Source: Kordia antarctica (lineage in GTDB: Bacteria > Bacteroidota > Bacteroidia > Flavobacteriales > Flavobacteriaceae). Taken from it: a stretch of DNA of 64,000 nt. The translations under genes and the position numbers were made by a program. The stretch covers positions 1,951,501 to 2,015,500 of the forward strand of contig NZ_CP019288.1 in assembly GCF_009901525.1 (NCBI RefSeq), read 5' to 3'. Positions 1-64,000 of this stretch are shown here, piece by piece. The notes under the pieces were generated by a model. That model saw only the letters and a program-made list of their open reading frames with translations, searched no databases and was not told where the DNA came from. The stretch's first letter is position 1. Every line of letters begins with the position of its first letter.

Positions 1-3000
1 GTTTTTTGTAGTTGTGCAACTTGTATTTGAAGCGCATCAAATTTTGCTTTTAGTTGAATTTCATATTCGTCAGATTCAGCAATTGCAACTTCTTCTGCCA
101 TTTTCGCCGCTTTTATCTTTGAAGATTGTCCGCCAAAAAGTATCGGGATTTTTAAACCTATTTGATATCCGTATAAATTTGTATTGAGTTGTGAATTAGA
201 TCCTTGAAAATAATTTAGACTAATATCTGGCAATAATTGTTGTTTTTCAAAACGACGTTCCGCTTGAAACAACGCAATTCTTTTTTGATAATAATCAACC
301 TCAGCTGTATTTTTTATCGCTAACGCGCGAATGTTTACTTTGAGTAATGATTTTTTTATGATCAAAAACGTGTCTTTTAGTTGCACAAGATTCAATAATT
401 CATGATGCGCCAAGTTTACATTTTTCTTAGCTTCTTCGTAATTAAGCTGAATCTGTTTTTGTTTGGAAGCGGCTGTTATTTTTTCCAGATAATTGGTTTC
501 GCCCAATTCAAAACGCCTTTTTGCAATGCTGGAAAAATCTGTGTATAAACTATCTAACCGTTTGTAAAGTGTTGCTTTTTCGCTTGCGATTTGATATTCG
601 TAAAAACGAGTCGTTACTTTTCGTTCCATACCTTTTTTCTGAATTTCGAATGTGCTTGAAGCGATTTCATTTTGTGCTTGGTATACTTTTTTCTGAGAAA
701 AATAAACCGTCGGAAAACGAAAATCTTGTTGAATTCCAAATACGCGCAACGGTTCATTATTTACGGCTAAATTATTCTGATCAAACTCATAATAAATCTG
801 TGTTTTATCAAACGAAAAAGCACTGTTGATGGTTTCTGCCGATTGTTCCACTTGTAATTCATTGGCTTTTAATCCTGCATTATTTTCTATCGCCATCGAA
901 ATAAGATCATCCAATGTGGCTTCTTTTGATGTTTGCCCAAAAACACTCATCGAACAAAATAATAGCAACACACCGATTATCTTTTTAGAATTTCCACTTT
1001 CTGACTTCCTTTGAGTCACTTCCGAACGATTGAAAATAGCGTACAATACTGGCAAAACGATCAATGTTAATAACGTCGCTGTGAACAATCCGCCAATAAC
1101 AACTGTTGCTAACGGACGTTGTACTTCTGCACCTGCATTCGTGGAAATCGCCATTGGTAAAAATCCTAAAGCTGCCGCAGAAGCTGTCAATAATACGGCT
1201 CGTAATCTGTCTTTTGTGCCTTGTTTTATCAATGCTTCCATAGTTTCAAAACCTTCCTTTTTTAATTCTTTAAAATGTTCTATTAATACAATTCCGTTCA
1301 ATACTGCAATCCCGAAAAGGGCAATAAATCCAACACCTGCCGAAATACTAAACGGTAAATCGCGCATCCAAAGTAATAATACGCCGCCAACTGCCGCTAA
1401 CGGAATGGCTGAATAGATGATTAATGCTTCTTTTACGGATTTGAAAGCAAAATACAATAGCACAAATATTAAAATAAGTGCAATTGGTACCGCAATCATA
1501 AGTCTCGATTTGGCACTTTGTAAGTTTTCAAATTGACCGCCGTACGTTATGGAATAGCCAACAGGTAATTTGATGTTTTCATTGATGAGTTTTTGCACGT
1601 CATCTACAACCGATTGTAAATCTCGATTCCGCACATTGATTCCTACTACAATTCTACGCCGCGTATCGTCGCGAGATATTTTCGCAGCACCTTTTTGATA
1701 GCTAATTTCAGCCAATTCGCTTAACGGAATTTTTCCGCCAGAAGGCAAATCGACATATAAATTTTTAAGATCGTCAATGTCTTTACGTTTCTGTTTATCC
1801 AATCGAACTACTAGATCGAATCGTTTTTCACCTTCAAAAACATTCCCAACCGTTTTTCCTGCAAATCCCATGGAAACCATTTCGTTTAAATCTTGAATAT
1901 TTAATCCGTAACGTGCAATTTTAGATCGATTGTATTGAATGTTCATTTCGGGCAATCCTGCAATTTTTTCTACCGAAATATCTGCCGCACCAGAAACATT
2001 TTGAATCAACTCGCCTATTTCGTTTCCTTTTTTAGTCAACATATCCAAATCTTCACCAAAAATTTTGATGGCAATATCTGCACGAACTCCTGTAATTAAT
2101 TCGTTGAATCGCATTTCGATAGGTTGTGTAAATTCGACTTCCATTCCTGAAATTACGGTTAATGCTTCTTTAAACTTATCAGCCAATTCATCTTTAGAAC
2201 TTGCAGATGTCCATTCGCCTTTGGGTTTCAACACAATAATTACATCACTTTCTTCCATCGACATTGGATCTGTTGGAACTTCCGCAGCACCAATTCTTGT
2301 GACCACTTGTTTGACTTCTGGAAATTGTTTTAATAGAATTTTCTCGATTTCGGTCGTGATTTCAACCGTTTTACTGAGTGAAGTTCCCGTTTTTAGAATT
2401 GGCTGAATTACAAAATCGCCTTCATCTAATGTTGGGACAAATTCGCCGCCCATTGTACTGTATAAATACACGGAAAACGTTAACAATGCAATTGCAATTC
2501 CTAAGACTAATTTTTTACTTTGCAATGCCCAATGTATTACAGGTTCATACATTCTGTTAAGCCATTTCATTAAGCGAATCGAAATGTTTTTATCTGTTGC
2601 TTTTGATGGTTTTAAGAACATTGAAGCCACTACAGGAACATACGTAAAACAGAGTAACATTGCGCCAATGAGCGCAAAATTAAACGTTAATGCCATTGGT
2701 TTGAACATTTTGCCTTCTACGCCGCTTAGTGATAAGATTGGAATGAAAACGATTAGAATAATCAATTGTCCAAAAATGGCTGAATTCATCATTTTGGATG
2801 CGCCCATAAACGTAATTTTGTCTTTGAAAGCTTGTTGTTCGTTTTTAGCTAACGCTAGAATTTCATCTTTTTTCTGCGTGATTTGAAACGCAATGAATTC
2901 GACAATTATCACAGCGCCATCAATGATAATTCCGAAATCAATAGCGCCTAAACTCATTAAATTCGCGTCTACTCCAAAAATGTACATTAAGGACAATGCA

Positions 3001-4136
3001 AATAGTAGACATAACGGAATTACAGAAGCAACCACTAATCCTGAACGGAAGTTTCCTAGGAGCAATACGACCACAAAAATAACAATCAGGCAACCTAATA
3101 TTAAGTTTTCCGTGACTGTAAACGTCGTTTTTGCGATGAGTTCACTTCGATCGAGAAAAGCATTGATATACACTCCTTTTGGCAACGATTTTGAGATGGA
3201 AGCGACACGTTCTTTTACCGCATCAATTACTTTTTTGGAATTCGCGTCTTTCAGCATCATGACTTGTCCCATTACTTTTTCGCCTTCGCCATTTCCTGTG
3301 ATTGCGCCAAAACGCATTGCATTTCCAAAACCTACAGTTGCAACATCTTTTATGTAGATAGGAATTCCATCTTCATTTTTAACCACAATATTTTTGATGT
3401 CTTCCATAGAAGCAATCAATCCTTCACCACGAATAAAAAATGCTTGATTGACTTTTTCTATGTAACCGCCGCCAGAAACACTATTGTTCATTTCTAATGC
3501 CGTAAAAACATCGCGCGCCGTAATATTCATAGCGTTTAGTTTTTCAGTATTGATAGCGACTTCATATTGTTTTAAAAATCCGCCCCAAGTATTTACTTCT
3601 ACAACTCCAGGAATTCCAGAAAGTTGTCGTTTTACTATCCAATCTTGAATGGTTCGTAAATCTTGTGCGGTATAGTTGTCTTTGTATTCGGGTTTTACAT
3701 CGAGAATGTATTGGTAAATCTCACCCAAACCAGTTGTAATCGGCCCCATTTCGGGCGTTCCAAAGCCTTTTGGAATTTTTTCGGAAGCTGATTTTATTTT
3801 TTCCGCAATGAGTTGTCGTGGCAAATACGTTCCCATGTTGTCATCAAAGACAATCGTGACGACTGATAAACCAAATTTAGAAACGGAACGTATTTCTTGT
3901 ACGCCAGGCAAGTTTGCCATTTCTAATTCTACAGGATATGTGATGAATTGCTCCATATCTTGTGTAGAAAGATTCCGAGATGTGGTGATGACTTGTACTT
4001 GATTGTTAGTCACATCGGGAACTGCTCCAATAGGAATTTGCGATAGTGAATACAACCCAAATCCGATGATAAAGGTCGTAAATAGTAAAACAATGAATTT
4101 GTTCTTTATACTGAAATTGATGATTTGTGATAGCAT
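1..4136 (-). CDS. CusA/CzcA-family heavy-metal RND efflux pump fused to a TolC-like domain (3' end outside window)
   Basis: Inner-membrane proton-driven metal exporter. The frame is open from an ATG at 4136 to the left edge, at least 1378 codons. The N-terminus (MLSQIINFSIKNKFIVLL) is the first RND helix. The transmembrane motif GAIDFGIIIDGAVIIVE (about 2.88-2.95 kb) carries the acidic residue typical of metal-transporting HME-RND pumps. A usual CzcA ends near residue 1040, which here is about position 1020. Instead the frame runs on through a Lys/Ser linker, a hydrophobic segment (KKIIGVLLLFCSMSVFGQ, about 925-985) resembling a lipid-exported signal peptide, and then a coiled-coil TolC/outer-membrane-factor-like domain to the edge. 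Such fusions are known in Bacteroidota. The metal is not determinable. A MITE-like repeat lies directly upstream, between this gene and a His-rich secreted protein probably in the same transcription unit. Confidence 0.9.
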   Translation of the reverse strand, partial: MLSQIINFSIKNKFIVLLFTTFIIGFGLYSLSQIPIGAVPDVTNNQVQVITTSRNLSTQDMEQFITYPVELEMANLPGVQEIRSVSKFGLSVVTIVFDDNMGTYLPRQLIAEKIKSASEKIPKGFGTPEMGPITTGLGEIYQYILDVKPEYKDNYTAQDLRTIQDWIVKRQLSGIPGVVEVNTWGGFLKQYEVAINTEKLNAMNITARDVFTALEMNNSVSGGGYIEKVNQAFFIRGEGLIASMEDIKNIVVKNEDGIPIYIKDVATVGFGNAMRFGAITGNGEGEKVMGQVMMLKDANSKKVIDAVKERVASISKSLPKGVYINAFLDRSELIAKTTFTVTENLILGCLIVIFVVVLLLGNFRSGLVVASVIPLCLLFALSLMYIFGVDANLMSLGAIDFGIIIDGAVIIVEFIAFQITQKKDEILALAKNEQQAFKDKITFMGASKMMNSAIFGQLIILIVFIPILSLSGVEGKMFKPMALTFNFALIGAMLLCFTYVPVVASMFLKPSKATDKNISIRLMKWLNRMYEPVIHWALQSKKLVLGIAIALLTFSVYLYSTMGGEFVPTLDEGDFVIQPILKTGTSLSKTVEITTEIEKILLKQFPEVKQVVTRIGAAEVPTDPMSMEESDVIIVLKPKGEWTSASSKDELADKFKEALTVISGMEVEFTQPIEMRFNELITGVRADIAIKIFGEDLDMLTKKGNEIGELIQNVSGAADISVEKIAGLPEMNIQYNRSKIARYGLNIQDLNEMVSMGFAGKTVGNVFEGEKRFDLVVRLDKQKRKDIDDLKNLYVDLPSGGKIPLSELAEISYQKGAAKISRDDTRRRIVVGINVRNRDLQSVVDDVQKLINENIKLPVGYSITYGGQFENLQSAKSRLMIAVPIALILIFVLLYFAFKSVKEALIIYSAIPLAAVGGVLLLWMRDLPFSISAGVGFIALFGIAVLNGIVLIEHFKELKKEGFETMEALIKQGTKDRLRAVLLTASAAALGFLPMAISTNAGAEVQRPLATVVIGGLFTATLLTLIVLPVLYAIFNRSEVTQRKSESGNSKKIIGVLLLFCSMSVFGQTSKEATLDDLISMAIENNAGLKANELQVEQSAETINSAFSFDKTQIYYEFDQNNLAVNNEPLRVFGIQQDFRFPTVYFSQKKVYQAQNEIASSTFEIQKKGMERKVTTRFYEYQIASEKATLYKRLDSLYTDFSSIAKRRFELGETNYLEKITAASKQKQIQLNYEEAKKNVNLAHHELLNLVQLKDTFLIIKKSLLKVNIRALAIKNTAEVDYYQKRIALFQAERRFEKQQLLPDISLNYFQGSNSQLNTNLYGYQIGLKIPILFGGQSSKIKAAKMAEEVAIAESDEYEIQLKAKFDALQIQVAQLQK

Positions 4137-4168
4137 TTTGTTATAAAATAATCATGGTGAGTGTACCT

Positions 4169-4331
4169 ATACCAGATAAACTTTAAAATAACTGATTAAA
4201 TTCGTTTCTATTTCCTTTATATATTCAATATAAAACAGAACCGTAACTAAGGCTATGCTTATGTTTTCTATTTCATCTAAAGAAAATATAATTCAAATTT
4301 TGTATCAATCATTTTAAAATTCATTTGGTAT
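4169..4331. repeat. MITE-like dispersed repeat, copy 1 (163 bp, terminal inverted repeats)
   Basis: Nearly the same sequence recurs at 43728-43887. The ends are inverted repeats of about 23 bp: the left begins ATACCAGATAAACTTTAAAA and the right, read on the opposite strand, begins ATACCAAATGAATTTTAAAA. The interior contains the shared block CTAAGGCTATGCTT. No coding frame is present. The element sits 33 bp upstream of the efflux pump start. Confidence 0.8.
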
Positions 4332-4380
4332 TATCTCACGAAAGTGAAACAGCACAAAAAAATTTAAAAAGTCTGATTGT

Positions 4381-4779
4381 TTATGAAAGCCGTGGTGGCT
4401 GAAAAAGTCCTTCCGAATGTAGTGAAGAAGAAAGTGCTTTGTAATAAAAGTTAGCTTTGTTGAATTCAGAAAATTCAACGGTACTTTCTATTGTTTCTGT
4501 TGTTTGTAATGTGAAAACTAATGAAGTTCCACTATTTGAAACCTGTTGAAAAGGAAGTTGTTCATGTTCTTCTTTTTCTTCTTGATGTTCTTCGTCGTGC
4601 GCAGCTTTTAATTCCCCATAATGCTTAGAAATGAATACTAAAACATTGTCTCCATATTGCTCGCTGTGAAATTGCGCATGCTCCATAAACTCATCGAGTT
4701 GAATAATATCAACAGAGTCAAATCCAAGACTTTGCAGCAGGACAATGAGTGAGATTAGTATGGAAAATAACTTTTGCAT
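4381..4779 (-). CDS. Secreted His/Glu-rich small protein upstream of the metal pump
   Basis: A 132-aa protein of unrecognised family. A hydrophobic N-terminal signal segment (MQKLFSILISLIVLLQSLGF) is followed by a region rich in His, Glu and Asp, including HDEEHQEEKEEHEQ at about residues 60-75, and then a hydrophobic C-terminal part. It lies on the same strand immediately upstream of the CusA/CzcA-like pump, 244 bp apart with the MITE-like repeat between them. The context and the His-rich stretch suggest periplasmic metal binding or sensing, which is inference. No Cys-based metal site or lipobox is visible. Confidence 0.75.
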   Translation of the reverse strand: MQKLFSILISLIVLLQSLGFDSVDIIQLDEFMEHAQFHSEQYGDNVLVFISKHYGELKAAHDEEHQEEKEEHEQLPFQQVSNSGTSLVFTLQTTETIESTVEFSEFNKANFYYKALSSSLHSEGLFQPPRLS

Positions 4780-4869
4780 CTAGTGTAAAGATACATAAGT
4801 TATTTTTTAGTTTTTAAAATTTTCTTCTGTTGAATCGATATTTAGATTGCATCTAGATTGTAGTCGCTT

Positions 4870-5036
4870 GAAGTTTTCAGTTGTGAGTTATGAGTTGTCT
4901 GTTATCGGTTATCGGTTGTCAGTTATTTCATAATTAAATAAAGTTGCTTGTGTGATGCTTAATCAAGTTCAGCATGACGTGAAAATAGATTCCTGCCTTC
5001 ACTTCGATAAATTCAGCGACCACGCAGGAATGACAA
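4870..5036. repeat. Low-complexity and palindromic intergenic repeats
   Basis: The segment starts with short tandem GTTATCGGTT/GAGTTATGAGTTG-type repeats (about 4876-4932). It continues with two fragments of dispersed flavobacterial intergenic palindromes, TCAAGTTCAGCATGACG (about 4963-4979) and CGCAGGAATGACAAAC (about 5023-5038). The same motif family recurs near 17.44, 17.6 and 53.5 kb. No gene is visible here. Confidence 0.6.
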
Positions 5037-5037
5037 A

Positions 5038-6216
5038 CTAATATTCAAATGTTCCATACATACTAGAAATCGTCAATTTTTTACTGTCTGAAGCTTCTAC
5101 TCTACCAACAATTTGTGCGTCTACATTGTACGATTTTGAAATGGAAATGATGTCTTCAGCAATTGCTGGAGAAACGTAAATTTCCATACGATGTCCGCAG
5201 TTGAATACTTGATACATTTCTTTCCAATCGGTGTTAGATTGCTCTTGAATTAGCTTGAAAAGCGGCGGAATTTCAAACATATTGTCTTTAATAATATGTA
5301 GATTTTCCACGAAGTGTAATATTTTGGTTTGTGCGCCACCACTACAATGCACCATTCCGTGAATGTCTTCTGAAGTATATTTATCTAAAATATTTTTAAT
5401 GATTGGTGCGTACGTCCGCGTTGGTGATAACACTAACTTTCCAGCATCAATTGGGGCATCTGCAACAGCATCAGTCAACTTCATTTTTCCAGAATATACC
5501 AACTCACTCGGAACTGCATTGTCAAAACTTTCAGGGTATTTTTCGGCTAAGTATTTGTCAAAAACATCATGTCGCGCAGACGTTAATCCGTTACTTCCCA
5601 TTCCACCATTATACGATTTTTCGTAAGTTGCCTGACCAAAAGAAGCCAAACCAACAATGACATCGCCCGCTTTTATGTTTGCATTGTCAATTACGTCTTT
5701 TCGTTTCATACGAGCCGTTACCGTAGAATCTACAATAATTGTTCGAACTAAATCGCCAACATCAGCCGTTTCTCCACCTGTGGAATGAATCGTTACGCCA
5801 AATCCTTTTAATTCTTTGATGAGTTCTTCACTTCCGTTGATAATTGCCGAAATGACTTCACCTGGAATCGCGTTTTTATTTCTTCCAATCGTAGATGACA
5901 ACATAATATTATCCGTTGCGCCAACACATAATAAGTCGTCAATATTCATGATTAGTGCATCTTGCGCAATTCCTTTCCAAACCGACAAATCGCCAGTTTC
6001 TTTCCAGTACATATACGCTAACGACGATTTTGTTCCTGCGCCATCTGCATGCATGATCAAGCAATAATCTTCATCATTTGTGAGATAATCAGGGACAATT
6101 TTACAGAAAGCTTGCGGAAATAAACCTTTATCAATGTTTTTGATCGCGTTGTGTACATCTTCTTTCGATGCCGAAACGCCTCGCATTGCATATCGTTTTG
6201 ATACTTCTTGACTCAT
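5038..6216 (-). CDS. purM: AIR synthase (PurM-like phosphoribosylformylglycinamidine cyclo-ligase family)
   Basis: A 392-aa PurM-superfamily protein, expected to make aminoimidazole ribonucleotide in purine synthesis in the cytoplasm. The N-terminal half has the ATP-binding signature around HADGAGTKSSLAYMY, an acidic NIDDLLCVGAT motif and STGGETADVGD. The C-terminal half has the AIRS_C domain, with HCSGGAQTK. Length fits the long Bacteroidota form (about 390 aa). The start is placed at ATG 6216 (MSQEVSKRY). An upstream TTG in frame at 6237 overlaps the -7 promoter box and so should lie upstream of the transcript. Some genomes carry a second, shorter PurM, so this copy could be the paralogous 'AIR synthase related' form. 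Confidence 0.85.
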   Translation of the reverse strand: MSQEVSKRYAMRGVSASKEDVHNAIKNIDKGLFPQAFCKIVPDYLTNDEDYCLIMHADGAGTKSSLAYMYWKETGDLSVWKGIAQDALIMNIDDLLCVGATDNIMLSSTIGRNKNAIPGEVISAIINGSEELIKELKGFGVTIHSTGGETADVGDLVRTIIVDSTVTARMKRKDVIDNANIKAGDVIVGLASFGQATYEKSYNGGMGSNGLTSARHDVFDKYLAEKYPESFDNAVPSELVYSGKMKLTDAVADAPIDAGKLVLSPTRTYAPIIKNILDKYTSEDIHGMVHCSGGAQTKILHFVENLHIIKDNMFEIPPLFKLIQEQSNTDWKEMYQVFNCGHRMEIYVSPAIAEDIISISKSYNVDAQIVGRVEASDSKKLTISSMYGTFEY

Positions 6217-6234
6217 AGTTGTGTTGTTGTGCTG

Positions 6235-6262
6235 CAAAGATAATTTTTTCGCCTAAACACAA
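6235..6262 (-). promoter_or_regulatory. Promoter of the AIR synthase gene
   Basis: On the minus strand, TATCTTTG (6235-6242) matches the Bacteroidota -7 consensus TAnnTTTG. A TTG at 6260-6262 lies 17 nt upstream as the -33 element. It fixes the translation start at 6216. Confidence 0.7.
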
Positions 6263-6352
6263 GAATTTATCATCAACTAAAAATACGCAATTTGTCGTAT
6301 TTGCTAATTCATATTTATTTGATTAATTTGTTATACACTGAAAAACAATCAT

Positions 6353-8866
6353 ATGAAACGTTTTCTACTCCTATTCTTTGGCTTTTTAACAATGCATGCT
6401 TCTTCACAAGAAGTGAAAACTCAAAAAGAAATTTTAGACATTCCAAATACAGATTTGGTCAAGGATCTTAATTTGAAAGTTGGAAGCGGAAACGTTGTTC
6501 CTGTAAGCGTTTCAAAAGCAACTTATAAAGATATTGGCTTTTCTTTTGTTGGACATAAGTTTCAGTATATGAAAGATGATTATAGCCTAGAAACACGCAC
6601 GTTTAAAGATAAAAAACTGGTTCAAAGCAAAACCAAATATAATTACGGAAACTTCATGAAACCGAAAGGATTTACGTTTAACTATATCTATGATTCTGAT
6701 GGAAATCTTTCAAAAAGAACAAGTACATCTTCTGATAGTGATTATGTTGATGAAACATTTTATACCTATTCCAACAATAAAATTAAACAAGTAAGAGAAA
6801 CTGGCACATTTTCCGATGGAAAAAAGTATGATAAAATCAAAGATTATGTTCGTAATGGAACTCGTATTTCCTATGATTTTGAGAATGGAACAAAAGAGTT
6901 TGAACTACAAAATGGATTGATTCACACAGAAAAAACATTCAATAAAAGCGCTAATAAAACGTATTTGTATACATATAAATATAATCCGAATGATTTTTTG
7001 ATCGATCAAGATAGAGAATCATATCAAGCTTCTTATACATTGAATGACAATAATTTGATTGAAAAAGAAGTGAATAAAACGTATACACAAACATTCAAAT
7101 ATGTATATGACAAACATGGAAATTGGGTGATTGCGTATCCGTTATCAACAAGTAACAATAAATTATATGGTTCGCAATTTTCTTATTATATCAGAGAGAT
7201 AAAATATAGCAATGGCGATGTTACAGGAAGCGTAAACCCTGATAGTGACGTTGTAAAAACCCACGTTATAAAATTTCGTAATGAACTGTATAATAGTTTA
7301 GTAGAAGCGAATGTGAGTTTTCAAAAAACGGCAAATTCTAGTTATTTGTTTCAGATAAATAGTCAGCAAGAAGCTAGGAATACTTCTTCTGTTTTTATGG
7401 GAAGAAGTTTATTGGTATTTCACAAACCAACTACACAATTATATATTCTTGAAGATTTTGAAGATAAACCAGTAGGAAAAGATTTTAAAGCAAAAAAAGC
7501 TTCGATTGATATTAAAAATGGTTATTGGTATAAAACTCAAAAAGGTGGCGTTCATGTGTTTCGAAACGACGGAACGTATATTGATAAAATAGCTGTGTAT
7601 GAGTTTGCTCCAAATAATATAGATGCTATTTTTCAGGGAGAAAACGAACCTGGGAAAGTCGTATTAGAAGATTACAAAAATGTAAAAATTAATACTCCAT
7701 ATCCTGTAACATTACATCGTGATTATAAACCAAACGGATCAGATACGATGACTGAGAACGCTAAAAAATTAGCCAAAAGTTTGGATGCATATTCCGAAGC
7801 TTTGAAAGGCGATTGTGTCAACGGAGATTGTAAAGATGGTTATGGAGAACAAGAATATAAAGATGGAAAGAAGGCAGATGGTTTTTTTAAGGCCGGAAAA
7901 CCTTATGGTCCAATTCATACTTCGGAGAAAAAAACCGGTAAAAGTTTGCTTACTATTTATAAAGGTTCGTATCGGGATCAAGAAGGTTTCTCGTATGAAT
8001 ATAATGGTTCTAATTTGATGACTTTTACAGATGCATCTAAAAATATTGGTTTTTACAACGATTATAAAACGAAGAAAACCTACAAACTGAATTATAGCAA
8101 TGGAAAAATAATTTCTAAAAAAGAGCTTCCATATAACAATTCAACTACGTGCGTCGTTGGAAATTGTAGCAACGGTATTGGAATTTATGAATATAGCAAT
8201 TCTACCTACATGGGAACATTCAAAAACGGCAAAAGAGATGGTTTTGGAATGTTATTTTTTAAAAGTGGCGGCGATTATGTTGGCGAATTTTCTAATGGAA
8301 ATTATCACGGATTAGGCACGTATACAATTTCTGAATATGATTATTATATGGGTTTTTATGAAAATGGAAAAGCCAACGGACAAGGCGTTCGGTATTATGC
8401 AAAAGATAATTACGAAGCTGGAAATTGGATTGATGGAACATTAGAAGGAAAGACGACAACTTCAAATTCATCTTCAAGTTCGAGTTCGAGTTCGAGTTCA
8501 ACTTCAACTTCAACCTCAACTTCAAGTTCAAGTTCAAGTTCAACTTCAATCATTTTTTCTGATTCGCAAAAAAGCAGAATTTTAGCATGTAAAGATAATA
8601 CAGAATGTATTTCAAGATATATTACAGAATTATATGTGGAAGAACGTAAAAATATATCTGGAGACGCATTAATTAAAAAAACAACCGATTATTTTCACAG
8701 TTTATACATCATGAATCCGAAGTTAGCTTTTGATACATTATTTAAGATGGATATTACGCTGATTGATATTAAAATGTTACCACAAACGGTTCAAACCGAT
8801 TTAAAAGCGAGAGCACAAAAAGTTTCGGATGGTTATGAAGAGTTTAAGAAATCGAATGGGAATTAA
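6353..8866 (+). CDS. Secreted MORN-repeat protein with Ser-rich linker
   Basis: An 837-aa protein with a clear signal peptide (MKRFLLLFFGFLTMHASSQ). Residues 80-300 contain Tyr-rich, YD/RHS-like turns such as YIYDSDGNLSKRT and YVYDKHGNW. From about residue 486 there are MORN-type repeats (GYGEQEYKDG, GIGIYEYSN, YMGTFKNGKRDGFG, YVGEFSNGNYHGLG, YMGFYENGKANGQG). A run of about 30 Ser/Thr residues (705-735) is encoded by a TCAAGT/TCGAGT hexamer repeat. A charged helical C-terminus follows. MORN repeats are lipid- or protein-binding beta hairpins, but the role of this exported protein is unknown. No T9SS sorting domain is visible. Confidence 0.85.
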   Translation: MKRFLLLFFGFLTMHASSQEVKTQKEILDIPNTDLVKDLNLKVGSGNVVPVSVSKATYKDIGFSFVGHKFQYMKDDYSLETRTFKDKKLVQSKTKYNYGNFMKPKGFTFNYIYDSDGNLSKRTSTSSDSDYVDETFYTYSNNKIKQVRETGTFSDGKKYDKIKDYVRNGTRISYDFENGTKEFELQNGLIHTEKTFNKSANKTYLYTYKYNPNDFLIDQDRESYQASYTLNDNNLIEKEVNKTYTQTFKYVYDKHGNWVIAYPLSTSNNKLYGSQFSYYIREIKYSNGDVTGSVNPDSDVVKTHVIKFRNELYNSLVEANVSFQKTANSSYLFQINSQQEARNTSSVFMGRSLLVFHKPTTQLYILEDFEDKPVGKDFKAKKASIDIKNGYWYKTQKGGVHVFRNDGTYIDKIAVYEFAPNNIDAIFQGENEPGKVVLEDYKNVKINTPYPVTLHRDYKPNGSDTMTENAKKLAKSLDAYSEALKGDCVNGDCKDGYGEQEYKDGKKADGFFKAGKPYGPIHTSEKKTGKSLLTIYKGSYRDQEGFSYEYNGSNLMTFTDASKNIGFYNDYKTKKTYKLNYSNGKIISKKELPYNNSTTCVVGNCSNGIGIYEYSNSTYMGTFKNGKRDGFGMLFFKSGGDYVGEFSNGNYHGLGTYTISEYDYYMGFYENGKANGQGVRYYAKDNYEAGNWIDGTLEGKTTTSNSSSSSSSSSSSTSTSTSTSSSSSSSTSIIFSDSQKSRILACKDNTECISRYITELYVEERKNISGDALIKKTTDYFHSLYIMNPKLAFDTLFKMDITLIDIKMLPQTVQTDLKARAQKVSDGYEEFKKSNGN
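8473..8548 (+). repeat. In-frame TCAAGT/TCGAGT/TCAACT microsatellite
   Basis: About twelve consecutive hexamers encode the Ser/Thr run of the MORN protein. Because the unit is a multiple of three, slippage would change linker length without shifting the frame. Confidence 0.85.
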
Positions 8867-8868
8867 TG

Positions 8869-8945
8869 GATTTTTGTTGATTTGACTTTTTGTTGATTTG
8901 TTTGCTCGTTGTTTGTTGATTTGTTTTTTGTCAATTTGTTCCTCA
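8869..8945 (+). repeat. TTGTTGATTTG-type low-complexity repeat, left of GNAT gene
   Basis: Irregular tandem copies of TTGTTGATTTG and TTTGTTTGC lie just after the MORN gene. The same composition and orientation recurs at 9410-9482, so the GNAT gene is bracketed by two arrays. Confidence 0.65.
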
Positions 8946-8960
8946 CTTCGATAGCTTCAT

Positions 8961-9362
8961 TTACAACCATTTCTCAAAACAAACACTTTCAGCAACACCA
9001 ATATATTGATCGTAATTTGGAATGCGTTGATAGTTATTTTTTTCGTAGAAACGAATCGCTTCTGGTAACATTGTTCCAGTTTCTAAGATACAACGTGTAT
9101 TTCCGAGTTCGGTTGCCCAAATTTCTAACGCTTCTAAAATCACAATTCCAAGATTTTTCCCTTGGTATTTTTGACTTATATACATGCGTTTTATCTCAAC
9201 AGTTTCTGCATCGTATTTTTTAATTGCGCCGCAACCAATTGGTTTTTCTTCCAAATAAATTAGAATGACATTTTCCAAATTTTCCAATCCATTGAATTGA
9301 CTAAAAAAGTCATCACTTTCTCCGTTTCTAATGGTTAGAAAAGCATCTAGTTGTTTGACCAA
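8961..9362 (-). CDS. GNAT-family N-acetyltransferase with uncertain 5' end
   Basis: A single-domain GNAT acetyltransferase. The acetyl-CoA loop is visible in IKRMYISQKYQGKNLGI (the Q/RxxGxG/A equivalent QKYQGKN) and the C-terminal EAIRFYEKNNYQRIPNYDQY fits the family. The only conventional start, TTG at 9362, gives 133 aa. However, in-frame codons upstream (9363-9407, reading IQTKRTNSNNPDFINL) look like the normal N-terminus of this family, and no ATG, GTG or TTG precedes them before a stop at 9443. Translation may use ATT at 9407, or the start may have been lost to the adjacent repeat array. Substrate unknown. Confidence 0.75.
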   Translation of the reverse strand: MVKQLDAFLTIRNGESDDFFSQFNGLENLENVILIYLEEKPIGCGAIKKYDAETVEIKRMYISQKYQGKNLGIVILEALEIWATELGNTRCILETGTMLPEAIRFYEKNNYQRIPNYDQYIGVAESVCFEKWL

Positions 9363-9409
9363 GTTTATGAAATCTGGATTGTTGGAATTGGTTCTTTTGG
9401 TTTGAATGT

Positions 9410-9482
9410 TTTTTGCTGATTTGTTGATTTGTTCTTTTGTTTATTTGGTTTTTCGTTTGTTTGTTGATTTGTTCGTTTGTTA
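9410..9482 (+). repeat. TTGTTGATTTG-type low-complexity repeat, right of GNAT gene
   Basis: Copies of TTGTTGATTTGTTC and TTTGTTTGT directly abut the 5' end of the GNAT coding region and mirror the array at 8869-8945. The expected start codon of the GNAT gene falls at its border. Confidence 0.65.
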
Positions 9483-9484
9483 TT

Positions 9485-9580
9485 CGTCTTTGCGAGGTGA
9501 AACCGAAGCAATCTGTTTCAAAGAGAACACTGAGCTCAATCAGAAGCAGACTACCACTTCGCATACTCCTCGTAGTGACG
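9485..9580. repeat. GTCATTGCGAGG-type palindromic intergenic repeat
   Basis: The left arm CGTCTTTGCGAGG...CGAAGCAATCTG (9485-9515) pairs with the right arm CAGACTACCACTTCGC...CCTCGTAGTGACG (9547-9580). This is a degenerate copy of the long hairpin repeat family with ends GTCATTGCGAGG that is dispersed in many bacteria. Confidence 0.7.
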
Positions 9581-9862
9581 TATGTTTTTAGTTGAAAGGT
9601 TTATGAGTTTATTCCATTGTGTAAATAATTCACATACCAACACTTCGACTCTGCTCAGTGTCCGCATTCTAATTCCAACCCCAAAGTTTCTAAAGTCGAA
9701 CTTTTTGATAACTGATTTAAAAGCTATCAACTTATTACAAAAGAACATACGGACTTGCACATTATGTCTTAAAATCAAAAAACAGTGTCGATACACAACC
9801 TTGAATCATTGAATTTTTAAATCATTGAATTGAGCGAAGCGATACTAAGAGCGACAGCGAGT
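9581..9862. other. Non-coding stretch with repeat fragments
   Basis: About 280 bp without a credible gene. It contains another common intergenic repeat fragment (CTTCGACTCTGCTCAGTGTC near 9645-9664) and AATCATTGAATT direct repeats near 9800-9830. No terminator with a good T-run is seen for the adjacent glutamine synthetase gene. Confidence 0.5.
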
Positions 9863-12046
9863 CTATCTCGTAAATAATAATTCTCTATATTTTACTAATG
9901 GCCAAATGTTGTCATCCACCAATAATTCTAGTTTGTCACAGTGGTAGCGAATTTCTTCAAAATACGGTCGCACGTTATTGCAATAGGCTTCTGCTGCTTT
10001 TTGACCTTTCAAATGGTTTGCTTTTTTGCGTTCCTCAGTCATCGCATTCACTTTTGAGTTGATTCCTGCAATATGCTCAGAAATTTTCTCGATTAAGTCA
10101 ATTTGCTCTGCTGCTAATTTTTTGAAATCATCTCCAAAAATATTTTTCAATCCACTTACATTTTCAATTAATGTGTTTTGATAGCGAATTGCCGTTGGAA
10201 TTACATGATTTCGAGCAATATCGCCTAAAACTCGTCCTTCAATTTGAATCCGCAACATATATTCATCCAATTCAATTTCATGACGCGCTTCTACTTCTAC
10301 TTTGCTCATTACGTCCATTTCTTCATATAAGTCAAACGCTTTTTTAGAAATTTGAGCTTTTAAAGCTTCTGGCGTATTTTTATTATTACTTAATCCTCTT
10401 TTTTTAGCTTCTTTTTCCCAAGCTTCTCCATATCCATTTCCTTCGAAACGAATTTTTTTAGAATCCTTGATATATTCACGTAAGATATTAAAAACGGCTT
10501 CGTCTTTCTTTAAATCTTTTTCTGCAATTAAAACATCAACCTCAACTTTAAAATCTTTTAATTGTTTTGCAATGATCGTATTTAAAACCGTCATTGGACC
10601 TGCGCAATTTGCTATAGATCCTACTGCGCGTAATTCAAATTTGTTTCCTGTAAAGGCAAATGGCGACGTTCTGTTTCTATCCGTATTGTCTAATAAGATT
10701 TCAGGAATTTTACCAACAATGTTTAGTTTTAAGTCTGTTTTTTCTTCTGGAGATAATTTTCCTTTGGTTACGTTTTCTAATTCATCTAAAACTGCAGATA
10801 ATTGCGATCCGATGAATACCGAAATTATTGCTGGCGGCGCTTCGTTTGCTCCTAAACGGTGATCGTTGCTAGCACTGGCAAAAGCGGCTCTGATCAATTC
10901 TTCATTGTCATGAACTGCTTTAATTGTGTTTACGAAGAACGTTAAGAATTGTAAGTTCTTCATCGGAGTTTTTCCAGGACTTAGTAAGTTAACACCTGTA
11001 TTTGTTGCCAATGACCAGTTGTTATGTTTTCCAGAACCGTTGATTCCTGCAAATGGTTTTTCATGGAATAATACTTTAAATTGGTGACGCTGTGCCACTT
11101 TTTCCATCACATCCATTAATAAGGAGTTGTGGTCTACGGCTAAGTTTGCTTCTTCAAAAATTGGTGCTAATTCAAACTGGTTTGGTGCAACTTCATTGTG
11201 GCGCGTTTTTACAGGAATTCCCAATAACATACATTCGTTTTCTAAGTCGCGCATGTAACTCATTACTCTGTTTGGAATTGATCCAAAATAATGATCGTCT
11301 AATTGTTGTCCTTTTGCAGGAGAATGTCCTAATAAGGTTCTTCCTGTTAAGGTAATATCTGGTCGTGCTGCTGCTAATGCAGAATCAATTAAGAAATATT
11401 CTTGTTCCCATCCTAAAGATGCGTTTACTTTTGAAACATTCTTGTCGAAGTATTTACAAACTGCTGTTGCTGCATTGTCTACGGCTTGTAACGCTCTTAA
11501 TAATGGTGCTTTATTGTCTAACGCTTCTCCTGTATAAGCTACAAAAATAGTTGGAATACATAAGGTTGTTCCGTATACAAATGCTGGCGATGTTGGATCC
11601 CAAGCGGTATAACCTCTGGCTTCAAATGTGTTCCGAATTCCTCCGTTTGGAAAACTTGACGCATCAGGCTCTTGTTGCACTAATTGTCCGCCACCAAATT
11701 TTTCCATCGCGCGTCCGTTGCCAATCGTTTCAAAAAACGCATCATGCTTTTCTGCAGTTGCGCCTGTTAATGGCTGAAACCAATGTGTGTAATGCGTTGC
11801 TCCTTTACTAATTGCCCATGCTTTCATTCCTGTAGAAATATGATCTGCAATTTTTCTATCGATTTTAGATCCAAATTCTATTGCGTTCATTACACTCTTG
11901 TATGCATCTTTTGTAAGATGTTGCAACATTGCGTGTTCATTGAATACATTTTTGCCAAATAGTTCCGAACGAAGCCCTTTTTCTTCAATTTCAAGAGGTT
12001 TTCTGTTTAATGTTTCTTTTAATGCATTAAATCTCAGCGTAGACAT
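9863..12046 (-). CDS. glnN: Glutamine synthetase type III
   Basis: A 727-aa GSIII, the long dodecameric form common in Bacteroidota. It makes glutamine from glutamate, ammonia and ATP in the cytoplasm. The GSIII N-terminal region (RFNALKETLNRKPLEIEEKG) and the signature GGGQLVQQEPDASSFPNGG (about residues 118-136) are present. The catalytic core shows GWEQEYFLID, KTRHNEVAPNQFELAPIFEE and NGSGKHNNWSLATNTG, followed by the long C-terminal helical extension specific to type III. It is transcribed divergently from a second glutamine synthetase of the eukaryote-like GSII type at 12236, sharing a 190-bp promoter region. Confidence 0.95.
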   Translation of the reverse strand: MSTLRFNALKETLNRKPLEIEEKGLRSELFGKNVFNEHAMLQHLTKDAYKSVMNAIEFGSKIDRKIADHISTGMKAWAISKGATHYTHWFQPLTGATAEKHDAFFETIGNGRAMEKFGGGQLVQQEPDASSFPNGGIRNTFEARGYTAWDPTSPAFVYGTTLCIPTIFVAYTGEALDNKAPLLRALQAVDNAATAVCKYFDKNVSKVNASLGWEQEYFLIDSALAAARPDITLTGRTLLGHSPAKGQQLDDHYFGSIPNRVMSYMRDLENECMLLGIPVKTRHNEVAPNQFELAPIFEEANLAVDHNSLLMDVMEKVAQRHQFKVLFHEKPFAGINGSGKHNNWSLATNTGVNLLSPGKTPMKNLQFLTFFVNTIKAVHDNEELIRAAFASASNDHRLGANEAPPAIISVFIGSQLSAVLDELENVTKGKLSPEEKTDLKLNIVGKIPEILLDNTDRNRTSPFAFTGNKFELRAVGSIANCAGPMTVLNTIIAKQLKDFKVEVDVLIAEKDLKKDEAVFNILREYIKDSKKIRFEGNGYGEAWEKEAKKRGLSNNKNTPEALKAQISKKAFDLYEEMDVMSKVEVEARHEIELDEYMLRIQIEGRVLGDIARNHVIPTAIRYQNTLIENVSGLKNIFGDDFKKLAAEQIDLIEKISEHIAGINSKVNAMTEERKKANHLKGQKAAEAYCNNVRPYFEEIRYHCDKLELLVDDNIWPLVKYRELLFTR

Positions 12047-12061
12047 ATTTATTATTTTTTA

Positions 12062-12069
12062 CAAATATA
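12062..12069 (-). promoter_or_regulatory. -7 box for glnN
   Basis: TATATTTG on the minus strand, 16-23 nt upstream of the glnN ATG, matches TAnnTTTG. Confidence 0.6.
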
Positions 12070-12195
12070 TCAATTTTAGCATGGTTTTTTTGCATAAAAA
12101 TAATTATACCCTAAAAAAATAGGGGTTGTTAATAATTATTTGATAATTTACATAAATTTAACCTTCGATTTGAGCGGGTAGATTTAAAATTAATT

Positions 12196-12203
12196 TATAT
12201 TTG
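12196..12203 (+). promoter_or_regulatory. -7 box for the GSII gene
   Basis: TATATTTG, 33-40 nt upstream of the ATG at 12236, matches TAnnTTTG. The 126 bp between this box and the divergent glnN box is the likely regulatory interval for both synthetases. Confidence 0.65.
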
Positions 12204-12235
12204 CCTCCATAATTATTAATATCAATAGCACTATT

Positions 12236-13255
12236 ATGAGTAAAATTAAACTTGAATACATTTGGCTAGACGGTTATAGGCCAACTCAAAATTTGAGAAG
12301 TAAAACTAAAGTTGAAGAACATGAAGATTTTCAAGGAACTATAGAAGAGCTTGGTAATTGGTCTTTTGATGGTTCATCTACTCAGCAAGCTTCTGGAGGC
12401 GCATCAGATTGTTTATTAAAACCTGTTGCTATTTATCCAGATCCTGCAAGAGTGGACGGATATTTAGTTATGACGGAAGTTTTAAATGCAGATGGAACTG
12501 CACATAAATCTAACGGAAGAGCTGCTATTGAAGATGAAGATAACGACTTCTGGTTCGGTTTTGAGCAAGAGTATTTTATTATGGATACAGCAACTCAATT
12601 ACCACTTGGATTCCCAATTGGTGGATATCCAGGACCACAAGGAATGTATTATTGCTCGGTAGGTGGAAGAAATACACATGGTAGAGATTTTGTGGAAGAA
12701 CATGCAGATTTATGTATTGATGCAGGATTAAATTTTGAAGGAATTAACCAAGAGGTTGCTTCTGGACAATGGGAATTTCAATTATTTGCACAAGGAGCAA
12801 AAAAGGCTGGAGATGAAATTTGGATTGCTCGTTATTTATTAGACCGTTTAACTGAAAAGTACGGATATTATATTGAGTATCATCCAAAACCAGTAAAAGG
12901 TGATTGGAATGGTTCAGGAATGCATGCTAATTTCTCAAATACTGTTCTAAGAACTTGTGGTTCTCAAGAAACGTATGAGAAAATTTGTGAAGCATTCAGA
13001 CCAGTTGTAAAAGAACATATTGCAGTTTATGGTGAGTTTAACGATCAACGTTTAACTGGAGATCATGAAACTGCTTCTATAGATGACTTTAGTTACGGTG
13101 TTTCTGATAGAGGTGCTTCTATTCGTATTCCTATTATTACTGTAGAGAAAGGTTGGAAAGGTTGGTTAGAAGATAGAAGACCAGCATCAAATGGTGATCC
13201 TTATAAGATTGCTGGAAGAATTATAAAGACTGTAAAATCGGCTAATATTAGCTAG
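12236..13255 (+). CDS. Glutamine synthetase, GSII-like (beta-grasp domain)
   Basis: A 339-aa eukaryote-like glutamine synthetase. The N-terminal beta-grasp domain includes LEYIWLDGYRP and the loop NWSFDGSSTQQASG. The catalytic domain has WFGFEQEYFIMD, QWEFQLFAQGA, the ATP loop KGDWNGSGMHANFS, GDHETASIDDFSYG and the arginine-containing SDRGASIRIP motif. It lacks the adenylylation loop of GSI. It is divergent from glnN and followed by a strong terminator. A second, structurally unrelated synthetase class beside GSIII suggests differential expression with nitrogen status, which is inference. Confidence 0.94.
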   Translation: MSKIKLEYIWLDGYRPTQNLRSKTKVEEHEDFQGTIEELGNWSFDGSSTQQASGGASDCLLKPVAIYPDPARVDGYLVMTEVLNADGTAHKSNGRAAIEDEDNDFWFGFEQEYFIMDTATQLPLGFPIGGYPGPQGMYYCSVGGRNTHGRDFVEEHADLCIDAGLNFEGINQEVASGQWEFQLFAQGAKKAGDEIWIARYLLDRLTEKYGYYIEYHPKPVKGDWNGSGMHANFSNTVLRTCGSQETYEKICEAFRPVVKEHIAVYGEFNDQRLTGDHETASIDDFSYGVSDRGASIRIPIITVEKGWKGWLEDRRPASNGDPYKIAGRIIKTVKSANIS

Positions 13256-13279
13256 TTTCGATTTTATTAAACATACTAA

Positions 13280-13313
13280 AAAGAGCTTGCACAAAATGCA
13301 AGCTCTTTTTTTA
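13280..13313 (+). terminator. Rho-independent terminator after GSII gene
   Basis: A 12-bp perfect stem, AAAGAGCTTGCA / TGCAAGCTCTTT, with a CAAAA-type loop is followed by TTTTTT. Confidence 0.9.
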
Positions 13314-13344
13314 TACTATAGTTTTAATAACTAACCGTAATTCA

Positions 13345-13524
13345 CTAGTTATTACAATGAAGTGCGGAATGATCTTGTAAATAACATAGCTGTCTGTGAC
13401 GTGTTTTTGGATCAGGAAGCGGACTATGAGGTTTCCCTGGAACTCCTCCATTTACTTCTTGATAATTAACGCTTGAAATAGCTTTTTTGTTTAGGGCTAA
13501 TAACTTAAGATTTCGTTTTTTCAT
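13345..13524 (-). CDS. Short double-glycine leader peptide (putative RiPP/bacteriocin-like precursor)
   Basis: A 59-aa ORF, ATG at 13524. The leader is MKKRNLKLLALNKKAISSVN, then YQEVNGG with a double-glycine site at about residues 27-28. The predicted core of 31 residues begins VPGKPHSPLPDPKTRHRQ and has two Cys (CYLQDHSALHC), compatible with one disulfide or another modification. The Lys/Leu/Asn-rich leader with KKAIS and NGG is typical of Bacteroidota peptide precursors exported by C39-type ABC transporters. No modification enzyme or exporter is adjacent. The neighbours are GSII and a Na+/Ca2+ exchanger. Identification as a gene rests on leader features and length. Confidence 0.7.
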   Translation of the reverse strand: MKKRNLKLLALNKKAISSVNYQEVNGGVPGKPHSPLPDPKTRHRQLCYLQDHSALHCNN

Positions 13525-13683
13525 TATGAAAATTTTTATGATTTATATCTATATGGGTTTAAATCAAAAAAACATTACCCAAAAAAAGTCAAATAATAAT
13601 AAAAAGATATAAGACCGCTATGCTCTTAGAGTCAGGAATAAAGGCTTTATACGCACTATTTGATAAAATAATAATTTTCTTGT

Positions 13684-14631
13684 TTAAAAAACGAGATAGA
13701 TAAATAACACATAACTCAAAAATAACAATACACCTTCATAGCGTTCAATTCCAAACTTCTTCGGAATAAACGCCAACGGATATAGTATAAAGGCAAAACC
13801 TAACATCCAAAAAATATCTCTGGAAAGAATGGAAACTTCTACTACAGGAATGTCCGTAATAACAGCTGTTATACCTAATACAGAAGCAATATTGAATATG
13901 TTAGAACCGATTAAGTTTCCGAGCGAGATTGCTTTTTCATTTTTCATTGCAGCAATGACGGAAGCTGCTAATTCTGGTACACTCGTTCCGATAGCAATCA
14001 TAGTAATTGCAATAACTCCTTCTTTTACGCCCATTTCTATTGCAAATGCTTTTGCGCCTGCTACCAAAAATTCGGAACCAAAGTATAATGCTACGCCACC
14101 AATGGCTAACCAAGTGAATATTTTTAAGTATGATATTGTAGCAGCGACAGCGTCAATTTCTTCAATATCAACATCATCTTTGTTGTTTCTTGCGGAGCGA
14201 ATGAGTACAACTAAGAATACAATCAAGCAAATTAATAGAATAATTCCTTCTAAACGAGTTAATACATCATCGTTCCATAAAAAATAATAAATTAATAAGG
14301 AGAACGCCATTAATACTGGCCAGGTGAGCTTATAAAAAGTATTGTTGACTGCAATAGGTCCAATAATCGCTGTGATTCCTAATACGAGACCAAGATTGGC
14401 AATGTTAGAACCAATAACATTATTAATGGCAATTGCAGGCGAATCATTTAACGCAGCATTTACACTCACCAATAATTCGGGCGCAGATGTTGCAAACGAA
14501 ACTACTGTAAGACCGATGACCATTTTAGATATGTTCAATTTAAAAGACAATCCTACCGAAGCTCTTACTAGAAATTCTCCTCCAGCAACTAACAGAATTA
14601 ATCCTATAATTACATATGCTATGTTTTCCAT
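13684..14631 (-). CDS. Calcium/sodium antiporter (CaCA family, YrbG-like)
   Basis: A 315-aa inner-membrane exchanger with about ten hydrophobic helices. The two internally homologous alpha repeats are clear. The first contains GLTVVSFATSAPELLVSV and NNVIGSNIANLGLVLGI. The second contains AIGTSVPELAASVIAA and GNLIGSNIFNIASVLGI. The acidic residue of each SxPE motif is the expected ion-coordinating residue. An acidic cytoplasmic loop (KDDVDIEEIDAV) separates the halves. Expected to expel Ca2+ in exchange for Na+. It is a single gene, divergent from the BlaI-like regulator. Confidence 0.92.
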   Translation of the reverse strand: MENIAYVIIGLILLVAGGEFLVRASVGLSFKLNISKMVIGLTVVSFATSAPELLVSVNAALNDSPAIAINNVIGSNIANLGLVLGITAIIGPIAVNNTFYKLTWPVLMAFSLLIYYFLWNDDVLTRLEGIILLICLIVFLVVLIRSARNNKDDVDIEEIDAVAATISYLKIFTWLAIGGVALYFGSEFLVAGAKAFAIEMGVKEGVIAITMIAIGTSVPELAASVIAAMKNEKAISLGNLIGSNIFNIASVLGITAVITDIPVVEVSILSRDIFWMLGFAFILYPLAFIPKKFGIERYEGVLLFLSYVLFIYLVF

Positions 14632-14698
14632 TGCTAATTTTTTTTGCGAAGATACTATTTCCTATTAGATGTTAAATAAACTATAAAATTCGTTGTTT

Positions 14699-14741
14699 AA
14701 CTATTTTTATAGTTTAATAACTATTTTTTTAGTTATATTTG
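14699..14741 (+). promoter_or_regulatory. BlaI-type operators overlapping the promoter
   Basis: Two adjacent palindromes, AACTATTTTTATAGTT (14699-14714) and TAACTATTTTTTTTAGTTA-like (14718-14735), precede and overlap the -7 box TATATTTG (14734-14741). The arrangement fits autorepression by the downstream BlaI/MecI-like protein. The second palindrome would block RNA polymerase directly. Confidence 0.65.
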
Positions 14742-14760
14742 TGTTGAATTTATTTAAACT

Positions 14761-15120
14761 ATGCAAAAATTAACAAACAAAGAAGAAGAAATAATGCACA
14801 TCATTTGGCAGCTTGAAAAGGCTTTTGTGAAAGATGTACTAGCAGAAATTACTACGAAGAAGCCTCATTATAATACCTTATCCACAATTGTTCGGAATTT
14901 AGAAGAAAAAGGATATGTAAGTCACAATGCATACGGAAATACACATCAATATTATCCTGTGGTGACCAAAGAAGCATATCGTAAAAAGTATATGGATTCT
15001 GCAATTCAGCATTATTTTAATGATTCGTATAAGAATGTTGTTTCGTTTTTTGCGAAAGAAGAAAAAATCAGTGTAGACGATTTAAAAGAGATTATTAACC
15101 TTATTGAAAAAGAAAAATAA
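14761..15120 (+). CDS. BlaI/MecI/CopY-family winged-helix repressor
   Basis: A 119-aa transcriptional repressor. The N-terminal winged helix (LTNKEEEIMHIIWQLEKAFV, then HYNTLSTIVRNLEEKGYV) is typical of the family, and a helical C-terminus provides dimerisation. The stop codon overlaps the start of the M56 peptidase gene by one base (TAATG), so the two are translationally coupled. Family members are inactivated by cleavage after the membrane peptidase senses a signal. Palindromic operators at 14699-14735 suggest autoregulation. The signal here is unlikely to be beta-lactam, since no penicillin sensor domain follows. Confidence 0.92.
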   Translation: MQKLTNKEEEIMHIIWQLEKAFVKDVLAEITTKKPHYNTLSTIVRNLEEKGYVSHNAYGNTHQYYPVVTKEAYRKKYMDSAIQHYFNDSYKNVVSFFAKEEKISVDDLKEIINLIEKEK

Positions 15121-16844
15121 TGGACGAACTATTTATATTTTTCGCAAAAAGTGCTGGAATATTGCTACTGTTTCTAGGTGCCTATTTTTTATGGTTACGA
15201 AAAGAAACGTTCTTTAGCGGAAATCGTTTTTTCTTGTTAGCCGGAATGATCATTTCCTTAGTATTGCCTTTTTTGGTAATTACGAAATACGTTGAGATTC
15301 CAACATTGACAACTGCCGCGAATAACCTATTTGTGAATGCAGAAATTACTGTTGCGCAAGAAACTTCAATTTCTTGGATAGCTATTTTATTATTTGTATA
15401 TATTACAGGTGTTTTATTTTTCTTTGTCAAATTTTTGATAGAACTCACTTCGTTATGCAAATTACTTTGGACATCTACTATTTCACGAAGAGATGAACAG
15501 TTTATATATATTGAAACTACATCCACTTTTTCGCCGTTTTCATTTTTCAATTACATCGTATACAATCCTGCGTTGTATTCTGAAACTGAGTTGGCCGCGA
15601 TTTTAAAACATGAACAAGCGCACAGTCGACAATTACATTCCGTAGATGTTTTTGTGGCAAAGTTGTATTGCATCTTTATGTGGTTCAATCCGTTAGCGTG
15701 GTTTTACAAAAAGTTTATTTTACAAAATTTAGAATTTTTGGCAGATAGTTCAGCCATCAAACAAATACCTTCAAAAAAAGAATATCAACGTACATTATTG
15801 AAAGTTTCAGGTCATACGTATTGCCCTGCATTCACCAATAATTTTTATAATTCATTAATCAAAAAACGAATCGTTATGTTACAAAAAACACAATCAAAAC
15901 ATCTGAATCGATGGAAACAACTTCTTATTTTACCGTTGCTTATTGCATTTGTATTTCTGTTTAATACAGAAGTCATCGCAAAAGAAATTAGTTCTACAAT
16001 TCCAACTGCCGAAAAAGCTACTATTGAAGAAGTTGCTATGGGCGATTTAGTCGTAGTAATTACAAAAAACACTTCTATTGAAGAGTTGAAAGCGTATAAA
16101 AAAATGTTCTCTAAACAGGATATTAAAATGACATATAGTGATGTTGATTTTAATTCGAAAGGAGAAATTAGCCAAATTTCGTTAATCTTAACTTCCAAAA
16201 ACATGGAAGCTGCTAATGGCAAATTTAAAGCTGCCAAAGACAAAGCTATTACTGAAATTCAGTTGGGAAAACGCGGCAATGAATTGTTCATTAAATCAAG
16301 TGCATTTGAAAATATGGGCAAAGGAACTTACACATATAAAGTAACTTCTGAATATATTGAAGGTGATGATGAGGATCAAAAAATCATTATAAAATCGTCA
16401 GACGGAAGCAATGTAAAAGTAAATACATGGACGCACAAAGGTGACGTAAAAACGATTGATGTAAAGAAAGAAGGCGGAAAAGAAGTTATCATTGTCAATG
16501 GAAAAAATATAGCTGCAGACAAAATCATTGAAGAGGAAATTGAGATTAAAAACGGTGATGGAAACAGCTTTATTTTTGTTGGAACTTCAAACGATACAAA
16601 AGATAAAGACGTTGAAATAGAAATTATTAAAGAAGAAGATAATAAGATTGTCTTTAACAATTCTAACAATAAAAAGCCTCTAATTATAGTTGACGGAAAA
16701 ATAGTTGATGAAAGTAAGATGAAGAATTTGGATACTGACAAAATTGAAAGTGTTTCTGTCTTAAAAGGAAAATCTGCTACCGAAAAATACGGAGACAAAG
16801 GGAAAGATGGTGTGATTATTATTAAAACGAAGAAAAAGAAATAA
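15120..16844 (+). CDS. M56-family membrane metallopeptidase (BlaR1-like) with TonB-plug-like tail
   Basis: A 574-aa membrane protein partnered with the BlaI-like repressor. Four N-terminal helices surround the peptidase domain, with the zinc motif HEQAH at residues 164-168 and a downstream ENLEFLADSSA-type glutamate region. A further helix (LLILPLLIAFVFLFN, about 271-285) leads to a periplasmic domain of about 290 residues, which replaces the penicillin-binding sensor of BlaR1. Its C-terminal 50 residues (KIESVSVLKGKSATEKYG, DGVIIIKTKK) resemble the plug domain of TonB-dependent receptors. Expected to cleave or trigger cleavage of the repressor in response to an envelope signal. Confidence 0.9.
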   Translation: MDELFIFFAKSAGILLLFLGAYFLWLRKETFFSGNRFFLLAGMIISLVLPFLVITKYVEIPTLTTAANNLFVNAEITVAQETSISWIAILLFVYITGVLFFFVKFLIELTSLCKLLWTSTISRRDEQFIYIETTSTFSPFSFFNYIVYNPALYSETELAAILKHEQAHSRQLHSVDVFVAKLYCIFMWFNPLAWFYKKFILQNLEFLADSSAIKQIPSKKEYQRTLLKVSGHTYCPAFTNNFYNSLIKKRIVMLQKTQSKHLNRWKQLLILPLLIAFVFLFNTEVIAKEISSTIPTAEKATIEEVAMGDLVVVITKNTSIEELKAYKKMFSKQDIKMTYSDVDFNSKGEISQISLILTSKNMEAANGKFKAAKDKAITEIQLGKRGNELFIKSSAFENMGKGTYTYKVTSEYIEGDDEDQKIIIKSSDGSNVKVNTWTHKGDVKTIDVKKEGGKEVIIVNGKNIAADKIIEEEIEIKNGDGNSFIFVGTSNDTKDKDVEIEIIKEEDNKIVFNNSNNKKPLIIVDGKIVDESKMKNLDTDKIESVSVLKGKSATEKYGDKGKDGVIIIKTKKKK

Positions 16845-16867
16845 ATTTTTTCATCACAAGATTCAAC

Positions 16868-16901
16868 AAAGGCAAGTTTTAGTTAACTTGCCTTTTATTT
16901 T
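16868..16901 (+). terminator. Rho-independent terminator after the BlaI/M56 operon
   Basis: Stem AAGGCAAGTT / AACTTGCCTT with a short loop, followed by TTATTTTTTT. Confidence 0.85.
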
Positions 16902-16952
16902 TTTATCAATTGGTATTTAGTATCTTTAATTTTAAATTAAGATCATTTCGTC

Positions 16953-17105
16953 ATGAAAAAAAAGATGTTCACAATACTAGCGAAGTTGAACAAAATACTA
17001 TTGCCTTCTTTCTCCAAAAAACAATTGGATTTGGGAAAGGCAACAAAATTTCAATTAGCAATTATTGGCTGGCGTTATTACGTCACAACCAAAGCATTAG
17101 GTTAA
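16953..17105 (+). CDS. Conserved 50-aa flavobacterial protein (often mislabelled SsrA-binding protein)
   Basis: A short basic protein, MKKKMFTILAKLNKILLPSF followed by SKKQLDLGKATKFQLAIIGW and RYYVTTKALG. From memory, very similar proteins of about 50 aa occur across Flavobacteriaceae. They are labelled 'SsrA-binding protein' in databases but are far too short to be SmpB. It has an amphipathic basic N-terminus and a short hydrophobic patch. It reads in a different frame from the longer overlapping frame at 16910-17143, which lacks any family features. It lies between a terminator and tRNA-Arg. Function unknown. Confidence 0.75.
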   Translation: MKKKMFTILAKLNKILLPSFSKKQLDLGKATKFQLAIIGWRYYVTTKALG

Positions 17106-17186
17106 AAACAACATTTTTTATGCAAATGACTTATTGGACGTAATCAAAAATAAGTTTAAAAAAGATTCACTTTTTACACTTTATTG

Positions 17187-17217
17187 TTTGTAATTACTAT
17201 AAAAATAAATATATTTG
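17187..17217 (+). promoter_or_regulatory. Canonical Bacteroidota promoter of tRNA-Arg
   Basis: TTTG (17187-17190), a 19-nt spacer and TATATTTG (17210-17217) match the TTTG/TAnnTTTG consensus exactly. The tRNA begins 15 nt downstream. Confidence 0.85.
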
Positions 17218-17231
17218 CACCCACAAAAAAA

Positions 17232-17305
17232 GGCCTCGTGGCGCAACTGAATAGCGCACTTGATTACGGCTCAAGAGGTTACTGGTTTGAATCCAGTCGA
17301 GGTCA
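17232..17305 (+). tRNA. tRNA-Arg (anticodon ACG)
   Basis: A cloverleaf can be drawn. Acceptor GGCCTCG pairs with CGAGGTC. The D arm is GCGC...GCGC. The anticodon arm CTTGA-TTACGGC-TCAAG gives anticodon ACG. The T arm is ACTGG-TTTGAAT-CCAGT with discriminator A. No CCA is encoded. Confidence 0.95.
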
Positions 17306-17331
17306 CAATGAATCAAAAAAAGATTCAATAT

Positions 17332-17368
17332 GAAGCGAGTTTCAAAAATGAAGCTCGCTTCTTTTTTT
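17332..17368 (+). terminator. Terminator after tRNA-Arg
   Basis: Stem GAAGCGAG / CTCGCTTC, with an inner TTCA/TGAA pairing, followed by TTTTTTT. Confidence 0.85.
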
Positions 17369-17433
17369 GGAATGAAGTGTAGTATTGATTTTTTGATTCT
17401 CAAAGCGGAGCTTTATCTGAAAAGTGTTGAAAA

Positions 17434-17533
17434 CATCATTCTGAACTTGATTCAGAATCTCATTATATTGATTTTCAATGATTATGGGAAACCGAATCAA
17501 GTTCGGTTTGACGAAAATTCGACTTTTTAGACG
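17434..17533. repeat. Palindromic intergenic repeat (CTGAACTTGATTCAG type)
   Basis: The left arm around CATTCTGAACTTGATTCAG (17437-17455) mirrors the right arm around CCGAATCAAGTTCGGTTTG (17492-17510). A flanking TTTTTAGACGACCT (about 17524-17537) matches the outer arm of the repeat at 53363-53494. Another fragment, AGTCAAGTTCAGAATGACG, lies at about 17604-17622. The rest of the gap between the tRNA terminator and 17625 contains no gene. Confidence 0.7.
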
Positions 17534-17624
17534 ACCTCTTTTTATTTTAGTAAGTTTTTCGTTTTCAAAGCTGCTCTCTTTATCTGGATCATAAAATAAA
17601 CCAGTCAAGTTCAGAATGACGTTT

Positions 17625-17984
17625 TTACTTCTTCCGCAACAACGTCAATATTTCTTTTTCGCCAGATCTACTCATAACAAATTGCAACGTATCTGTATTC
17701 AAAGTAGTAATCTCTACTCCTATTTCTAATTTCCCTTTTGGAGTAGAATATAACAATCCGTTTGCTATTTTATAAGTTCCAGACTCTTCTTGTCCTCCTA
17801 TTTTAGAATCATATGTTTTATCGCCTTTAAAGTTAAAATACACATTATCTCTGCATCTATCTGCTCCCGTAGATTCCGTTATCCATGTTGTACAATTCCA
17901 TTCTCCAGCAATTTTTTCATATTCCTCAGAATTACTACATGAAATTAATAACAATCCAAAAATTAATCCAAGCGCTTTTTTCAT
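17625..17984 (-). CDS. Lipocalin-like lipoprotein
   Basis: A 119-aa protein with an SPII signal (MKKALGLIFGLLLISC, lipidated Cys at residue 16). The mature part reads as a small beta barrel: an early IAGEWNCTTW motif (the GxW of lipocalin-like domains), YFNFKGDKTYDSK, SGTYKIANGLLY and LQFVMSRSGEKEILTLLRK. This matches the 'lipocalin-like' family of secreted Bacteroidota lipoproteins. Two extra Cys (C31 region and C44 region) could form a disulfide. Ligand unknown. It is a single gene on the minus strand. Confidence 0.75.
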   Translation of the reverse strand: MKKALGLIFGLLLISCSNSEEYEKIAGEWNCTTWITESTGADRCRDNVYFNFKGDKTYDSKIGGQEESGTYKIANGLLYSTPKGKLEIGVEITTLNTDTLQFVMSRSGEKEILTLLRKK

Positions 17985-18140
17985 ACTATTTTTTGTTTAA
18001 AGCTAGTGTTTCTATTTCTAAATTTGGCAAATGAATTGGCTTGTTTAGAAAATTATCTATATTTTTTGAGATGAAATAAGTATTTCGAAGAATTTAGGAA
18101 AGATATTCTCAGAAATCTGTTCTTTTCATTAATGAATGAA

Positions 18141-20330
18141 CTAATTCATCTTAATCGTTTCTGTTTTCAGTGTAAAATCCTTGTGTCCTGTTTGCCAAAA
18201 AGCGAATGATAAAATATCTTGACGTTCCGCTTTTCGTTTCTCGGCGCTTGCGTCAAAACCGTGTCCACTATTAAAATCGACATTAAATAATATTGGTTTA
18301 TCGGAAGCATTTGCTTTCAGCATTCGTGCAGCAAACTTTCCAGGTTGCCACGCCGGAACTCTAGTATCATTCATTCCTGCGGTTAGTAAAACTGCTGGAT
18401 ATTTCTCGCCATCTTTTATATGATGATACGCGTCCATTTCTAGCAAATATTCAAATTCGGAAGCATCTTTTACAGTTCCGTATTCTTTAATTCCGTTGAG
18501 TCCATTTGGCGTGTTTTCAGAACGTAATGTGTTCAGTTTTCCAACGCGAATAATAGCTGCTGCATACAAATCTGGACGTTCTGTAATAGCGCGACCAAGC
18601 AAAATTCCGCCTGCGCTAGAACTCCACGCCGCAATTTTACTCGGATTTGTGTACTTTTTATCAATCAAATATTCGGTACACGCAATAAAATCTTTCCACG
18701 TATTGGGTTTTGTCTTTTTAAATCCTGCTTTGTGCCACGTATCACCTTTTTCGCCGCCGCCACGAACGTGTGTTACAGCGTAAATTCCGCCTTTAGCAAT
18801 CCATTCCATCATCATCGTTTCTAATTCAGGTTTCAAGGAAATACCATACGTTCCATAACCTCTCATCAATACATGATTATTGCCTGTTTTTTGAATGTTT
18901 TTATGATAGATTAACGACATAGGAATCAACGTTCCATCATGCGACGCAACTTCTACTTCTTCCACTATAATATCATCATATGTAGCTTTTTTGCTTTTAG
19001 GATCTAAACTTTCTTCGGTAAATTTTTTTTGGTTTGAATCATATTTGTAGCGAACTTCATTTGTGGTCCAACCATTAATTTCTATCCATAAATCATCATA
19101 CGTTGCGCCTTTTGCAATTAAATAGATTGCTCCTGCAGGTTTTGGAATCGGGATTTCTTCAATCAAACCCGATTTTAAACAATATAATTTAGAAGAAACA
19201 CCATTTTTAGTCTTCACAAAAAAGAGCCCTTCTTTTGTAATCGTAAAATCTGAAATCGTTGCATTTGGATCTTCTGCTACCAAAACTTCCGCGTTTCTCA
19301 CATCTGGGTTTTTCAACGATGTTTTACAAATCTTAAAGTTTGACGCTTCTCGCGCTGTCACAAAATACATGTCATCGCCATCAATAAAGAAATATGGAAT
19401 TTTATCTTCTTGTTTAAATAATGGTTTCCAGTGTATTTTCTGATTGTATAAATTTTCATATTCCGTAAAATAATATTCATAATATGGACTTGCGCCAGAT
19501 ACGTTACTGAATATATATTTGTCATGTTGATTCTGTACAATTACTTCTGGAAAATCGCCCGAATTCATTTGTATTTCAGGATTATTTTCTTTGGAAAAAA
19601 TAACGTTTCTCTTTTTCGGATCGCTTCCTAATGTGTATAAAACGGTTTCTACATTCTTTAAATATTCTTCAGCATCACTATTGGTTTCAGGAATGTATTC
19701 GTAAAAAAATCCGCTATCATCCGATAACCAACGAACGCCGCCTAAAGCAGTTGGCCAAGAATTGTAAATAATTTGCGAATATTTTTTTTTGGTTTTCACA
19801 TCTAAAATGATCATTTCAGATATTTCTTCGTCGTCTTTAGAGAGACTAATTACTATTTTAGTATTATCCCAACTTGGGTTAAAATAGTTAATATAATAGT
19901 TGTTTTTTGATTGAATTTTATAAGTTTCAGGGTCAAAAACTAAGATTTCTTCTCCTGCTATTTCATGCCTGCTGTACAGTTTTTTTGATTCCTCTATTGG
20001 ATTTTTCTTCAAGTAATAATAATGATCGTCGTTTGTAAATGTTAGTTCTGATATTTCTGCGGAAGCATTCGTTGTATTTGTTTGAAACGATTCTCGGCCT
20101 GAGATGTTTTGCAATATATTTTGTGCAAATAATGTTTCTTTTTGATACCAATCGAGAATCATAGAATCCTTGATATTTTCGAGCGGTCGGTAGGTATCTA
20201 TAATCTCTTTACCATGATATAGTTCGGAAGTATTACTTTCTATATGGCTTGGTATTCCTCTTTCAAATTGTTTCTCTTTGGAGCAACTTATAAAAATAAT
20301 ACACAAAATAAACAGCACTTTTTTACACAT
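18141..20330 (-). CDS. S9 prolyl-oligopeptidase-family serine peptidase, lipoprotein (oligopeptidase B-like)
   Basis: A 729-aa periplasmic or surface lipoprotein (signal MCKKVLFILCIIFISC). Residues about 40-460 form the seven-bladed propeller. The C-terminal alpha/beta hydrolase domain carries the triad: Ser572 in AWSSSAGG, Asp655 in TAGMNDTRVP and His690 in NSGHGFD. The overall pattern (RGGGEKGDTWHKAG, YGTYG loop) is oligopeptidase B-like, which cleaves after basic residues in short peptides. The gene directly follows a double-glycine peptide gene on the same strand (73-bp gap containing a hairpin). This raises the possibility that the peptidase matures or degrades that peptide, which is inference. 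Confidence 0.92.
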   Translation of the reverse strand: MCKKVLFILCIIFISCSKEKQFERGIPSHIESNTSELYHGKEIIDTYRPLENIKDSMILDWYQKETLFAQNILQNISGRESFQTNTTNASAEISELTFTNDDHYYYLKKNPIEESKKLYSRHEIAGEEILVFDPETYKIQSKNNYYINYFNPSWDNTKIVISLSKDDEEISEMIILDVKTKKKYSQIIYNSWPTALGGVRWLSDDSGFFYEYIPETNSDAEEYLKNVETVLYTLGSDPKKRNVIFSKENNPEIQMNSGDFPEVIVQNQHDKYIFSNVSGASPYYEYYFTEYENLYNQKIHWKPLFKQEDKIPYFFIDGDDMYFVTAREASNFKICKTSLKNPDVRNAEVLVAEDPNATISDFTITKEGLFFVKTKNGVSSKLYCLKSGLIEEIPIPKPAGAIYLIAKGATYDDLWIEINGWTTNEVRYKYDSNQKKFTEESLDPKSKKATYDDIIVEEVEVASHDGTLIPMSLIYHKNIQKTGNNHVLMRGYGTYGISLKPELETMMMEWIAKGGIYAVTHVRGGGEKGDTWHKAGFKKTKPNTWKDFIACTEYLIDKKYTNPSKIAAWSSSAGGILLGRAITERPDLYAAAIIRVGKLNTLRSENTPNGLNGIKEYGTVKDASEFEYLLEMDAYHHIKDGEKYPAVLLTAGMNDTRVPAWQPGKFAARMLKANASDKPILFNVDFNSGHGFDASAEKRKAERQDILSFAFWQTGHKDFTLKTETIKMN

Positions 20331-20352
20331 AATTTTCTGGGATTAATGAAGC

Positions 20353-20378
20353 GTACAAGCCTTTGGAATGACTTGTAC
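20353..20378 (-). other. Hairpin between peptide gene and S9 peptidase gene
   Basis: GTACAAG / CTTGTAC arms surround a 12-nt loop. No T-run follows in the minus-strand direction, so partial termination or transcript processing between the two genes is more likely than full termination. Confidence 0.5.
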
Positions 20379-20403
20379 ACTTAGCTACTCTAATGTAATT
20401 TTA

Positions 20404-20580
20404 TTACTTCACAAATACATCGTGTGCTTGAACCTGCACATGCATTCTAGTGTCTCCTGTTTTTGAGTTACCTTCTCTTGTTCTTCGGCCACCTCCAGAA
20501 ATCATTTCTCGTTCGTTTACTTTTGCTATTCTAACTTTAGATAATAGCAATTTGTCTAGGTATTTGGTCTTGTTTCTCAT
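20404..20580 (-). CDS. Short double-glycine leader peptide upstream of S9 peptidase
   Basis: A 58-aa ORF, ATG at 20580. The leader is MRNKTKYLDKLLLSKVRIAK then VNEREMISGGG, with the double-glycine site at about residues 30-31. The core (RRTREGNSKTGDTRMHVQVQ and AHDVFVK) is basic and Cys-free. The leader pattern (K-L-L-L-S-K-x-x-I-A-x-V-N) is the Bacteroidota peptide-precursor type, and a TACATTTA -7-like box lies at 20604-20611. It is transcribed into the S9 peptidase gene. Next to it lie a TPR-AraC regulator and a bacteriocin-type ABC exporter. The core has dibasic and Arg sites suited to an oligopeptidase B-like enzyme. Confidence 0.72.
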   Translation of the reverse strand: MRNKTKYLDKLLLSKVRIAKVNEREMISGGGRRTREGNSKTGDTRMHVQVQAHDVFVK

Positions 20581-20695
20581 ATTTAATTGTTTTAATGTTA
20601 TACTAAATGTATGAGATAATTACTATCAAATCCAAATGAAGTTATGAACTATTTATAAATTTTAAATGACAGATTTGATTCTAAAATACTGAATA

Positions 20696-22459
20696 TCAAT
20701 TATTTGAATTTTTTATTTTGCTTTTTAGCTGTCGTATAAAGAATGATGGTTTTATGCCCGTTTTCTTGTAAAAAGCTGCCGAAAACGACTGTTGCGTCTT
20801 AAATCCGCTATCTTCTGCAATGGCTTTTATGGTATATTCTCGGAATCGGGAATCGGTTGTAATACGCTCAATGGAATATTCAATTCGAAGTTGATTCAAG
20901 TAGTTTGCAAAGTTTACTTGTTTGATTTCATTAATTACTTTTGACAAATAAGTGCCGTTCGTATTGAGTTCTCTTGCCAATTGTGGTAAGGTGTATCTTT
21001 TCTTGACAAACTTATCGGTAGCTTCAAACTTTTCGAGTTTTGCCAAAATATCATTCACTAAATCTTCGGGTAATTCCTTTAGATTGTTTTCAATAATCGT
21101 GACTTCTTCTTTTATCGCGGCTGCCTTTTTAGATTGCTTTTCTTGTTGTGCTGCTAATAATTTATGGAAACGCTTTTTGTGAATGACTTGTTTTCGGAAA
21201 AAATAATAAATCGCGCCAGCAAACGTTAATAATAAGGACAGTAATATAATAATTGTAGTATCGGACGTTTTATTTTTTTTATTTAATTCTTTAATAATTT
21301 TATCTTTTATTTTAATCAATATTTCATTATCATAATCCTTTAAATTTAGGATTAAGTCTTCATAGCTTGCAGTATAAATGTCATTAAATTTTATTTCTTG
21401 CTTCAAATAGTGAAGATGTTTTTCCTCATCTTTAACTAATTCATAATGTTTTCGTAAATATTTATAGGCATCTAAGAATTCTGGCAGCACATCTTTTGTA
21501 ATCTCTAAGATTGAATCAACACTTCTAAAATGTTTCCTAGCCAACTTAGGATTATTCATTGTCAGGTTATTTTTTCCAAGATATAAATGCGCAAAGGCTA
21601 ACGAAGGTCTTTCGGTAGTGTCATTCAAAAATAGTTTTTTTGCTTTGGTTAAACTATCAATCGATGTTTCATATTCTTTTTTGAAATACGAGTTAATTCC
21701 TGAATTCAATACAAAGTAATTATAAGCATGATGATCTTCTATATCGATAGAACTTTTCATTCCTTTAGCTATGTACTGTGTAGCAGAATCTAATTGTCCC
21801 GTATACGTGAGCGAATGTGAAAGTGCATATAATCCTAAATTGTATTTTTCAACTAGTTTTTTATTTTTAGATCCTTCTAAAAAATTGACATATTGCTTAA
21901 ATACTTTTTTGGCTTCCTCATGTCGCTTCGTTGTATTTTTTATTAAAGCAATATTAAAATTAATGGTTTCATAAAGCAGCGTGTTTTCTTTGGCTAAATG
22001 CAATGCGTCTACATAATATTTGAACGCCGTATTGTACTTTCCTTTTCTATAATAATACCTTCCTTTTAGATGATACCCAAGAGCTGGAAATTTCTCATTG
22101 TTTTTTAAATTTTTTGTAATAAAGAGAATACTATCACTGTATGCTAAACTGAGTTTGTTTAAAGGTTTAAGGTAAAATTCGGAGTATTCATCGTACGCAT
22201 TTGCTATCCCTAATGTATCCTTACTTTGTTTTGCTTTTTGCAATGCAATTTCTAATGTATCCTTACTTTGTTTTGCTATTTGCAATTTTTCTTCAAATGT
22301 AGTAAGATTTACAGAATCAATTTTAATAGTTTCTGTTTGTAGTTTGGTAGAATCAACACTATGTATTGTAATAGTATTTTGCGCAACCAAAAACGCACTA
22401 AAAAGCTGTAAAGCCATTATGAACGCTAGGGTTTTGAAAACTTTTTTTGTATAAATCAT
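20696..22459 (-). CDS. TPR-containing, membrane-anchored AraC-family regulator
   Basis: A 587-aa protein. A signal or anchor segment (IYTKKVFKTLAFIMALQLF) is followed by helical TPR-like repeats (residues about 50-380), a single transmembrane helix (TIIILLSLLLTFAGAIYYFF, about 399-420), a coiled coil with many Lys/Glu, and a C-terminal AraC DNA-binding domain (LARELNTNGTYLSKVINEIK; AIAEDSGFKTQQSFSAAFYK). Such one-component membrane regulators are common in Flavobacteriaceae and couple periplasmic sensing to transcription. It lies between the peptide/peptidase pair and the ABC exporter, making it the candidate regulator of that locus. A 42-bp tandem duplication lies near its 5' end. Confidence 0.88.
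   Translation of the reverse strand: MIYTKKVFKTLAFIMALQLFSAFLVAQNTITIHSVDSTKLQTETIKIDSVNLTTFEEKLQIAKQSKDTLEIALQKAKQSKDTLGIANAYDEYSEFYLKPLNKLSLAYSDSILFITKNLKNNEKFPALGYHLKGRYYYRKGKYNTAFKYYVDALHLAKENTLLYETINFNIALIKNTTKRHEEAKKVFKQYVNFLEGSKNKKLVEKYNLGLYALSHSLTYTGQLDSATQYIAKGMKSSIDIEDHHAYNYFVLNSGINSYFKKEYETSIDSLTKAKKLFLNDTTERPSLAFAHLYLGKNNLTMNNPKLARKHFRSVDSILEITKDVLPEFLDAYKYLRKHYELVKDEEKHLHYLKQEIKFNDIYTASYEDLILNLKDYDNEILIKIKDKIIKELNKKNKTSDTTIIILLSLLLTFAGAIYYFFRKQVIHKKRFHKLLAAQQEKQSKKAAAIKEEVTIIENNLKELPEDLVNDILAKLEKFEATDKFVKKRYTLPQLARELNTNGTYLSKVINEIKQVNFANYLNQLRIEYSIERITTDSRFREYTIKAIAEDSGFKTQQSFSAAFYKKTGIKPSFFIRQLKSKIKNSNN
22211..22294. repeat. 42-bp tandem duplication inside the TPR-AraC gene
   Basis: Two nearly identical 42-bp units, each containing TAATGTATCCTTACTTTG, start at 22211 and 22253. 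They encode the repeated segment (A)KQSKDTLxIA, so the 14-codon duplication keeps the frame. Confidence 0.85.
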
Positions 22460-22780
22460 GGGATATTAATGTAAGCTATATAAGTCATTTTTAAGGTAAG
22501 ACTTTTAATACTTTCAAGTTAGTGAATTTTTGTAAGTATTTGTGAAAGATTTATAAATCGTGAATAGCTTCTCTTGTTTTTAGGTAAACTTTCCACTTAC
22601 ATTTACAGCAATGAAAAGTATAACGATTCAAAAAAGATAGAAGTTTTTTTGGTTATTTAAAACTTCTATAAATGATCTAAATTGTTTGCTTCTGCCACTT
22701 GAGCTAGAGTTTTAACCGATTTCTTTACGCGACGGCAGCTTGTAAATATTTAAATCGAAAAAATACTTTTTTAAGTATGG
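22460..22780. other. Intergenic stretch upstream of ABC exporter
   Basis: About 320 bp between the divergent TPR-AraC gene and the exporter. I see no credible gene. It should contain both promoters, but no clean TAnnTTTG/TTTG pair stands out. Confidence 0.4.
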
Positions 22781-22836
22781 TTGTTGATTAACGTGCTACT
22801 AGTTGTATTACCAAAACAGCTAGTAGCCATCAACAA
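22781..22836. other. Stem-loop upstream of ABC exporter
   Basis: TTGTTGAT (22781-22788) pairs with ATCAACAA (22829-22836), and GCTACTAG (22795-22802) with CTAGTAGC (22820-22827), around a 17-nt loop. It ends about 60 nt before the ABC start and may be an operator or a leader RNA structure. Confidence 0.55.
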
Positions 22837-22894
22837 AATTGTAAGGTATTAAAGATGATTTCACTTTTTGTTCAATCTTAAACATTCAAAATTT

Positions 22895-24754
22895 ATGAAA
22901 TTTAATTCGATTATATATGTTTTGATACTGGCGATTTTAATTTTAGCCTTTGGAATTATTTACCAAGTAATTCTATCGCTCACGATTGACGAAAATTCAG
23001 AAAAATTTACTAAAAGACATCAACTACGAAAACAATGGTTTTTAAACATTTTGAAACCCGATCATAAAACCATTGGATACAGCTTTATATTAGGATTATG
23101 TATTGCAATTTTAGGAATGAGCATTGCGGTGTTTGCACAACAATTAATCGATCAGATATTGCCCTCTAAAAACACCAATATGCTCATTTTTAGTATCGTT
23201 ATCGTCTCCGTATTATTATTAGTAAAAGTGTTTTTTACGACGCTGCGCGATAATTTTCTGATTTCACAAAGCAAAGATTTAAACAATCGAATTATTGATC
23301 GATTTTACACATCATTGTTGCGATTGCCAAAACCGTTTTTTGACACGCGAAAGATTGGCGAATTGGTGGCAAGATTCAACGATACACAACGAATTCAAAA
23401 TGTGATCAAAGTAATTATAGGAAATGTTGTTATTCATACATTAATTTCTATTGTTTCATTAGCATTTCTATTTTATTATTCATGGAAAATTGGCTTGATT
23501 GCAGCTATAAGTTTGCCATTTTATTTTCTATTTATATATGGTTTCAATACAAAAATCATTGTAGCACAAAAGGAAATCATGCGAAGTTCTACAGATAATG
23601 AGAGCAATTATATCAACTCGATTCAAAATATTTCAACCATAAAAAACACAAAAAGACTAAGTGTTTTCCAGAAAATGAATCAACGTATGTATGGAAATTT
23701 TCAAGATAAGATATTTCAATTAGGGAAAATAAATGTGCGTTTGTCGCTATTTTCAAGTGTATTTGGCGTGTTATTCCTAATGGGCGTTTTAATGTACGCG
23801 GCGTTTGAAGTTTATAGCGGATTTATGTTGATTGGCGAACTGACAGCCGTTTTGTGCATTGCAAGTTCGTTGCTTCCTTCTGTGGCAAGTTTGGCTTTAG
23901 TCGCAATTCCGATCAATGAAGCGCAAGTTGCTTTTGACAGAATGCACGAATTGATTGCTTTGGAAGAAGAATCCTCAGAAAAAACACTAATTACACAGTT
24001 TGAATCATTAACTATTACAGATGTTTCTTTTGCCTTTTCACGCAGAAAACAAATTTTAAATAAGATAAATATTCAGGTTTCTAAAAATCAATGTATTGCC
24101 ATTGTTGGCGAAAGTGATTGCGGAAAAACTACGCTGAGTCAACTAATTCAAAAAAAATACACACATACCAATGGAGAAATTTTAGTGAATGAAAAAATTC
24201 CGTTACAACAAATTTCAACCAAAGATTGGCACACTATGATTGGCGTTATTCCGCAAGAAATTATCATTTTTCCAGGCACTTTATTTGACAATATTGTCTT
24301 AGGCAAAAAAGATTCGCTTCAAAATGTGGACGCGTTTATTACGGAATATAGTTTTGAAGATTTTATTCAAAGTTTACCAAAAGGCTACGCAACTTTGTTA
24401 GGAAAAGACGGCATAAATTTATCTGACGGACAAAAACAGATATTGGCATTAATTCGAGTTTTATACAAAAAGCCACAAGTGCTCATTTTGGATGAATTCA
24501 CGGCAACGATGGACAGAAATACTGCAATGTTCGTTTTTAAAGTATTAAAACAATTAAAATCAAAAATTACCATCATTATTATTTCCCATCATTTACAGTA
24601 TTTAAAGTTAGTTGTCGATGAAATTTATATAATTCAAGAAGGAGAAACAAAAGTACATGGAAGTCATAGAACATTATTAAAGACACAAAATTTTTATAGT
24701 GATTTTTGGGAAAAGCTACTAAAAACATCTGAAATAGTTAGTTGGATTTCATAA
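22895..24754 (+). CDS. Bacteriocin-type ABC exporter (SunT/LagD-like core) lacking the C39 peptidase domain
   Basis: A 619-aa fused membrane-ATPase half transporter, ATG at 22895. A first hydrophobic helix (residues 5-27) stands where peptidase-containing exporters have their C39 domain. A six-helix exporter domain follows (residues about 60-330, with LPKPFFDTRKIGELVARFND) and then the ATPase. Walker A is GESDCGKTTLS, the signature motif is NLSDGQKQ (usually LSGGQ), Walker B is VLILDEFTATMD and the switch His is in IIISHHL. The membrane domain resembles peptide exporters more than lipid flippases. It sits near a double-glycine peptide, yet no C39 peptidase is encoded in this window, so leader removal would need another enzyme. 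Confidence 0.82.
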   Translation: MKFNSIIYVLILAILILAFGIIYQVILSLTIDENSEKFTKRHQLRKQWFLNILKPDHKTIGYSFILGLCIAILGMSIAVFAQQLIDQILPSKNTNMLIFSIVIVSVLLLVKVFFTTLRDNFLISQSKDLNNRIIDRFYTSLLRLPKPFFDTRKIGELVARFNDTQRIQNVIKVIIGNVVIHTLISIVSLAFLFYYSWKIGLIAAISLPFYFLFIYGFNTKIIVAQKEIMRSSTDNESNYINSIQNISTIKNTKRLSVFQKMNQRMYGNFQDKIFQLGKINVRLSLFSSVFGVLFLMGVLMYAAFEVYSGFMLIGELTAVLCIASSLLPSVASLALVAIPINEAQVAFDRMHELIALEEESSEKTLITQFESLTITDVSFAFSRRKQILNKINIQVSKNQCIAIVGESDCGKTTLSQLIQKKYTHTNGEILVNEKIPLQQISTKDWHTMIGVIPQEIIIFPGTLFDNIVLGKKDSLQNVDAFITEYSFEDFIQSLPKGYATLLGKDGINLSDGQKQILALIRVLYKKPQVLILDEFTATMDRNTAMFVFKVLKQLKSKITIIIISHHLQYLKLVVDEIYIIQEGETKVHGSHRTLLKTQNFYSDFWEKLLKTSEIVSWIS

Positions 24755-24797
24755 AAAAGTGATTGCTTTTAGTAGCTCCAAAAATTTATAATGATAT

Positions 24798-24976
24798 AAG
24801 AGACCAACACATGAAGCGCAATTTTTTTTTATTAAGTTTTTAAGTTTTTGCGCTTAGTTAACTGGGAATTCTAAGCATCTGCAACATGTGTATTGGTCTC
24901 TTTTTTAAGTTGATAAGCCTTTATATTATTTACTTTAGGCAGGCAAAGCGGCTTGGTTTCACAACCGCCGCTTTGC
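24798..24976. other. Highly structured intergenic region
   Basis: A long imperfect hairpin has outer arms AAGAGACCAACACATG (24798-24813) and CATGTGTATTGGTCTCTT (24885-24902), with inner arms AAGCGCAA and TTGCGCTT. It is followed by a very stable hairpin at 24943-24976 (GCAAAGCGGC / GCCGCTTTGC with inner GGTT/AACC) and then TATTTTTAAT. The second could terminate exporter transcription. The whole could be a structured RNA or the leader of the 36-aa protein that follows. Confidence 0.6.
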
Positions 24977-25002
24977 TATTTTTAATACTTTATATCATTA
25001 AA

Positions 25003-25113
25003 ATGACACAAGAAAAATTACTCTTTTTAAAAGGTTTTATCATAGGATTTCTATGCGCAATTGCGGGAATTATCGCTTTTGTAATGATTGCTTTGTTTGT
25101 GATGGAACGTTAA
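25003..25113 (+). CDS. 36-aa single-helix membrane peptide
   Basis: The ORF MTQEKLLFLKGFIIGFLCAI, continuing with a second hydrophobic half to FVMER, is one transmembrane helix with charged ends. The helix contains GFxxGFxxAxxG small-residue packing. A longer in-frame reading starts upstream at 24886 but would run through the strong hairpin at 24943-24976, so ATG 25003 is preferred. It lies between the exporter gene and a convergent secreted protein. It could be a small accessory or immunity-type peptide for the exporter locus, which is unproven. Confidence 0.5.
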   Translation: MTQEKLLFLKGFIIGFLCAIAGIIAFVMIALFVMER

Positions 25114-25117
25114 ATAC

Positions 25118-25903
25118 TTAAAGATAATATTGACTGATAAAACTCTCGTATTTCCCTTCTGATTCGTAAAAATAAATACCAATCATCAACGTACTGTTTT
25201 CAGGAATTTTATCTTGAATTCCATTGTCAAAACTACTCCAAGAGCTGGTTTTTAAAATTTCTACTAACTTATCGTCAACAGGGTTATTAAAACTATCAAT
25301 CATTTTTACCAATTTCACTTTTACATCAGATGTAAATGTAAGTTCAAAAAAGGCGTACGTTTTTTTGAGTTTAATGCCTTTAAACTGCACCAATTGTTTG
25401 TGTAATTTTCCTTTTTCGCGATAGTGAATTTTATTTGTATGATTAATTTTCTTTTTCTTGAAAAGATCCAAAATAGCAAGTTCCCGACGTTGCTGCTTCA
25501 TTGCGCGTGCTGTTTTTCGTCGTTTCTTCCGATAAATACCTGAATAGTCTATATATAGCAAACCCGAACACATACCAATTGTATATTTCCCATCTTTAGT
25601 ACGAGATGCGTAAGCTATTAAAGTTGTGTTTTTTTCGATAAAAATGCTACAAGATGATCCAATACCGCCATTATTTCCTACTACATAAATTGAAGTTATT
25701 TTTTCACCTTTATACAAAGTATTCGTTTTAATATCGGCTTTGTATAATTCTTGATCTTTTTCGTTTGGATAAATTTTTACGAGCGTCACATTTGCAACAA
25801 AATCAGAATTTATATATTTTTCGGTAATGCTTGGCGGATCACAAGTGCATGCTGAAACGTGTACAACACATAACATGGCTATTATTTGAATTATTTTTTT
25901 CAT
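25118..25903 (-). CDS. Secreted protein with N-terminal Cys, NTR/TIMP-like
   Basis: A 261-aa exported protein. The signal (MKKIIQIIAMLCVVHVSA) is followed immediately by CTCDPPSITEKYINSDFVAN. This resembles the N-terminal CxC and OB-fold start of netrin/TIMP-like domains found in many uncharacterised Bacteroidota proteins. Further Cys (CSIF, MCSG) could form disulfides. A strongly basic segment (KKRRKTARAMKQQRRELA) precedes a second beta-rich part with FELTFTSDVKVKLV. The TIMP-like label reflects fold-level similarity only. Function unknown. It is convergent with the 36-aa membrane peptide. Confidence 0.7.
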   Translation of the reverse strand: MKKIIQIIAMLCVVHVSACTCDPPSITEKYINSDFVANVTLVKIYPNEKDQELYKADIKTNTLYKGEKITSIYVVGNNGGIGSSCSIFIEKNTTLIAYASRTKDGKYTIGMCSGLLYIDYSGIYRKKRRKTARAMKQQRRELAILDLFKKKKINHTNKIHYREKGKLHKQLVQFKGIKLKKTYAFFELTFTSDVKVKLVKMIDSFNNPVDDKLVEILKTSSWSSFDNGIQDKIPENSTLMIGIYFYESEGKYESFISQYYL

Positions 25904-25925
25904 ACACTTTATTTATTTCATTTTA

Positions 25926-26705
25926 CTACTTAAACGTTTTCAGTTTTTCTTCAAACTCTGCGATAATTTCGTAAAATACAGGATTTTGATGATTTTTAAA
26001 TTCGTCAATCATGCGTTGTAAGGTTTCTGGCGATTCTTCTTCCTTCGAAGGAAAAAAGCTTTCTTTTGGTGCCAGCGAGAAAAATAATTCATCCGACCAA
26101 TCGTTTCTAATACAATCAATTACCAAATGAACGCGATGTGTAGTTCCGTTATTTTCTACGCCATGTGGCAAATTTATATTTGTATACCAAGCTTCACCGG
26201 AACGCATTTGCAAACGTTCATCATTCAAAATAAAGAAAACTTCATCATTTGTAATCACTGGAATGTGAACTCTGAAAATTCCATCTTCATAACCGCCATT
26301 GTAATCAATATGTGTATTGACAATTTTTCCCGCTGGGAGATTCATCAATCGAACAGCTTCTTTGTCGCATAAAAAAGAATTGATCACTTCGTCAAAATAT
26401 GGACATTCATCCAATACAACTGTATTTTTGAATCTACTTGCTTGATTTTCAGTAGCAACAGCAGAATCTAAAGTTCCATCAACAGAACGAAGTGGCAAAA
26501 TATAGTCTTTTCCAGCATAATTAGTTGGCACATAATTTTCCAAAAAGTTAAACTTCATACAGGTTGCTAAATCTACTTGCAAAGCTTTCACATCAAACGT
26601 AAAAGGAAATAGCAAATATCCAGTTTTGGGCGTGTTTTGTTCCATGTATTCATACTTTTTGATTAGTTCTTTGCTAAAAGTATACATAATTTTGAAATCT
26701 ACCAT
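25926..26705 (-). CDS. Aspartyl/asparaginyl beta-hydroxylase-like Fe(II)/2-oxoglutarate dioxygenase
   Basis: A 259-aa cytoplasmic protein. The cupin core has the metal His in VNTHIDYNGGYEDG, the arginine of FRVHIPVITN for 2-oxoglutarate and a second His in INLPHGVENNG, followed by HRVHLVID. This is the AspH-type arrangement. The C-terminal 60 residues are acidic and helical. Either ATG 26705 (MVDFKIM) or 26687 (MYTFSKEL) could be the start. In other bacteria such proteins hydroxylate small molecules or peptides. The substrate here is unknown and there is no operon partner. Confidence 0.82.
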   Translation of the reverse strand: MVDFKIMYTFSKELIKKYEYMEQNTPKTGYLLFPFTFDVKALQVDLATCMKFNFLENYVPTNYAGKDYILPLRSVDGTLDSAVATENQASRFKNTVVLDECPYFDEVINSFLCDKEAVRLMNLPAGKIVNTHIDYNGGYEDGIFRVHIPVITNDEVFFILNDERLQMRSGEAWYTNINLPHGVENNGTTHRVHLVIDCIRNDWSDELFFSLAPKESFFPSKEEESPETLQRMIDEFKNHQNPVFYEIIAEFEEKLKTFK

Positions 26706-26814
26706 TTTGATATTAATTTATCCGCAAGAAAAGATATTATTAAAATTTATAACCTAGATTCAATCTGTATCCATATTTTTATGCTGAAATTTACATTCTA
26801 AATTAATTTACATC

Positions 26815-28140
26815 ATGAAAAATATCCTATTGTCGTGCCTATTTTTAGTTTTCTCTTTTGTAAGTATTGCGCAAGAAAATTTATTACAATCTGGACCAAT
26901 GGTTGGATATTCAGATTTTAGAGAAGCATTAATTTGGGTTCAAACTACGAAACCAGCAAACGTGAAAATCGGCTATTTTGCTTCTGATGAAAATGAAAAA
27001 TTCACAAAAAACATTCAAACTACTTTAGAAAATGACTTGATAGCGAAGTTAACGCCAAACGAAGTTGACTACGGAAAAACATATAGATATAAACTGTATA
27101 TCAATGACATATACGTTCCAAGAGCTTATAAATTAGAGTTTCAGACACAAACTTTATGGCAGTACAGAACTGATCCGCCAGATTTTAAAATTGCGTTAGG
27201 TTCGTGTAGTTTTATTAATGAAACTAAAGATGACCGACCGAATCCGTATGGTGGAAAGTATCAAATATTTGATGCTATTCTTGCAAAAAATCCAGATTTA
27301 ATGTTATGGGTTGGCGATAATATGTATTTGCGAACGCCCGATTTTATGACTGAAACTGGAATTCGCCATCGATTCAGACATACGCGCGCAACTCCAGAAT
27401 TGCAAGCATTACTAGGAAGTGTACATCATTATGCAACTTGGGACGATCATGATTATGGACCAAATGATGGAGATCGTAGTTATGTGAATAAAAAAATTAC
27501 GGAGAATACTTTTAATAAATATTGGGGAAATTTGAATACAAATGCTGCCGGAAATGGCGGCGTAACACAACATTTTGCGTGGAATGATGTAGAAGTTTTT
27601 ATGTTGGATGATCGATATCACAGAGCGCCAAATAGAGATCCGAATGATGACAGAGCGTATTTAGGCAAACAACAATTGGATTGGCTGATTGATGCGTTAA
27701 CGAATAGCAGCGCGACGTTTAAAATCATCGTAAATGGCGGACAAGTGATCAGTGATGTCGCAAAGTTTGAAAACTACGCAATGTATCCAACGGAGCGCGC
27801 AAAGTTGTTACAACGCTTGCATGACTCCAAAATAGAAGGCGTATTTTTTATTAGTGGCGACAGACATCATACAGAGATTTCCAGATTGGAGCGTGAAGAC
27901 GCATATCCGTTGATTGATATTACGTGTTCTCCGCTTACCGCTGGAACTCATAAAGCAAGAGACGAAGGCAATACGCTTCAAGTGAAAGACAAAACATTTT
28001 ACAATCGTAACTTTGGAATTATTGACGTTTCTGGCAAACGAAAAGAACGCACGTTGCTTCTAACTATTTATGATTCCGACGGAAAAAAAGCCATTGATTA
28101 CACGATTAAAGCGCAAGATTTACGGTATCCGAGAAAGTAA
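26815..28140 (+). CDS. PhoD-family alkaline phosphatase/phosphodiesterase
   Basis: A 441-aa secreted metallophosphoesterase. A signal peptide (MKNILLSCLFLVFSFVSIAQ) precedes an N-terminal Ig-like domain (residues about 25-120). The catalytic domain follows, with GSCSF, MLWVGDNMYLR, TWDDHDYGPNDGDR and FISGDRHHTE supplying Asp, Asn and His ligands. Expected to release phosphate from esters in the periplasm using Ca2+/Fe3+. It is a single gene with its own terminator. Length is within the family range. Confidence 0.92.
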   Translation: MKNILLSCLFLVFSFVSIAQENLLQSGPMVGYSDFREALIWVQTTKPANVKIGYFASDENEKFTKNIQTTLENDLIAKLTPNEVDYGKTYRYKLYINDIYVPRAYKLEFQTQTLWQYRTDPPDFKIALGSCSFINETKDDRPNPYGGKYQIFDAILAKNPDLMLWVGDNMYLRTPDFMTETGIRHRFRHTRATPELQALLGSVHHYATWDDHDYGPNDGDRSYVNKKITENTFNKYWGNLNTNAAGNGGVTQHFAWNDVEVFMLDDRYHRAPNRDPNDDRAYLGKQQLDWLIDALTNSSATFKIIVNGGQVISDVAKFENYAMYPTERAKLLQRLHDSKIEGVFFISGDRHHTEISRLEREDAYPLIDITCSPLTAGTHKARDEGNTLQVKDKTFYNRNFGIIDVSGKRKERTLLLTIYDSDGKKAIDYTIKAQDLRYPRK

Positions 28141-28170
28141 AATTTAAAAATCACTTTTTATAAATTATTC

Positions 28171-28206
28171 AAACCGTCAACTAACAATTGGCGGTTTTCT
28201 TTTTTA
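28171..28206 (+). terminator. Terminator after phoD-like gene
   Basis: Stem AAACCGTCAA / TTGGCGGTTT (one G-T pair), followed by TCTTTTTT. Confidence 0.85.
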
Positions 28207-28481
28207 AATTTTACAGCTTTCGCGATATTTCTCAGATACAATTACAAAAACAGAAGTAGCGTAATTAAAAAACTATTTTTAAACTATAAATCAAATAGTT
28301 ACAAAAAAGTAATTATTTCTTATTTAAGGCTTCATTAGAAGATTTTCCGTAACTTCCTTTCAGTTTACTTCAAAATAACGTCATAAATCAAGTATTTATA
28401 CGCTAGTATATGATCTCATTTTTTATGAAATTTGAAGTTACAAATTACACCTTTAAACCAACCAATTAATCTCAAAATAAA
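28207..28481. other. Intergenic stretch upstream of the CxxCH lipoprotein
   Basis: About 275 bp of AT-rich sequence with no credible gene. It is the presumed 5' region of the gene at 28482, but no exact TAnnTTTG box could be assigned. Confidence 0.4.
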
Positions 28482-29951
28482 ATGAAAAACCAATCCTTAT
28501 TAAAAACTGTGATGTTGCTATGTGTGGCACTATTATTTTTACACTCTTGTGAAGAGAAGAAAAAAGACAAACAAGATGATGATGCCATAACCGATGTGAA
28601 AACTGAAAGTAGTTATGACTTAGCAGATGCAGAAACAACAAGTACTTGCAATTGCGAGTCAGATTGGTTTCCGCATACACAAACTAAAGCACCAGCAGAA
28701 GGCGCTAACAGTCCTTTTGCGGCAAGCGAAACAGCCAATTGTATTTTTCATCAATGGTCATGGCAAAAGTTTCTGTGGTTAACAGTACCTGATGCTACAG
28801 CTAGCAAAACACCATTATTTTTAAGAGATGCTAGTATTACACAAGTCGATCCATATATGAAACCAGTTACCATTCCAAGCGGCGTTTTACTTGCATTATC
28901 AACAAAAGATGCAGAACAAGCAGGATCATCCGCTATTTTAGAATCAAATCCTAACTTTAATACCAATGGTGTCGCAGGAACTGTGTTTTATGCAATCTAC
29001 ATGAACAACACAATGAATACTGCCGCAAAAGGATTTGCTAAAGGTTTACATAATGGAACAATAAAACCTTCAAACTCAAAAGCATTTCCAGTAGGATCGT
29101 TTGAATTAAAAACGTCTTGGATTCCAACTTCTGTGATTCCAGCAGCAGATTTAGCAAATTATTACACTACAAATGCAAGTATTGATGGTAAAACTGTTGA
29201 AGTTGCTATGTTAGGGATGCATGTTGTAGGTGTTGTAGAAAATCATCCTGAATTTATTTGGGCAACATTTGAACACAACAACCTTGCACCTGCTTTTAAT
29301 TGGACAGAAGGAACTGCTAGTGCCGATACTGAAAAATTATTATTTAAAAAAGGAAGTGTTTCTACTATTGATGGAATTAAATGGACAGGTACCTCTATGA
29401 GTGAAGCGTATTCGCTTTTTGAATATGGTGTTCCAAGAGTTAAAGGTGGTACGCCAACAACAAATTTCATGACGACAAGTCAGTCAGAGCCAGAAAATTA
29501 TAATAATATCAAAAATATTGATGCTAGTGTTGCTGAAAAACTAACAGATGTTTGGAACAACTATGCATATACTGGTTCTATTTGGATTAATACTGATGGT
29601 TTAACACCTGCAGAACAAATAGCATTAATAATAAAAGAAGGAAGTTCAATTGGAAGTGCAACACCTGGTTCAGTTGCAAGAGGTTCTTTAAACTCTGCCA
29701 ATATTACTATGGAAACCTATACACAAACATTCAATTCAAGTTTAGCGAGCATCAATGTTAGCAACTTAACAAACTGCTTTTCATGCCACAGCGCGCAGAG
29801 TTTTAGTAGCGGAACTCCAAAATCTCCTATATACATCAGTCACGTATTTGATGGGTATTTACAAAGTCAAAAAGGAGCGTCTGAGACTGAAATTGATATA
29901 ATGAAAGTAAAAGAGTTTCAACAGATTTTTATAGAAAAGAATAAAAAATAA
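28482..29951 (+). CDS. Lipoprotein with single c-type heme motif
   Basis: A 489-aa exported lipoprotein (signal to LLFLHSC, Cys at residue 23) with an acidic, Lys-rich linker. A Cys-containing segment (STCNCESDWFPH) leads into a long domain that I do not recognise (WQKFLWLT, FELKTSWIP, GMHVVGVVENHPEFIWATFE). Near the C-terminus LTNCFSCHSAQSF carries one CxxCH heme attachment site, so it may be a cytochrome c-type redox protein. The conserved middle and the W/H-rich segment suggest an enzyme, but the reaction is not inferable. A bidirectional terminator follows and the sRNA-like island begins there. Confidence 0.72.
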   Translation: MKNQSLLKTVMLLCVALLFLHSCEEKKKDKQDDDAITDVKTESSYDLADAETTSTCNCESDWFPHTQTKAPAEGANSPFAASETANCIFHQWSWQKFLWLTVPDATASKTPLFLRDASITQVDPYMKPVTIPSGVLLALSTKDAEQAGSSAILESNPNFNTNGVAGTVFYAIYMNNTMNTAAKGFAKGLHNGTIKPSNSKAFPVGSFELKTSWIPTSVIPAADLANYYTTNASIDGKTVEVAMLGMHVVGVVENHPEFIWATFEHNNLAPAFNWTEGTASADTEKLLFKKGSVSTIDGIKWTGTSMSEAYSLFEYGVPRVKGGTPTTNFMTTSQSEPENYNNIKNIDASVAEKLTDVWNNYAYTGSIWINTDGLTPAEQIALIIKEGSSIGSATPGSVARGSLNSANITMETYTQTFNSSLASINVSNLTNCFSCHSAQSFSSGTPKSPIYISHVFDGYLQSQKGASETEIDIMKVKEFQQIFIEKNKK

Positions 29952-29972
29952 TCACACAATAAAAAACCGCTT

Positions 29973-30065
29973 AAAAAAAAAGAGAATCCTCAGGGCAAAG
30001 GATTCTCTTTTTATTTTTAATACAATTTATCAGATTGTTAACACTTAAAATACTAAATATTTATA
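29973..30065 (-). ncRNA. Small-RNA-like unit 1
   Basis: On the minus strand, TTTG (30101-30104) and TATATTTA (30069-30076) form a promoter. About 90 nt later a strong terminator hairpin (AGAGAATCC / GGATTCTCT) is followed by nine T. A central hairpin with ACAATCTGATAAATTGTA is shared with unit 2. No start codon with a sensible frame exists. The terminator also works for the upstream plus-strand gene. Confidence 0.6.
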
Positions 30066-30201
30066 CTGTAAATATAGTCTAGTATATAATTCACACCTTA
30101 CAAAGTCGATGAAAATATAATTTTATACAGATAAACGGTCTATTTATATCGATAAACGACCATTAAATTCTATTTTTATATACTTTGAAATTTTCTTAAA
30201 C

Positions 30202-30287
30202 AAAAAAAAGAACTTTTTGGGGGCACAAAAAGTTCTTTATTTCTTTACAATTTACCAGATTGTAATTATCGTAATACTAAATAGTAT
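30202..30287 (-). ncRNA. Small-RNA-like unit 2
   Basis: The promoter on the minus strand is TTTTG (30323-30327) and TATATTTG (30292-30299), both preceded by the ATCGACTTT block shared with unit 1. The predicted transcript contains the hairpin TACAATCTGGTAAATTGTA, shared with unit 1. It ends in a 13-bp stem (AAAGAACTTTTTG / CAAAAAGTTCTTT, loop GTGCCCC-type) and eight T. No coding potential. Confidence 0.65.
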
Positions 30288-30309
30288 GCAGCAAATATAA
30301 GGTTAGAAA

Positions 30310-30600
30310 GATAATTGATCCGCAAAAGTCGATCAGTTAGTAGTAGTGTATAGACGAATGACAATATATTGACGATTAATGCTATCGTGATCTTTTTACA
30401 CAGGTACTCAGGCAGTTAATTAAAATATAGCCAATTTTATACAACAAACTATTGACTGTATTTTACAAATAATTCTTTTTCCATTCGATAACAAGTCTAT
30501 TTTATTAAAATTTTTCGAATGCTTTAAAAGATTGAAAATTTAGGAACTCCAATTTAGAAAACTCTTTTTAAAACACTATAAAGCATAAAAAATCTCATCA
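30310..30600. other. Spacer inside the sRNA island
   Basis: About 290 bp between units 2 and 3. It contains the unit 2 upstream block but no gene or repeat that I can support. Confidence 0.4.
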
Positions 30601-30615
30601 AAAAAATAGCTGTAT

Positions 30616-30704
30616 AAAAAGCAAAAGGAGTGTTCCCCAACACTCCTTTCTAATTGTAGAATAATAAACCTCAATAAAAATATTCATTGAAACTTAATCT
30701 AAAT
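30616..30704 (-). ncRNA. Small-RNA-like unit 3
   Basis: The terminator hairpin AAAGGAGTGTT / AACACTCCTTT with loop GGGG (minus strand) is followed by TGCTTTTT. A degenerate -7-like AACATTTA (30709-30716) lies about 90 nt upstream. The hairpin is almost identical to that of unit 4. The promoter is weaker than in units 1 and 2. Confidence 0.5.
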
Positions 30705-30782
30705 TAGTAAATGTTGAACTCGTAATTTGGTTTTTTTTGTGAGCGTAGAGAAAAGTTAATAAGCGTTGCGTTTTTAGTAGAA

Positions 30783-30861
30783 AAATAAAAAAGGAGTGTC
30801 CCCCAACACTCCTTTTTTCATAAGAAATATATTCTTCAATTTTCGAACTTAATAATTTAAG
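30783..30861 (-). ncRNA. Small-RNA-like unit 4
   Basis: The terminator hairpin AAAAAAGGAGTGT / ACACTCCTTTTTT with a GGGGG-containing loop is nearly identical to unit 3. A TAAATTTAC -7-like box (30866-30873) precedes it, and a small hairpin ACTTAAATTATTAAGT lies between. This unit could instead be the terminator of the patatin gene upstream. Confidence 0.5.
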
Positions 30862-30879
30862 TCTGTAAATTTATAGTAA

Positions 30880-31182
30880 AGAATAAATAACCTAAAAAAC
30901 CTGAGACAAACTTAGGCAAAGTATAAGCGTCATAAAAGAAACACTACACGTAATTTATAAATTACGTACAAATAAAATTGGTGTTAAAAATTTGATTTAC
31001 AATGAGTAACCCTACAAGAATTAGCAAACTTTGTAGCTATTAAATAATTGAATTCAAATATGGTTTTTGTATGATTTTTTGAGTTATCAATCCTAAAAAC
31101 TGCTATTTCGGATCATCGAAATATTGAAAATAAGCAAATCATATAAGCGAATTCTGGATATTTTTAATGGAATCATTACAAT
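30880..31182. other. Gap between sRNA island and patatin gene
   Basis: About 300 bp with no gene visible. TAATTTATAAATTACGTAC near 30951-30969 is a short palindrome. Confidence 0.4.
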
Positions 31183-32889
31183 TTACAATAATTCGTTTTC
31201 TTCCAAACTGTCTTTGATGGTATTGCGAACTATGCGATACGTTTTGCGCTGTACAAACAATCTAAATACAAACGTATAAAAACGATTTTTAGTAAAGCTT
31301 TGCACAATTTTACGAATCCGTTTCTGAATTGGCTTTTTATAAGTTTGATCAAACGTTTCCATATCAAAGGTTGGATATTTCGGATACGCTAATTCTGCAT
31401 CAATTCCATATGTATTTGTATCATATTTTCTTTCTATTGCGCGCAACACACGCATGTCAGGAATGATAGGAAAGTATTTCGGAACTTTATTGAGATCATC
31501 TTTATTGCCATAACAAAAACGATCTTGTGATGCTGCAGTTACTTGCTTGCCAAATCGTTTCACTATGTTTCTATTTTCAATAGCAAAATAATACCGTAAA
31601 AACGATTGGCAATTTTTTCGCCCTAATTGAAAATCGTGCTCTCGGAACGATTCATCTAAAAAACCGCCAAATCCACTTAATGGCGCTGATGCTAAATCAC
31701 TTTTGGAACGAACCAATCCTGTTGCCGAATGTTGCTTTCTTTTTGGTTCTACCAGAAATTTTGTACGATTGCTTAACGACAACGCTTCAAAAATTCCATC
31801 TTGATTAAACATTACTTGATTTCGCAATGCTTTAAACATTCCTTTGGCAATAGAAATAATATCTCTTTTTGAGTCGTACGCATCTTCACTATTATCTTGA
31901 TTTGGAAAAGGATCCACCATGATAATGGCGTAATTATCTTTTTCTTTTATCGCTGGATTTTTCTCCAAAAGTACTTTCATTCCAATACCAAACGGTTCAT
32001 TGTTAATGAGTCCGCCATCGACAGAATTAAACGTATACATATCATCTTTTTGTAAATCGACACGAATACCTTCACTCCTATCAAACAAATATTTTGGATA
32101 GCGCGCTACATATTCTTGCGCAATTGTAATCTCTCTCGATTTCAATCCAATCGGAAATGCAGACGTACTCAATGTTGCTTCTTTCAAGTAATTAACGTGT
32201 GTTGAATTTTCCAAATCCAATACAAAATATAACGACTCTTCATCTGTTGGAATTCCAGGTTTAAAAGCTTCATTAGAAATTTTATATCGAAAAAAACCAC
32301 CGTGATTCGTAATTACACTTTCACTATCTTTAAAATCGATATTAAAATTTAATCCGCGTAAATTTGTAGTTGTCAATACCAAATCCAAACTTTTAGAAAC
32401 ATACTTAGGAAACGCCACATTATCATTGGTTTGCAAAGCTTTGTCAGCAATAATATCAATTGCATCCGAATTTAACAACGATTCTGGATATTCGCCATCT
32501 TTCAAATCATCAACATTCAATAACTTCAACAACGATTTTTCTGTATCAGTATCTGCCATTTTCACCCAAGATTGGTAAAACACATTGTCTTCGCCTGTTG
32601 GATTGTCTCTATTGACAAATTTATGTTCCTTATTTAACAGACTTAAAACAGTCAACGTTCCTGTAATTCCTCCAGCGGAAGCGCCACTTAACACTTCCAA
32701 CTCCACATCATGCATCGGAATCGAATGATCGTACTCAACATGATTTTCTCCTACTATTTTATTATGTTTTTTTGCCTTTTCCCATAAATGTAACGATTCT
32801 AACAAATAATCAATAACGCCAGCTGTGTAAGCTCCGGCAGAAACTGCGCCTGCCATTGTAATGCATATTTTAAACTTTTCTGATGACAT
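31183..32889 (-). CDS. Patatin-like phospholipase
   Basis: A 568-aa cytoplasmic or membrane-associated lipid acyl hydrolase. The oxyanion segment near the N-terminus is modified (ITMAGAVSAGAYTAGV in place of GGGxRG). The nucleophile motif is LSGASAGG (GxSxG) and the dyad Asp is in NSVDGGLINNEP. The C-terminal 200 residues are basic (KKPIQKRIRKIVQSFTKNRF). The start is placed at ATG 32889 (MSSEKF), because the -7 box TATATTTA (32910-32917) overlaps the earlier ATG at 32910. Likely role is phospholipid turnover. The substrate is not inferable. Confidence 0.87.
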   Translation of the reverse strand: MSSEKFKICITMAGAVSAGAYTAGVIDYLLESLHLWEKAKKHNKIVGENHVEYDHSIPMHDVELEVLSGASAGGITGTLTVLSLLNKEHKFVNRDNPTGEDNVFYQSWVKMADTDTEKSLLKLLNVDDLKDGEYPESLLNSDAIDIIADKALQTNDNVAFPKYVSKSLDLVLTTTNLRGLNFNIDFKDSESVITNHGGFFRYKISNEAFKPGIPTDEESLYFVLDLENSTHVNYLKEATLSTSAFPIGLKSREITIAQEYVARYPKYLFDRSEGIRVDLQKDDMYTFNSVDGGLINNEPFGIGMKVLLEKNPAIKEKDNYAIIMVDPFPNQDNSEDAYDSKRDIISIAKGMFKALRNQVMFNQDGIFEALSLSNRTKFLVEPKRKQHSATGLVRSKSDLASAPLSGFGGFLDESFREHDFQLGRKNCQSFLRYYFAIENRNIVKRFGKQVTAASQDRFCYGNKDDLNKVPKYFPIIPDMRVLRAIERKYDTNTYGIDAELAYPKYPTFDMETFDQTYKKPIQKRIRKIVQSFTKNRFYTFVFRLFVQRKTYRIVRNTIKDSLEENELL

Positions 32890-32909
32890 ATTTTGTGTAA
32901 ATTTCTGCA

Positions 32910-32917
32910 TAAATATA
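32910..32917 (-). promoter_or_regulatory. -7 box for patatin gene
   Basis: TATATTTA on the minus strand overlaps the upstream in-frame ATG, placing the translation start downstream at 32889. Confidence 0.5.
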
Positions 32918-33019
32918 GTGTTTTATGACGCTGAATATTGCACTTTTAGTATTAATCTAAGTACAATTTTTAACAAACAAATACAATGCGAGCATAACAT
33001 TTACAATTATAATGTTTGC

Positions 33020-33027
33020 TATCTTTG
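33020..33027 (+). promoter_or_regulatory. -7 box for the MBL-rhodanese gene
   Basis: TATCTTTG matches TAnnTTTG and lies 20 nt before the ATG at 33047, deciding that start over upstream in-frame codons. Confidence 0.7.
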
Positions 33028-33046
33028 TCCTGTAAATTATGAAATT

Positions 33047-34471
33047 ATGAAGATTGAACAAATATACACAGGTTGCCTAGCGCAAGGTGCTTATTATATA
33101 GAATCAAACGGTGAAGCGGCAATCATTGATCCGTTACGGGAAACGAAATCATATATTGATAAAGCAAACGCTAATGGCGTGAAAATTAAGTATGTTTTTG
33201 AAACGCATTTTCATGCAGATTTTGTTTCTGGTCATTTAGATTTAGCAAAAGCAACTGGCGCTACAATTGTTTTTGGACCAAATGCAACTACTGATTACGA
33301 AATATACAGTGCAAAAGATGAAGAAGTATTTACCATCGGAAATATAAAAATAAAAACACTCCACACACCAGGACATACACTTGAATCTACTACGTACTTA
33401 TTGATCGATGAAGCTGGGAAAGATCATGCTATTTTTTCAGGTGATACGTTGTTTTTGGGCGATGTTGGAAGACCAGATTTGGCAATTAAGTCTGACTTAA
33501 CAAAAGAAGATTTGGCTGGAATGTTGTTTGATTCATTACGAAACAAAATTATGCCGTTGGCAGATGATGTTATTGTATATCCTGCGCATGGAGCTGGATC
33601 GGCATGTGGGAAAAATTTAAGCAAAGAAACGGTTGGATTACTTGGCGAACAGAAAAAGACGAATTATGCGTTGCGCGCAGCTATGACAAAAGATGAATTT
33701 GTAAAGGAAGTTTTGGACGGAATTGCGCCGCCACCACAATATTTTTCTAAAAATGCGATGTTGAACAAATCTGGGTATGCAACTTTTGAAACTGTTTTGG
33801 AAAAAGGAAATGTTCCGTTAACGCCAACAGCTTTTGAAGTTTTAGCGAATGAAGAAAATGCGTTGGTTTTAGATGTTCGTCCTCAAAAAGATTTCTTAGC
33901 AGCACATATTCCAAATAGTATTTTTATTGGACTTAACGGAAGTTTTGCTCCTTGGGTTGGCGCATTGATCACAGATTTGAAGCAACCAATTTTATTAATT
34001 GTACCAGAAGGTAAATCTGCGGAAGCTGTAACACGACTTTCCCGTGTTGGATACGATAATACACTTGGCTATTTAGAAGGCGGAATTAACGCATGGAAAA
34101 TGGCTAAAAAAGACACCGCAAGTATTACTTCTATTTCTGCAGAAGAATTTGCAAATCGTTTTAAAAATAATAAACTGAATGTATTAGATGTTCGTAAAGA
34201 CGGCGAATACCAAGCGAAACATATAGAAGGCATACAACATTTTGCACTAGATTTTATTGATAAAAACATGAACGAAATTGACGCAAACAAAGCCTATCAC
34301 ATTCATTGTGCTGGCGGATATCGCTCTGTCATTGCGGCTTCTATTTTAAAAGCACGTGGTTTTCATAAAGTAACTGATGTTGCTGGCGGATTTGGTGCAA
34401 TCAAAAAAACTGACTTACCATTTACAGAATTTGTATGTCCATCTACACTTTCTAAAGAAGAAGAAAAATAA
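33047..34471 (+). CDS. Persulfide dioxygenase-like MBL hydrolase fused to two rhodanese domains
   Basis: A 474-aa protein for sulfide/persulfide handling in the cytoplasm. The metallo-beta-lactamase domain (residues 1-240) has THFHADFVSGH (His54, His56, Asp58), LHTPGHTLEST, FSGDTLFLGDVGRPDL and YPAHGAGSACG, as in ETHE1/Blh persulfide dioxygenases. The first rhodanese domain (about 270-360) has LDVRPQKDFLAAHIP but lacks the catalytic Cys. The second (about 370-470) has Cys421 in the loop CAGGYRS and should be active. It would oxidise glutathione persulfide-type substrates and pass sulfane sulfur. It is a single gene with its own terminator. Confidence 0.92.
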   Translation: MKIEQIYTGCLAQGAYYIESNGEAAIIDPLRETKSYIDKANANGVKIKYVFETHFHADFVSGHLDLAKATGATIVFGPNATTDYEIYSAKDEEVFTIGNIKIKTLHTPGHTLESTTYLLIDEAGKDHAIFSGDTLFLGDVGRPDLAIKSDLTKEDLAGMLFDSLRNKIMPLADDVIVYPAHGAGSACGKNLSKETVGLLGEQKKTNYALRAAMTKDEFVKEVLDGIAPPPQYFSKNAMLNKSGYATFETVLEKGNVPLTPTAFEVLANEENALVLDVRPQKDFLAAHIPNSIFIGLNGSFAPWVGALITDLKQPILLIVPEGKSAEAVTRLSRVGYDNTLGYLEGGINAWKMAKKDTASITSISAEEFANRFKNNKLNVLDVRKDGEYQAKHIEGIQHFALDFIDKNMNEIDANKAYHIHCAGGYRSVIAASILKARGFHKVTDVAGGFGAIKKTDLPFTEFVCPSTLSKEEEK

Positions 34472-34493
34472 TCTCAAACATTTATAAATAGCA

Positions 34494-34519
34494 AAAAGAC
34501 GCTGGTTAGGCGTCTTTTC
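34494..34519 (+). terminator. Terminator after MBL-rhodanese gene
   Basis: Stem AAAAGACGC / GCGTCTTTT with a 7-nt loop. Confidence 0.8.
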
Positions 34520-34575
34520 TATGTTAAAAATCACTCGCGGTGTTATTTTATTAATACGATAATTTATCTATTTAA

Positions 34576-35412
34576 TTAGTACATGTATCTTAATGCAGTG
34601 ACATCATTTCCATTAAATTCTCCATCTTCAGAAGAACTGAAACAAGCATTCATTAATGAAGTTGAATCATATCCTGTTGGTGTTCCTGGAATATGGATTG
34701 CTCCAACTCCAGCAGTTCCTTCATTTGAATTTTGACCACAACTTTGTCTGCTGAAGTAATCTGAATGACGGAATCCTATTGAGTGACCTATTTCGTGTCC
34801 AATAACATGCTCGTGAACATTGTTACTGTAACCTGCCATTCCTGAGTTAATTTTAACCCACTTGTATGGGTTTCCTCCTGAAGGGAAACCTGCAGATCCA
34901 CCTGCGCCTCCAGACACTTGGTACACTACCATATCTTTACTTTGATAGTTAGTACCAAATGATAAACTGAAACTAATGTCTAAGTTTAATGCGTTATAGT
35001 TATCAACTGCCCAACGAAGTCCTGTTTGCATTGCAGTTGTTAATCCATTAGAGTTATTTCCTGTGTATCCAATGATAGTAATTACTCCATCAGATACTAA
35101 ATTATTTGTACGATATTGCTTGCTAGTAATGTCTCCACCAAGTTCCATATTCATCAATTGGTCGCGTGTCATTATAATGTCATCTTCAAGTAAATATGCA
35201 GGCTCCAATTTTCCATTTGGCTTTTCAAGCATCGTTTCCTGCATGTCAAATGTGTTGAAGTGAAGAGATCTTGCTTTTTCAAGAACGTCTTGTGGAATTC
35301 CAATTGCTGAGTCTTCTTGCTCATCTACTACTGAAGTATCTTTACTACAAGATACAACTGTGATTCCTAAAGATAAGGCTAATAATAAGGTTAAGTTTTT
35401 AAATTTTTTCAT
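34576..35412 (-). CDS. HEIGH-type (M57-like) metalloprotease lipoprotein
   Basis: A 278-aa lipoprotein (signal ends GITVVSC, Cys23). The C-terminal half carries the extended zinc motif HEIGHSIGFRH followed by the HIPGTPTGYDSTSLMNACF segment with the Met-turn, as in the dual-action HEIGH metallopeptidases. A conserved propeptide-like N-terminal region (AIGIPQDVLEKARSL) precedes it. Two Cys (SCGQN, NACFSS) may pair. It probably acts at the cell surface or periplasm. Substrate unknown. It is a monocistronic gene on the minus strand. Confidence 0.88.
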   Translation of the reverse strand: MKKFKNLTLLLALSLGITVVSCSKDTSVVDEQEDSAIGIPQDVLEKARSLHFNTFDMQETMLEKPNGKLEPAYLLEDDIIMTRDQLMNMELGGDITSKQYRTNNLVSDGVITIIGYTGNNSNGLTTAMQTGLRWAVDNYNALNLDISFSLSFGTNYQSKDMVVYQVSGGAGGSAGFPSGGNPYKWVKINSGMAGYSNNVHEHVIGHEIGHSIGFRHSDYFSRQSCGQNSNEGTAGVGAIHIPGTPTGYDSTSLMNACFSSSEDGEFNGNDVTALRYMY

Positions 35413-35570
35413 ATTTAAAGTTTTACTGGTTAATGTTAATTAAAGTTTGGAGCGATTTTTAACATGTTTCAAATGTAATAATAAGATTGAGAAAATGCTA
35501 ATGAAATGTTAAAAAAACTGAGAATACTTAAAAAATTAACACTTTATATGCATATTGTTAAATATTTGAC

Positions 35571-35600
35571 AAAAAAATAAGCGCTCTTGTGGAGCGCTTA
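35571..35600 (-). terminator. Terminator of the seven-gene operon
   Basis: On the minus strand, stem AAGCGCTC / GAGCGCTT is followed by ATTTTTTTG, 33 bp beyond the clpS stop. Confidence 0.8.
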
Positions 35601-35632
35601 TGTATGCTAATATATTTAAAATCTTCTAGTTA

Positions 35633-35908
35633 CTAAATAATTTCTGCCGAAAGTCCAGCTTCTAACAATTTACTGCATCTTGGTTTTAATTCTTCATATT
35701 GTCCAGTTTTAACCGTACATTTTCCTTTGTAATGAACAATTATGGAACATTGTTCGGCTTGTTCAGCACTATGATCACATGCAAAAATTAATGTTTCAAT
35801 AACATGATCAAACGTGTTTACCTCATCATTATACAATACAATTTCATTGTTTTTTTGTACATCTTCTAAGGTTTCTACTTGTTCCTCAACTTTTTCTTGT
35901 GTACTCAT
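35633..35908 (-). CDS. clpS: ATP-dependent Clp protease adaptor ClpS
   Basis: A 91-aa N-end rule adaptor that delivers substrates to ClpAP/ClpCP. The core shows IVLYNDEVNTFDHVIETLI (the NDxxT/NTF motif), CDHSAEQAEQCSIIVHYKG and KCTVKTGQYEELKPRCSKLL, with the metal- and substrate-pocket residues expected. The start at MSTQEKV (35908) is preferred over an ATG two codons upstream. It is the last gene of a minus-strand operon behind prmA. Confidence 0.93.
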   Translation of the reverse strand: MSTQEKVEEQVETLEDVQKNNEIVLYNDEVNTFDHVIETLIFACDHSAEQAEQCSIIVHYKGKCTVKTGQYEELKPRCSKLLEAGLSAEII

Positions 35909-35918
35909 CGTCAATATT

Positions 35919-36758
35919 TTAAGGCAAAATTACAAATTTTAACGCAACCCAATTGTTTTTTTCAAGCTTACGCTCGAATTTTAACTTGTTTTTAGCACAT
36001 TCATCCGTTATGATCGGAATATCTTCCGTGTAAAATCCGCTTAGAAACAATATTCCATCAGAATTTAAACATGTTGCGTATTGATGAATGTCTTCTAAGA
36101 GTATGTTTCTATTAATGTTTGCTATAATGATATCGTACTTTTTACCTTCTAATAGCGAAACATCGCCTTCATATACAGAAATGTGTTTGCAATTGTTGCG
36201 TTCAACATTTTCTAATGAATTTAAGTAACACCAATTGTCAATATCAATTGCGTCTAGTGGTTTTGCGCCTTTCATTTCAGCCATAATTGCCAAAACGCCA
36301 GTTCCGCAACCCATATCCAACACTTTTTTATCTGTAACATCTGTGTGCAAAATATGTTGCAACATCATATGTGTTGTTTCATGATGTCCAGTTCCAAAGC
36401 TCATTTTTGGTTCTATAACAATATCATATTGGGCATTTGTTTTTTCATGAAATGGCGCGCGAACAGCACATTTTCCATCAACTTCAATAGGTTGAAAGTT
36501 TTTTTCCCATTCTTCATTCCAATTCACTTGCTCTATGACTTCTTCTTCATAACTAATTTGAAACTCGTCACTGCTTAGTATTTGAATGTCTTCTAAAATG
36601 TTTTCATGCCAATCTCCTTTTTGAATGTACGCATTGACACCTTTTTCATTTTCCACAAAACTTTCAAAGCCAGCAAAACCCAATTGTGCAATTAAAATTT
36701 CAGTTCCAGTTTGCACAGGAGTTACTTTAAATATGTATCCTATATATGTTGTAGACAT
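35919..36758 (-). CDS. prmA: Ribosomal protein L11 methyltransferase
   Basis: A 279-aa SAM-dependent methyltransferase. The N-terminal substrate-recognition domain (residues 1-90) precedes the Rossmann core with MSFGTGHHETTHMML, VLDMGCGTGVLAIMAEMKGA (SAM motif I) and IIIANINRNILLEDI. It trimethylates ribosomal protein L11. It starts one base after the tpiA stop and is followed at 5-10 bp by clpS, indicating co-transcription. Confidence 0.94.
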   Translation of the reverse strand: MSTTYIGYIFKVTPVQTGTEILIAQLGFAGFESFVENEKGVNAYIQKGDWHENILEDIQILSSDEFQISYEEEVIEQVNWNEEWEKNFQPIEVDGKCAVRAPFHEKTNAQYDIVIEPKMSFGTGHHETTHMMLQHILHTDVTDKKVLDMGCGTGVLAIMAEMKGAKPLDAIDIDNWCYLNSLENVERNNCKHISVYEGDVSLLEGKKYDIIIANINRNILLEDIHQYATCLNSDGILFLSGFYTEDIPIITDECAKNKLKFERKLEKNNWVALKFVILP

Positions 36759-37508
36759 TTATAATGCGTTTATGATAGCTACAAAATCTGCCGCTTTTAA
36801 AGCCGCGCCACCAATTAATCCTCCGTCAACATCTTCTTTTGCAAATATTTCGGCTGCATTTGCAGGTTTTACGCTTCCTCCATATAAGATAGAAACTTCA
36901 TTTCCTACTTCACTTCCAAATTTTTCTGAAACCGTTTTTCGAATAAAAGCGTGCATTTCTTGCGCTTGTTCTGGCGAAGCTGTTTCTCCAGTTCCTATTG
37001 CCCAAACTGGCTCATACGCTAATACAATACCTTTCCAGTCTTCTGTATTCAGATGAAATAATGCGTTGCTTAATTGACTTTTAACCAAAGAAAAATGATT
37101 TCCTGCTTTACGATCTTCCAATTCTTCTCCAAAACAAAATACAATTTCCATATCATTTGCTAAGGCAGTATTTACTTTTTTGGCTAACAATTCGTCTGTT
37201 TCGCCAAAATATGCTCTGCGTTCGCTGTGCCCAAGAATAACCGTTTTAACTCCAACACTTTTCAACATTTGCGCTGAAATTTCGCCTGTATACGCACCAT
37301 TTGCTTCTTGATGCATATTTTGTGCAACAACTTCAATATCGTGTCCTTTTAATACTGTAAACGCTTGAAAAAGGTTTACATATGCTGGCGCAACCATGAC
37401 ACTAACATGTGTATTTGATACTTGTGCTATTAAATCATTTAATAAAGCTTCCGTTTCCGAAAGATCATTGTTCATTTTCCAGTTTCCTGCAACTATTTTA
37501 CGTCTCAT
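36759..37508 (-). CDS. tpiA: Triose-phosphate isomerase
   Basis: A 249-aa TIM barrel of glycolysis interconverting DHAP and glyceraldehyde-3-phosphate. The catalytic lysine is in AGNWKMN, His in ILGHSERR, Glu in LAYEPVWAIGTG (the flexible loop follows), and the phosphate-binding end is YGGSVKPANA and GGLIGGAALK. It is embedded in the minus-strand operon between the TlpA protein gene and prmA. Confidence 0.97.
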   Translation of the reverse strand: MRRKIVAGNWKMNNDLSETEALLNDLIAQVSNTHVSVMVAPAYVNLFQAFTVLKGHDIEVVAQNMHQEANGAYTGEISAQMLKSVGVKTVILGHSERRAYFGETDELLAKKVNTALANDMEIVFCFGEELEDRKAGNHFSLVKSQLSNALFHLNTEDWKGIVLAYEPVWAIGTGETASPEQAQEMHAFIRKTVSEKFGSEVGNEVSILYGGSVKPANAAEIFAKEDVDGGLIGGAALKAADFVAIINAL

Positions 37509-37520
37509 TTTTTTACTTTT

Positions 37521-38012
37521 TTATTGTTTAATTGCTTCTCGCAATGCTTCATCAGTTGTTTTTACGGCTTCGTATAGTTTGATACTTCCGTCAGGATTGA
37601 TAATCATGTATCTAGGAATCCAATCGACATCAATGGCTTTTGCAAACGCACTTTTAAAACCTTTCGGTAGAAAATAATGTTCTCCAATTAAGTTGTGCTT
37701 TTCGATTCCTACTTTCCAGCTTGATTCTTTTCGATCCAAAGATAAAAATAGGTATGTGAATTGCGGATTATTTTTTTGAATTTCTTTTACGCTTGGAATT
37801 CCTTTCAGACAATCGCCACACCAAGAAGCCCAAATGTCAATGAAAATGGTTTCTCCTTTATGTTTGGCTAAAATTTCTTCAACCTTTATCTTTTTTCCAT
37901 CAATAGTACGCATCGTGTCTTGCAATGCTTCTTTTGGAAATTCTTTTAAGATTTCCTTTTGGCAACTTATTGAAAAGACTGTGATAAAAAGTATGCTTAT
38001 AATATATTTCAT
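37521..38012 (-). CDS. TlpA-family thioredoxin-like lipoprotein
   Basis: A 163-aa periplasmic thiol-disulfide protein. SPII signal MKYIISILFITVFSISC, thioredoxin fold with the active site WASWCGDC (about residues 61-68) and cis-Pro motif DWIPRYMI. The CGDC redox pair and TlpA context suggest a reductant role. Its start overlaps the L,D-transpeptidase stop by 4 bp, and tpiA follows after 12 bp. The DoxX/MauE-like protein two genes upstream also has a thioredoxin-like domain, which suggests a shared envelope redox function. Confidence 0.88.
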   Translation of the reverse strand: MKYIISILFITVFSISCQKEILKEFPKEALQDTMRTIDGKKIKVEEILAKHKGETIFIDIWASWCGDCLKGIPSVKEIQKNNPQFTYLFLSLDRKESSWKVGIEKHNLIGEHYFLPKGFKSAFAKAIDVDWIPRYMIINPDGSIKLYEAVKTTDEALREAIKQ

Positions 38013-38587
38013 TTTTGAATCGTAATTTGTGTCTGTTTTGTAATATACGGATAGATTTCGTTGACGTCTTTATTCTTCATCGAAATGCAACCCAATGTCC
38101 AATTTCGTTTCGCATCAATCATGTTGTCCATTCCGTCAGGAACGCCGTGAATTCCAACTTCGCCGCCAATAGTTTCGCCGTCTTTTATGACTCCTTTTGC
38201 TTTTCGCGATTTAAATTTTTTCCAAGATGTTTCATTCGGATAATCAATCCAAATAAATTTTGACCAATTGCGATGCGGATATTTGTCTCGGACACCAAAA
38301 ACACCTTCTGGCGTACACTTATCGCCTTCTTTGTGTTTATCATCAATAGGATTTCCGCCAAAAACTACGTCGTATTGTTTTACCAACGTATCTGATGTAA
38401 ATACTGAAAGTGTATAGTCGCTTTTATCTATTAAAACACGAATTTTAGTTTCCTTTGGCAGCAATTGTTTCAGCGTTGCTTCTGGAGTTTCCGAAGTTTT
38501 TTTGTTTTTATTGGATGATTTAGTATTGCAAGAAATCATCAAACAACATATCAGAACATAGACGAAATATAATTGTGTATTCTTCAT
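38009..38587 (-). CDS. L,D-transpeptidase (YkuD domain) lipoprotein
   Basis: A 192-aa lipoprotein (signal to CLMISC, Cys20). The YkuD catalytic motif is present: VGIHGVPDG followed by WTLGCISMKNKDV, with the catalytic Cys in GCIS. Other conserved parts are TPEGVFGVRDKYPHR and IWIDYPNE. It would crosslink peptidoglycan stem peptides or tether proteins in the periplasm. It is co-transcribed with the permease upstream (adjacent stop/start) and the TlpA gene downstream (4-bp overlap). Confidence 0.88.
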   Translation of the reverse strand: MKNTQLYFVYVLICCLMISCNTKSSNKNKKTSETPEATLKQLLPKETKIRVLIDKSDYTLSVFTSDTLVKQYDVVFGGNPIDDKHKEGDKCTPEGVFGVRDKYPHRNWSKFIWIDYPNETSWKKFKSRKAKGVIKDGETIGGEVGIHGVPDGMDNMIDAKRNWTLGCISMKNKDVNEIYPYITKQTQITIQK

Positions 38588-39664
38588 TTATTGTAATCTA
38601 ATTTTAGGATCGAGCCAACCATAAATGATGTCAACTAGAATATTTATAACGATAAACATGCTCGCAATTATCAATACAGAACCCATTATTATTGGCAAAT
38701 CCTGACTGTTTAATGCATCAACAATTTCTTTTCCGAGTCCATTCCAACCAAAAATATATTCCACAAAAACAGCTCCAGCTAACATGGAAGCAAACCAACC
38801 TGAAATTGCAGTAATTACAGGATTTAACGCGTTTTTTACCGCATGTTTTTTTACGACCTGAAACTCGCTTAATCCTTTAGCTCTTGCCGTTCGAATATAA
38901 TCTTGATTGAAGACTTCCAACAGCGAATTTCGCATGAGTTGTATGACAACTGCCAACGGACGAATCCCTAAAACAATGGCTGGCAAGATGAGATTTTTCC
39001 AGCGAATGCTGACTGATTCACCAAAATCATCAACTTCATATAAACTTCCTGTCATGTTTAAGTTTGTGAATTCATGCAATAGAAATCCAAAAATCCATGC
39101 AAATAATATTGCACTAAAAAACGACGGAACGCTCATTCCTAATGTACTTATGATTTGAATTGTTTTGTCGATAAATGTGTCTTTATATAACGCCGAAATG
39201 ATTCCGAAAATGATTCCGAGTAACATCGCAATACTTATTGCCGCAACTGCTAAAACAATTGTGTTTGGCAAGGTTTCCTTGATGACTTGCGAAACACTTT
39301 TTCCAGATTTCTGAAACGATTCACGCAAGTACGGAAATTTTAAAACTGTTGTTGTGTTTCCTATCGTAAATAGTTTGGTGGCGCTGTATTTATTTTTGGA
39401 TAAATAGGTGTAATCTTCTTCCGTTGTAGAATGAAATGAGAGTGGAAATAAATCGTTTAAATAGTATGCATACTGCGTTAACAGCGGTTTATCAAAACCA
39501 TATTTCTTTTTTACGATTGCCACTTGTTCTTCCGTTTGATTTTGCCCAAGCATCATTTTTGCAGGATCGCCAGGTAAAATATTAAACAAGAAAAAGATCA
39601 CCGTAACAACTCCGAAAAGTGTTAGAAATGCATAGCCAATTTTATATATAATGTATTTTCCCAA
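38588..39664 (-). CDS. DppB/OppB-type ABC transporter permease
   Basis: A 358-aa inner-membrane permease with the family N-terminus (FLTLFGVVTVIFFLFNILPG, DPAKMMLG) and the EAA loop RAKGLSEFQVVKKHAVKNAL that contacts the ATPase, followed by GAVFVEYIFGWNGLGK. A linker of about 60 residues after helix 1 is typical. Peptide or nickel uptake permeases normally work with a second permease, ATPases and a binding protein. None is adjacent, so the partners must be elsewhere. Part of the minus-strand seven-gene operon. Confidence 0.9.
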   Translation of the reverse strand: MGKYIIYKIGYAFLTLFGVVTVIFFLFNILPGDPAKMMLGQNQTEEQVAIVKKKYGFDKPLLTQYAYYLNDLFPLSFHSTTEEDYTYLSKNKYSATKLFTIGNTTTVLKFPYLRESFQKSGKSVSQVIKETLPNTIVLAVAAISIAMLLGIIFGIISALYKDTFIDKTIQIISTLGMSVPSFFSAILFAWIFGFLLHEFTNLNMTGSLYEVDDFGESVSIRWKNLILPAIVLGIRPLAVVIQLMRNSLLEVFNQDYIRTARAKGLSEFQVVKKHAVKNALNPVITAISGWFASMLAGAVFVEYIFGWNGLGKEIVDALNSQDLPIIMGSVLIIASMFIVINILVDIIYGWLDPKIRLQ

Positions 39665-39674
39665 AGAGAATTTT

Positions 39675-40877
39675 CTATAGTTTTATATTGTCAAAATCAT
39701 TGTAATGCGCTTTGTCGATAATTGTTCCTTTTTCTAGTTTTAAGATTCCAGGATTTGATCGGATGATGGTTTTTAAAGCCGTTTCATCCGTTAAATAGAA
39801 GTCAAAATTATAGTGCATTATGTCTCCTAAGTCTTTCATATCTTGCGGATCTGAAGATGATACTCCAATTACTTTGTATCCTTTTTCAAGTGCTTTATCT
39901 GTAAACGCTTTCACTTTTAAAAGTCCAGCATCTTCCGATTTATCCAAATTATACATCACAACTACGATGAGTTTTTCTTCTTCTAACATCATTTCGGTTA
40001 CATCGCCATCTTCCATACTTTCTATAGAGAAATCGTGAATTGGTGGTTCGTATCCTTCTTCTAATATTTCACTTTTTACGCTTACGTATGTTCCGCCTTC
40101 TACAACTGGATATTCTGTACTTTGCGTGGTTATTTCTTGCATTTTTCCGTTTACATCAAATGTCCAAATGTATTCAAAAACGGGTCTGGGCGCATCTGGC
40201 GGAACCGACATTCCGTCTGTAATATTTGCGCCAATTTTATAAGGTCTGAAATCGAATGTTGGCAAATGATTTAATACGTGTCTTCCAAAGAAAATACACG
40301 CTAGTAAGCTTACAATTGTAATTCCGATGTTTATTTTTTTAGAAAATATAGATTTGATATTATCCACACCTAAAAATAAAATGATGATAAAGAATAGTAA
40401 TAAAATATCTTTCTTGAAACTTTCCCAAGGCGTGAGTTTCCAGAAATCTCCAAAACAACCGCAATCGGTTACTTTGTTGAAATATGCGGAGTAAAACGTT
40501 AGGAATGTGAAGAAGATAATTAACCCAAGTAAACACCACAAAACAGGCTTTTTGTATAGACTTAAGAGAATCATTACGCCAAGAATTACTTCTAGAATTA
40601 CGACAAATACGGCAATCCAAAGTGCGTATGGCGATAAAAATTCAAGATTTAGTACATCTTCTGCGAAATAATCTGTCAATTTAAACGAAAAACCAACAGG
40701 ATCATTTAATTTGATAAATCCTGAAAAGATAAATAATCCTCCAACGAAAAGTTGCGAAAATATCGTTAGAATTCTTCCGGATGTAGAATCGAATTTCTTT
40801 TGTAAATAGCGGTACACTGGACTAAAAAAATTCAATATTTTTAATATTATCACTCCAATTCTAGCTATAATTTCCAT
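39675..40877 (-). CDS. BT_3928/DoxX-like membrane protein with thioredoxin-like C-terminus
   Basis: A 400-aa protein, first gene of the operon. Four to five helices in residues 1-200 (GGLFIFSGFIKLNDPVGFSF, the DoxX/MauE signature) contain DCGCFGDFWKLTPWESFKKD, a conserved Cys-pair loop of this family. Residues 220-400 are a periplasmic domain that ends in a thioredoxin-like fold (MYNLDKSEDAGLLKVKAFTD, FYLTDETALKTIIRSNPGI) lacking a CxxC. A redox-associated membrane role beside TlpA is plausible. The exact function is unknown. Confidence 0.85.
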   Translation of the reverse strand: MEIIARIGVIILKILNFFSPVYRYLQKKFDSTSGRILTIFSQLFVGGLFIFSGFIKLNDPVGFSFKLTDYFAEDVLNLEFLSPYALWIAVFVVILEVILGVMILLSLYKKPVLWCLLGLIIFFTFLTFYSAYFNKVTDCGCFGDFWKLTPWESFKKDILLLFFIIILFLGVDNIKSIFSKKINIGITIVSLLACIFFGRHVLNHLPTFDFRPYKIGANITDGMSVPPDAPRPVFEYIWTFDVNGKMQEITTQSTEYPVVEGGTYVSVKSEILEEGYEPPIHDFSIESMEDGDVTEMMLEEEKLIVVVMYNLDKSEDAGLLKVKAFTDKALEKGYKVIGVSSSDPQDMKDLGDIMHYNFDFYLTDETALKTIIRSNPGILKLEKGTIIDKAHYNDFDNIKL

Positions 40878-41009
40878 TGCTTATTTCGTTTTTTGTGTTA
40901 CTGTTGTCGTAAAATCACTTTTCAATTTTACGTAATGCGTTAGATTTTATGTAAATTTCGTCCAAAATTACCAATTTATAAAAAGAAACGGATATAATAC
41001 CATTTATAT

Positions 41010-41837
41010 ATGCAATTTATAAACTGTAAAGGTCAATTGATTTCGTTGGATTCGCCAAAAGTAATGGGGATTTTGAATGTAACGCCTGATTCTTTTTTTG
41101 ATGGCGGAAAATATAAAGATGAAATCGCCATTGTAACGCAAGTAGAAAAGATGCTACTCGCTGGCGCAACTTTTATAGATATTGGCGCGTATAGTTCGCG
41201 ACCAAATGCGCCGCATGTTTCCGAAATTGAAGAGAAACAACGCTTGCTTCCGATTGTAGAATTATTAGTAAAGCAGTTTCCTGAGATTTTAATTTCGGTT
41301 GATACTTTCCGGAGTGAAGTTGCGAAAGAAGCGATAAAAATTGGTGCAGCACTTGTGAATGATATTTCTGCTGGAAATTTAGACGCTAAAATGATGGAAA
41401 CAGTTGGTAAACTTGGCGTTCCATATATGATGATGCATATGCAAGGAACGCCGAAAACGATGCAGCAAAATCCTAGTTATGAAAGTATTGTGAAAGAAAT
41501 TTTAGAGTATTTTTCGAGTAAAATCGCGAAAGCGAAATCACACAAAATTAATGATATTATTGTGGATCCAGGTTTTGGATTTGGAAAAACGATTGCACAT
41601 AATTATACGATTTTAAAGCAATTGGAATTGTTCAAAATTCTCGATTATCCAATATTGGCAGGTGTTTCCAGAAAGTCCATGATTTATAACGTGTTGGAAA
41701 CTTCGGCGCAAGAAGCATTGAATGGAACTTCTGTGTTGCATACAATTGCATTGCAAAATGGTGCCTCTATTTTGCGTGTTCATGATGTGAAAGAGGCGAT
41801 GGAATGTGTGAAGTTGGTAGGAATGATTTCTGATTAA
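41010..41837 (+). CDS. folP: Dihydropteroate synthase
   Basis: A 275-aa TIM-barrel enzyme of folate synthesis, joining pterin pyrophosphate and p-aminobenzoate. Pterin-site motifs are clear: MGILNVTPDSFFDGG, DIGAYSSRPNA, VSVDTFRSEV, LVNDISAG and IVDPGFGFGKT, ending VSRKSMI. In related genomes it is commonly followed directly by cdaA. Here about 2.1 kb is inserted between them, and the last 165 bp of folP recur at 43118-43291. Confidence 0.95.
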   Translation: MQFINCKGQLISLDSPKVMGILNVTPDSFFDGGKYKDEIAIVTQVEKMLLAGATFIDIGAYSSRPNAPHVSEIEEKQRLLPIVELLVKQFPEILISVDTFRSEVAKEAIKIGAALVNDISAGNLDAKMMETVGKLGVPYMMMHMQGTPKTMQQNPSYESIVKEILEYFSSKIAKAKSHKINDIIVDPGFGFGKTIAHNYTILKQLELFKILDYPILAGVSRKSMIYNVLETSAQEALNGTSVLHTIALQNGASILRVHDVKEAMECVKLVGMISD

Positions 41838-41967
41838 CTTGGACATCTTAAAAGTTTGGTACTGATTTCTTTGTGATTTTTAATATAAGTTGCTTATATT
41901 TAGTATCTTAATTTAGTAATATTTTTTACTGATTCTCGGTAAAAGTATTTTATTTAATACCATAAAA

Positions 41968-42987
41968 ATGAAGCCTTTTAAATTATTATTAATTTGTTTG
42001 TTCGTTATTCTCTATAGTTGTAATAGTGATGAAGATGTAGGTATTATTCCTTCTAATATAGAGTTTGATATTATTGGTTGTGACGAATTAGCTACTGGCA
42101 TGGTTGTAGGAACTATTACTTCTAATATTAGCACTCCTATTACTTTTTCTTTAGAATTAGGAGATGATGAAAATACTTTTAATATTGATCCAGTTACGGG
42201 AGAAGTTTCGGTGTCAACAACATTAAATGTCTCAATTAGTGACTTAGAAGGAACTTATAATTATACATTTTCTACCTTAGATTCCAATGGTGCACCACTG
42301 GAAACTTTCTTAGTTACAATAAATGTTTCAACTGAAGTAAGTGATATTTCTTCTGGATTATTAGGCTATTACCCATTTTCAGGAAATTCGCTGGATGAAA
42401 GTGGCAATAACAATGATGGTACTGTATTTGGAGCTACTTTAACTAGTGACGGTTCAGGAGCGGAAAATAATGCTTATCATTTTTCTCAGGGCAATTACAT
42501 AAGCATAGAAAATGTAGATGCATTTGATGACTTAGCCACTTTTACGCTTTCCGCTTGGGTAAATCCAGATTTTTTAAGCCTTCATAATAGTATAATTTCT
42601 AAGGTAACTCCGAATAGGGATTTCAATTTACAACTTACAAATATAGGCGTAGATGCGCAATTTGCATATCTTAATGGAGCTATTTATTATAGAGCATGGT
42701 TTGATGATTATGCGCTAGACTTGAATGTTTGGACGCATGTACTTTCTACTTGGGATGGCACAAATTGGAGAATTTATCTGAATGGAGAGTTGGTCAAAAT
42801 TTCTCCAGACTATGTTGATATCGAACCATTATGGACTGGAGGATATATGACTATTGGGAATTTGAGTCCTCAATTTGCTAGTACCTCAGAGAATTTTTAT
42901 GGCAAAATAGATGAAGTTAGAATTTACAATCGTGTCTTAACATCTTGCGAAGTAAATTATTTATATGAACAATATCCTATCAACTAA
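41968..42987 (+). CDS. Secreted lipoprotein with cadherin-like and LamG domains
   Basis: A 339-aa lipoprotein (signal to VILYSC, Cys17). Residues about 25-125 form a cadherin-like fold (FNIDPVTGEVSVSTTLNVS). Residues about 135-330 form a concanavalin/LamG jelly roll (GYYPFSGNSLDESGNNNDG, FTLSAWVNPDF, WTHVLSTWDGTNWRIYLNGE, KIDEVRIYNRVLT). Such proteins bind glycans or matrix at the cell surface. It lies in the insertion between folP and cdaA, flanked downstream by the folP 3' duplicate, so it looks acquired or moved in. Confidence 0.85.
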   Translation: MKPFKLLLICLFVILYSCNSDEDVGIIPSNIEFDIIGCDELATGMVVGTITSNISTPITFSLELGDDENTFNIDPVTGEVSVSTTLNVSISDLEGTYNYTFSTLDSNGAPLETFLVTINVSTEVSDISSGLLGYYPFSGNSLDESGNNNDGTVFGATLTSDGSGAENNAYHFSQGNYISIENVDAFDDLATFTLSAWVNPDFLSLHNSIISKVTPNRDFNLQLTNIGVDAQFAYLNGAIYYRAWFDDYALDLNVWTHVLSTWDGTNWRIYLNGELVKISPDYVDIEPLWTGGYMTIGNLSPQFASTSENFYGKIDEVRIYNRVLTSCEVNYLYEQYPIN

Positions 42988-43117
42988 AAACTCAGAAAAA
43001 TAGCCCCTTTTTAAAAATATACAAACGGAAACATTGATTCCTAATTAGGTTTAATAATTATAGAAAAGCTGCCTGAAAAATGAATTTTAGATATTAAACT
43101 TCCCTTTATTAGCTGAC

Positions 43118-43291
43118 GTTTCATGAAAGCCCATGATTTATAACGTGTTGAAAACTTCGGCAAAAGAAGCACTAAATGGAACTTCTGTGTTGCATACAAT
43201 TGCGTTGCAAAATGGTGTCTCTATTTTGCGTGTTCATGATGTGAAAGAAGCGATGGAATGTGTGAAGTTGGTAGGAATGATTGGTTGTTGA
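43118..43291 (+). pseudogene. Duplicated 3' fragment of folP
   Basis: About 165 bp match the folP 3' end (41663-41829) with roughly 8 differences in 151 bp across the best part. Aligned in the folP frame there is an early stop (TCA TGA) before a frame that runs from ATG 43132 to TGA 43291 and reads MIYNVLKTSAKEALNGTSVL. The last residues differ (GC instead of SD). It has no upstream catalytic part and is a remnant. Most of the differences are silent or conservative. Confidence 0.88.
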
Positions 43292-43408
43292 GAGTTTTTT
43301 GTTATTCGTTCTTTGTTCTTTGTTCTTTGTTCTTCGTTTAATAAAAAAAGTTACCTAAAATGATTTTCAAGCAACTTTTTTAAATATGTTTTATTACTTT
43401 TTATAGAA

Positions 43409-43564
43409 TTACAGACAATAACAGCATTCTGCTTCTGCACAATGATGTCCACAACTTGTACAAGTGCCGCCGTTAAAACATTTTGCGCGTCCGCCGTTGA
43501 TTTTATGTTGTTGACTTTTTTTGATTTCTGCTACTCCTTGTAAGTTTAAAATTTTTGCTAACAT
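43409..43564 (-). CDS. Cys-rich double-glycine leader peptide
   Basis: A 51-aa ORF, ATG at 43564. The leader is MLAKILNLQGVAEIKKSQQH then KINGG, with the double glycine at residues 24-25. The core (RAKCFNGGTCTSCGHHCAEA followed by ECCYCL) has seven Cys and two adjacent His in 26 residues. The leader type (ILNLxGVxEIxKxxQxxINGG) recurs in Flavobacteriaceae peptide genes. Seven Cys and HH suggest a disulfide-rich, thioether or metal-binding product. No modification enzyme is next to it. It sits between the folP duplicate and the MITE copy. Confidence 0.72.
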   Translation of the reverse strand: MLAKILNLQGVAEIKKSQQHKINGGRAKCFNGGTCTSCGHHCAEAECCYCL

Positions 43565-43727
43565 GATTAAATTATTTTTAGGTTAATACTCATGTAAAGT
43601 AATCAATCTAATAATCAACCTATTACGGTTTTACCATAGAAATTTTACATTGCTTTGTAATTTTAATATAAAACCTACTTAGAGTTTCTGTTAAAAAAAA
43701 ACGGCTTTTACTTTAACCTTGTATACT

Positions 43728-43887
43728 ATACCTAATAAACTTTAAAATAACAGTTTAAAATCGTTTCTATTTCCTTTCTGTTTCAATATAAAACAGAATC
43801 GTAGCTAAGGCTATGCTTGGGTTTTCTATCTCACATAAAAAAAATATAATTCAATTTTTATCAATCATTTTAAAATTCATTTGGTAT
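43728..43887. repeat. MITE-like dispersed repeat, copy 2 (160 bp)
   Basis: Matches copy 1 at 4169-4331 almost end to end, with the same terminal inverted repeats (ATACCTAATAAACTTTAAAA; right end ATTTTAAAATTCATTTGGTAT). It lies 41 bp upstream of cdaA. No transposase is present. Confidence 0.8.
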
Positions 43888-43927
43888 AATTTGTTATTTT
43901 TACTCCAACCGTATAGCAAAACTCATC

Positions 43928-44710
43928 TTGGATTTCATTGGCTTTTTAAATTTCGGATTATTAGACTTCATCGAAATCATTCTCGTTGCAGTGCTTTTAT
44001 ATTATGTATATAAGCTTGTAAAAGGAACAGCCGCGATTAATATTTTTATTGGAATCGTTATTATTTTTATTGCTTGGAAAGCTACAGAAGCACTAGAAAT
44101 GAAAGTGTTGAGTAATATTTTTGGCGGATTTATTAATGTTGGAATTATTGCGTTGTTTATTGTTTTTCAACAAGAAATTAGAAAGTTTTTGCTAATGGTT
44201 GGTTCTACCAATTTTGCTACGAAGCGTAGTTTTGTAAAGCACTTTCGATTTTTGAAACAAGATGCCAATACAGAAACTGATATTGAATCAATTGTGGAAG
44301 CTTGCGCAAAAATGGCAACGACAAAAACGGGCGCTATTATTGTGATTGAACGCAATAATTCCTTAGATTTTGTAAAAGATTCTGGCGATACTATGGGAAT
44401 GGATGTGAATATTCCGACCTTAGAAAGTATCTTTTTTAAAAATAGTCCGCTACACGATGGTGCTATTATTATTGAAGGAAATCGGGTGACTGCCACACGC
44501 GTTATTTTGCCTGTTTCTAAAGAAACTACCATTCCGCAACGTTTTGGTTTGCGTCACAGAGCTGCCGTAGGAATTACCGAAAAGACAGATGCTTTGGTCT
44601 TAGTTGTTTCAGAAGAAACTGGACAGATTTCTTATATCCGCGATGGCGAATTTGTCTTGTATGAAGATCTTACCATACTTCAAGATATGCTTAAAAATGA
44701 TTTGAATTAA
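43928..44710 (+). CDS. cdaA: Diadenylate cyclase CdaA
   Basis: A 260-aa membrane-bound cyclic-di-AMP synthase. Three N-terminal helices (residues about 10-80) are followed by the DAC domain with SPLHDGAIIIEG (DGA) and RFGLRHRAAVGITEKTDAL (RHR), the two catalytic motifs. The start is a TTG at 43928, giving the usual family N-terminus MDFIGFLNFGLLDFIE. The folP-cdaA pairing is usual in related genomes, but here the two are separated by an insertion and the MITE-like repeat. Confidence 0.94.
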   Translation: MDFIGFLNFGLLDFIEIILVAVLLYYVYKLVKGTAAINIFIGIVIIFIAWKATEALEMKVLSNIFGGFINVGIIALFIVFQQEIRKFLLMVGSTNFATKRSFVKHFRFLKQDANTETDIESIVEACAKMATTKTGAIIVIERNNSLDFVKDSGDTMGMDVNIPTLESIFFKNSPLHDGAIIIEGNRVTATRVILPVSKETTIPQRFGLRHRAAVGITEKTDALVLVVSEETGQISYIRDGEFVLYEDLTILQDMLKNDLN

Positions 44711-44785
44711 GTATATTTTAGATCGCATTTTTATATAATCGAAGCTTATAGAACCTAAAACAGATTCCTCGTAAATACTAATTAT

Positions 44786-45565
44786 ATGCAATGCAAAAAC
44801 TGTGAATATAAACTAGAAACTTCTACTAAATTCTGTGCAAATTGTGGTGCAAAAGTCATTCATAAACGATTGACATTAAGAAATTTGAGCAGTGAGTTTT
44901 CGGAGCGTTTTTTGAATTACGATAATACCTTGCTAAAAACCGTGCGACATATGTTTACACAACCCGAAGTTGTGATTGACGGTTTTATAAATGGAACGCG
45001 GAAGAAATATTTGAATCCTTTTAATTTCTTTTTAGTGAGTTTAGCAATTACTGGATTGTACAATTTCTTGTATAAATCATTTTTATTGGAAGAGACAATT
45101 GCTTTCTATGAGAATTCATTTATGAGCTTTAATTTAGATGATACTGCTTCTGCCAATAGCATGAATGGTTTTAACTTTTTCTTGGAATACTTTAATTTAT
45201 TTGCGTTTGCCGCGATACCAATTATTGCGCTAGTTACAAAAATTACGTTTTGGAATTATAAAAAACACAACTTCACCGAGCATATAATTATTAATCTGTA
45301 TGCTGTTTCTCAGTATCAACTCGTCGTTTATACAGTATCAATTCCATTGTTGTTTTTATCTGTAGAAGCGCAAACAATGATAGGTTTTTTGTTTTTAGTA
45401 AGCTTTGTGTTTTATTTTTTCTATCTGTTTGTTAGAATGTATAAACTTACTGGAAAGCAGTTAGTATTTAAGATGATTAGATTTTTTTGTATTGGACTCG
45501 TGTTTCTAATTTTATTTTTTATTGTAGCTATACTAATTGGCTTTTTATCTAAAGTATATGGTTGA
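44786..45565 (+). CDS. DUF3667 membrane protein with N-terminal zinc ribbon
   Basis: A 259-aa protein. Two CxxC pairs at the N-terminus (CKNCEYKL, FCANCGAK) form a zinc ribbon. The DUF3667 segment follows (NLSSEFSERFLNYDNTLLKT, HMFTQPEVVIDGFINGTRKK, YLNPFNFFLVSLAI). Four to five hydrophobic helices fill residues 90-255. Function unknown. Family members are inner-membrane proteins of Bacteroidota. It follows cdaA by 75 bp on the same strand and may be co-transcribed. Confidence 0.85.
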   Translation: MQCKNCEYKLETSTKFCANCGAKVIHKRLTLRNLSSEFSERFLNYDNTLLKTVRHMFTQPEVVIDGFINGTRKKYLNPFNFFLVSLAITGLYNFLYKSFLLEETIAFYENSFMSFNLDDTASANSMNGFNFFLEYFNLFAFAAIPIIALVTKITFWNYKKHNFTEHIIINLYAVSQYQLVVYTVSIPLLFLSVEAQTMIGFLFLVSFVFYFFYLFVRMYKLTGKQLVFKMIRFFCIGLVFLILFFIVAILIGFLSKVYG

Positions 45566-45582
45566 ATCTAGCTGAAAAAAAG

Positions 45583-47349
45583 TTAAGCCGTTTCCTGCTG
45601 AATGAATTGTACTTCGTACAGATTTCTGTAATATCCTTTTTCTATTTGAAGTAATTCGGTATGCGAACCTTGCTCTACAATGTTTCCTGCGTCCATTACG
45701 ATAATTGTATCTGCTTTTTTGATGGTTGCCAATCTGTGTGCAATGACAATAGAAGTTCGCCCTTTTGTAATGGTATCTGTTGCGTTTTGAATGAGTTGTT
45801 CCGAATACGAATCTACCGAAGAAGTTGCTTCATCCAAAATTAAAATTCTAGGATTTGTCACGTATGCACGTAAAAACGAAATTAATTGTCGTTGTCCCGA
45901 AGAAAGCATTCCGCCACGTTCTTTTACGTTGTAATCGTAATTATTTGGCAAACTCATGATGAAGTCATGCACACCAATTTGCTTTGCTGCTTTTATGACA
46001 GTTTCACGCGTAATCGCAGGATTTTCTAGTGTTATATTGTTGAGAATTGTATCAGCAAACATAAATACATCTTGTAATACGACTGCTATTTTAGCACGCA
46101 ATGCCGCTAGTTTTACTTCTTCAATATTAATATCATCAATATAAATTGTCCCTGAGTCAATTTCGTAGAAACGATTTAATAAGTTTATAATCGTAGATTT
46201 CCCTGCGCCAGTTGCGCCAACAATTGCCACAGTTTGACCTTGTTTTACTTCAAAAGAAATTCCGTGCAATACTTCTTCATCTTCCACATACGAGAAATGC
46301 ACATCTTTAAATGTTATATTCCCTTTGATATCGATGGACGATAATTTTCCATCGTCTTCAATCTTACTTTCTGTATCCAGAATTGAAAATACGCGTCCTG
46401 CAGCAACCATTCCCATTTGCAAGGTGTTGAATTTGTCTGCAATTTGACGTAATGGTCTGAATAACATTCCAATCATCATAATGAATGCTAAAATTTCTCC
46501 AACATCTACAGTGTCACTTGTCGCAGCCATTAATCCGCCATACCAAACTACCAAACCAACAGCTACCGCATTTGCCAATTCTGGAATCGGGAAAAATATA
46601 GAATTATACCAAACCGTTTTTAACCAACCTTGCTTGTGCTTTTCGTTGATACTTTTGAAGTTCTTATATTCGGTTTCTTCTCTTGAGAATAATTGTACAA
46701 TTTTCATTCCTGTGACACGTTCTTGCACAAAGGAATTTAGATTTGAAATTTGCGCGCGTACTTCTTCAAACGCAGATTTCATTGCTTTTTGGAATACACG
46801 CGTCGCATAGATTATCAACGGAAGTATCGCAAAAACAATTAACGATAATTTCCAACTCATCCACAACATAACGCCCATTACGACGAGCATTTTTAGTAAA
46901 TCGGCAATGATAACAAATAATCCTTGACTGAAGATACTTGCAATGGTTTCAATGTCACTTACAGCTCTAGTAACCAAACGTCCAACTGAAGATTTATCAT
47001 AATATGCCATTTTAAAATTTAGCATATGATTGAATAGTTTTTGTCTAATATCTTTGATAATACTTTGCCCAAGCCAGTTTGCATAGAATACAAATAGAAA
47101 CTGAAATATTACTTCTAAGATTAAAAATCCTAGCATGAATAACACGTAAATTAAGAGTCCGTGTTTGTCTTTGGTTAAGATGTAATCGTCTACTGTGATT
47201 TTTAGTAAAATTGGGCGTGCAATTGCAAATACAGACAATAATATTGCTGCAATTGCTACAAAATATAAGGTAAGTTTGTACGGGTTTGTATAGAACAGTA
47301 ATCTTTTAAAAAGACTGACATCGAATACTTTTCCAGTTACTTTAGCCAT
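45583..47349 (-). CDS. MsbA-like ABC exporter (permease-ATPase fusion)
   Basis: A 588-aa half transporter. Six helices (residues about 20-310) precede the ATPase. Walker A is [16 protein letters not shown], the signature is MLSSGQRQ, Walker B is [12 protein letters not shown] and the switch His is in IVIAHRLA. This is the MdlB/MsbA type, exporting lipids or drugs. The signature reads LSSGQ rather than LSGGQ. Its start overlaps the truA stop by 8 bp, so the pair is co-transcribed. Confidence 0.92.
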
Positions 47350-48094
47350 GTGTTGTAAATATTTCTGCAGGATAGGTTACAGCCGTTAAATATAACGCTT
47401 TTCCTGGCACCGAAGTTCCTGCCTTGTTTCGATCTCTCGATTCTATTATTTGTTTAAATTCTTCTATGGATTTTTTCTTCAATCCTACTTCTAGCAATGT
47501 TCCAACGATGGCTCTGACCATATTTCTGAGAAAACGATCGGCTGTAATTGTGAATATTAATACTTCATTTTGTTGTTCCCAAATTGCTTTTTCTATTTGA
47601 CAGATATATGTTTTGACATCTGTATGCGTTTTGGAGAAACTCTTGAAATCTTCGTATTCAAAGAGTGTTTTTGCCGCAGCATTCATCAAATTGACATCTA
47701 GTTTTTTATAGATTAAATGTGCTGATTGATTGTGAAACGGGTTTTTCTCGGTGACAATCCAATATTCGTACGTTCTTCCAGTTGCGTGAAATCGTGCATG
47801 TGCGTCTTCTTTTACAGAGTGAATTCCGCAAATAGCGATATCATTCGGCAAAAACGAATTGAGTTTTCCTGTTATTTCTGAAGCATTAAATTGTAATTCT
47901 GTGTCAAAATGCGCATACATTTGTTTTGCATGAACGCCAGCATCTGTTCGTCCTGCGCCTAAAACCGATATTTTTGATCGCAATAACGTAGTTAATGCTT
48001 TTTCGAGAACTTCTTGTACCGAAATAGCGTTTGGCTGATTTTGCCAACCGTGATATTTTTCGCCATTATAAGAAAGTTCAATGAAGTATCTCAA
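47342..48094 (-). CDS. truA: tRNA pseudouridine(38-40) synthase TruA
   Basis: A 250-aa enzyme. The catalytic Asp is in [15 protein letters not shown], with [20 protein letters not shown] at the N-terminus and [18 protein letters not shown] at the C-terminal end. It modifies positions 38-40 in the tRNA anticodon arm. It is co-transcribed with the ABC exporter downstream. Confidence 0.95.
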
Positions 48095-48124
48095 GGTAAT
48101 TTTGCTACTTTTGTTTCAGACTGA

Positions 48125-48132
48125 CAAAGATA
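48125..48132 (-). promoter_or_regulatory. -7 box for truA
   Basis: TATCTTTG on the minus strand, about 31-38 nt upstream of the truA ATG, matches TAnnTTTG. Confidence 0.6.
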
Positions 48133-48277
48133 AGTTATAATTCAGTATTTTACTTGCATACAGCATTATTTAAGAAAGTTTTACTCGATAATCGAGATTT
48201 AAATATACTGAAGTTTGGTCCCGAATTTTAAAGGTGAATTTCTTATAAATAGTTCACAGGTTTATCAAAACGATTTT

Positions 48278-48775
48278 ATGAAGAAAATTTTATTACTCTC
48301 AGATACACATAGTTATATTGACGATCAGATTTTGAAGCACGTACAAAATGCCGATGAAGTTTGGCATGCAGGCGATATTGGCGATTTGTCTGTGACAGAT
48401 GCAATTCAGAAATTGAAACCTTTGCGCGGTGTTTATGGAAATATTGATAACGATAAAGCGCGGATGGAATTCCCAGAAAATAATCGGTTTATTTGTGAAG
48501 GTGTTGATGTTTGGATCACACATATTGGCGGTTATCCGAATAGATATAATGTGCGAATTCGCGAAGAAATTCGGCAAAATCCACCAAAGTTATTTATTTG
48601 CGGACATTCACATATTTTGAAAGTCATGTTTGATAAAAAACTAGATTTACTGCACATGAATCCTGGCGCATGCGGAAAACACGGTTTTCATAAAGTGCGG
48701 ACGATGTTGCGCTTTGTGATTGATGGCGATAAAATTAAAGAGTTGGAGATTATTGAATTGGCGAATCGGCATTAA
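48278..48775 (+). CDS. YfcE/MJ0936-family metallophosphoesterase
   Basis: A 165-aa phosphodiesterase. The metal ligands appear in LLLSDTHSYID (DTH), WHAGDIGD, YGNIDNDKA (GN[I]D), THIGGYP, and CGHSHI with HMNPGACG. The usual start (MKKILLLSDTH) is at 48278. Upstream codons in frame are ignored because family members begin here. It hydrolyses phosphodiesters such as bis-pNPP; the native substrate is unknown. Confidence 0.9.
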   Translation: MKKILLLSDTHSYIDDQILKHVQNADEVWHAGDIGDLSVTDAIQKLKPLRGVYGNIDNDKARMEFPENNRFICEGVDVWITHIGGYPNRYNVRIREEIRQNPPKLFICGHSHILKVMFDKKLDLLHMNPGACGKHGFHKVRTMLRFVIDGDKIKELEIIELANRH

Positions 48776-48859
48776 TGGGTTTTGGGTTTTAAAATTTAGA
48801 TCAAAAAAAGAAAATATTCCTAACAATTCAGTTAGTTATTAAGTTTATAGATAAAAAAC

Positions 48860-48867
48860 TATCTTTG
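48860..48867 (+). promoter_or_regulatory. -7 box of toxin-antitoxin pair 1
   Basis: TATCTTTG, 20 nt before the antitoxin ATG at 48887, matches TAnnTTTG. Confidence 0.65.
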
Positions 48868-48886
48868 TTTACTATAAGTTAGGATT

Positions 48887-49114
48887 ATGAATATAGAAGC
48901 CACAAAACTAGAATTAATGCATCTTTTACTGCAAACGCAAAAAGAGAGCCTTTTAAAGAAACTTAAATCTGTTTTTGAAGAAGAACATGTTGATTGGTGG
49001 AATGAAATGTCTGAAAAGGAGCAAGAAGAAATCAAAACAGGTTTAACACAAGCAGATGAAGGTAATTATATAGTCAATGAAACTGTACTGAAACGTTTTG
49101 ATAAATGGCATTAA
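48887..49114 (+). CDS. Antitoxin of type II ParE-like pair 1
   Basis: A 75-aa, acidic and strongly helical protein (LLQTQKESLLKKLKSVFEEE, DEGNYIVNETVLKRFDKW). The C-terminus matches the usual binding segment of flavobacterial RelE/ParE antitoxins (the GNY-VN-E-V segment). The gene overlaps the downstream toxin gene by 10 bp, typical of TA operons. It should bind its own promoter and neutralise the toxin. Confidence 0.75.
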   Translation: MNIEATKLELMHLLLQTQKESLLKKLKSVFEEEHVDWWNEMSEKEQEEIKTGLTQADEGNYIVNETVLKRFDKWH

Positions 49115-49398
49115 AAATTGTTTGGACGCCACAAGCTGAAAATGGATTAAATAAGGTATTAGATTATTTAGAGGAAGAATGGACATTACAGGAAATTCTA
49201 AATTTAGAACAGAATTTAAATGATCTTTTAAATCGAATACGTAAATATCCTCAAATGTGTCCTCAAACTGGAAAATTCCAGCATGTTTACAAAGGTTTGG
49301 TAGATAAGAATAATTACATAATATATAGAATTAAACCTAAGAAACAATTGATCGAAATCATTAATTTCAGAGGAACAAAACAAAAACCTGTAGAATAG
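49105..49398 (+). CDS. ParE/RelE-family toxin, pair 1
   Basis: A 97-aa RelE-superfamily toxin. Features are VWTPQAENGLNKVLDYLEEE, the basic mid part (LLNRIRKYPQMCPQTGKF) and the C-terminal beta strands LVDKNNYIIYRIKPKKQLIE plus IINFRGTKQ. It is likely a gyrase-type or mRNA-cleaving toxin; the family does not say which. Downstream begins a cassette-like region. Confidence 0.82.
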   Translation: MALKIVWTPQAENGLNKVLDYLEEEWTLQEILNLEQNLNDLLNRIRKYPQMCPQTGKFQHVYKGLVDKNNYIIYRIKPKKQLIEIINFRGTKQKPVE

Positions 49399-49399
49399 A

Positions 49400-49519
49400 G
49401 AATTGATATTTGAATTAAATTCAGAAAAGTCAAAAATATTGAGGATTAAACAACCGAATTTTGAAAACGCAAATGAATTTAAAATGGAACCTTTGACTTA
49501 TAAAATAATATTTGAATAA
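49400..49519 (+). pseudogene. Possible remnant coding fragment
   Basis: An open frame with no convincing start reads ELIFELNSEKSKILRIKQPN and ends with TAA at about 49517-49519. It looks like the 3' end of a protein that has lost its beginning. Family not recognised. It may be chance. Confidence 0.35.
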
Positions 49520-49529
49520 AAAAGAACAA

Positions 49530-49668
49530 TTGGCAACACCGTATTAAATTAGCTGCTTGTTTTATAGACTACTCACGAAAATTATCACGGGTTTTCTATT
49601 CGGTTTATATTCGCTAAATTACGTGCTTCACCACGCAACTAACTATACACAAAAACGTTAGCATGCAT
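49530..49668. other. Cassette-boundary (attC-like) structured element
   Basis: The segment runs from GGCAACACCGTATTAAATTA (49532) to ACGTTAGCATGC. It contains GAAAATTATCACGGGTTTTC, a small hairpin, and ACGTGCTTCACCACGCAACT. The layout (GGCAAC at the left, GTTAGC at the right, imperfect pairing between, gene start 18 nt after the right core) resembles an integron attC or similar boundary. From memory, comparable sequences occur before small accessory genes in other Flavobacteriaceae. Confidence 0.5.
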
Positions 49669-49675
49669 TACAAGA

Positions 49676-50113
49676 ATGAGAGAAACTATAAAATATCTAA
49701 GTTTAATTAATGTCATAGGACTTTCAATTGTTTCTATCTCTTTGTTTTTATTCATATTGATAAAACCATTTGCCTGGGATGAATTATTAATTGGACTAAA
49801 TCTCCTGATTAGTATCCCTTTTATAGTATCTGGAATAATAACTCTTAAGAATATTGAAAATCCGAATGAACGGAAAATTCAAAATACTCTAATCGCGGTT
49901 TTTCTTATTCTTTGGCTACCTAGTATAGGTCTTCCTTTTACTTATGAAATTGGAGGACTTTTAATCTGTTTAACGATATTTGGATTCGGGTTTTGGGGAA
50001 TACTAAAAGTAAAGAACGTGATGAATAAGATGATTTTCATAAATATGGTTGGAATGTTCTTTTTAATTATGAACTCTTTAATTGTTTTCGGAATTATTAG
50101 TGGAAAAATATAA
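49676..50113 (+). CDS. Four-helix membrane protein in cassette-like unit
   Basis: A 145-aa protein with about four hydrophobic helices: INVIGLSIVSISLFLFILI, LLISIPFIVSGIITL, TLIAVFLILWLPSIGL and MVGMFFLIMNSLIVFGII. Charged loops such as ENPNERKIQN separate them. No family is recognised. Its ATG lies 18 nt after the attC-like boundary, and another AACGTT (50129-50134) follows 16 nt after its stop, so it is the sole gene of a 470-bp unit between two TA pairs. Confidence 0.65.
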   Translation: MRETIKYLSLINVIGLSIVSISLFLFILIKPFAWDELLIGLNLLISIPFIVSGIITLKNIENPNERKIQNTLIAVFLILWLPSIGLPFTYEIGGLLICLTIFGFGFWGILKVKNVMNKMIFINMVGMFFLIMNSLIVFGIISGKI

Positions 50114-50192
50114 AAATTACACACCAACAACGTTCTAAATATTAGTAAAAAAAGAACTCATTTAAAAAAATAAAGTTTAAACTCTTTTTTTG

Positions 50193-50200
50193 TATTTTTG
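50193..50200 (+). promoter_or_regulatory. -7 box of toxin-antitoxin pair 2
   Basis: TATTTTTG, 17 nt before the antitoxin ATG at 50217, matches TAnnTTTG. Confidence 0.65.
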
Positions 50201-50216
50201 TTTAAAACAGAATATT

Positions 50217-50435
50217 ATGCGCACTATACAGCTAAAAATTAACGATAAGGTTTATGATAAATTTATATGGTTATTAAGCAAATTCAATAAAGAAGAAATT
50301 GAAATTGTAAGTGATGCTTCTGATTTTACAGCGACACAAAATTATTTACATAACGAATTAAATGAAATTGAAAGTGGAAAAGCCAATTTCATATCTCAGC
50401 AGGATTTTGAAGATAGATTGAATGAAATAGTTTAA
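50217..50435 (+). CDS. Antitoxin of type II RelE/ParE-like pair 2
   Basis: A 72-aa antitoxin, ATG at 50217. The N-terminus (MRTIQLKINDKVYDKFIWLL) reads as a small DNA-binding or dimerisation fold and the acidic C-terminus (NEIESGKANFISQQDFEDRL) as the toxin-binding tail. The toxin gene starts 8 bp after its stop. It is unlike pair 1 in sequence, so the two pairs are not recent duplicates. Confidence 0.72.
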   Translation: MRTIQLKINDKVYDKFIWLLSKFNKEEIEIVSDASDFTATQNYLHNELNEIESGKANFISQQDFEDRLNEIV

Positions 50436-50443
50436 GTTTTTCC

Positions 50444-50725
50444 ATGAAAATCATATATAAAGATACTTTTGTTGAAAGATTTGAAAAACAATTAAAATAT
50501 ATTGCAAAGAATAATCCAAAATCTGCAAGAAAGCTAAAGTCTGAGTTACTACAACGAATTAAAAGTATACCTGAAAACCCATATTTATTCCGAAAATCAA
50601 TCTACTTTGAAAATGATTCAATAAGAGATTTAGTTCATAAAGGATATACAATAGTATTTAGAATACATGAAAATCAAATTGAACTTTTTGGATTCATTAG
50701 ATTTCAAGAAAAACCAACTGACTAG
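50444..50725 (+). CDS. RelE/ParE-family toxin, pair 2
   Basis: A 93-aa RelE-like toxin: KDTFVERFEKQLKYIAKNNP, SELLQRIKSIPENPYLFRKS, RDLVHKGYTIVFRIHENQIE, FGFIRFQEKP. The KGYTIVFRI and FGFIRFQ strands give the typical core. It follows its antitoxin by 8 bp. Confidence 0.8.
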   Translation: MKIIYKDTFVERFEKQLKYIAKNNPKSARKLKSELLQRIKSIPENPYLFRKSIYFENDSIRDLVHKGYTIVFRIHENQIELFGFIRFQEKPTD

Positions 50726-50825
50726 AAAATTACTATTTTACAACTAAAATTAACGCTACAAAAGTCAATTAAAAGCATCGAGTTCATTTTATAAAACTAT
50801 TTTAGATTTCTTATGATTAAATTAA

Positions 50826-51371
50826 TTAAGAAAAATCAATTTCCTCCGCCATAATTCGCAAAACATCTGATCGGTTTACCATTGTTAAGACCTTTGTCAT
50901 ACTCGCTTTGAGTTGCTCGTGACTTTTAAACATTTCAAAAATTCCCATGATATACGTATTGAAATCTATATTGGCTTCATAGCGAATCATGCCTGCTTGT
51001 TTTGCCAATTGTAATAATTGCGCAACAATTTCTCGTGCTTGTTCTACTTTAAATTCTATAGGCTCTAAAACCGAATGCAACACACTTTGCGCTGGATATA
51101 ATATGGTAGAAGCTACATATAATTGTTCTTTTCGTTTGGACGAATTTTTCTCAGAGGATAACAAAGGAGTCATGAGTTGACTCCTGAATCCTGCTATCTC
51201 TGAACATTGTGCGTAGTTGTATGTTTTTAAGAATTCTTCTGATTCTTGTAACCATTTTGTGAGTTCCGCAATGAAGTGCATATCTTTTTCTCCTAGTTTA
51301 TCTGCTAATTTTGGAACTTGAAACAAAAGGTTTTTACATTTTTCTACGATATCTACTAAAGATTTGTTCAT
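50826..51371 (-). CDS. Uncharacterised helical protein, DUF2589 operon
   Basis: A 181-aa cytoplasmic, mostly alpha-helical protein that I do not recognise. Blocks such as LLFQVPKLADKLGEKDMHFI, LTKWLQESEEFLKTYNYAQC and VLEPIEFKVEQAREIVAQLL suggest a helical bundle. There is no signal peptide. It is the third gene of a minus-strand operon with two DUF2589-type proteins, 30 bp after the previous stop. Role unknown. Confidence 0.7.
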   Translation of the reverse strand: MNKSLVDIVEKCKNLLFQVPKLADKLGEKDMHFIAELTKWLQESEEFLKTYNYAQCSEIAGFRSQLMTPLLSSEKNSSKRKEQLYVASTILYPAQSVLHSVLEPIEFKVEQAREIVAQLLQLAKQAGMIRYEANIDFNTYIMGIFEMFKSHEQLKASMTKVLTMVNRSDVLRIMAEEIDFS

Positions 51372-51401
51372 GGGTATTGTTTTACATTTTTTCTCTGAAT
51401 G

Positions 51402-52175
51402 CTACTCTGGTGACAATGTTGATCTGCTTGTACCATCTTCGTTTTCAATAGTATGCCATTCCATACTTTCTTCTAGGACGGTCATTTTAATGAACACCAT
51501 ATTTTCTGTTTTCTGCTCTCTAAGTCTACTTGCTTCTACAATTACATTCGCGTTTTCAATGTTTCGTTGCATTTCTTTTGCTTTGACTTCTGGCTGTAAT
51601 CGCGTTAAGATTTTCTGACTCATTGCATCTCTTGAAATAGTTGTCGCCTCTTTTGCTGCTTTCGCTTTTTTAGAGGTAGCTCCAGCCAATGTTGATGCTG
51701 ATGCTGATGCCGATGTGGAAGTTGATGTTGACAGAGAAGGCGTTTTTATTTCAAGTGCTTGACCTGAAACTTTGTCTGAAAATTGTTGTAATGCAACTTG
51801 AATATTTTCACCTGCTTTTAAACGTGTTTCCAGTAAATCAGCCTCCATATATAACATTTTTCTTAGTTGAAGAGATGATGTTCTGTCAAAACTTCTTACT
51901 TGATATACGTTTGTTAGTTCGTCATACGCTTTCGACACAAAATCTTTATTATCAATTGGTTGATAATCTCTTGGCTCTGTGGTTTCCACGTGATCTATCG
52001 CCACAGGAATCGTAAATTCTACATTTTGCATTTTCATTCGAGGAATTGAAAAATGTTTTAATAAACGATGCTGTGCATATTGTTCAGCAATGTTGGCGGA
52101 TTCAATATCCGCCAATACTCTTGCTTGATTTACACTAGCGACTAATGTCCCTAAATAATCTTGTAAATTTGCCAT
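51402..52175 (-). CDS. DUF2589-partner protein
   Basis: A 257-aa protein, ATG at 52175 (MANLQDYLGTLVASVNQARV); earlier in-frame codons precede the gap after the DUF2589 gene. It shares features with the DUF2589 group (LVASVNQARVLADIES early, VEFTIPVAIDHVET mid) and has a Ser/Thr/Ala microsatellite-encoded linker (STSTSTSASASAS, near 51680-51725). The C-terminal strand region (ENMVFIKMTVLEESMEWHTI) ends the protein. Not secreted by signal peptide. Function unknown. Confidence 0.72.
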   Translation of the reverse strand: MANLQDYLGTLVASVNQARVLADIESANIAEQYAQHRLLKHFSIPRMKMQNVEFTIPVAIDHVETTEPRDYQPIDNKDFVSKAYDELTNVYQVRSFDRTSSLQLRKMLYMEADLLETRLKAGENIQVALQQFSDKVSGQALEIKTPSLSTSTSTSASASASTLAGATSKKAKAAKEATTISRDAMSQKILTRLQPEVKAKEMQRNIENANVIVEASRLREQKTENMVFIKMTVLEESMEWHTIENEDGTSRSTLSPE

Positions 52176-52194
52176 TGTTTTTTTTCCTATTAAA

Positions 52195-53052
52195 TTAAGC
52201 TGCTGGTATTGCAGTTGGAGTTGAAACAATTGCATTTTCTAAAATTCCTAACAGTTTTTCCATTCCTGCCGGCATTTCATCTTGAACAGCTCTTACGTGT
52301 ACTGCCATAGAATATGTTTTTTCTATGTTGAATCCTTGTTGCGATTTACGCTTATAGGATGCAGATACACTTAATTTTGCTGATCCGCCTGGCCAACGTT
52401 GTTTTACTGTTAAATCTCCTTTGATACCAAACTCAGTTTCTACATTTCTAGATTCTACTGAATTAATTTTCGCGTTGAAATCTACTGTAGTTTCATCAAT
52501 ACGAATAAAAGGAATTGGTAACATTGTTAAGATTGGCACTTCAATTCTCATTTCTTGAAATTGTGCTGCTTTTGCTTCTTCTGCTCCTACGGCAACAGTC
52601 GCTGTCGCTGTTGTTACACCTGTGTCTGCTGCATTTGGAGTAATCGCAATTGTTGTTCCTGTTGAAGGATAACCACTTCCAGGATTATCTACCTCAATAC
52701 GATCAATTCCTCCAGAAGGAGTCAAATAAGCCGTTCCTGTAGATCCAGCTCCACCAGTACCAGAAATTGCAACAGTTGGCGCAACAGTATATCCGCTTCC
52801 CGCTGCTGTTACATTCACAGCAATAACTTGCCCTTCATTTCCTTCTCGGTACGGAGCTACTTGTTTTGGATATTTAAAAGACACATATATTGGTTCTTTG
52901 TCTTCTGTGAATCCTACTTTTTGGATAAAGTCTACGGAACTCATTGATGCTTGCGCTTGCGCGTTCACAACTGAGATTAATGGACCTCCAATCATAGATT
53001 CAAAATCGATACTCGCCAGTTCTTGTCCTGGGTTATATTTTGATAAACTCAT
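52195..53052 (-). CDS. DUF2589 protein with inserted GSGY repeats
   Basis: A 285-aa protein, first in its operon. Residues 1-70 and 158-285 are DUF2589 (ISVVNAQAQASMSSVDFIQK; IEVPILTMLPIPFIRIDETT; VDFNAKINSVESRNVETEFG). Residues about 75-157 are an insertion with two GSGY-type repeats (AAGSGYTVAPTVAISG and NPGSGYPSTGTTIAI), a pattern otherwise frequent in phage and virion structural proteins. DUF2589 proteins have no established function. No signal peptide is present, so the products are cytoplasmic or leave by a non-Sec route. Confidence 0.8.
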   Translation of the reverse strand: MSLSKYNPGQELASIDFESMIGGPLISVVNAQAQASMSSVDFIQKVGFTEDKEPIYVSFKYPKQVAPYREGNEGQVIAVNVTAAGSGYTVAPTVAISGTGGAGSTGTAYLTPSGGIDRIEVDNPGSGYPSTGTTIAITPNAADTGVTTATATVAVGAEEAKAAQFQEMRIEVPILTMLPIPFIRIDETTVDFNAKINSVESRNVETEFGIKGDLTVKQRWPGGSAKLSVSASYKRKSQQGFNIEKTYSMAVHVRAVQDEMPAGMEKLLGILENAIVSTPTAIPAA

Positions 53053-53362
53053 AAAATTGTTTTTTGTTTCACCTACTCTATTCTAAAGGCTTTTCGGTTA
53101 TCGCCTGTTCAGTTTCGAAATTGTACAAGACAAATTTGCCATTATTGAAAGAGAAGAATGCAAGGAAGTTAACTAGAATGGTACAGGAAAAACACTATTT
53201 AATTTTTAGTGTAAATCTTTAGGAATAAAAAACCTCTGTGTTTAACTGAGATTTGTATCGTTCAATATGTAGTACTTTTTGATTGAAAGATTAAAGAATT
53301 AAATGATTGAAATACTGAGTACTTATTTAGATTTTGTAAATGAAAGAAATATGAACCCAAGG
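53053..53362. other. Upstream region of the DUF2589 operon
   Basis: About 310 bp with no gene. No clean promoter could be fixed. A long palindromic repeat begins at 53363. Confidence 0.4.
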
Positions 53363-53494
53363 AGGCTTGTCTAAAAAAGTTTAAATAAGGTCATTACGAG
53401 AAATTTTTAATTTCGAAGTAATCTTGTAAATCAATAACTTAAATCTGACTGATTGCTTCATTTCATTCGCAATGACTGCTTTTTAGACAACCTT
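53363..53494. repeat. Composite palindromic intergenic repeat
   Basis: Outer arms AGGCTTGTCTAAAAAAG (53363-53379) and CTTTTTAGACAACCTTT (53479-53495) enclose inner arms GTCATTACGAG (53390-53400) and CATTCGCAATGAC (53464-53476). The inner family resembles 9485-9580 and the outer arm recurs near 17524-17537. Confidence 0.75.
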
Positions 53495-53571
53495 TAGTTC
53501 GACTTACACTTTTAAATGCGTCTTAGATACTGAATCAAGTTCAGCACAAGCTTTTCAAAATTGAGTTTCAC

Positions 53572-53610
53572 TAAAAACAAAAACTCCAAAGTTTTGACAC
53601 TTTGAAGTTT
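53572..53610 (-). terminator. Terminator of the DUF4293 gene
   Basis: On the minus strand, stem AAACTTCAAAGT / ACTTTGGAGTTT is followed by TTGTTTTT. Confidence 0.8.
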
Positions 53611-53632
53611 TCTACGCACTAAGATGTTAGGT

Positions 53633-54043
53633 TTATCGTAATCGATCTACAGATTTTACAAGATCTTCATCCTTTTTAATTGCTCGGTTTGCGAGCACTA
53701 ATAAAACGATAGAAATAATCGGAATAATGATCCCAATACCTTTCTCTGAGACTGCTGTCTCTCCAGATAACGTTAGCATTCGATATACAAAAACTCCTAA
53801 TAAAATAAGGTTAAATATGATGTTGAACCGATTCAACACAAATTGTAATTTTCTATTTTTGAATAAAAAGATAGTGATGATGGCTAATATTGCTGACGCC
53901 ATGAATAAACCAATATACAATGAATCGTCTTTTGCAAAAACTTCTACGCCACTTTCTAGTGTATACAAACTGAATATAAATGTTAAACCACCAGCTATTG
54001 CCGCGACTAATAACATGTATATACTTTGTATTCTTTGAATCAT
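53633..54043 (-). CDS. DUF4293 membrane protein
   Basis: A 136-aa protein with four hydrophobic helices (MLLVAAIAGGLTFIFSLY; LYIGLFMASAILAIITIFLF; FNIIFNLILLGVFVYRMLTL; IGIIIPIISIVLLVLANRAI). The family N-terminus MIQRIQSIYML sets the start at 54043, consistent with the -7-like TATTTTTG upstream. Function unknown. The gene is conserved beside rho in many Bacteroidota, as it is here (divergent). Confidence 0.85.
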   Translation of the reverse strand: MIQRIQSIYMLLVAAIAGGLTFIFSLYTLESGVEVFAKDDSLYIGLFMASAILAIITIFLFKNRKLQFVLNRFNIIFNLILLGVFVYRMLTLSGETAVSEKGIGIIIPIISIVLLVLANRAIKKDEDLVKSVDRLR

Positions 54044-54224
54044 ATCTTTGAATTGGTTGACAAAAATAATAGTTCTTTTCATAAAATACTATTTTGTTTA
54101 TTAAAATAAATTTGTATTATTGCATAGATAATTCATAATCTATTGTTACTAAGTAGATTTACACACTTCATACGAGTACTTTATCACTCAATTTCTCAAA
54201 AAACAATTCTTTATAATCCAATAA

Positions 54225-55982
54225 ATGTTAGAAATTTCAGAATTAAAAAGCAAAAAACTCCCCGAATTACAGGAAATAGCTAAAACTTTAGCTGTCCCGA
54301 AGTATAGGACTTTAAAAAAACTAGATTTAATTTATAAGATATTAGATCATCAAGCTATAAATCCTGAATCAGTAGCGCCTATTATAAAAGCTGAACCAAA
54401 AGCTACTGAAACTACGGATGCTGATTCAAGCAAAAGAAGGCGAATTAAGAGAGATCCTAATCCAAGAACTGAAAAGAAAGATACGGCTCCAAAGGCTATT
54501 CCAGCGAAAGCTGTTGCTCCAAAAGCTGTTGCTCCAAAGGTTGTTCCTTCGGAATCTAAGCCTGAAATAAAGAAGCCAGAAGCAAGAGATCCTGAAAAAG
54601 TAACTACTCCAGCTCCTAGAAAACTGAATAAACCAGTTCGTAAAGCTCCAGAAAAGAATTTGAATACACCTGTTCATCCTAAGAAAGAGGATTCAAAGAA
54701 GTCTGGAAATGAGCAATCAAACAGTAATAAGCAACAACCAAGTAGTCATAAACCAAAGAAAGATCATCTTCAGCAAAGTAATAAGCATACGAATAAGAAA
54801 GATCATTCACAGAAGAATAACGGAAATAAAGATCAGCGTAATCGCTACCGCGAGCCTGATTTTGAGTTTGACGGAATTATTGAAAGTGAAGGCGTTTTGG
54901 ACATTATGCAAGATGGATATGGCTTTTTGAGATCATCTGATTATAATTATTTGTCATCTCCTGATGATATTTATGTATCTCAATCGCAAATTCGTTTGTT
55001 CGGATTGAAAACTGGAGATACTGTTTTAGGTATTGTTAGACCGCCGAAAGAAGGAGAAAAGTATTTTCCACTGATTAAGGTTAGTAAAATTAACGGACAA
55101 GATCCGCAAGTGGTAAGAGATCGTGTTGCTTTTGAGCATTTAACGCCATTATTTCCAGATGAGAAATTTAATTTAGCGGAACGCCAAAGCACAATTTCTA
55201 CACGAATTATGGATTTATTCGCTCCTATTGGAAAAGGACAAAGAGGAATGATTGTATCGCAACCAAAAACTGGTAAAACCATGTTATTGAAAGATGTTGC
55301 CAATGCAATTGCTGCGAATCATCCTGAAGTTTATCAAATTGTTTTATTGATTGATGAACGTCCTGAGGAAGTAACCGACATGCAACGTAATGTAAAAGGA
55401 GAAGTAATTGCTTCAACTTTTGATAAAGAAGCTACAGATCACGTTAAAGTGGCTAATATTGTATTAGAAAAAGCAAAACGTTTGGTAGAATGTGGTCATG
55501 ATGTAGTAATCTTGTTAGATTCTATCACAAGACTTGCTAGAGCTTATAACACCGTACAACCTGCTTCTGGAAAAATATTAAGTGGTGGTGTTGATGCAAA
55601 TGCTTTACATAAACCAAAACGTTTCTTTGGAGCTGCCCGTAATATTGAAGGTGGCGGATCATTATCTATTATTGCAACTGCTTTAACAGAAACTGGTTCT
55701 AAGATGGATGAGGTTATTTTTGAAGAGTTTAAAGGAACTGGTAACATGGAACTTCAATTGGATCGTAAGATTTCTAATCGTAGAATTTTCCCTGCTATTG
55801 ATCTTACTTCTTCAAGTACGCGAAGAGATGATTTATTATTAGATGAAAACACGATTCAACGTATGTGGGTAATGCGTAAGTATTTAGCTGACATGAATCC
55901 TGTAGAAGCTATGGAATTTATCAATCAACGAATTAAACAAACAAGAAATAACGAAGAGTTCTTGATTTCTATGAACACATAG
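54225..55982 (+). CDS. rho: Transcription termination factor Rho with long disordered insertion
   Basis: A 585-aa hexameric RNA helicase. Residues 1-45 are the Rho N-domain ([20 protein letters not shown]). Residues about 50-215 are a Lys/Pro/Gln/Asn-rich low-complexity insertion typical of Bacteroidota Rho. The cold-shock RNA-binding domain ([20 protein letters not shown]) and ATPase follow, with Walker [26 protein letters not shown], Walker [17 protein letters not shown] and arginine finger in LDRKISNRR. Essential for factor-dependent termination. A strong intrinsic terminator follows it. Confidence 0.97.
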
Positions 55983-56008
55983 AAGAGTTAGAGTTTTTTA
56001 AAAATAGT

Positions 56009-56041
56009 AAAAGCTGCTTACAAATTGTAAGCAGCTTTTTT
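56009..56041 (+). terminator. Intrinsic terminator after rho
   Basis: A 13-bp stem AAAGCTGCTTACA / TGTAAGCAGCTTT is followed by TTTT. Confidence 0.9.
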
Positions 56042-56072
56042 AGTGTGATTTTTTCAGGTAACTATTAGGTAC

Positions 56073-56099
56073 AAAAAAAACTCCAACCAAGTTGGAGTT
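56073..56099 (-). terminator. Terminator after rpsT
   Basis: On the minus strand, stem AACTCCAAC / GTTGGAGTT is followed by TTTTTTT. Confidence 0.85.
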
Positions 56100-56125
56100 A
56101 TATATCATGAGTAAATTACTTTTTA

Positions 56126-56377
56126 TTATAAAGTACTTACGTGCTTAGCAAGCTTAGATTTTAAGTTAGCAGCTTTATTATCATGGATAATATTACGCTT
56201 TGCTAGCTTATCAATCATTGATACTACATTTGAGAATAAAGCTTCAGCTTCTTTCTTATCTGTAATGTCTTTTAATTTCTTAATAGCATTACGCGTAGTT
56301 TTGTGCTGATATTTGTTTCTTAGACGCTTCGTCTCGTTACTTCTGATTCTCTTTAATGCTGACTTGTGATTTGCCAT
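56126..56377 (-). CDS. rpsT: 30S ribosomal protein S20
   Basis: An 83-aa basic helical protein. The N-terminus [20 protein letters not shown] and the [20 protein letters not shown] end match S20. It binds 16S rRNA in the small subunit. Two tRNA-Glu genes lie upstream on the same strand, each with its own promoter. Length is usual for the family. Confidence 0.96.
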
Positions 56378-56416
56378 CTCTTTTTTTAATTATCTTTTTT
56401 TAAACTTAATGTTTAG

Positions 56417-56488
56417 TAGCCCGTAGGGGATTCGAACCCCTGTTACCAGGATGAAAACCTGGCGTCCTAACCCCTAGACGAACGGGCC
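56417..56488 (-). tRNA. tRNA-Glu (anticodon TTC), copy 2
   Basis: Acceptor GGCCCGT pairs with ACGGGCT. The anticodon arm CCAGG-TTTTCAT-CCTGG gives anticodon TTC, and the T arm is AGGGG-TTCGAAT-CCCCT. Identical in sequence to the copy at 56561-56632. No CCA encoded. Confidence 0.95.
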
Positions 56489-56508
56489 ATCATTTTTCAA
56501 TGAGGATG

Positions 56509-56516
56509 CAAATTTA
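56509..56516 (-). promoter_or_regulatory. -7 box for tRNA-Glu copy 2
   Basis: TAAATTTG on the minus strand, 21-28 nt upstream of the tRNA, matches TAnnTTTG, so this copy can be transcribed on its own. Confidence 0.6.
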
Positions 56517-56560
56517 ATTTATTAATTAAGATTTGCAAATAAAACTTACAGAAATATTAG

Positions 56561-56632
56561 TAGCCCGTAGGGGATTCGAACCCCTGTTACCAGGATGAAA
56601 ACCTGGCGTCCTAACCCCTAGACGAACGGGCC
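56561..56632 (-). tRNA. tRNA-Glu (anticodon TTC), copy 1
   Basis: Same cloverleaf as 56417-56488 with anticodon TTC. The two copies are 72 bp apart in the same orientation and identical, a tandem gene duplication maintained by conversion. Confidence 0.95.
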
Positions 56633-56652
56633 ATTATTTCTGTTAGCGGAGG

Positions 56653-56660
56653 CAAAAATA
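56653..56660 (-). promoter_or_regulatory. -7 box for tRNA-Glu copy 1
   Basis: TATTTTTG on the minus strand, 21-28 nt upstream of the tRNA, matches TAnnTTTG. Confidence 0.6.
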
Positions 56661-56710
56661 CAACTATTTTTATACGCTCCAAGGATTTTTAAAAGTTTTT
56701 TCAACTTTTT

Positions 56711-58189
56711 TTAATATGCTTTTGCAAATAACACTCTCTTAGTTGATTTCTGTCCCGAATATACACATTTCCCTTCTTCTTCCAAAGCATCTAGAGGAAT
56801 ACAACGAATAGTTGCTTTTGTTAATTCTTTTATTTTATTTTCTGTTTCCGCTGTACCATCCCAATGTGCTAAAACAAATCCGCCTTTCTTTTCTATTACA
56901 TTTTTGAATTCTTCAAATGTATCTACTGTTGTAGTATGTTCATCTCTGTAATTTTTTGCTTTGGAGAATAAGTTTTCTTGAATTTTCTCTAAGAGATTTA
57001 AAACAGTTTCTACGACTTCGTCTTGTGCTACTGATTGTTTTTCAAATGTATCTCTACGAGCAATTTCTAGCGTACCATTTTCTAGATCACGTGCGCCTAT
57101 GGCAATTCGTAATGGAACTCCTTTTAATTCCCATTCAGCAAATTTGGCGCCTGGTCGTAGCGTATCTCTTTTATCAAACTTGAAAGAAACTCCTTTTGCT
57201 TTTAATTGATCGGTTATTTCTGTTACTTTTTCAGCAATTGCATCAAATTGCTCATCATTTTTATATATCGGTACAAATACAACTTGGATTGGCGCTAGTT
57301 TTGGTGGCAATACCAATCCTGCGTCGTCACTGTGTGTCATAATTAATCCGCCTACTAATCGCGTAGAAACTCCCCAAGAGGTTGCCCAAACTAATTCTTG
57401 TTTTCCTTCTTTGGTTACATATTTTACATCGAATGCTTCTGCAAAGTTTTGCCCTAAAAAGTGCGATGTTCCAGCTTGTAATGCTTTCCCATCTTGCATT
57501 AACGCTTCAATTGTATGGGTATCTACTGCTCCTGCAAAACGTTCGCTTTCAGTTTTTGCTCCTTTTATAACTGGCATTGCCATGAAATCTTCTGCAAATT
57601 CAGCATATACTTTTTGCATTAGTAGTGATTCCGTTATGGCTTCTGCTTTTGTTGCGTGTGCTGTGTGTCCTTCTTGCCATAAAAATTCGGCTGTTCTTAA
57701 GAATAAACGCGTACGCATTTCCCAACGCACAACATTTGCCCACTGATTGATTAAGATTGGTAAATCTCTGTATGATTGAATCCATTTTTTATAGGTGCTC
57801 CAAATAATTGCTTCACTTGTTGGACGCACAATTAGCTCTTCTTCTAGTTTTGCATTTGGGTCAACAATGAGTTTTCCTTCGTTATCTGGATCCGATTTTA
57901 ATCGATAATGTGTTACGACTGCACACTCTTTTGCGAAGCCTTCTGCGTTTTTTTCTTCTGCTTCAAAGAGACTTTTTGGTACAAATAGTGGAAAATAGGC
58001 GTTTTCATGTCCAGTTTCTTTAAACATTTTATCTAATTGTGCCTGCATTTTTTCCCAAATTGCATAGCCATACGGTTTGATTACCATACAACCTCTAACG
58101 GCTGAGTTCTCAGCTAAATCAGCCTTTACGACCAATTCGTTATACCATTTTGAGTAATCCTCTGTTCTCTTTGTTAATTTCTTGCTCAT
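56711..58189 (-). CDS. proS: Prolyl-tRNA synthetase (archaeal/eukaryote-like form)
   Basis: A 492-aa class II synthetase charging tRNA-Pro. Class II motifs are visible: motif 1 in [19 protein letters not shown], motif 2 in [20 protein letters not shown] and motif 3 in [20 protein letters not shown] with ATP-binding. [19 protein letters not shown] is the proline-binding region. The C-terminal zinc-like domain ends [18 protein letters not shown] as in the non-editing, short ProS of Bacteroidota. It lies divergent from the lipoprotein gene at 58290. Confidence 0.96.
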
Positions 58190-58289
58190 CTTTAGTAGTT
58201 TGGCACAAATATTGTGAATATGTTAAATATAAAATAGTTTCGACAAAACTAACTATTTTTGTATTGTTCAACAATTAAATCTAGGAGAT

Positions 58290-59330
58290 ATGCGAGTAAT
58301 TTACCATTTAAAAAACAACATAAGCGCTATACACGTTTTAGCCATCACTTTTTTAACGTTAACATCATGTGGTACGTATCAACAAGCTACGTATGATGAT
58401 GGTATTTATAGTTCTGACCAAGAAAGAACACAAACTACTGAAGTTGTAAATACTGGCAATGACCCATATCAAAATTATTTTGAACAAAAATCACTTGAGG
58501 CAGATGATGTCTATGGAGATGTTTTTACAGATGTAGATTCATATTCTAGTCAAGAAAACGGTGACTCTGAAGTTAATGTTGACGCAATTGGATATACCGA
58601 AAGTTATTCTGCTTGGGGACAAACTACCGAAGATATTACTATTAATGTTTACAGCGGTGGCTTTGGTTTCTATTCTCCTTACAGATATGGATTATGGAAC
58701 AGAGGTTTTTGGGGTTGGAACAACGGTTGGAATAACGGCTGGAACAATTGGGGCTGGAATGCAGGACTTTGTGGGTACGGAGGATATTACGGATCGTATG
58801 GATATTATGGCGGTTACGGAGGATATTACGGATCAAACTGGGGTAATCCATATTACAGAAATGGTTACAACGGATACGCATATAATAGAGGAAGAAGAAA
58901 TTACGCAAGTAGAGCTTCAGCAAATAGAAGAGCTAATTACTACTCAAGAACTACAAATAGAAACAGTATTAGTAGATATTCAAATACTCGTTCTTCAATA
59001 AGAAATAGTAATAGTACTATTAGATCAACTAGAAATACTCGTAATAACAATAATACCATAAGATCAACTAGAAATACTCGCAATAACAATAATACCGTAA
59101 GATCAACTAGAAATACAAGAAACACAAACACTAGAGCTACAAGAAACACGAGAAATACTAATACCAATACGAGAGCTACTAGAAACAATAGTCAAACAAG
59201 ATCTACGCGGTCTTCTAGCAGTCGTCCATCTGTAAGATCATCATCAAGCAGAAGCTCTTCTTCATCTACAAGATCATCAGGAAGTAGTTCTTCTAGCAGA
59301 AGTTCATCAAAAAGAGGTGGAAGAAACTAA
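58290..59330 (+). CDS. Low-complexity lipoprotein (Gly/Tyr/Trp-rich, then Arg/Asn/Ser-rich)
   Basis: A 346-aa lipoprotein (signal ends LTLTSC, Cys27). Residues 30-105 are acidic. Residues 120-200 are rich in Gly, Tyr, Trp and Asn (NNGWNNGWNNWGW; YGGYGGYYG). Residues 205-346 are basic and Ser-rich, with imperfect tandem copies of a 13-residue unit (RSTRNTRNNNNTI) encoded by 39-bp DNA repeats near 59010-59115. Precedes the FadL-like porin gene by 45 bp on the same strand, so probably co-transcribed. No enzymatic motif; possibly an envelope or matrix structural protein. Function unknown. Confidence 0.82.
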   Translation: MRVIYHLKNNISAIHVLAITFLTLTSCGTYQQATYDDGIYSSDQERTQTTEVVNTGNDPYQNYFEQKSLEADDVYGDVFTDVDSYSSQENGDSEVNVDAIGYTESYSAWGQTTEDITINVYSGGFGFYSPYRYGLWNRGFWGWNNGWNNGWNNWGWNAGLCGYGGYYGSYGYYGGYGGYYGSNWGNPYYRNGYNGYAYNRGRRNYASRASANRRANYYSRTTNRNSISRYSNTRSSIRNSNSTIRSTRNTRNNNNTIRSTRNTRNNNNTVRSTRNTRNTNTRATRNTRNTNTNTRATRNNSQTRSTRSSSSRPSVRSSSSRSSSSSTRSSGSSSSSRSSSKRGGRN

Positions 59331-59374
59331 TCACACACATTAATATATTATCCTAAAGAAATACTAAAAAAATT

Positions 59375-60895
59375 ATGAAAAAAGTATTTATACTATTCAT
59401 AGGTGTGCTTACTATGTCTGTAAGTAATTCCCAAAATATAAGCGATGTTGTTCGGTATTCTACTGAAAACTTAAACGGAACAGCGCGTTTTAAAGCAATG
59501 AGCGGAGCTTTTGGAGCTCTTGGAGGTGATTTCACTGCATTTTCAATAAACCCTGCAGGATCGGCTGTTTTCACCAATAGTGAGGTTGCAGTTTCATTGA
59601 GTAATTATAACAATGATAATGATGTTTCTTATTTTGGAACAGTTACTAATAGAAATGAATCCGAATTTGATTTGAATCAGGCCGGAATCGTTTTTGTTTT
59701 CAACAATATGGGCGATAGCGATTGGAAAAAAATATCGCTAGGTGTAAATGTTCAAAATAATAACAATTTTTACAATACTATTTTCGCCACTGGACGAAAT
59801 CAGTCTAGAGGTATTGGAGATTATTTTACATTTTTTGCCAACGGACAAGAGTTAGGCGTAATTGCCCAACAACCTGGCGAAAGTGACACAGATACGTATT
59901 TGATACTTGGAGAAGATTATGGTTTTGCAGCACAACAAGCTTTTTTAGGATATGAAGGATTTGCCATTAATCCAAATGTCGATGATGATGCAAATACTTC
60001 TTACAGTCCGAATGCAAATTATGCTTCTGGAGCAGATCATGATTACATCTTACAAACTTCTGGTTTCAACAGAAAATATACATTTAATGTAGCCGCGCAA
60101 TATAGAGATAATTTATATTTAGGATTAAACATAAACTCACACGATGTAGATTACAGAGAACGTAAAGTATTGATTGAAACACCTGTTGATGCTACTTCAG
60201 GTTTACAATATGCCGAATTTTCTAACGAATTATACACCTACGGAACAGGTATTTCTTTTCAAGTTGGAGCAATTTTAAAATTGAAAGATGTTCGTTTAGG
60301 AGCTTCGTATCAGTCGCCAACTTGGTATAGCTTAAATGATGAATTGATTCAAAGTTTCAGCACTGATTTTAGAGATCCAAACAATCCAAGTGACATTCTG
60401 AGAAGAGACATTTTCCCTAATGTTGTAAATGCATATAAACAACACAGAATCGTTACTCCAGGAAATATTACAGGAAGTTTTGCTTACATTTTTGGCAAAC
60501 AAGGATTGATTAGTTTTGACTATTCTTTGAAAGATTACACACATGCAAAAATCCGTCCTACCAACGATTTCATTACAACTAATAGTAATATTGAAAATCG
60601 ACTACAAACGGCTTCTACCTATAGAATTGGTGGTGAATACAGAATAAAACAATTCAGTTTACGTGGCGGATATCGCTTTGAGGAAAGTCCATACAAAAAC
60701 GGAACAACTATTGGTGATTTAGATGGCTACTCTTTAGGATTAGGATATAATTTTGGAAGTATGTCTGTTGATGTTGCTTATGACAGAAGCGAGCAAGCTA
60801 AAAACCCACAACTTTTTCAAGCTGGTTTAACTGATGTTGCAAACATTAATAATATAAATTCAAACGTTACTGTATCACTTTCGTTTAAATTATAA
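59375..60895 (+). CDS. OmpP1/FadL-family outer-membrane protein
   Basis: A 506-aa outer-membrane beta barrel. The signal (MKKVFILFIGVLTMSVSNSQ) is followed by the FadL hatch-like N-terminus (RYSTENLNGTARFKAMSGAF, GALGGDFTAFSINPAGSAVF). Alternating strands continue to the end, with aromatic terminal strand SNVTVSLSFKL. FadL-type porins import long-chain fatty acids or aromatic hydrophobic substrates. Probably co-transcribed with the lipoprotein upstream. A terminator follows. Confidence 0.88.
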   Translation: MKKVFILFIGVLTMSVSNSQNISDVVRYSTENLNGTARFKAMSGAFGALGGDFTAFSINPAGSAVFTNSEVAVSLSNYNNDNDVSYFGTVTNRNESEFDLNQAGIVFVFNNMGDSDWKKISLGVNVQNNNNFYNTIFATGRNQSRGIGDYFTFFANGQELGVIAQQPGESDTDTYLILGEDYGFAAQQAFLGYEGFAINPNVDDDANTSYSPNANYASGADHDYILQTSGFNRKYTFNVAAQYRDNLYLGLNINSHDVDYRERKVLIETPVDATSGLQYAEFSNELYTYGTGISFQVGAILKLKDVRLGASYQSPTWYSLNDELIQSFSTDFRDPNNPSDILRRDIFPNVVNAYKQHRIVTPGNITGSFAYIFGKQGLISFDYSLKDYTHAKIRPTNDFITTNSNIENRLQTASTYRIGGEYRIKQFSLRGGYRFEESPYKNGTTIGDLDGYSLGLGYNFGSMSVDVAYDRSEQAKNPQLFQAGLTDVANINNINSNVTVSLSFKL

Positions 60896-60932
60896 TATAT
60901 CATCACAACCGATTGATTTAAAAACCTTTACT

Positions 60933-60966
60933 AAAACCTCATTTGTAATAAAATGAGGTTTTTTTA
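60933..60966 (+). terminator. Terminator after FadL-like gene
   Basis: Stem AAAACCTCATTT / AAATGAGGTTTT is followed by TTTT. Confidence 0.9.
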
Positions 60967-60984
60967 TGCTTTATTTTTTTAAAT

Positions 60985-61590
60985 TTACTCTGATTCAGTC
61001 GGAAATAGTAATTTCAAATTTATGTAATGTATCAAACATATTTTTAAACTCACTTTGGGTTGAATACTATCGTACGATTCTGTAACTAAATGCAATACTT
61101 CTTCCAAATTATCAAAAGTGTCATTGTATGAAATTTGAATCAAAAGTTTTTCTGGATTACTACAATATCTATCTAGTTTCCCTTTGTTTAAATAATTTCG
61201 TTGCATAATATTTTTTAGACTATCTAATGTATATGGTACAGAAAATTTATAAACACTATCATTATGAATTTTAATTATATTTTTTTGCTTGTGTAAAATT
61301 CTTTCAAGACTTTCTGGAGAACTATTATGTAGATTAATAACTTTTTGAATATTCTCTTTTTTGATTGAAATTTGTGGAATACTATCACTATAAGTCAAAT
61401 TATCAATACGATTCAATAACATTTCATACTGTTTGAAGCTACTCAAAGTTAATAACACTTCCCTATTTTCTTTTCCTGTTTGATAATTCCCGTATTTTTT
61501 AACTACTTTTTGTTTTTGATCTCTACCACATGCGACAAAGAAAATCAGCATAATTATTACAATAAAACGTATGACTTGATTGAGTTTCAT
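60985..61590 (-). CDS. Uncharacterised lipoprotein
   Basis: A 201-aa protein with SPII signal MKLNQVIRFIVIIMLIFFVA followed by lipidated Cys (CGRDQ, Cys21). The mature part is polar and helical (LTLSSFKQYEMLLNRIDNLT, NLHNSSPESLERILHKQKNI, YNDTFDNLEEVLHLVTESYD). No family is recognised. It lies downstream of the T9SS adhesin gene and is separated from it by a terminator, so it is transcribed independently. Confidence 0.7.
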   Translation of the reverse strand: MKLNQVIRFIVIIMLIFFVACGRDQKQKVVKKYGNYQTGKENREVLLTLSSFKQYEMLLNRIDNLTYSDSIPQISIKKENIQKVINLHNSSPESLERILHKQKNIIKIHNDSVYKFSVPYTLDSLKNIMQRNYLNKGKLDRYCSNPEKLLIQISYNDTFDNLEEVLHLVTESYDSIQPKVSLKICLIHYINLKLLFPTESE

Positions 61591-61605
61591 AATCTAAAAT
61601 AAGCA

Positions 61606-61642
61606 TAAAAAAACCGAAGAATTTTAGATCCTTCGGTTTTTC
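61606..61642 (-). terminator. Terminator after T9SS type B gene
   Basis: On the minus strand, stem AAAACCGAAG / CTTCGGTTTT is followed by TTTTAT. Confidence 0.85.
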
Positions 61643-61666
61643 TACTATTTTATTTTTCTGTTTAAT

Positions 61667-64000
61667 TTATCTCTTCAGCGTAAAGTGATTGATAAATTCT
61701 TTTGGCGATCCGTTAAATGGATCTACATATTCTACTTTGAACCAATAATCAGCCGATGGCATTGGCGTTCCGTTGTACGTTCCGTCCCAACCTTGTCCTG
61801 CTGGACTTATTTGTTTTAGCAATTTTCCATATCTGTCAAAAATGTAAATTCTAGCACCTGGCTGATTACGAAGTCCAATAATATTCCATGTCGGATGGTA
61901 TTCATCTCCGTTTGGAGTGAAGAATTGCATAAAGTCGATTAACTCAAAAGTTCTTACAAGTTCTCCACAACCGTTGGTGTCTCTAACAGTTACGGTATGT
62001 TCACCTGGCTGAAGGTCTAAGAATGTTCCATCTACTTGCCAATCTCCATCATCTAATTGATATTCGTAACTACCTGATCCGCCACTTGCTGTTGCAACCA
62101 CATTGTGCGTATCTGCAAAAGCTGGTGTGGTCACTTGTATGTCTAAAATACTTGGCGACGAAGATGCCTCGTACGTTACACTATCATCAAAAGTACAATT
62201 GGTTGCATTGTTTCCGTCGGTTACAATTACGCTGTACGTTCCTGCCATATCAACCGTAACTGTTGCGTTTGTCGATGTTCCGTTTGGTGTTGTCCACTGA
62301 TACGTATATCCTGCGCCAAAGTCTGAACCAATAGTTCTGATGTCTGTTGCTATTCCTGTATCTGCATTTACACACAGAATATCATCTGCTGGCAAGCTAA
62401 ATACTGGCAATGGATTTACTTGTAACATCACGATTACTGGATCTGATAAACAACCAGTAATGGTTTGACGAACTCTCGCAAATAATGTTTGCGGATTTGA
62501 GGTGTTTGTATAACTCGTTGCATTTGCAATTGCGTTGATATCTGCATCGGCATCTGCCATGTTTTCATAATACGCTACTGCCATGTCCATTTGCCCGTTT
62601 ATGATAGTTGCATCAAGCGTTGTTAAATCAAATACGGCGGTATTTTGATCTGCCTGATCTGTTGCGCAAAGTTCATACGTTGGTGGCGCAGTTGCTGTTG
62701 GAATTGGTTCTACACTGAGTTCCAAACTTGCAATGTTGTTGGTATTTACACATCCTGTTGTATCGTTTACTACTCTAATAAATACCGTTTGTGGATCGGT
62801 TGTGTTTTCAAATCCGTTGGCTAATGCGCCTGTTCCAGCTAAAGCATCTGCCACAGTTGGATGATACGTTACTGTAAAGTCTGCTACATCTTGCGGAGTT
62901 GTTAATAAATCTAGCGAAGCTGTGACAACATCCCAATCAAATTGACCTACATTGTCATTGTCATATTCACAAAATACATAGGTAAAAGCAATATCTGTTA
63001 GCACAGGAAGTGGATTTACCACAACTGGTAATTCTACAATTTTATAACATGGAAGCATGTTGCTATCAATCTGAATGTCGCTTTCTACTCGCACATAGAT
63101 AATGACTTGTCCGTTTGCATTGGCGTTTGCCATGTCAACGTTATACATCGTTGGATCAATAATTGGATTGATATCATCATCTGCGTCCATTTGTGTAGTA
63201 TGATAACTTACGCTCACATTACTTTCATTGTCTACAATTTCATCTTCTGATTGAGTTAAATCGAAAATCAGCATTCCGTTAGTTGCATCTCCATCGCTGT
63301 CGTCATCACACGCTTCTAAGATTGTTGGCGTTGTGTTTGGTGTTGGAATTGGAAGTACACGAAGTGTCATGGTAATATCTGTAGTACATCCTGCTGGATT
63401 AGTTGCTTGAATGTAAATCACTTGCGGATTCGTTACGTTTTGATACGCTGTTGGATCAACAATTGGAGTATCACTGTTTAAGTCTGCTTGATTTGCGTAA
63501 TAAGTCAATGTTAAACTCGTATTTCCACCTGTGATTTCGATGTATTTTTCAGTAAGATCGAAGGTTGAAATTTCATCACTTTCATCGCCACTTTCGAGGT
63601 CATCACAAAGTGAAAATGCTGTTGGTTGCACAAGTACTGGCGGACCAACTACAATGATATCAAAGTCTTCAATTGCGTAACAATCCGTTGCGTTATCTTC
63701 TAATCGCACCCAAATTGTTTGTTGATTGATTGTAGTATTTGTATAGTTTGTAAGATTTACAATTGGTGAAACATCATCAATCGCATCTTGTTCAGTTTCG
63801 TGATAGCTTAGCGTGAAGTTTCCTGGCGTTTGTGTTCCGTAGATTTCTGTTTGCGTTTCAGTCAAATCAAACATTGCAAAACCATCTAAACTGTTTGCAT
63901 CATCACATTCTTCTAAGTCTGTAATATTTAATGGCAATACCGGAATTGGAATTACATTTAATTGCAATGGAGTTACCGTGAAACAGCCAGTAACGGTATT
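61667..64000 (-). CDS. T9SS type B sorting-domain surface protein (5' end outside window)
   Basis: The frame stays open to the right edge, at least 778 codons, so the start is beyond the window. It has imperfect repeats of about 110 residues with TNPQVIYIQATNPAGCT and FDLTE/FDLTTL turns, as in large gliding or adhesin proteins. Near the C-terminus is a PKD-like segment (YEYQLDDGDWQVDG), then the type B sorting domain: FFTPNGDEYHPTWNI, RIYIFDRYGKLLKQI, GWDGTYNGTPMPSADYWF and terminal FINHFTLKR. It is exported by the type IX system and held at the surface. Adhesion or matrix binding is inferred from repeats. Confidence 0.92.
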   Translation of the reverse strand, partial: NTVTGCFTVTPLQLNVIPIPVLPLNITDLEECDDANSLDGFAMFDLTETQTEIYGTQTPGNFTLSYHETEQDAIDDVSPIVNLTNYTNTTINQQTIWVRLEDNATDCYAIEDFDIIVVGPPVLVQPTAFSLCDDLESGDESDEISTFDLTEKYIEITGGNTSLTLTYYANQADLNSDTPIVDPTAYQNVTNPQVIYIQATNPAGCTTDITMTLRVLPIPTPNTTPTILEACDDDSDGDATNGMLIFDLTQSEDEIVDNESNVSVSYHTTQMDADDDINPIIDPTMYNVDMANANANGQVIIYVRVESDIQIDSNMLPCYKIVELPVVVNPLPVLTDIAFTYVFCEYDNDNVGQFDWDVVTASLDLLTTPQDVADFTVTYHPTVADALAGTGALANGFENTTDPQTVFIRVVNDTTGCVNTNNIASLELSVEPIPTATAPPTYELCATDQADQNTAVFDLTTLDATIINGQMDMAVAYYENMADADADINAIANATSYTNTSNPQTLFARVRQTITGCLSDPVIVMLQVNPLPVFSLPADDILCVNADTGIATDIRTIGSDFGAGYTYQWTTPNGTSTNATVTVDMAGTYSVIVTDGNNATNCTFDDSVTYEASSSPSILDIQVTTPAFADTHNVVATASGGSGSYEYQLDDGDWQVDGTFLDLQPGEHTVTVRDTNGCGELVRTFELIDFMQFFTPNGDEYHPTWNIIGLRNQPGARIYIFDRYGKLLKQISPAGQGWDGTYNGTPMPSADYWFKVEYVDPFNGSPKEFINHFTLKR

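Follow-up and report, generated by a model that had tools for sequence, protein, structure and literature searches.

A Kordia locus that combines a GG-leader peptide, a TPR-AraC regulator, an S9A peptidase and a C39-less exporter

Comparison across Kordia genomes supports the conclusion that four neighbouring genes of Kordia antarctica, encoding a GG-leader peptide, an S9 peptidase, a TPR-AraC regulator and an ABC exporter (Table 1), belong together. The locus may well be a satellite of the class I lanthipeptide system of Bacteroidota that stands by itself, in which a LanA-type peptide, an S9A peptidase and an exporter stand under one regulator and the peptide is sensed. The regulator, which would control a dedicated regulon, probably senses the exported Cys-free peptide with its periplasmic TPR domain. 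The peptide-plus-switch pair is a candidate for an undescribed way of sensing or controlling a cell's own peptides.

A four-gene block in Kordia

The window, by which we mean the whole stretch of 64,000 nucleotides analysed here, contains the four genes at the positions given in an earlier note on this DNA. All four are present in 6 of 11 Kordia genomes, and their order and orientation are kept in the five besides the window genome. The other five genomes, drafts that are 95-99% complete, yielded no close orthologue for any of these genes. The same four-gene locus is found in K. algicida OT-1 (L063/L228). One of the six loci, G005, encodes an exporter without the ATPase domain and retains the peptide, the regulator and the S9 enzyme. 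The earlier note had linked the four genes and proposed comparing gene neighbourhoods among relatives. This comparison, run across Kordia, gives an all-or-none block in the 11 genomes, and independent, unlinked occurrence, which the note had named as counting against its idea, is clearly not the case. Its description of the locus stood but overlooked that regulator and peptide form a family, that they are linked to lanthipeptides, that the operator is shared and that a conserved stem-loop separates the peptide and S9 genes. Outside the interval 20404-24754 assigned to the locus lies the S9 gene (18141-20330, minus strand), which is nevertheless part of the locus as described.

Table 1. Features of the locus, in window coordinates
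Feature	Position	Strand	Basis
S9A (prolyl-oligopeptidase family) peptidase, 729 aa	18141..20330	-	Pfam, PDB matches, motifs
13-bp stem-loop between peptide and S9 genes	20349..20382	-	folding, 6/6 Kordia loci
LanA-type GG-leader peptide, 58 aa, Cys-free core	20404..20580	-	orthologues, leader profile match
TACATTTA, Bacteroidota-type -7 promoter element for peptide-S9	20604..20611	-	sequence
Operator-like element ATTTATAAATAGTTCATAACTTC, upstream of peptide-S9	20638..20660	-	sequence
TPR-AraC regulator, 587 aa	20696..22459	-	Pfam, TM prediction, AlphaFold2 model
Operator-like element ATTTATAAATCGTGAATAGCTTC, exporter side, facing exporter	22549..22571	+	sequence
TACATTTA promoter element, exporter side, 39 nt after ATTTATAAAT block	22598..22605	+	sequence
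Nested inverted repeat (TTGTTGAT..ATCAACAA, GCTACTAG..CTAGTAGC), conserved, exporter 5' leader	22781..22836	+	
C39-less peptide ABC exporter	22895..24754	+	profile matches, orthologue starts

That the small peptide gene is real, as had been claimed, is borne out by orthologues in 5 of 10 congeners and by a pN/pS that rises from 0.31 (leader) through 0.51 (first part of the core) to 0.72 (tail); orthologues and purifying selection rule out a chance open reading frame. The stretch NSKTGDTR is kept in 4 of 6 species, one other differing at the first residue and one at the last two. The leader follows the Bacteroidota motif LxLxKx5L ending in GG, exactly so in the K. algicida orthologue (LLLSKVKIATL) and with V at the last place of the motif in the window peptide. 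Against NF038153 (class I lanthipeptide leader L1a) it scores 16.2 bits, below the cut-off of 22. The core was said to be Cys-free, and this holds in all six orthologous sequences, leaving no residue for (methyl)lanthionine.

In the window, an operator-like and a promoter element precede peptide-S9 and the exporter alike, with identical spacing. The promoter element TACATTTA is what we take to be a Bacteroidota -7 element (consensus TAnnTTTG). Every one of 12 promoters (six species, peptide side and exporter side) has the arrangement ATTTATAAAT-N39-TACATTT; the second half of the operator (ATA-N-CTTC) is kept in only 3 of 6 peptide promoters and in all six exporter-side promoters. A longer 22-base operator pattern, itself derived from the two window sites, matches only these sites with zero mismatches in 5.5 Mb. 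A genome-wide operator regulon was rejected: with up to 3 mismatches there are 59 sites, versus 68 for a reversed control pattern, so that beyond the two locus sites no match stands out. In one species (L064) the two promoter regions are overall no more alike than shuffles; sigma-70 and terminator scans do not rise above shuffles either.

A family of regulator-peptide pairs

The regulator consists of a signal peptide, a TPR superhelix (55-341), a TM segment at about 403-421 in a long helix and a C-terminal AraC HTH (465-586). It matches TPR and HTH_18 profiles, has one N-terminal and one internal hydrophobic helix, and its AlphaFold2 model has a mean pLDDT of 84. Among the paired regulators examined, a single TM helix before the AraC domain is predicted in 71 of 71, with no further internal TMs, and an N-terminal hydrophobic stretch in 60 of 71. 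These predictions suggest a protein of the inner membrane, with a periplasmic TPR domain and a cytoplasmic AraC domain. LGN and Rap-pheromone complexes are among the best fold matches of the TPR domain, LGN/Pins and not Rap ranking first. TPR folds are generic.

This regulator belongs to a paralogous family with 21 full-length copies in the window-strain genome, of which 19 are followed immediately, on the same strand, by a gene for a GG-leader peptide. In five congeners, a peptide lies beside 47 of 53 regulators at >=5 bits and beside 46 at >=10 bits, among the matches listed. Leaders were recognised with an HMM and by eye, since a strict regular expression overlooked real peptides. The training peptides of this HMM came from the same set, which makes the Kordia counts partly circular, and a wider scan of 78 loci, mostly from Flavobacteriaceae, is fairer: the regulator is accompanied by a peptide in 31 of the 78, versus 0 of 304 other genes there, and in 25 of 70 when 8 loci already seen are left out. 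The other 47 loci have no peptide at >=8 bits. Two of the three positive-control genes for the HMM came from loci (L069, L070) chosen because they hold peptides; 7 of 60 congener loci were hand-picked, mostly for a nearby S9 gene or a known peptide, and 4 of these 7 have a peptide by the HMM. The distance from regulator stop to peptide ATG has a median of 110 nt (5-95% range 76-134, 102 pairs), and TTTATAAA occurs at about -82 in 31 of 71 regulator-peptide gaps, versus 2.9 expected.

Strong coevolution of receptor and peptide was rejected, the covariation signal being only weak: core and TPR similarity correlate with a rho of 0.147 (partial 0.118, 0 of 300 permutations as high), and their nearest neighbours agree in 27 of 64 cases. 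Paired peptides have fewer Cys than unpaired ones, in a comparison whose unpaired set includes L018, really the partner peptide of L093, a locus dropped from one pair count though its peptide is seen. Only 2 of 68 Kordia paired peptides are Cys-free; because most contain Cys, the window peptide is not typical.

In 10 of the 78 loci, 9 of them with a peptide, LanB and LanB-C (lanthipeptide dehydratase genes) immediately precede the regulator gene, which indicates that the regulator-peptide pair is part of the class I lanthipeptide systems of Bacteroidota. The gene order is LanB, LanB-C, regulator, peptide, S9 in two loci. A Kordia hub of LanC-LanB-LanB-C-regulator-peptide with a C39 exporter and HlyD was read in three genomes (confirmed by Pfam in one). 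LanB is single-copy in each of the 11 Kordia genomes; that of the window genome lies 1.77 Mb from the locus, at which no LanB or LanC is present. NF038153 matches at E<=1 number 71-144 per Kordia genome.

Peptidase and exporter

The S9 enzyme has a lipobox-like N-terminus (..FISC) and matches Peptidase_S9 and Peptidase_S9_N. It shows the propeller and hydrolase domain with Ser-Asp-His of the S9A family, the three motifs (SSSAGG, NDTRV and GHGF in the window enzyme) being also present in the three orthologues read. Prolyl endopeptidases lead its PDB matches, ahead of oligopeptidase B. The enzyme was rejected as a canonical oligopeptidase B, its score of 167.9 bits comparing with a curated cut-off of 1313, and the OpB-type cleavage at Arg proposed earlier loses its support. 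Fourteen of 16 S9 paralogues in Kordia (42-49% identity) were looked at: 12 lie at most 450 nt downstream of a TPR-AraC gene, one at 1.4 kb from such a gene, and one is unlinked. Beside the regulator-peptide pair, S9 recurs as a third member.

The stem-loop between peptide and S9 genes folds with -18.3 kcal/mol (z -4.6). Across the six Kordia loci, 6 of its 13 pairs are invariant, 4 vary on one side, 1 has changed on both sides and 2 are broken in one sequence each. Eight further S9-linked loci that were folded have similar hairpins of other sequence 3' of the peptide.

The exporter matches ABC_membrane and ABC_tran, with no C39 match in Pfam. Its matches to peptidase-containing exporter profiles start at profile positions 116-139, after the C39 part. 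It resembles SunT/LagD (PCAT) exporters in its related membrane and ATPase domains but lacks their N-terminal C39 peptidase, which its nearest relatives, 63-64% identical, retain; the absence of C39 reported in the earlier note is thereby confirmed. The start proposed there, TTG 22868, gives way to ATG 22895, which is more likely because the orthologues begin at it. The N-terminal helix of the exporter resembles the start of a membrane protein whose gene precedes those of the C39-bearing relatives.

Signal, product and known systems

In the mechanism that we propose, the TPR-AraC protein would sit in the inner membrane, TPR domain outside and AraC domain inside, and bind the ATTTATAAAT-centred element 39 nt before the TACATTT promoter, a site recognised by its sequence. 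It would switch on peptide-S9 and, divergently, the exporter. The Cys-free peptide may leave via the exporter of its own locus or via a C39 exporter encoded at another place in the genome, losing its GG leader. The periplasmic TPR domain would then bind the released peptide or the freed leader, resulting in autoinduction, which we infer from the one-to-one adjacency, the narrow spacing and the peptide-binding type of the TPR fold. The S9 enzyme would trim or destroy the product of ~27-34 aa, shaping or ending the signal, and the stem-loop 3' of the peptide gene may allow more peptide than S9 to be made.

A less likely explanation is that the peptide is itself a product, i.e. a Cys-free, possibly dehydrated RiPP or bacteriocin hitting other cells, which S9 and exporter mature and export while the regulator answers another envelope cue. 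The LanB genes that directly precede the pair in 10 of 78 loci are consistent with this, as are the bacteriocin-like GG peptides that accompany the nearest exporter relatives, the leader of class I LanA type (PMC7268733, in its available portion) and the POP-family proteases reported for class III lanthipeptides in the accessible parts of PMC8960859 and PMC7268733. However, nearly every full-length regulator of the window-strain genome (19 of 21) has its own peptide, paired peptides are Cys-poorer than the unpaired ones that resemble classical precursors, the core lacks the Cys that a ring would need, and an immunity gene was not recognised at the locus by general profile matches.

It is improbable that, as the earlier note suggested, the S9 lipoprotein stepped in for the lost C39 and removes the leader once the C39-less exporter has passed the peptide out. 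The adjacency of the genes in 6 of 6 species, the loss of C39 and the fact that the window enzyme and three orthologues have the Ser, Asp and His motifs would fit. However, S9-peptide-regulator triplets also exist with no C39-less exporter beside them and in genomes that encode C39 exporters, as all 11 Kordia genomes do, and S9 is kept in G005, where the exporter has no ATPase domain. OpB-type specificity is not supported, and S9A enzymes prefer peptides up to about 30 residues, so that the freed core fits better than the 58-aa precursor. That the regulator merely adjoins a functionless small ORF and unrelated S9 and exporter genes is very hard to credit: the fast divergence of the peptide tail would suit it, but the four genes are all-or-none in 11 genomes, leader and core are under purifying selection, the promoter architecture is shared and the arrangement recurs in other genera.

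The preferred reading, a sensed peptide, recalls the RRNPP systems, with Rap-Phr, NprR-NprX and PlcR-PapR as members and an N-terminal Xre-type HTH or a phosphatase as output. The output here is instead a C-terminal HTH_18/AraC domain, and the regulator is predicted to be membrane-bound with a periplasmic TPR domain, whereas the RRNPP receptor is cytoplasmic. A GG leader and ABC export in a Gram-negative organism take the place of Sec export and re-import. Shared with RRNPP, as far as the available text of PMC10075063 goes, are a TPR receptor gene beside a propeptide gene, here for 19 of 21 receptors in the window-strain genome, the peptide lying downstream, and several paralogous pairs per genome. 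Tentatively, these pairs may form a distinct Gram-negative class of peptide signalling. Its receptors would be one-component TPR-AraC proteins that span the membrane, and each would have a GG-leader peptide of its own, descended from precursors of class I lanthipeptides; a genome would run tens of such channels in parallel, often with a POP-family peptidase that shapes or ends the signal. If true, Bacteroidota would have, in this repeatedly duplicated one-to-one cassette of regulator and precursor, a form of peptide signalling comparable to Rap-Phr, and this would suggest that some annotated class I lanthipeptides in Bacteroidota are signals or regulator ligands, not antibiotics.

According to the portion of PMC7268733 available, Bacteroidota class I lanthipeptide clusters, with pinensin named, have LxLxKx5L/GG leaders, a C39 exporter and a split LanB. 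The window peptide shares this leader type, but its locus lacks LanB and LanC, its core is Cys-free and its leader scores below the NF038153 cut-off. The words AraC and tetratricopeptide are absent from the main text of that paper. Prochlorosin-type systems are described there as class II, with one enzyme and many precursors. Kordia resembles them in one modification hub (a single LanB per genome) with many dispersed precursors, but uses class I enzymes, and 19 precursors of the window-strain genome bring their own membrane regulator. As with LanPB/FlaP (PMC7268733 and PMC8960859, same portions), an S9A enzyme gene lies beside a LanA-type precursor gene. Unlike LanPB/FlaP, the enzyme here has a signal-peptide or lipoprotein-like N-terminus, comes from Bacteroidota, goes with a class I-type leader and is a recurrent third gene after regulator and peptide. 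TPR-AraC/GG-peptide pairs were not described in the available portions of the open-licence papers searched, a scope in which absence weighs little; the nearest remark, in part of PMC10352776, is that two Bacteroidales RiPP clusters contain TPR genes that may act as regulators once a pheromone has bound.

In K. algicida, release of an algicidal protease depends on cell density and is sped up by cell-free filtrate; no acyl-homoserine lactone was found, and the density signal is given as unidentified in the consulted part of that report (PMC3117869). TPR-AraC/peptide signalling could be the source of this signal. K. algicida OT-1 carries the locus and at least 17 regulator homologues at E<=1e-10 among the matches listed, which yields a limited set of candidate signal-receptor pairs, along with the target promoters predicted for them.

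The four-gene block and its exporter

In the window, reading leftwards on the minus strand from 22459, the gene for a TPR-AraC membrane regulator is followed after 115 nt by that for a 58-aa GG-leader peptide and, 73 nt further on, by that for an S9A peptidase. An ABC exporter of the C39-less type is divergent from these three genes on the plus strand. Domain scans upheld the identities of the regulator, S9 and exporter; the peptide had no Pfam match and a sub-threshold match to NF038153, the class I lanthipeptide leader model. The regulator is the sole TPR-AraC homologue matched in the window.

The window genome is a single contig of 5,500,985 bases. Orthologues of the peptide are present in 5 of 10 congeners (60-73% identity). 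The earlier note had treated the four genes as one locus, and their neighbourhoods bear this out: all five of these congeners keep the same four genes in the same order and orientation. Orthologues of the exporter (76-79%), S9 (76-80%) and regulator (63-68%) occur exactly in the peptide-bearing genomes, and a search for close orthologues of these three in the remaining five congeners found none. One congener's block (L064) has intact genes for peptide, regulator and S9, but an exporter that has lost its ATPase domain and retains the membrane part (82% identity).

The closest relatives of the exporter (63-64%) retain C39 and adjoin a thioredoxin-like protein, a hydrophobic protein of 210-227 aa and bacteriocin-like GG peptides. 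Fourteen positions in the window exporter's N-terminal helix agree with the start of this hydrophobic protein (shuffle maximum 11); for the second relative the agreement is weaker, at 10 (shuffle maximum 12, P 0.0016). It looks as if a deletion had joined the first helix of the hydrophobic protein to the exporter after C39. The window's own genome also encodes three stand-alone ATPase-domain proteins, 53-56% identical to the exporter ATPase domain and with a Walker A that is degenerate by eye; for one of them the distance to a TPR-AraC/S9 pair is about 2.8 kb.

Features in the window and at related loci
Feature	Sequence	Positions	Strand	Remark
TPR-AraC regulator	window	20696-22459	minus	
GG-leader peptide	window	20404-20580	minus	
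S9 peptidase	window	18141-20330	minus	
ABC exporter	window	22895-24754	plus	
Second class I lanthipeptide-type GG-leader peptide	window	13345-13524	minus	MKKRNLKLLALNKKAISSVNYQEVNGG...
Nested inverted repeat	window	22781-22836		contains TTGTTGATTAACG
Bacteriocin-like GG peptide	L187	8976-9170		beside C39-bearing exporter relative and thioredoxin-like gene
Bacteriocin-like GG peptide	L188	11226-11420		beside C39-bearing exporter relative and thioredoxin-like gene
Stand-alone ABC ATPase-domain protein	L184	6550-7260		own genome; 236-260 aa for the three
Stand-alone ABC ATPase-domain protein	L185	5820-6602		own genome
Stand-alone ABC ATPase-domain protein	L180	5223-6005		own genome

Regulator and peptide as a recurrent pair

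The regulator has a family of paralogues, with 16-49 matches per Kordia genome (E<=1e-10). In the own genome there are 33 matching places at E<=1e-4, 30 of which were read as loci; 21 regulators, whose TPR part and HTH share a frame, were judged full length. A GG-leader peptide gene follows 19 of these 21 on the same strand, 76-203 nt downstream. The exceptions are L073, where S9 comes directly after the regulator, and L086. With a leader HMM trained on such regulator-paired peptides and a downstream limit of 300 nt, a peptide was found after 72 of 93 regulators at >=5 bits and after 71 at >=10, short regulators included: 18/24 in the own genome, 47/53 among the matches listed in five congeners, 4/7 hand-picked and 3/9 outside the genus. 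The control genes gave 3/130, two of the three from loci chosen for holding peptides.

Twelve regulators were used as queries against named genomes. The best 80 of 554 relatives represent 78 distinct loci, in Aquimarina, Tenacibaculum, Polaribacter, Lacinutrix, Cellulophaga and others; 31 of the 78 carry a peptide at >=8 bits, versus 0 of 304 other genes there (25/70 without the eight loci that overlap earlier ones). Over 102 pairs the regulator stop and the peptide start are narrowly spaced, at a median of 110 nt (5-95% range 76-134 nt). Regulator and peptide very probably form a functional unit.

Each of the 71 paired regulators examined has a single internal transmembrane helix, placed ahead of the AraC domain. 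An N-terminal hydrophobic stretch is present in 60; of the remaining 11, most were apparently called with a truncated start. An AlphaFold2 model (28 sequences, mean pLDDT 84, pTM 0.60) predicts a superhelical TPR part, a long membrane-crossing helix and the AraC domain. The best Foldseek matches in the PDB are the peptide-binding TPR domains of LGN/Pins, followed by Rap proteins with pheromones; the modelled fold is compatible with peptide binding, not specific for it.

Lanthipeptide context, S9 and promoters

Class I LanA leaders of Bacteroidota are described as LxLxKx5L, often followed by GG (PMC7268733), and the window leader is of this kind, a link to LANTHIPEPTIDES. A second such GG-leader peptide lies elsewhere in the window. 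LanB has exactly one match in each of the 11 Kordia genomes, against 71-144 dispersed class I lanthipeptide-type leaders per genome at E<=1 (71 in the own genome, 20 of them above the NF038153 cut-off, and 72-144 in congeners); this may be a counterpart, within class I, to the prochlorosin system. In three genomes read, the LanB hub runs LanC, LanB, a LanB C-terminal part, TPR-AraC and GG peptide, and HlyD and a C39 exporter converge on it (Pfam names tested in one). In other genera, LanB and LanB-C stand immediately upstream of the regulator in 10 of the 78 loci from the best 80 of 554 relatives, nine with a peptide; L250 and L256 read LanB, LanB-C, regulator, Cys-free peptide, S9. From these arrangements, the cassette in the window seems to be a now stand-alone copy of one end of such an operon, the one with regulator, precursor and peptidase. 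Regulator-paired peptides average 2.91 Cys in Kordia (n=68) and 1.15 elsewhere (n=26), poorer than the 4.75 of unpaired own-genome NF038153 peptides (n=28, drawn from the 30 best matches; P 3.5e-5 and 1.1e-9).

The 32 S9 matches listed in 11 genomes comprise six orthologues, all inside the block, 16 paralogues (42-49%) and ten at 27-29%, presumably ordinary enzymes. Among the 14 paralogues examined, 12 start <=450 nt downstream of a TPR-AraC gene, one at 1.4 kb, and one is unlinked. Some of these links lack a recognisable peptide, as at L073. S9 lies downstream on the same strand in 11 of the 78 named-genome loci (best 80 of 554 relatives). The window S9 and the three orthologues read show the Ser, Asp and His motifs; in several distant relatives at least one simple pattern for them failed to match. 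All six orthologous Kordia loci have a 13-bp stem-loop between peptide and S9 (window z -4.6), and each of the eight other S9-linked loci folded has a comparable hairpin, of another sequence, after the peptide. Since the window stem-loop has no T-tract, we infer that it would give differential expression rather than full termination.

The same architecture, ATTTATAAAT, 39 nt and TACATTT, precedes peptide and exporter in 12/12 promoters of six species; a further part, ATA-N-CTTC, is present in 6/6 exporter and 3/6 peptide promoters. The best ungapped 62-nt alignments of the two upstream regions have 37-41 identities, where shuffles average about 33 and the highest of 60 reaches 36-39, that of L064 exceeding the observed 38. 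A 22-base operator pattern built from both window sites had no further genome match with <2 mismatches. In the 71 regulator-peptide gaps, TTTATAAA occurs in 31 (2.9 expected), centred 82 nt before the peptide ATG, and TAnnTTTG in 21 (6.3 expected), centred at -38. Of 25 occurrences of TTATAAA followed by TAnnTT, 12 have a spacing of 46-47 nt and four one of 56 nt, about one helical turn apart. A conserved nested inverted repeat lies in the long leader between exporter promoter and start codon; the element within it is exact in 5/6 Kordia copies.

Possible function

The sequence itself shows that the pair recurs and is conserved, that it has a lanthipeptide setting, that peptide and exporter have a promoter architecture in common, and that the regulator carries topology signals. 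The best explanation is a regulon in which the AraC domain would bind the operator, the peptide would be exported and cleaved, the TPR domain would sense it, and S9 would turn it over. We judge the chances of this full scheme to be about even. The regulator-peptide pair would work like RRNPP pairs, but differs from them in its membrane receptor, AraC output and GG leader. That the peptide is a product and not a signal seems rather unlikely. The peptide is LanA-like, but departs from a lanthipeptide precursor in having no Cys, no LanB or LanC at the locus and a score below the NF038153 cut-off. The proposal of the earlier note, that the S9 lipoprotein replaces the lost C39 of the exporter as leader peptidase, is very doubtful. 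No description of the regulator-peptide system was found in open-licence papers. In one regulator subgroup from several Kordia species (L078, L128, L141, L150, L160 and L168), the peptide cores share a motif near TTRPDSL, which makes these loci a good test set for receptor specificity.
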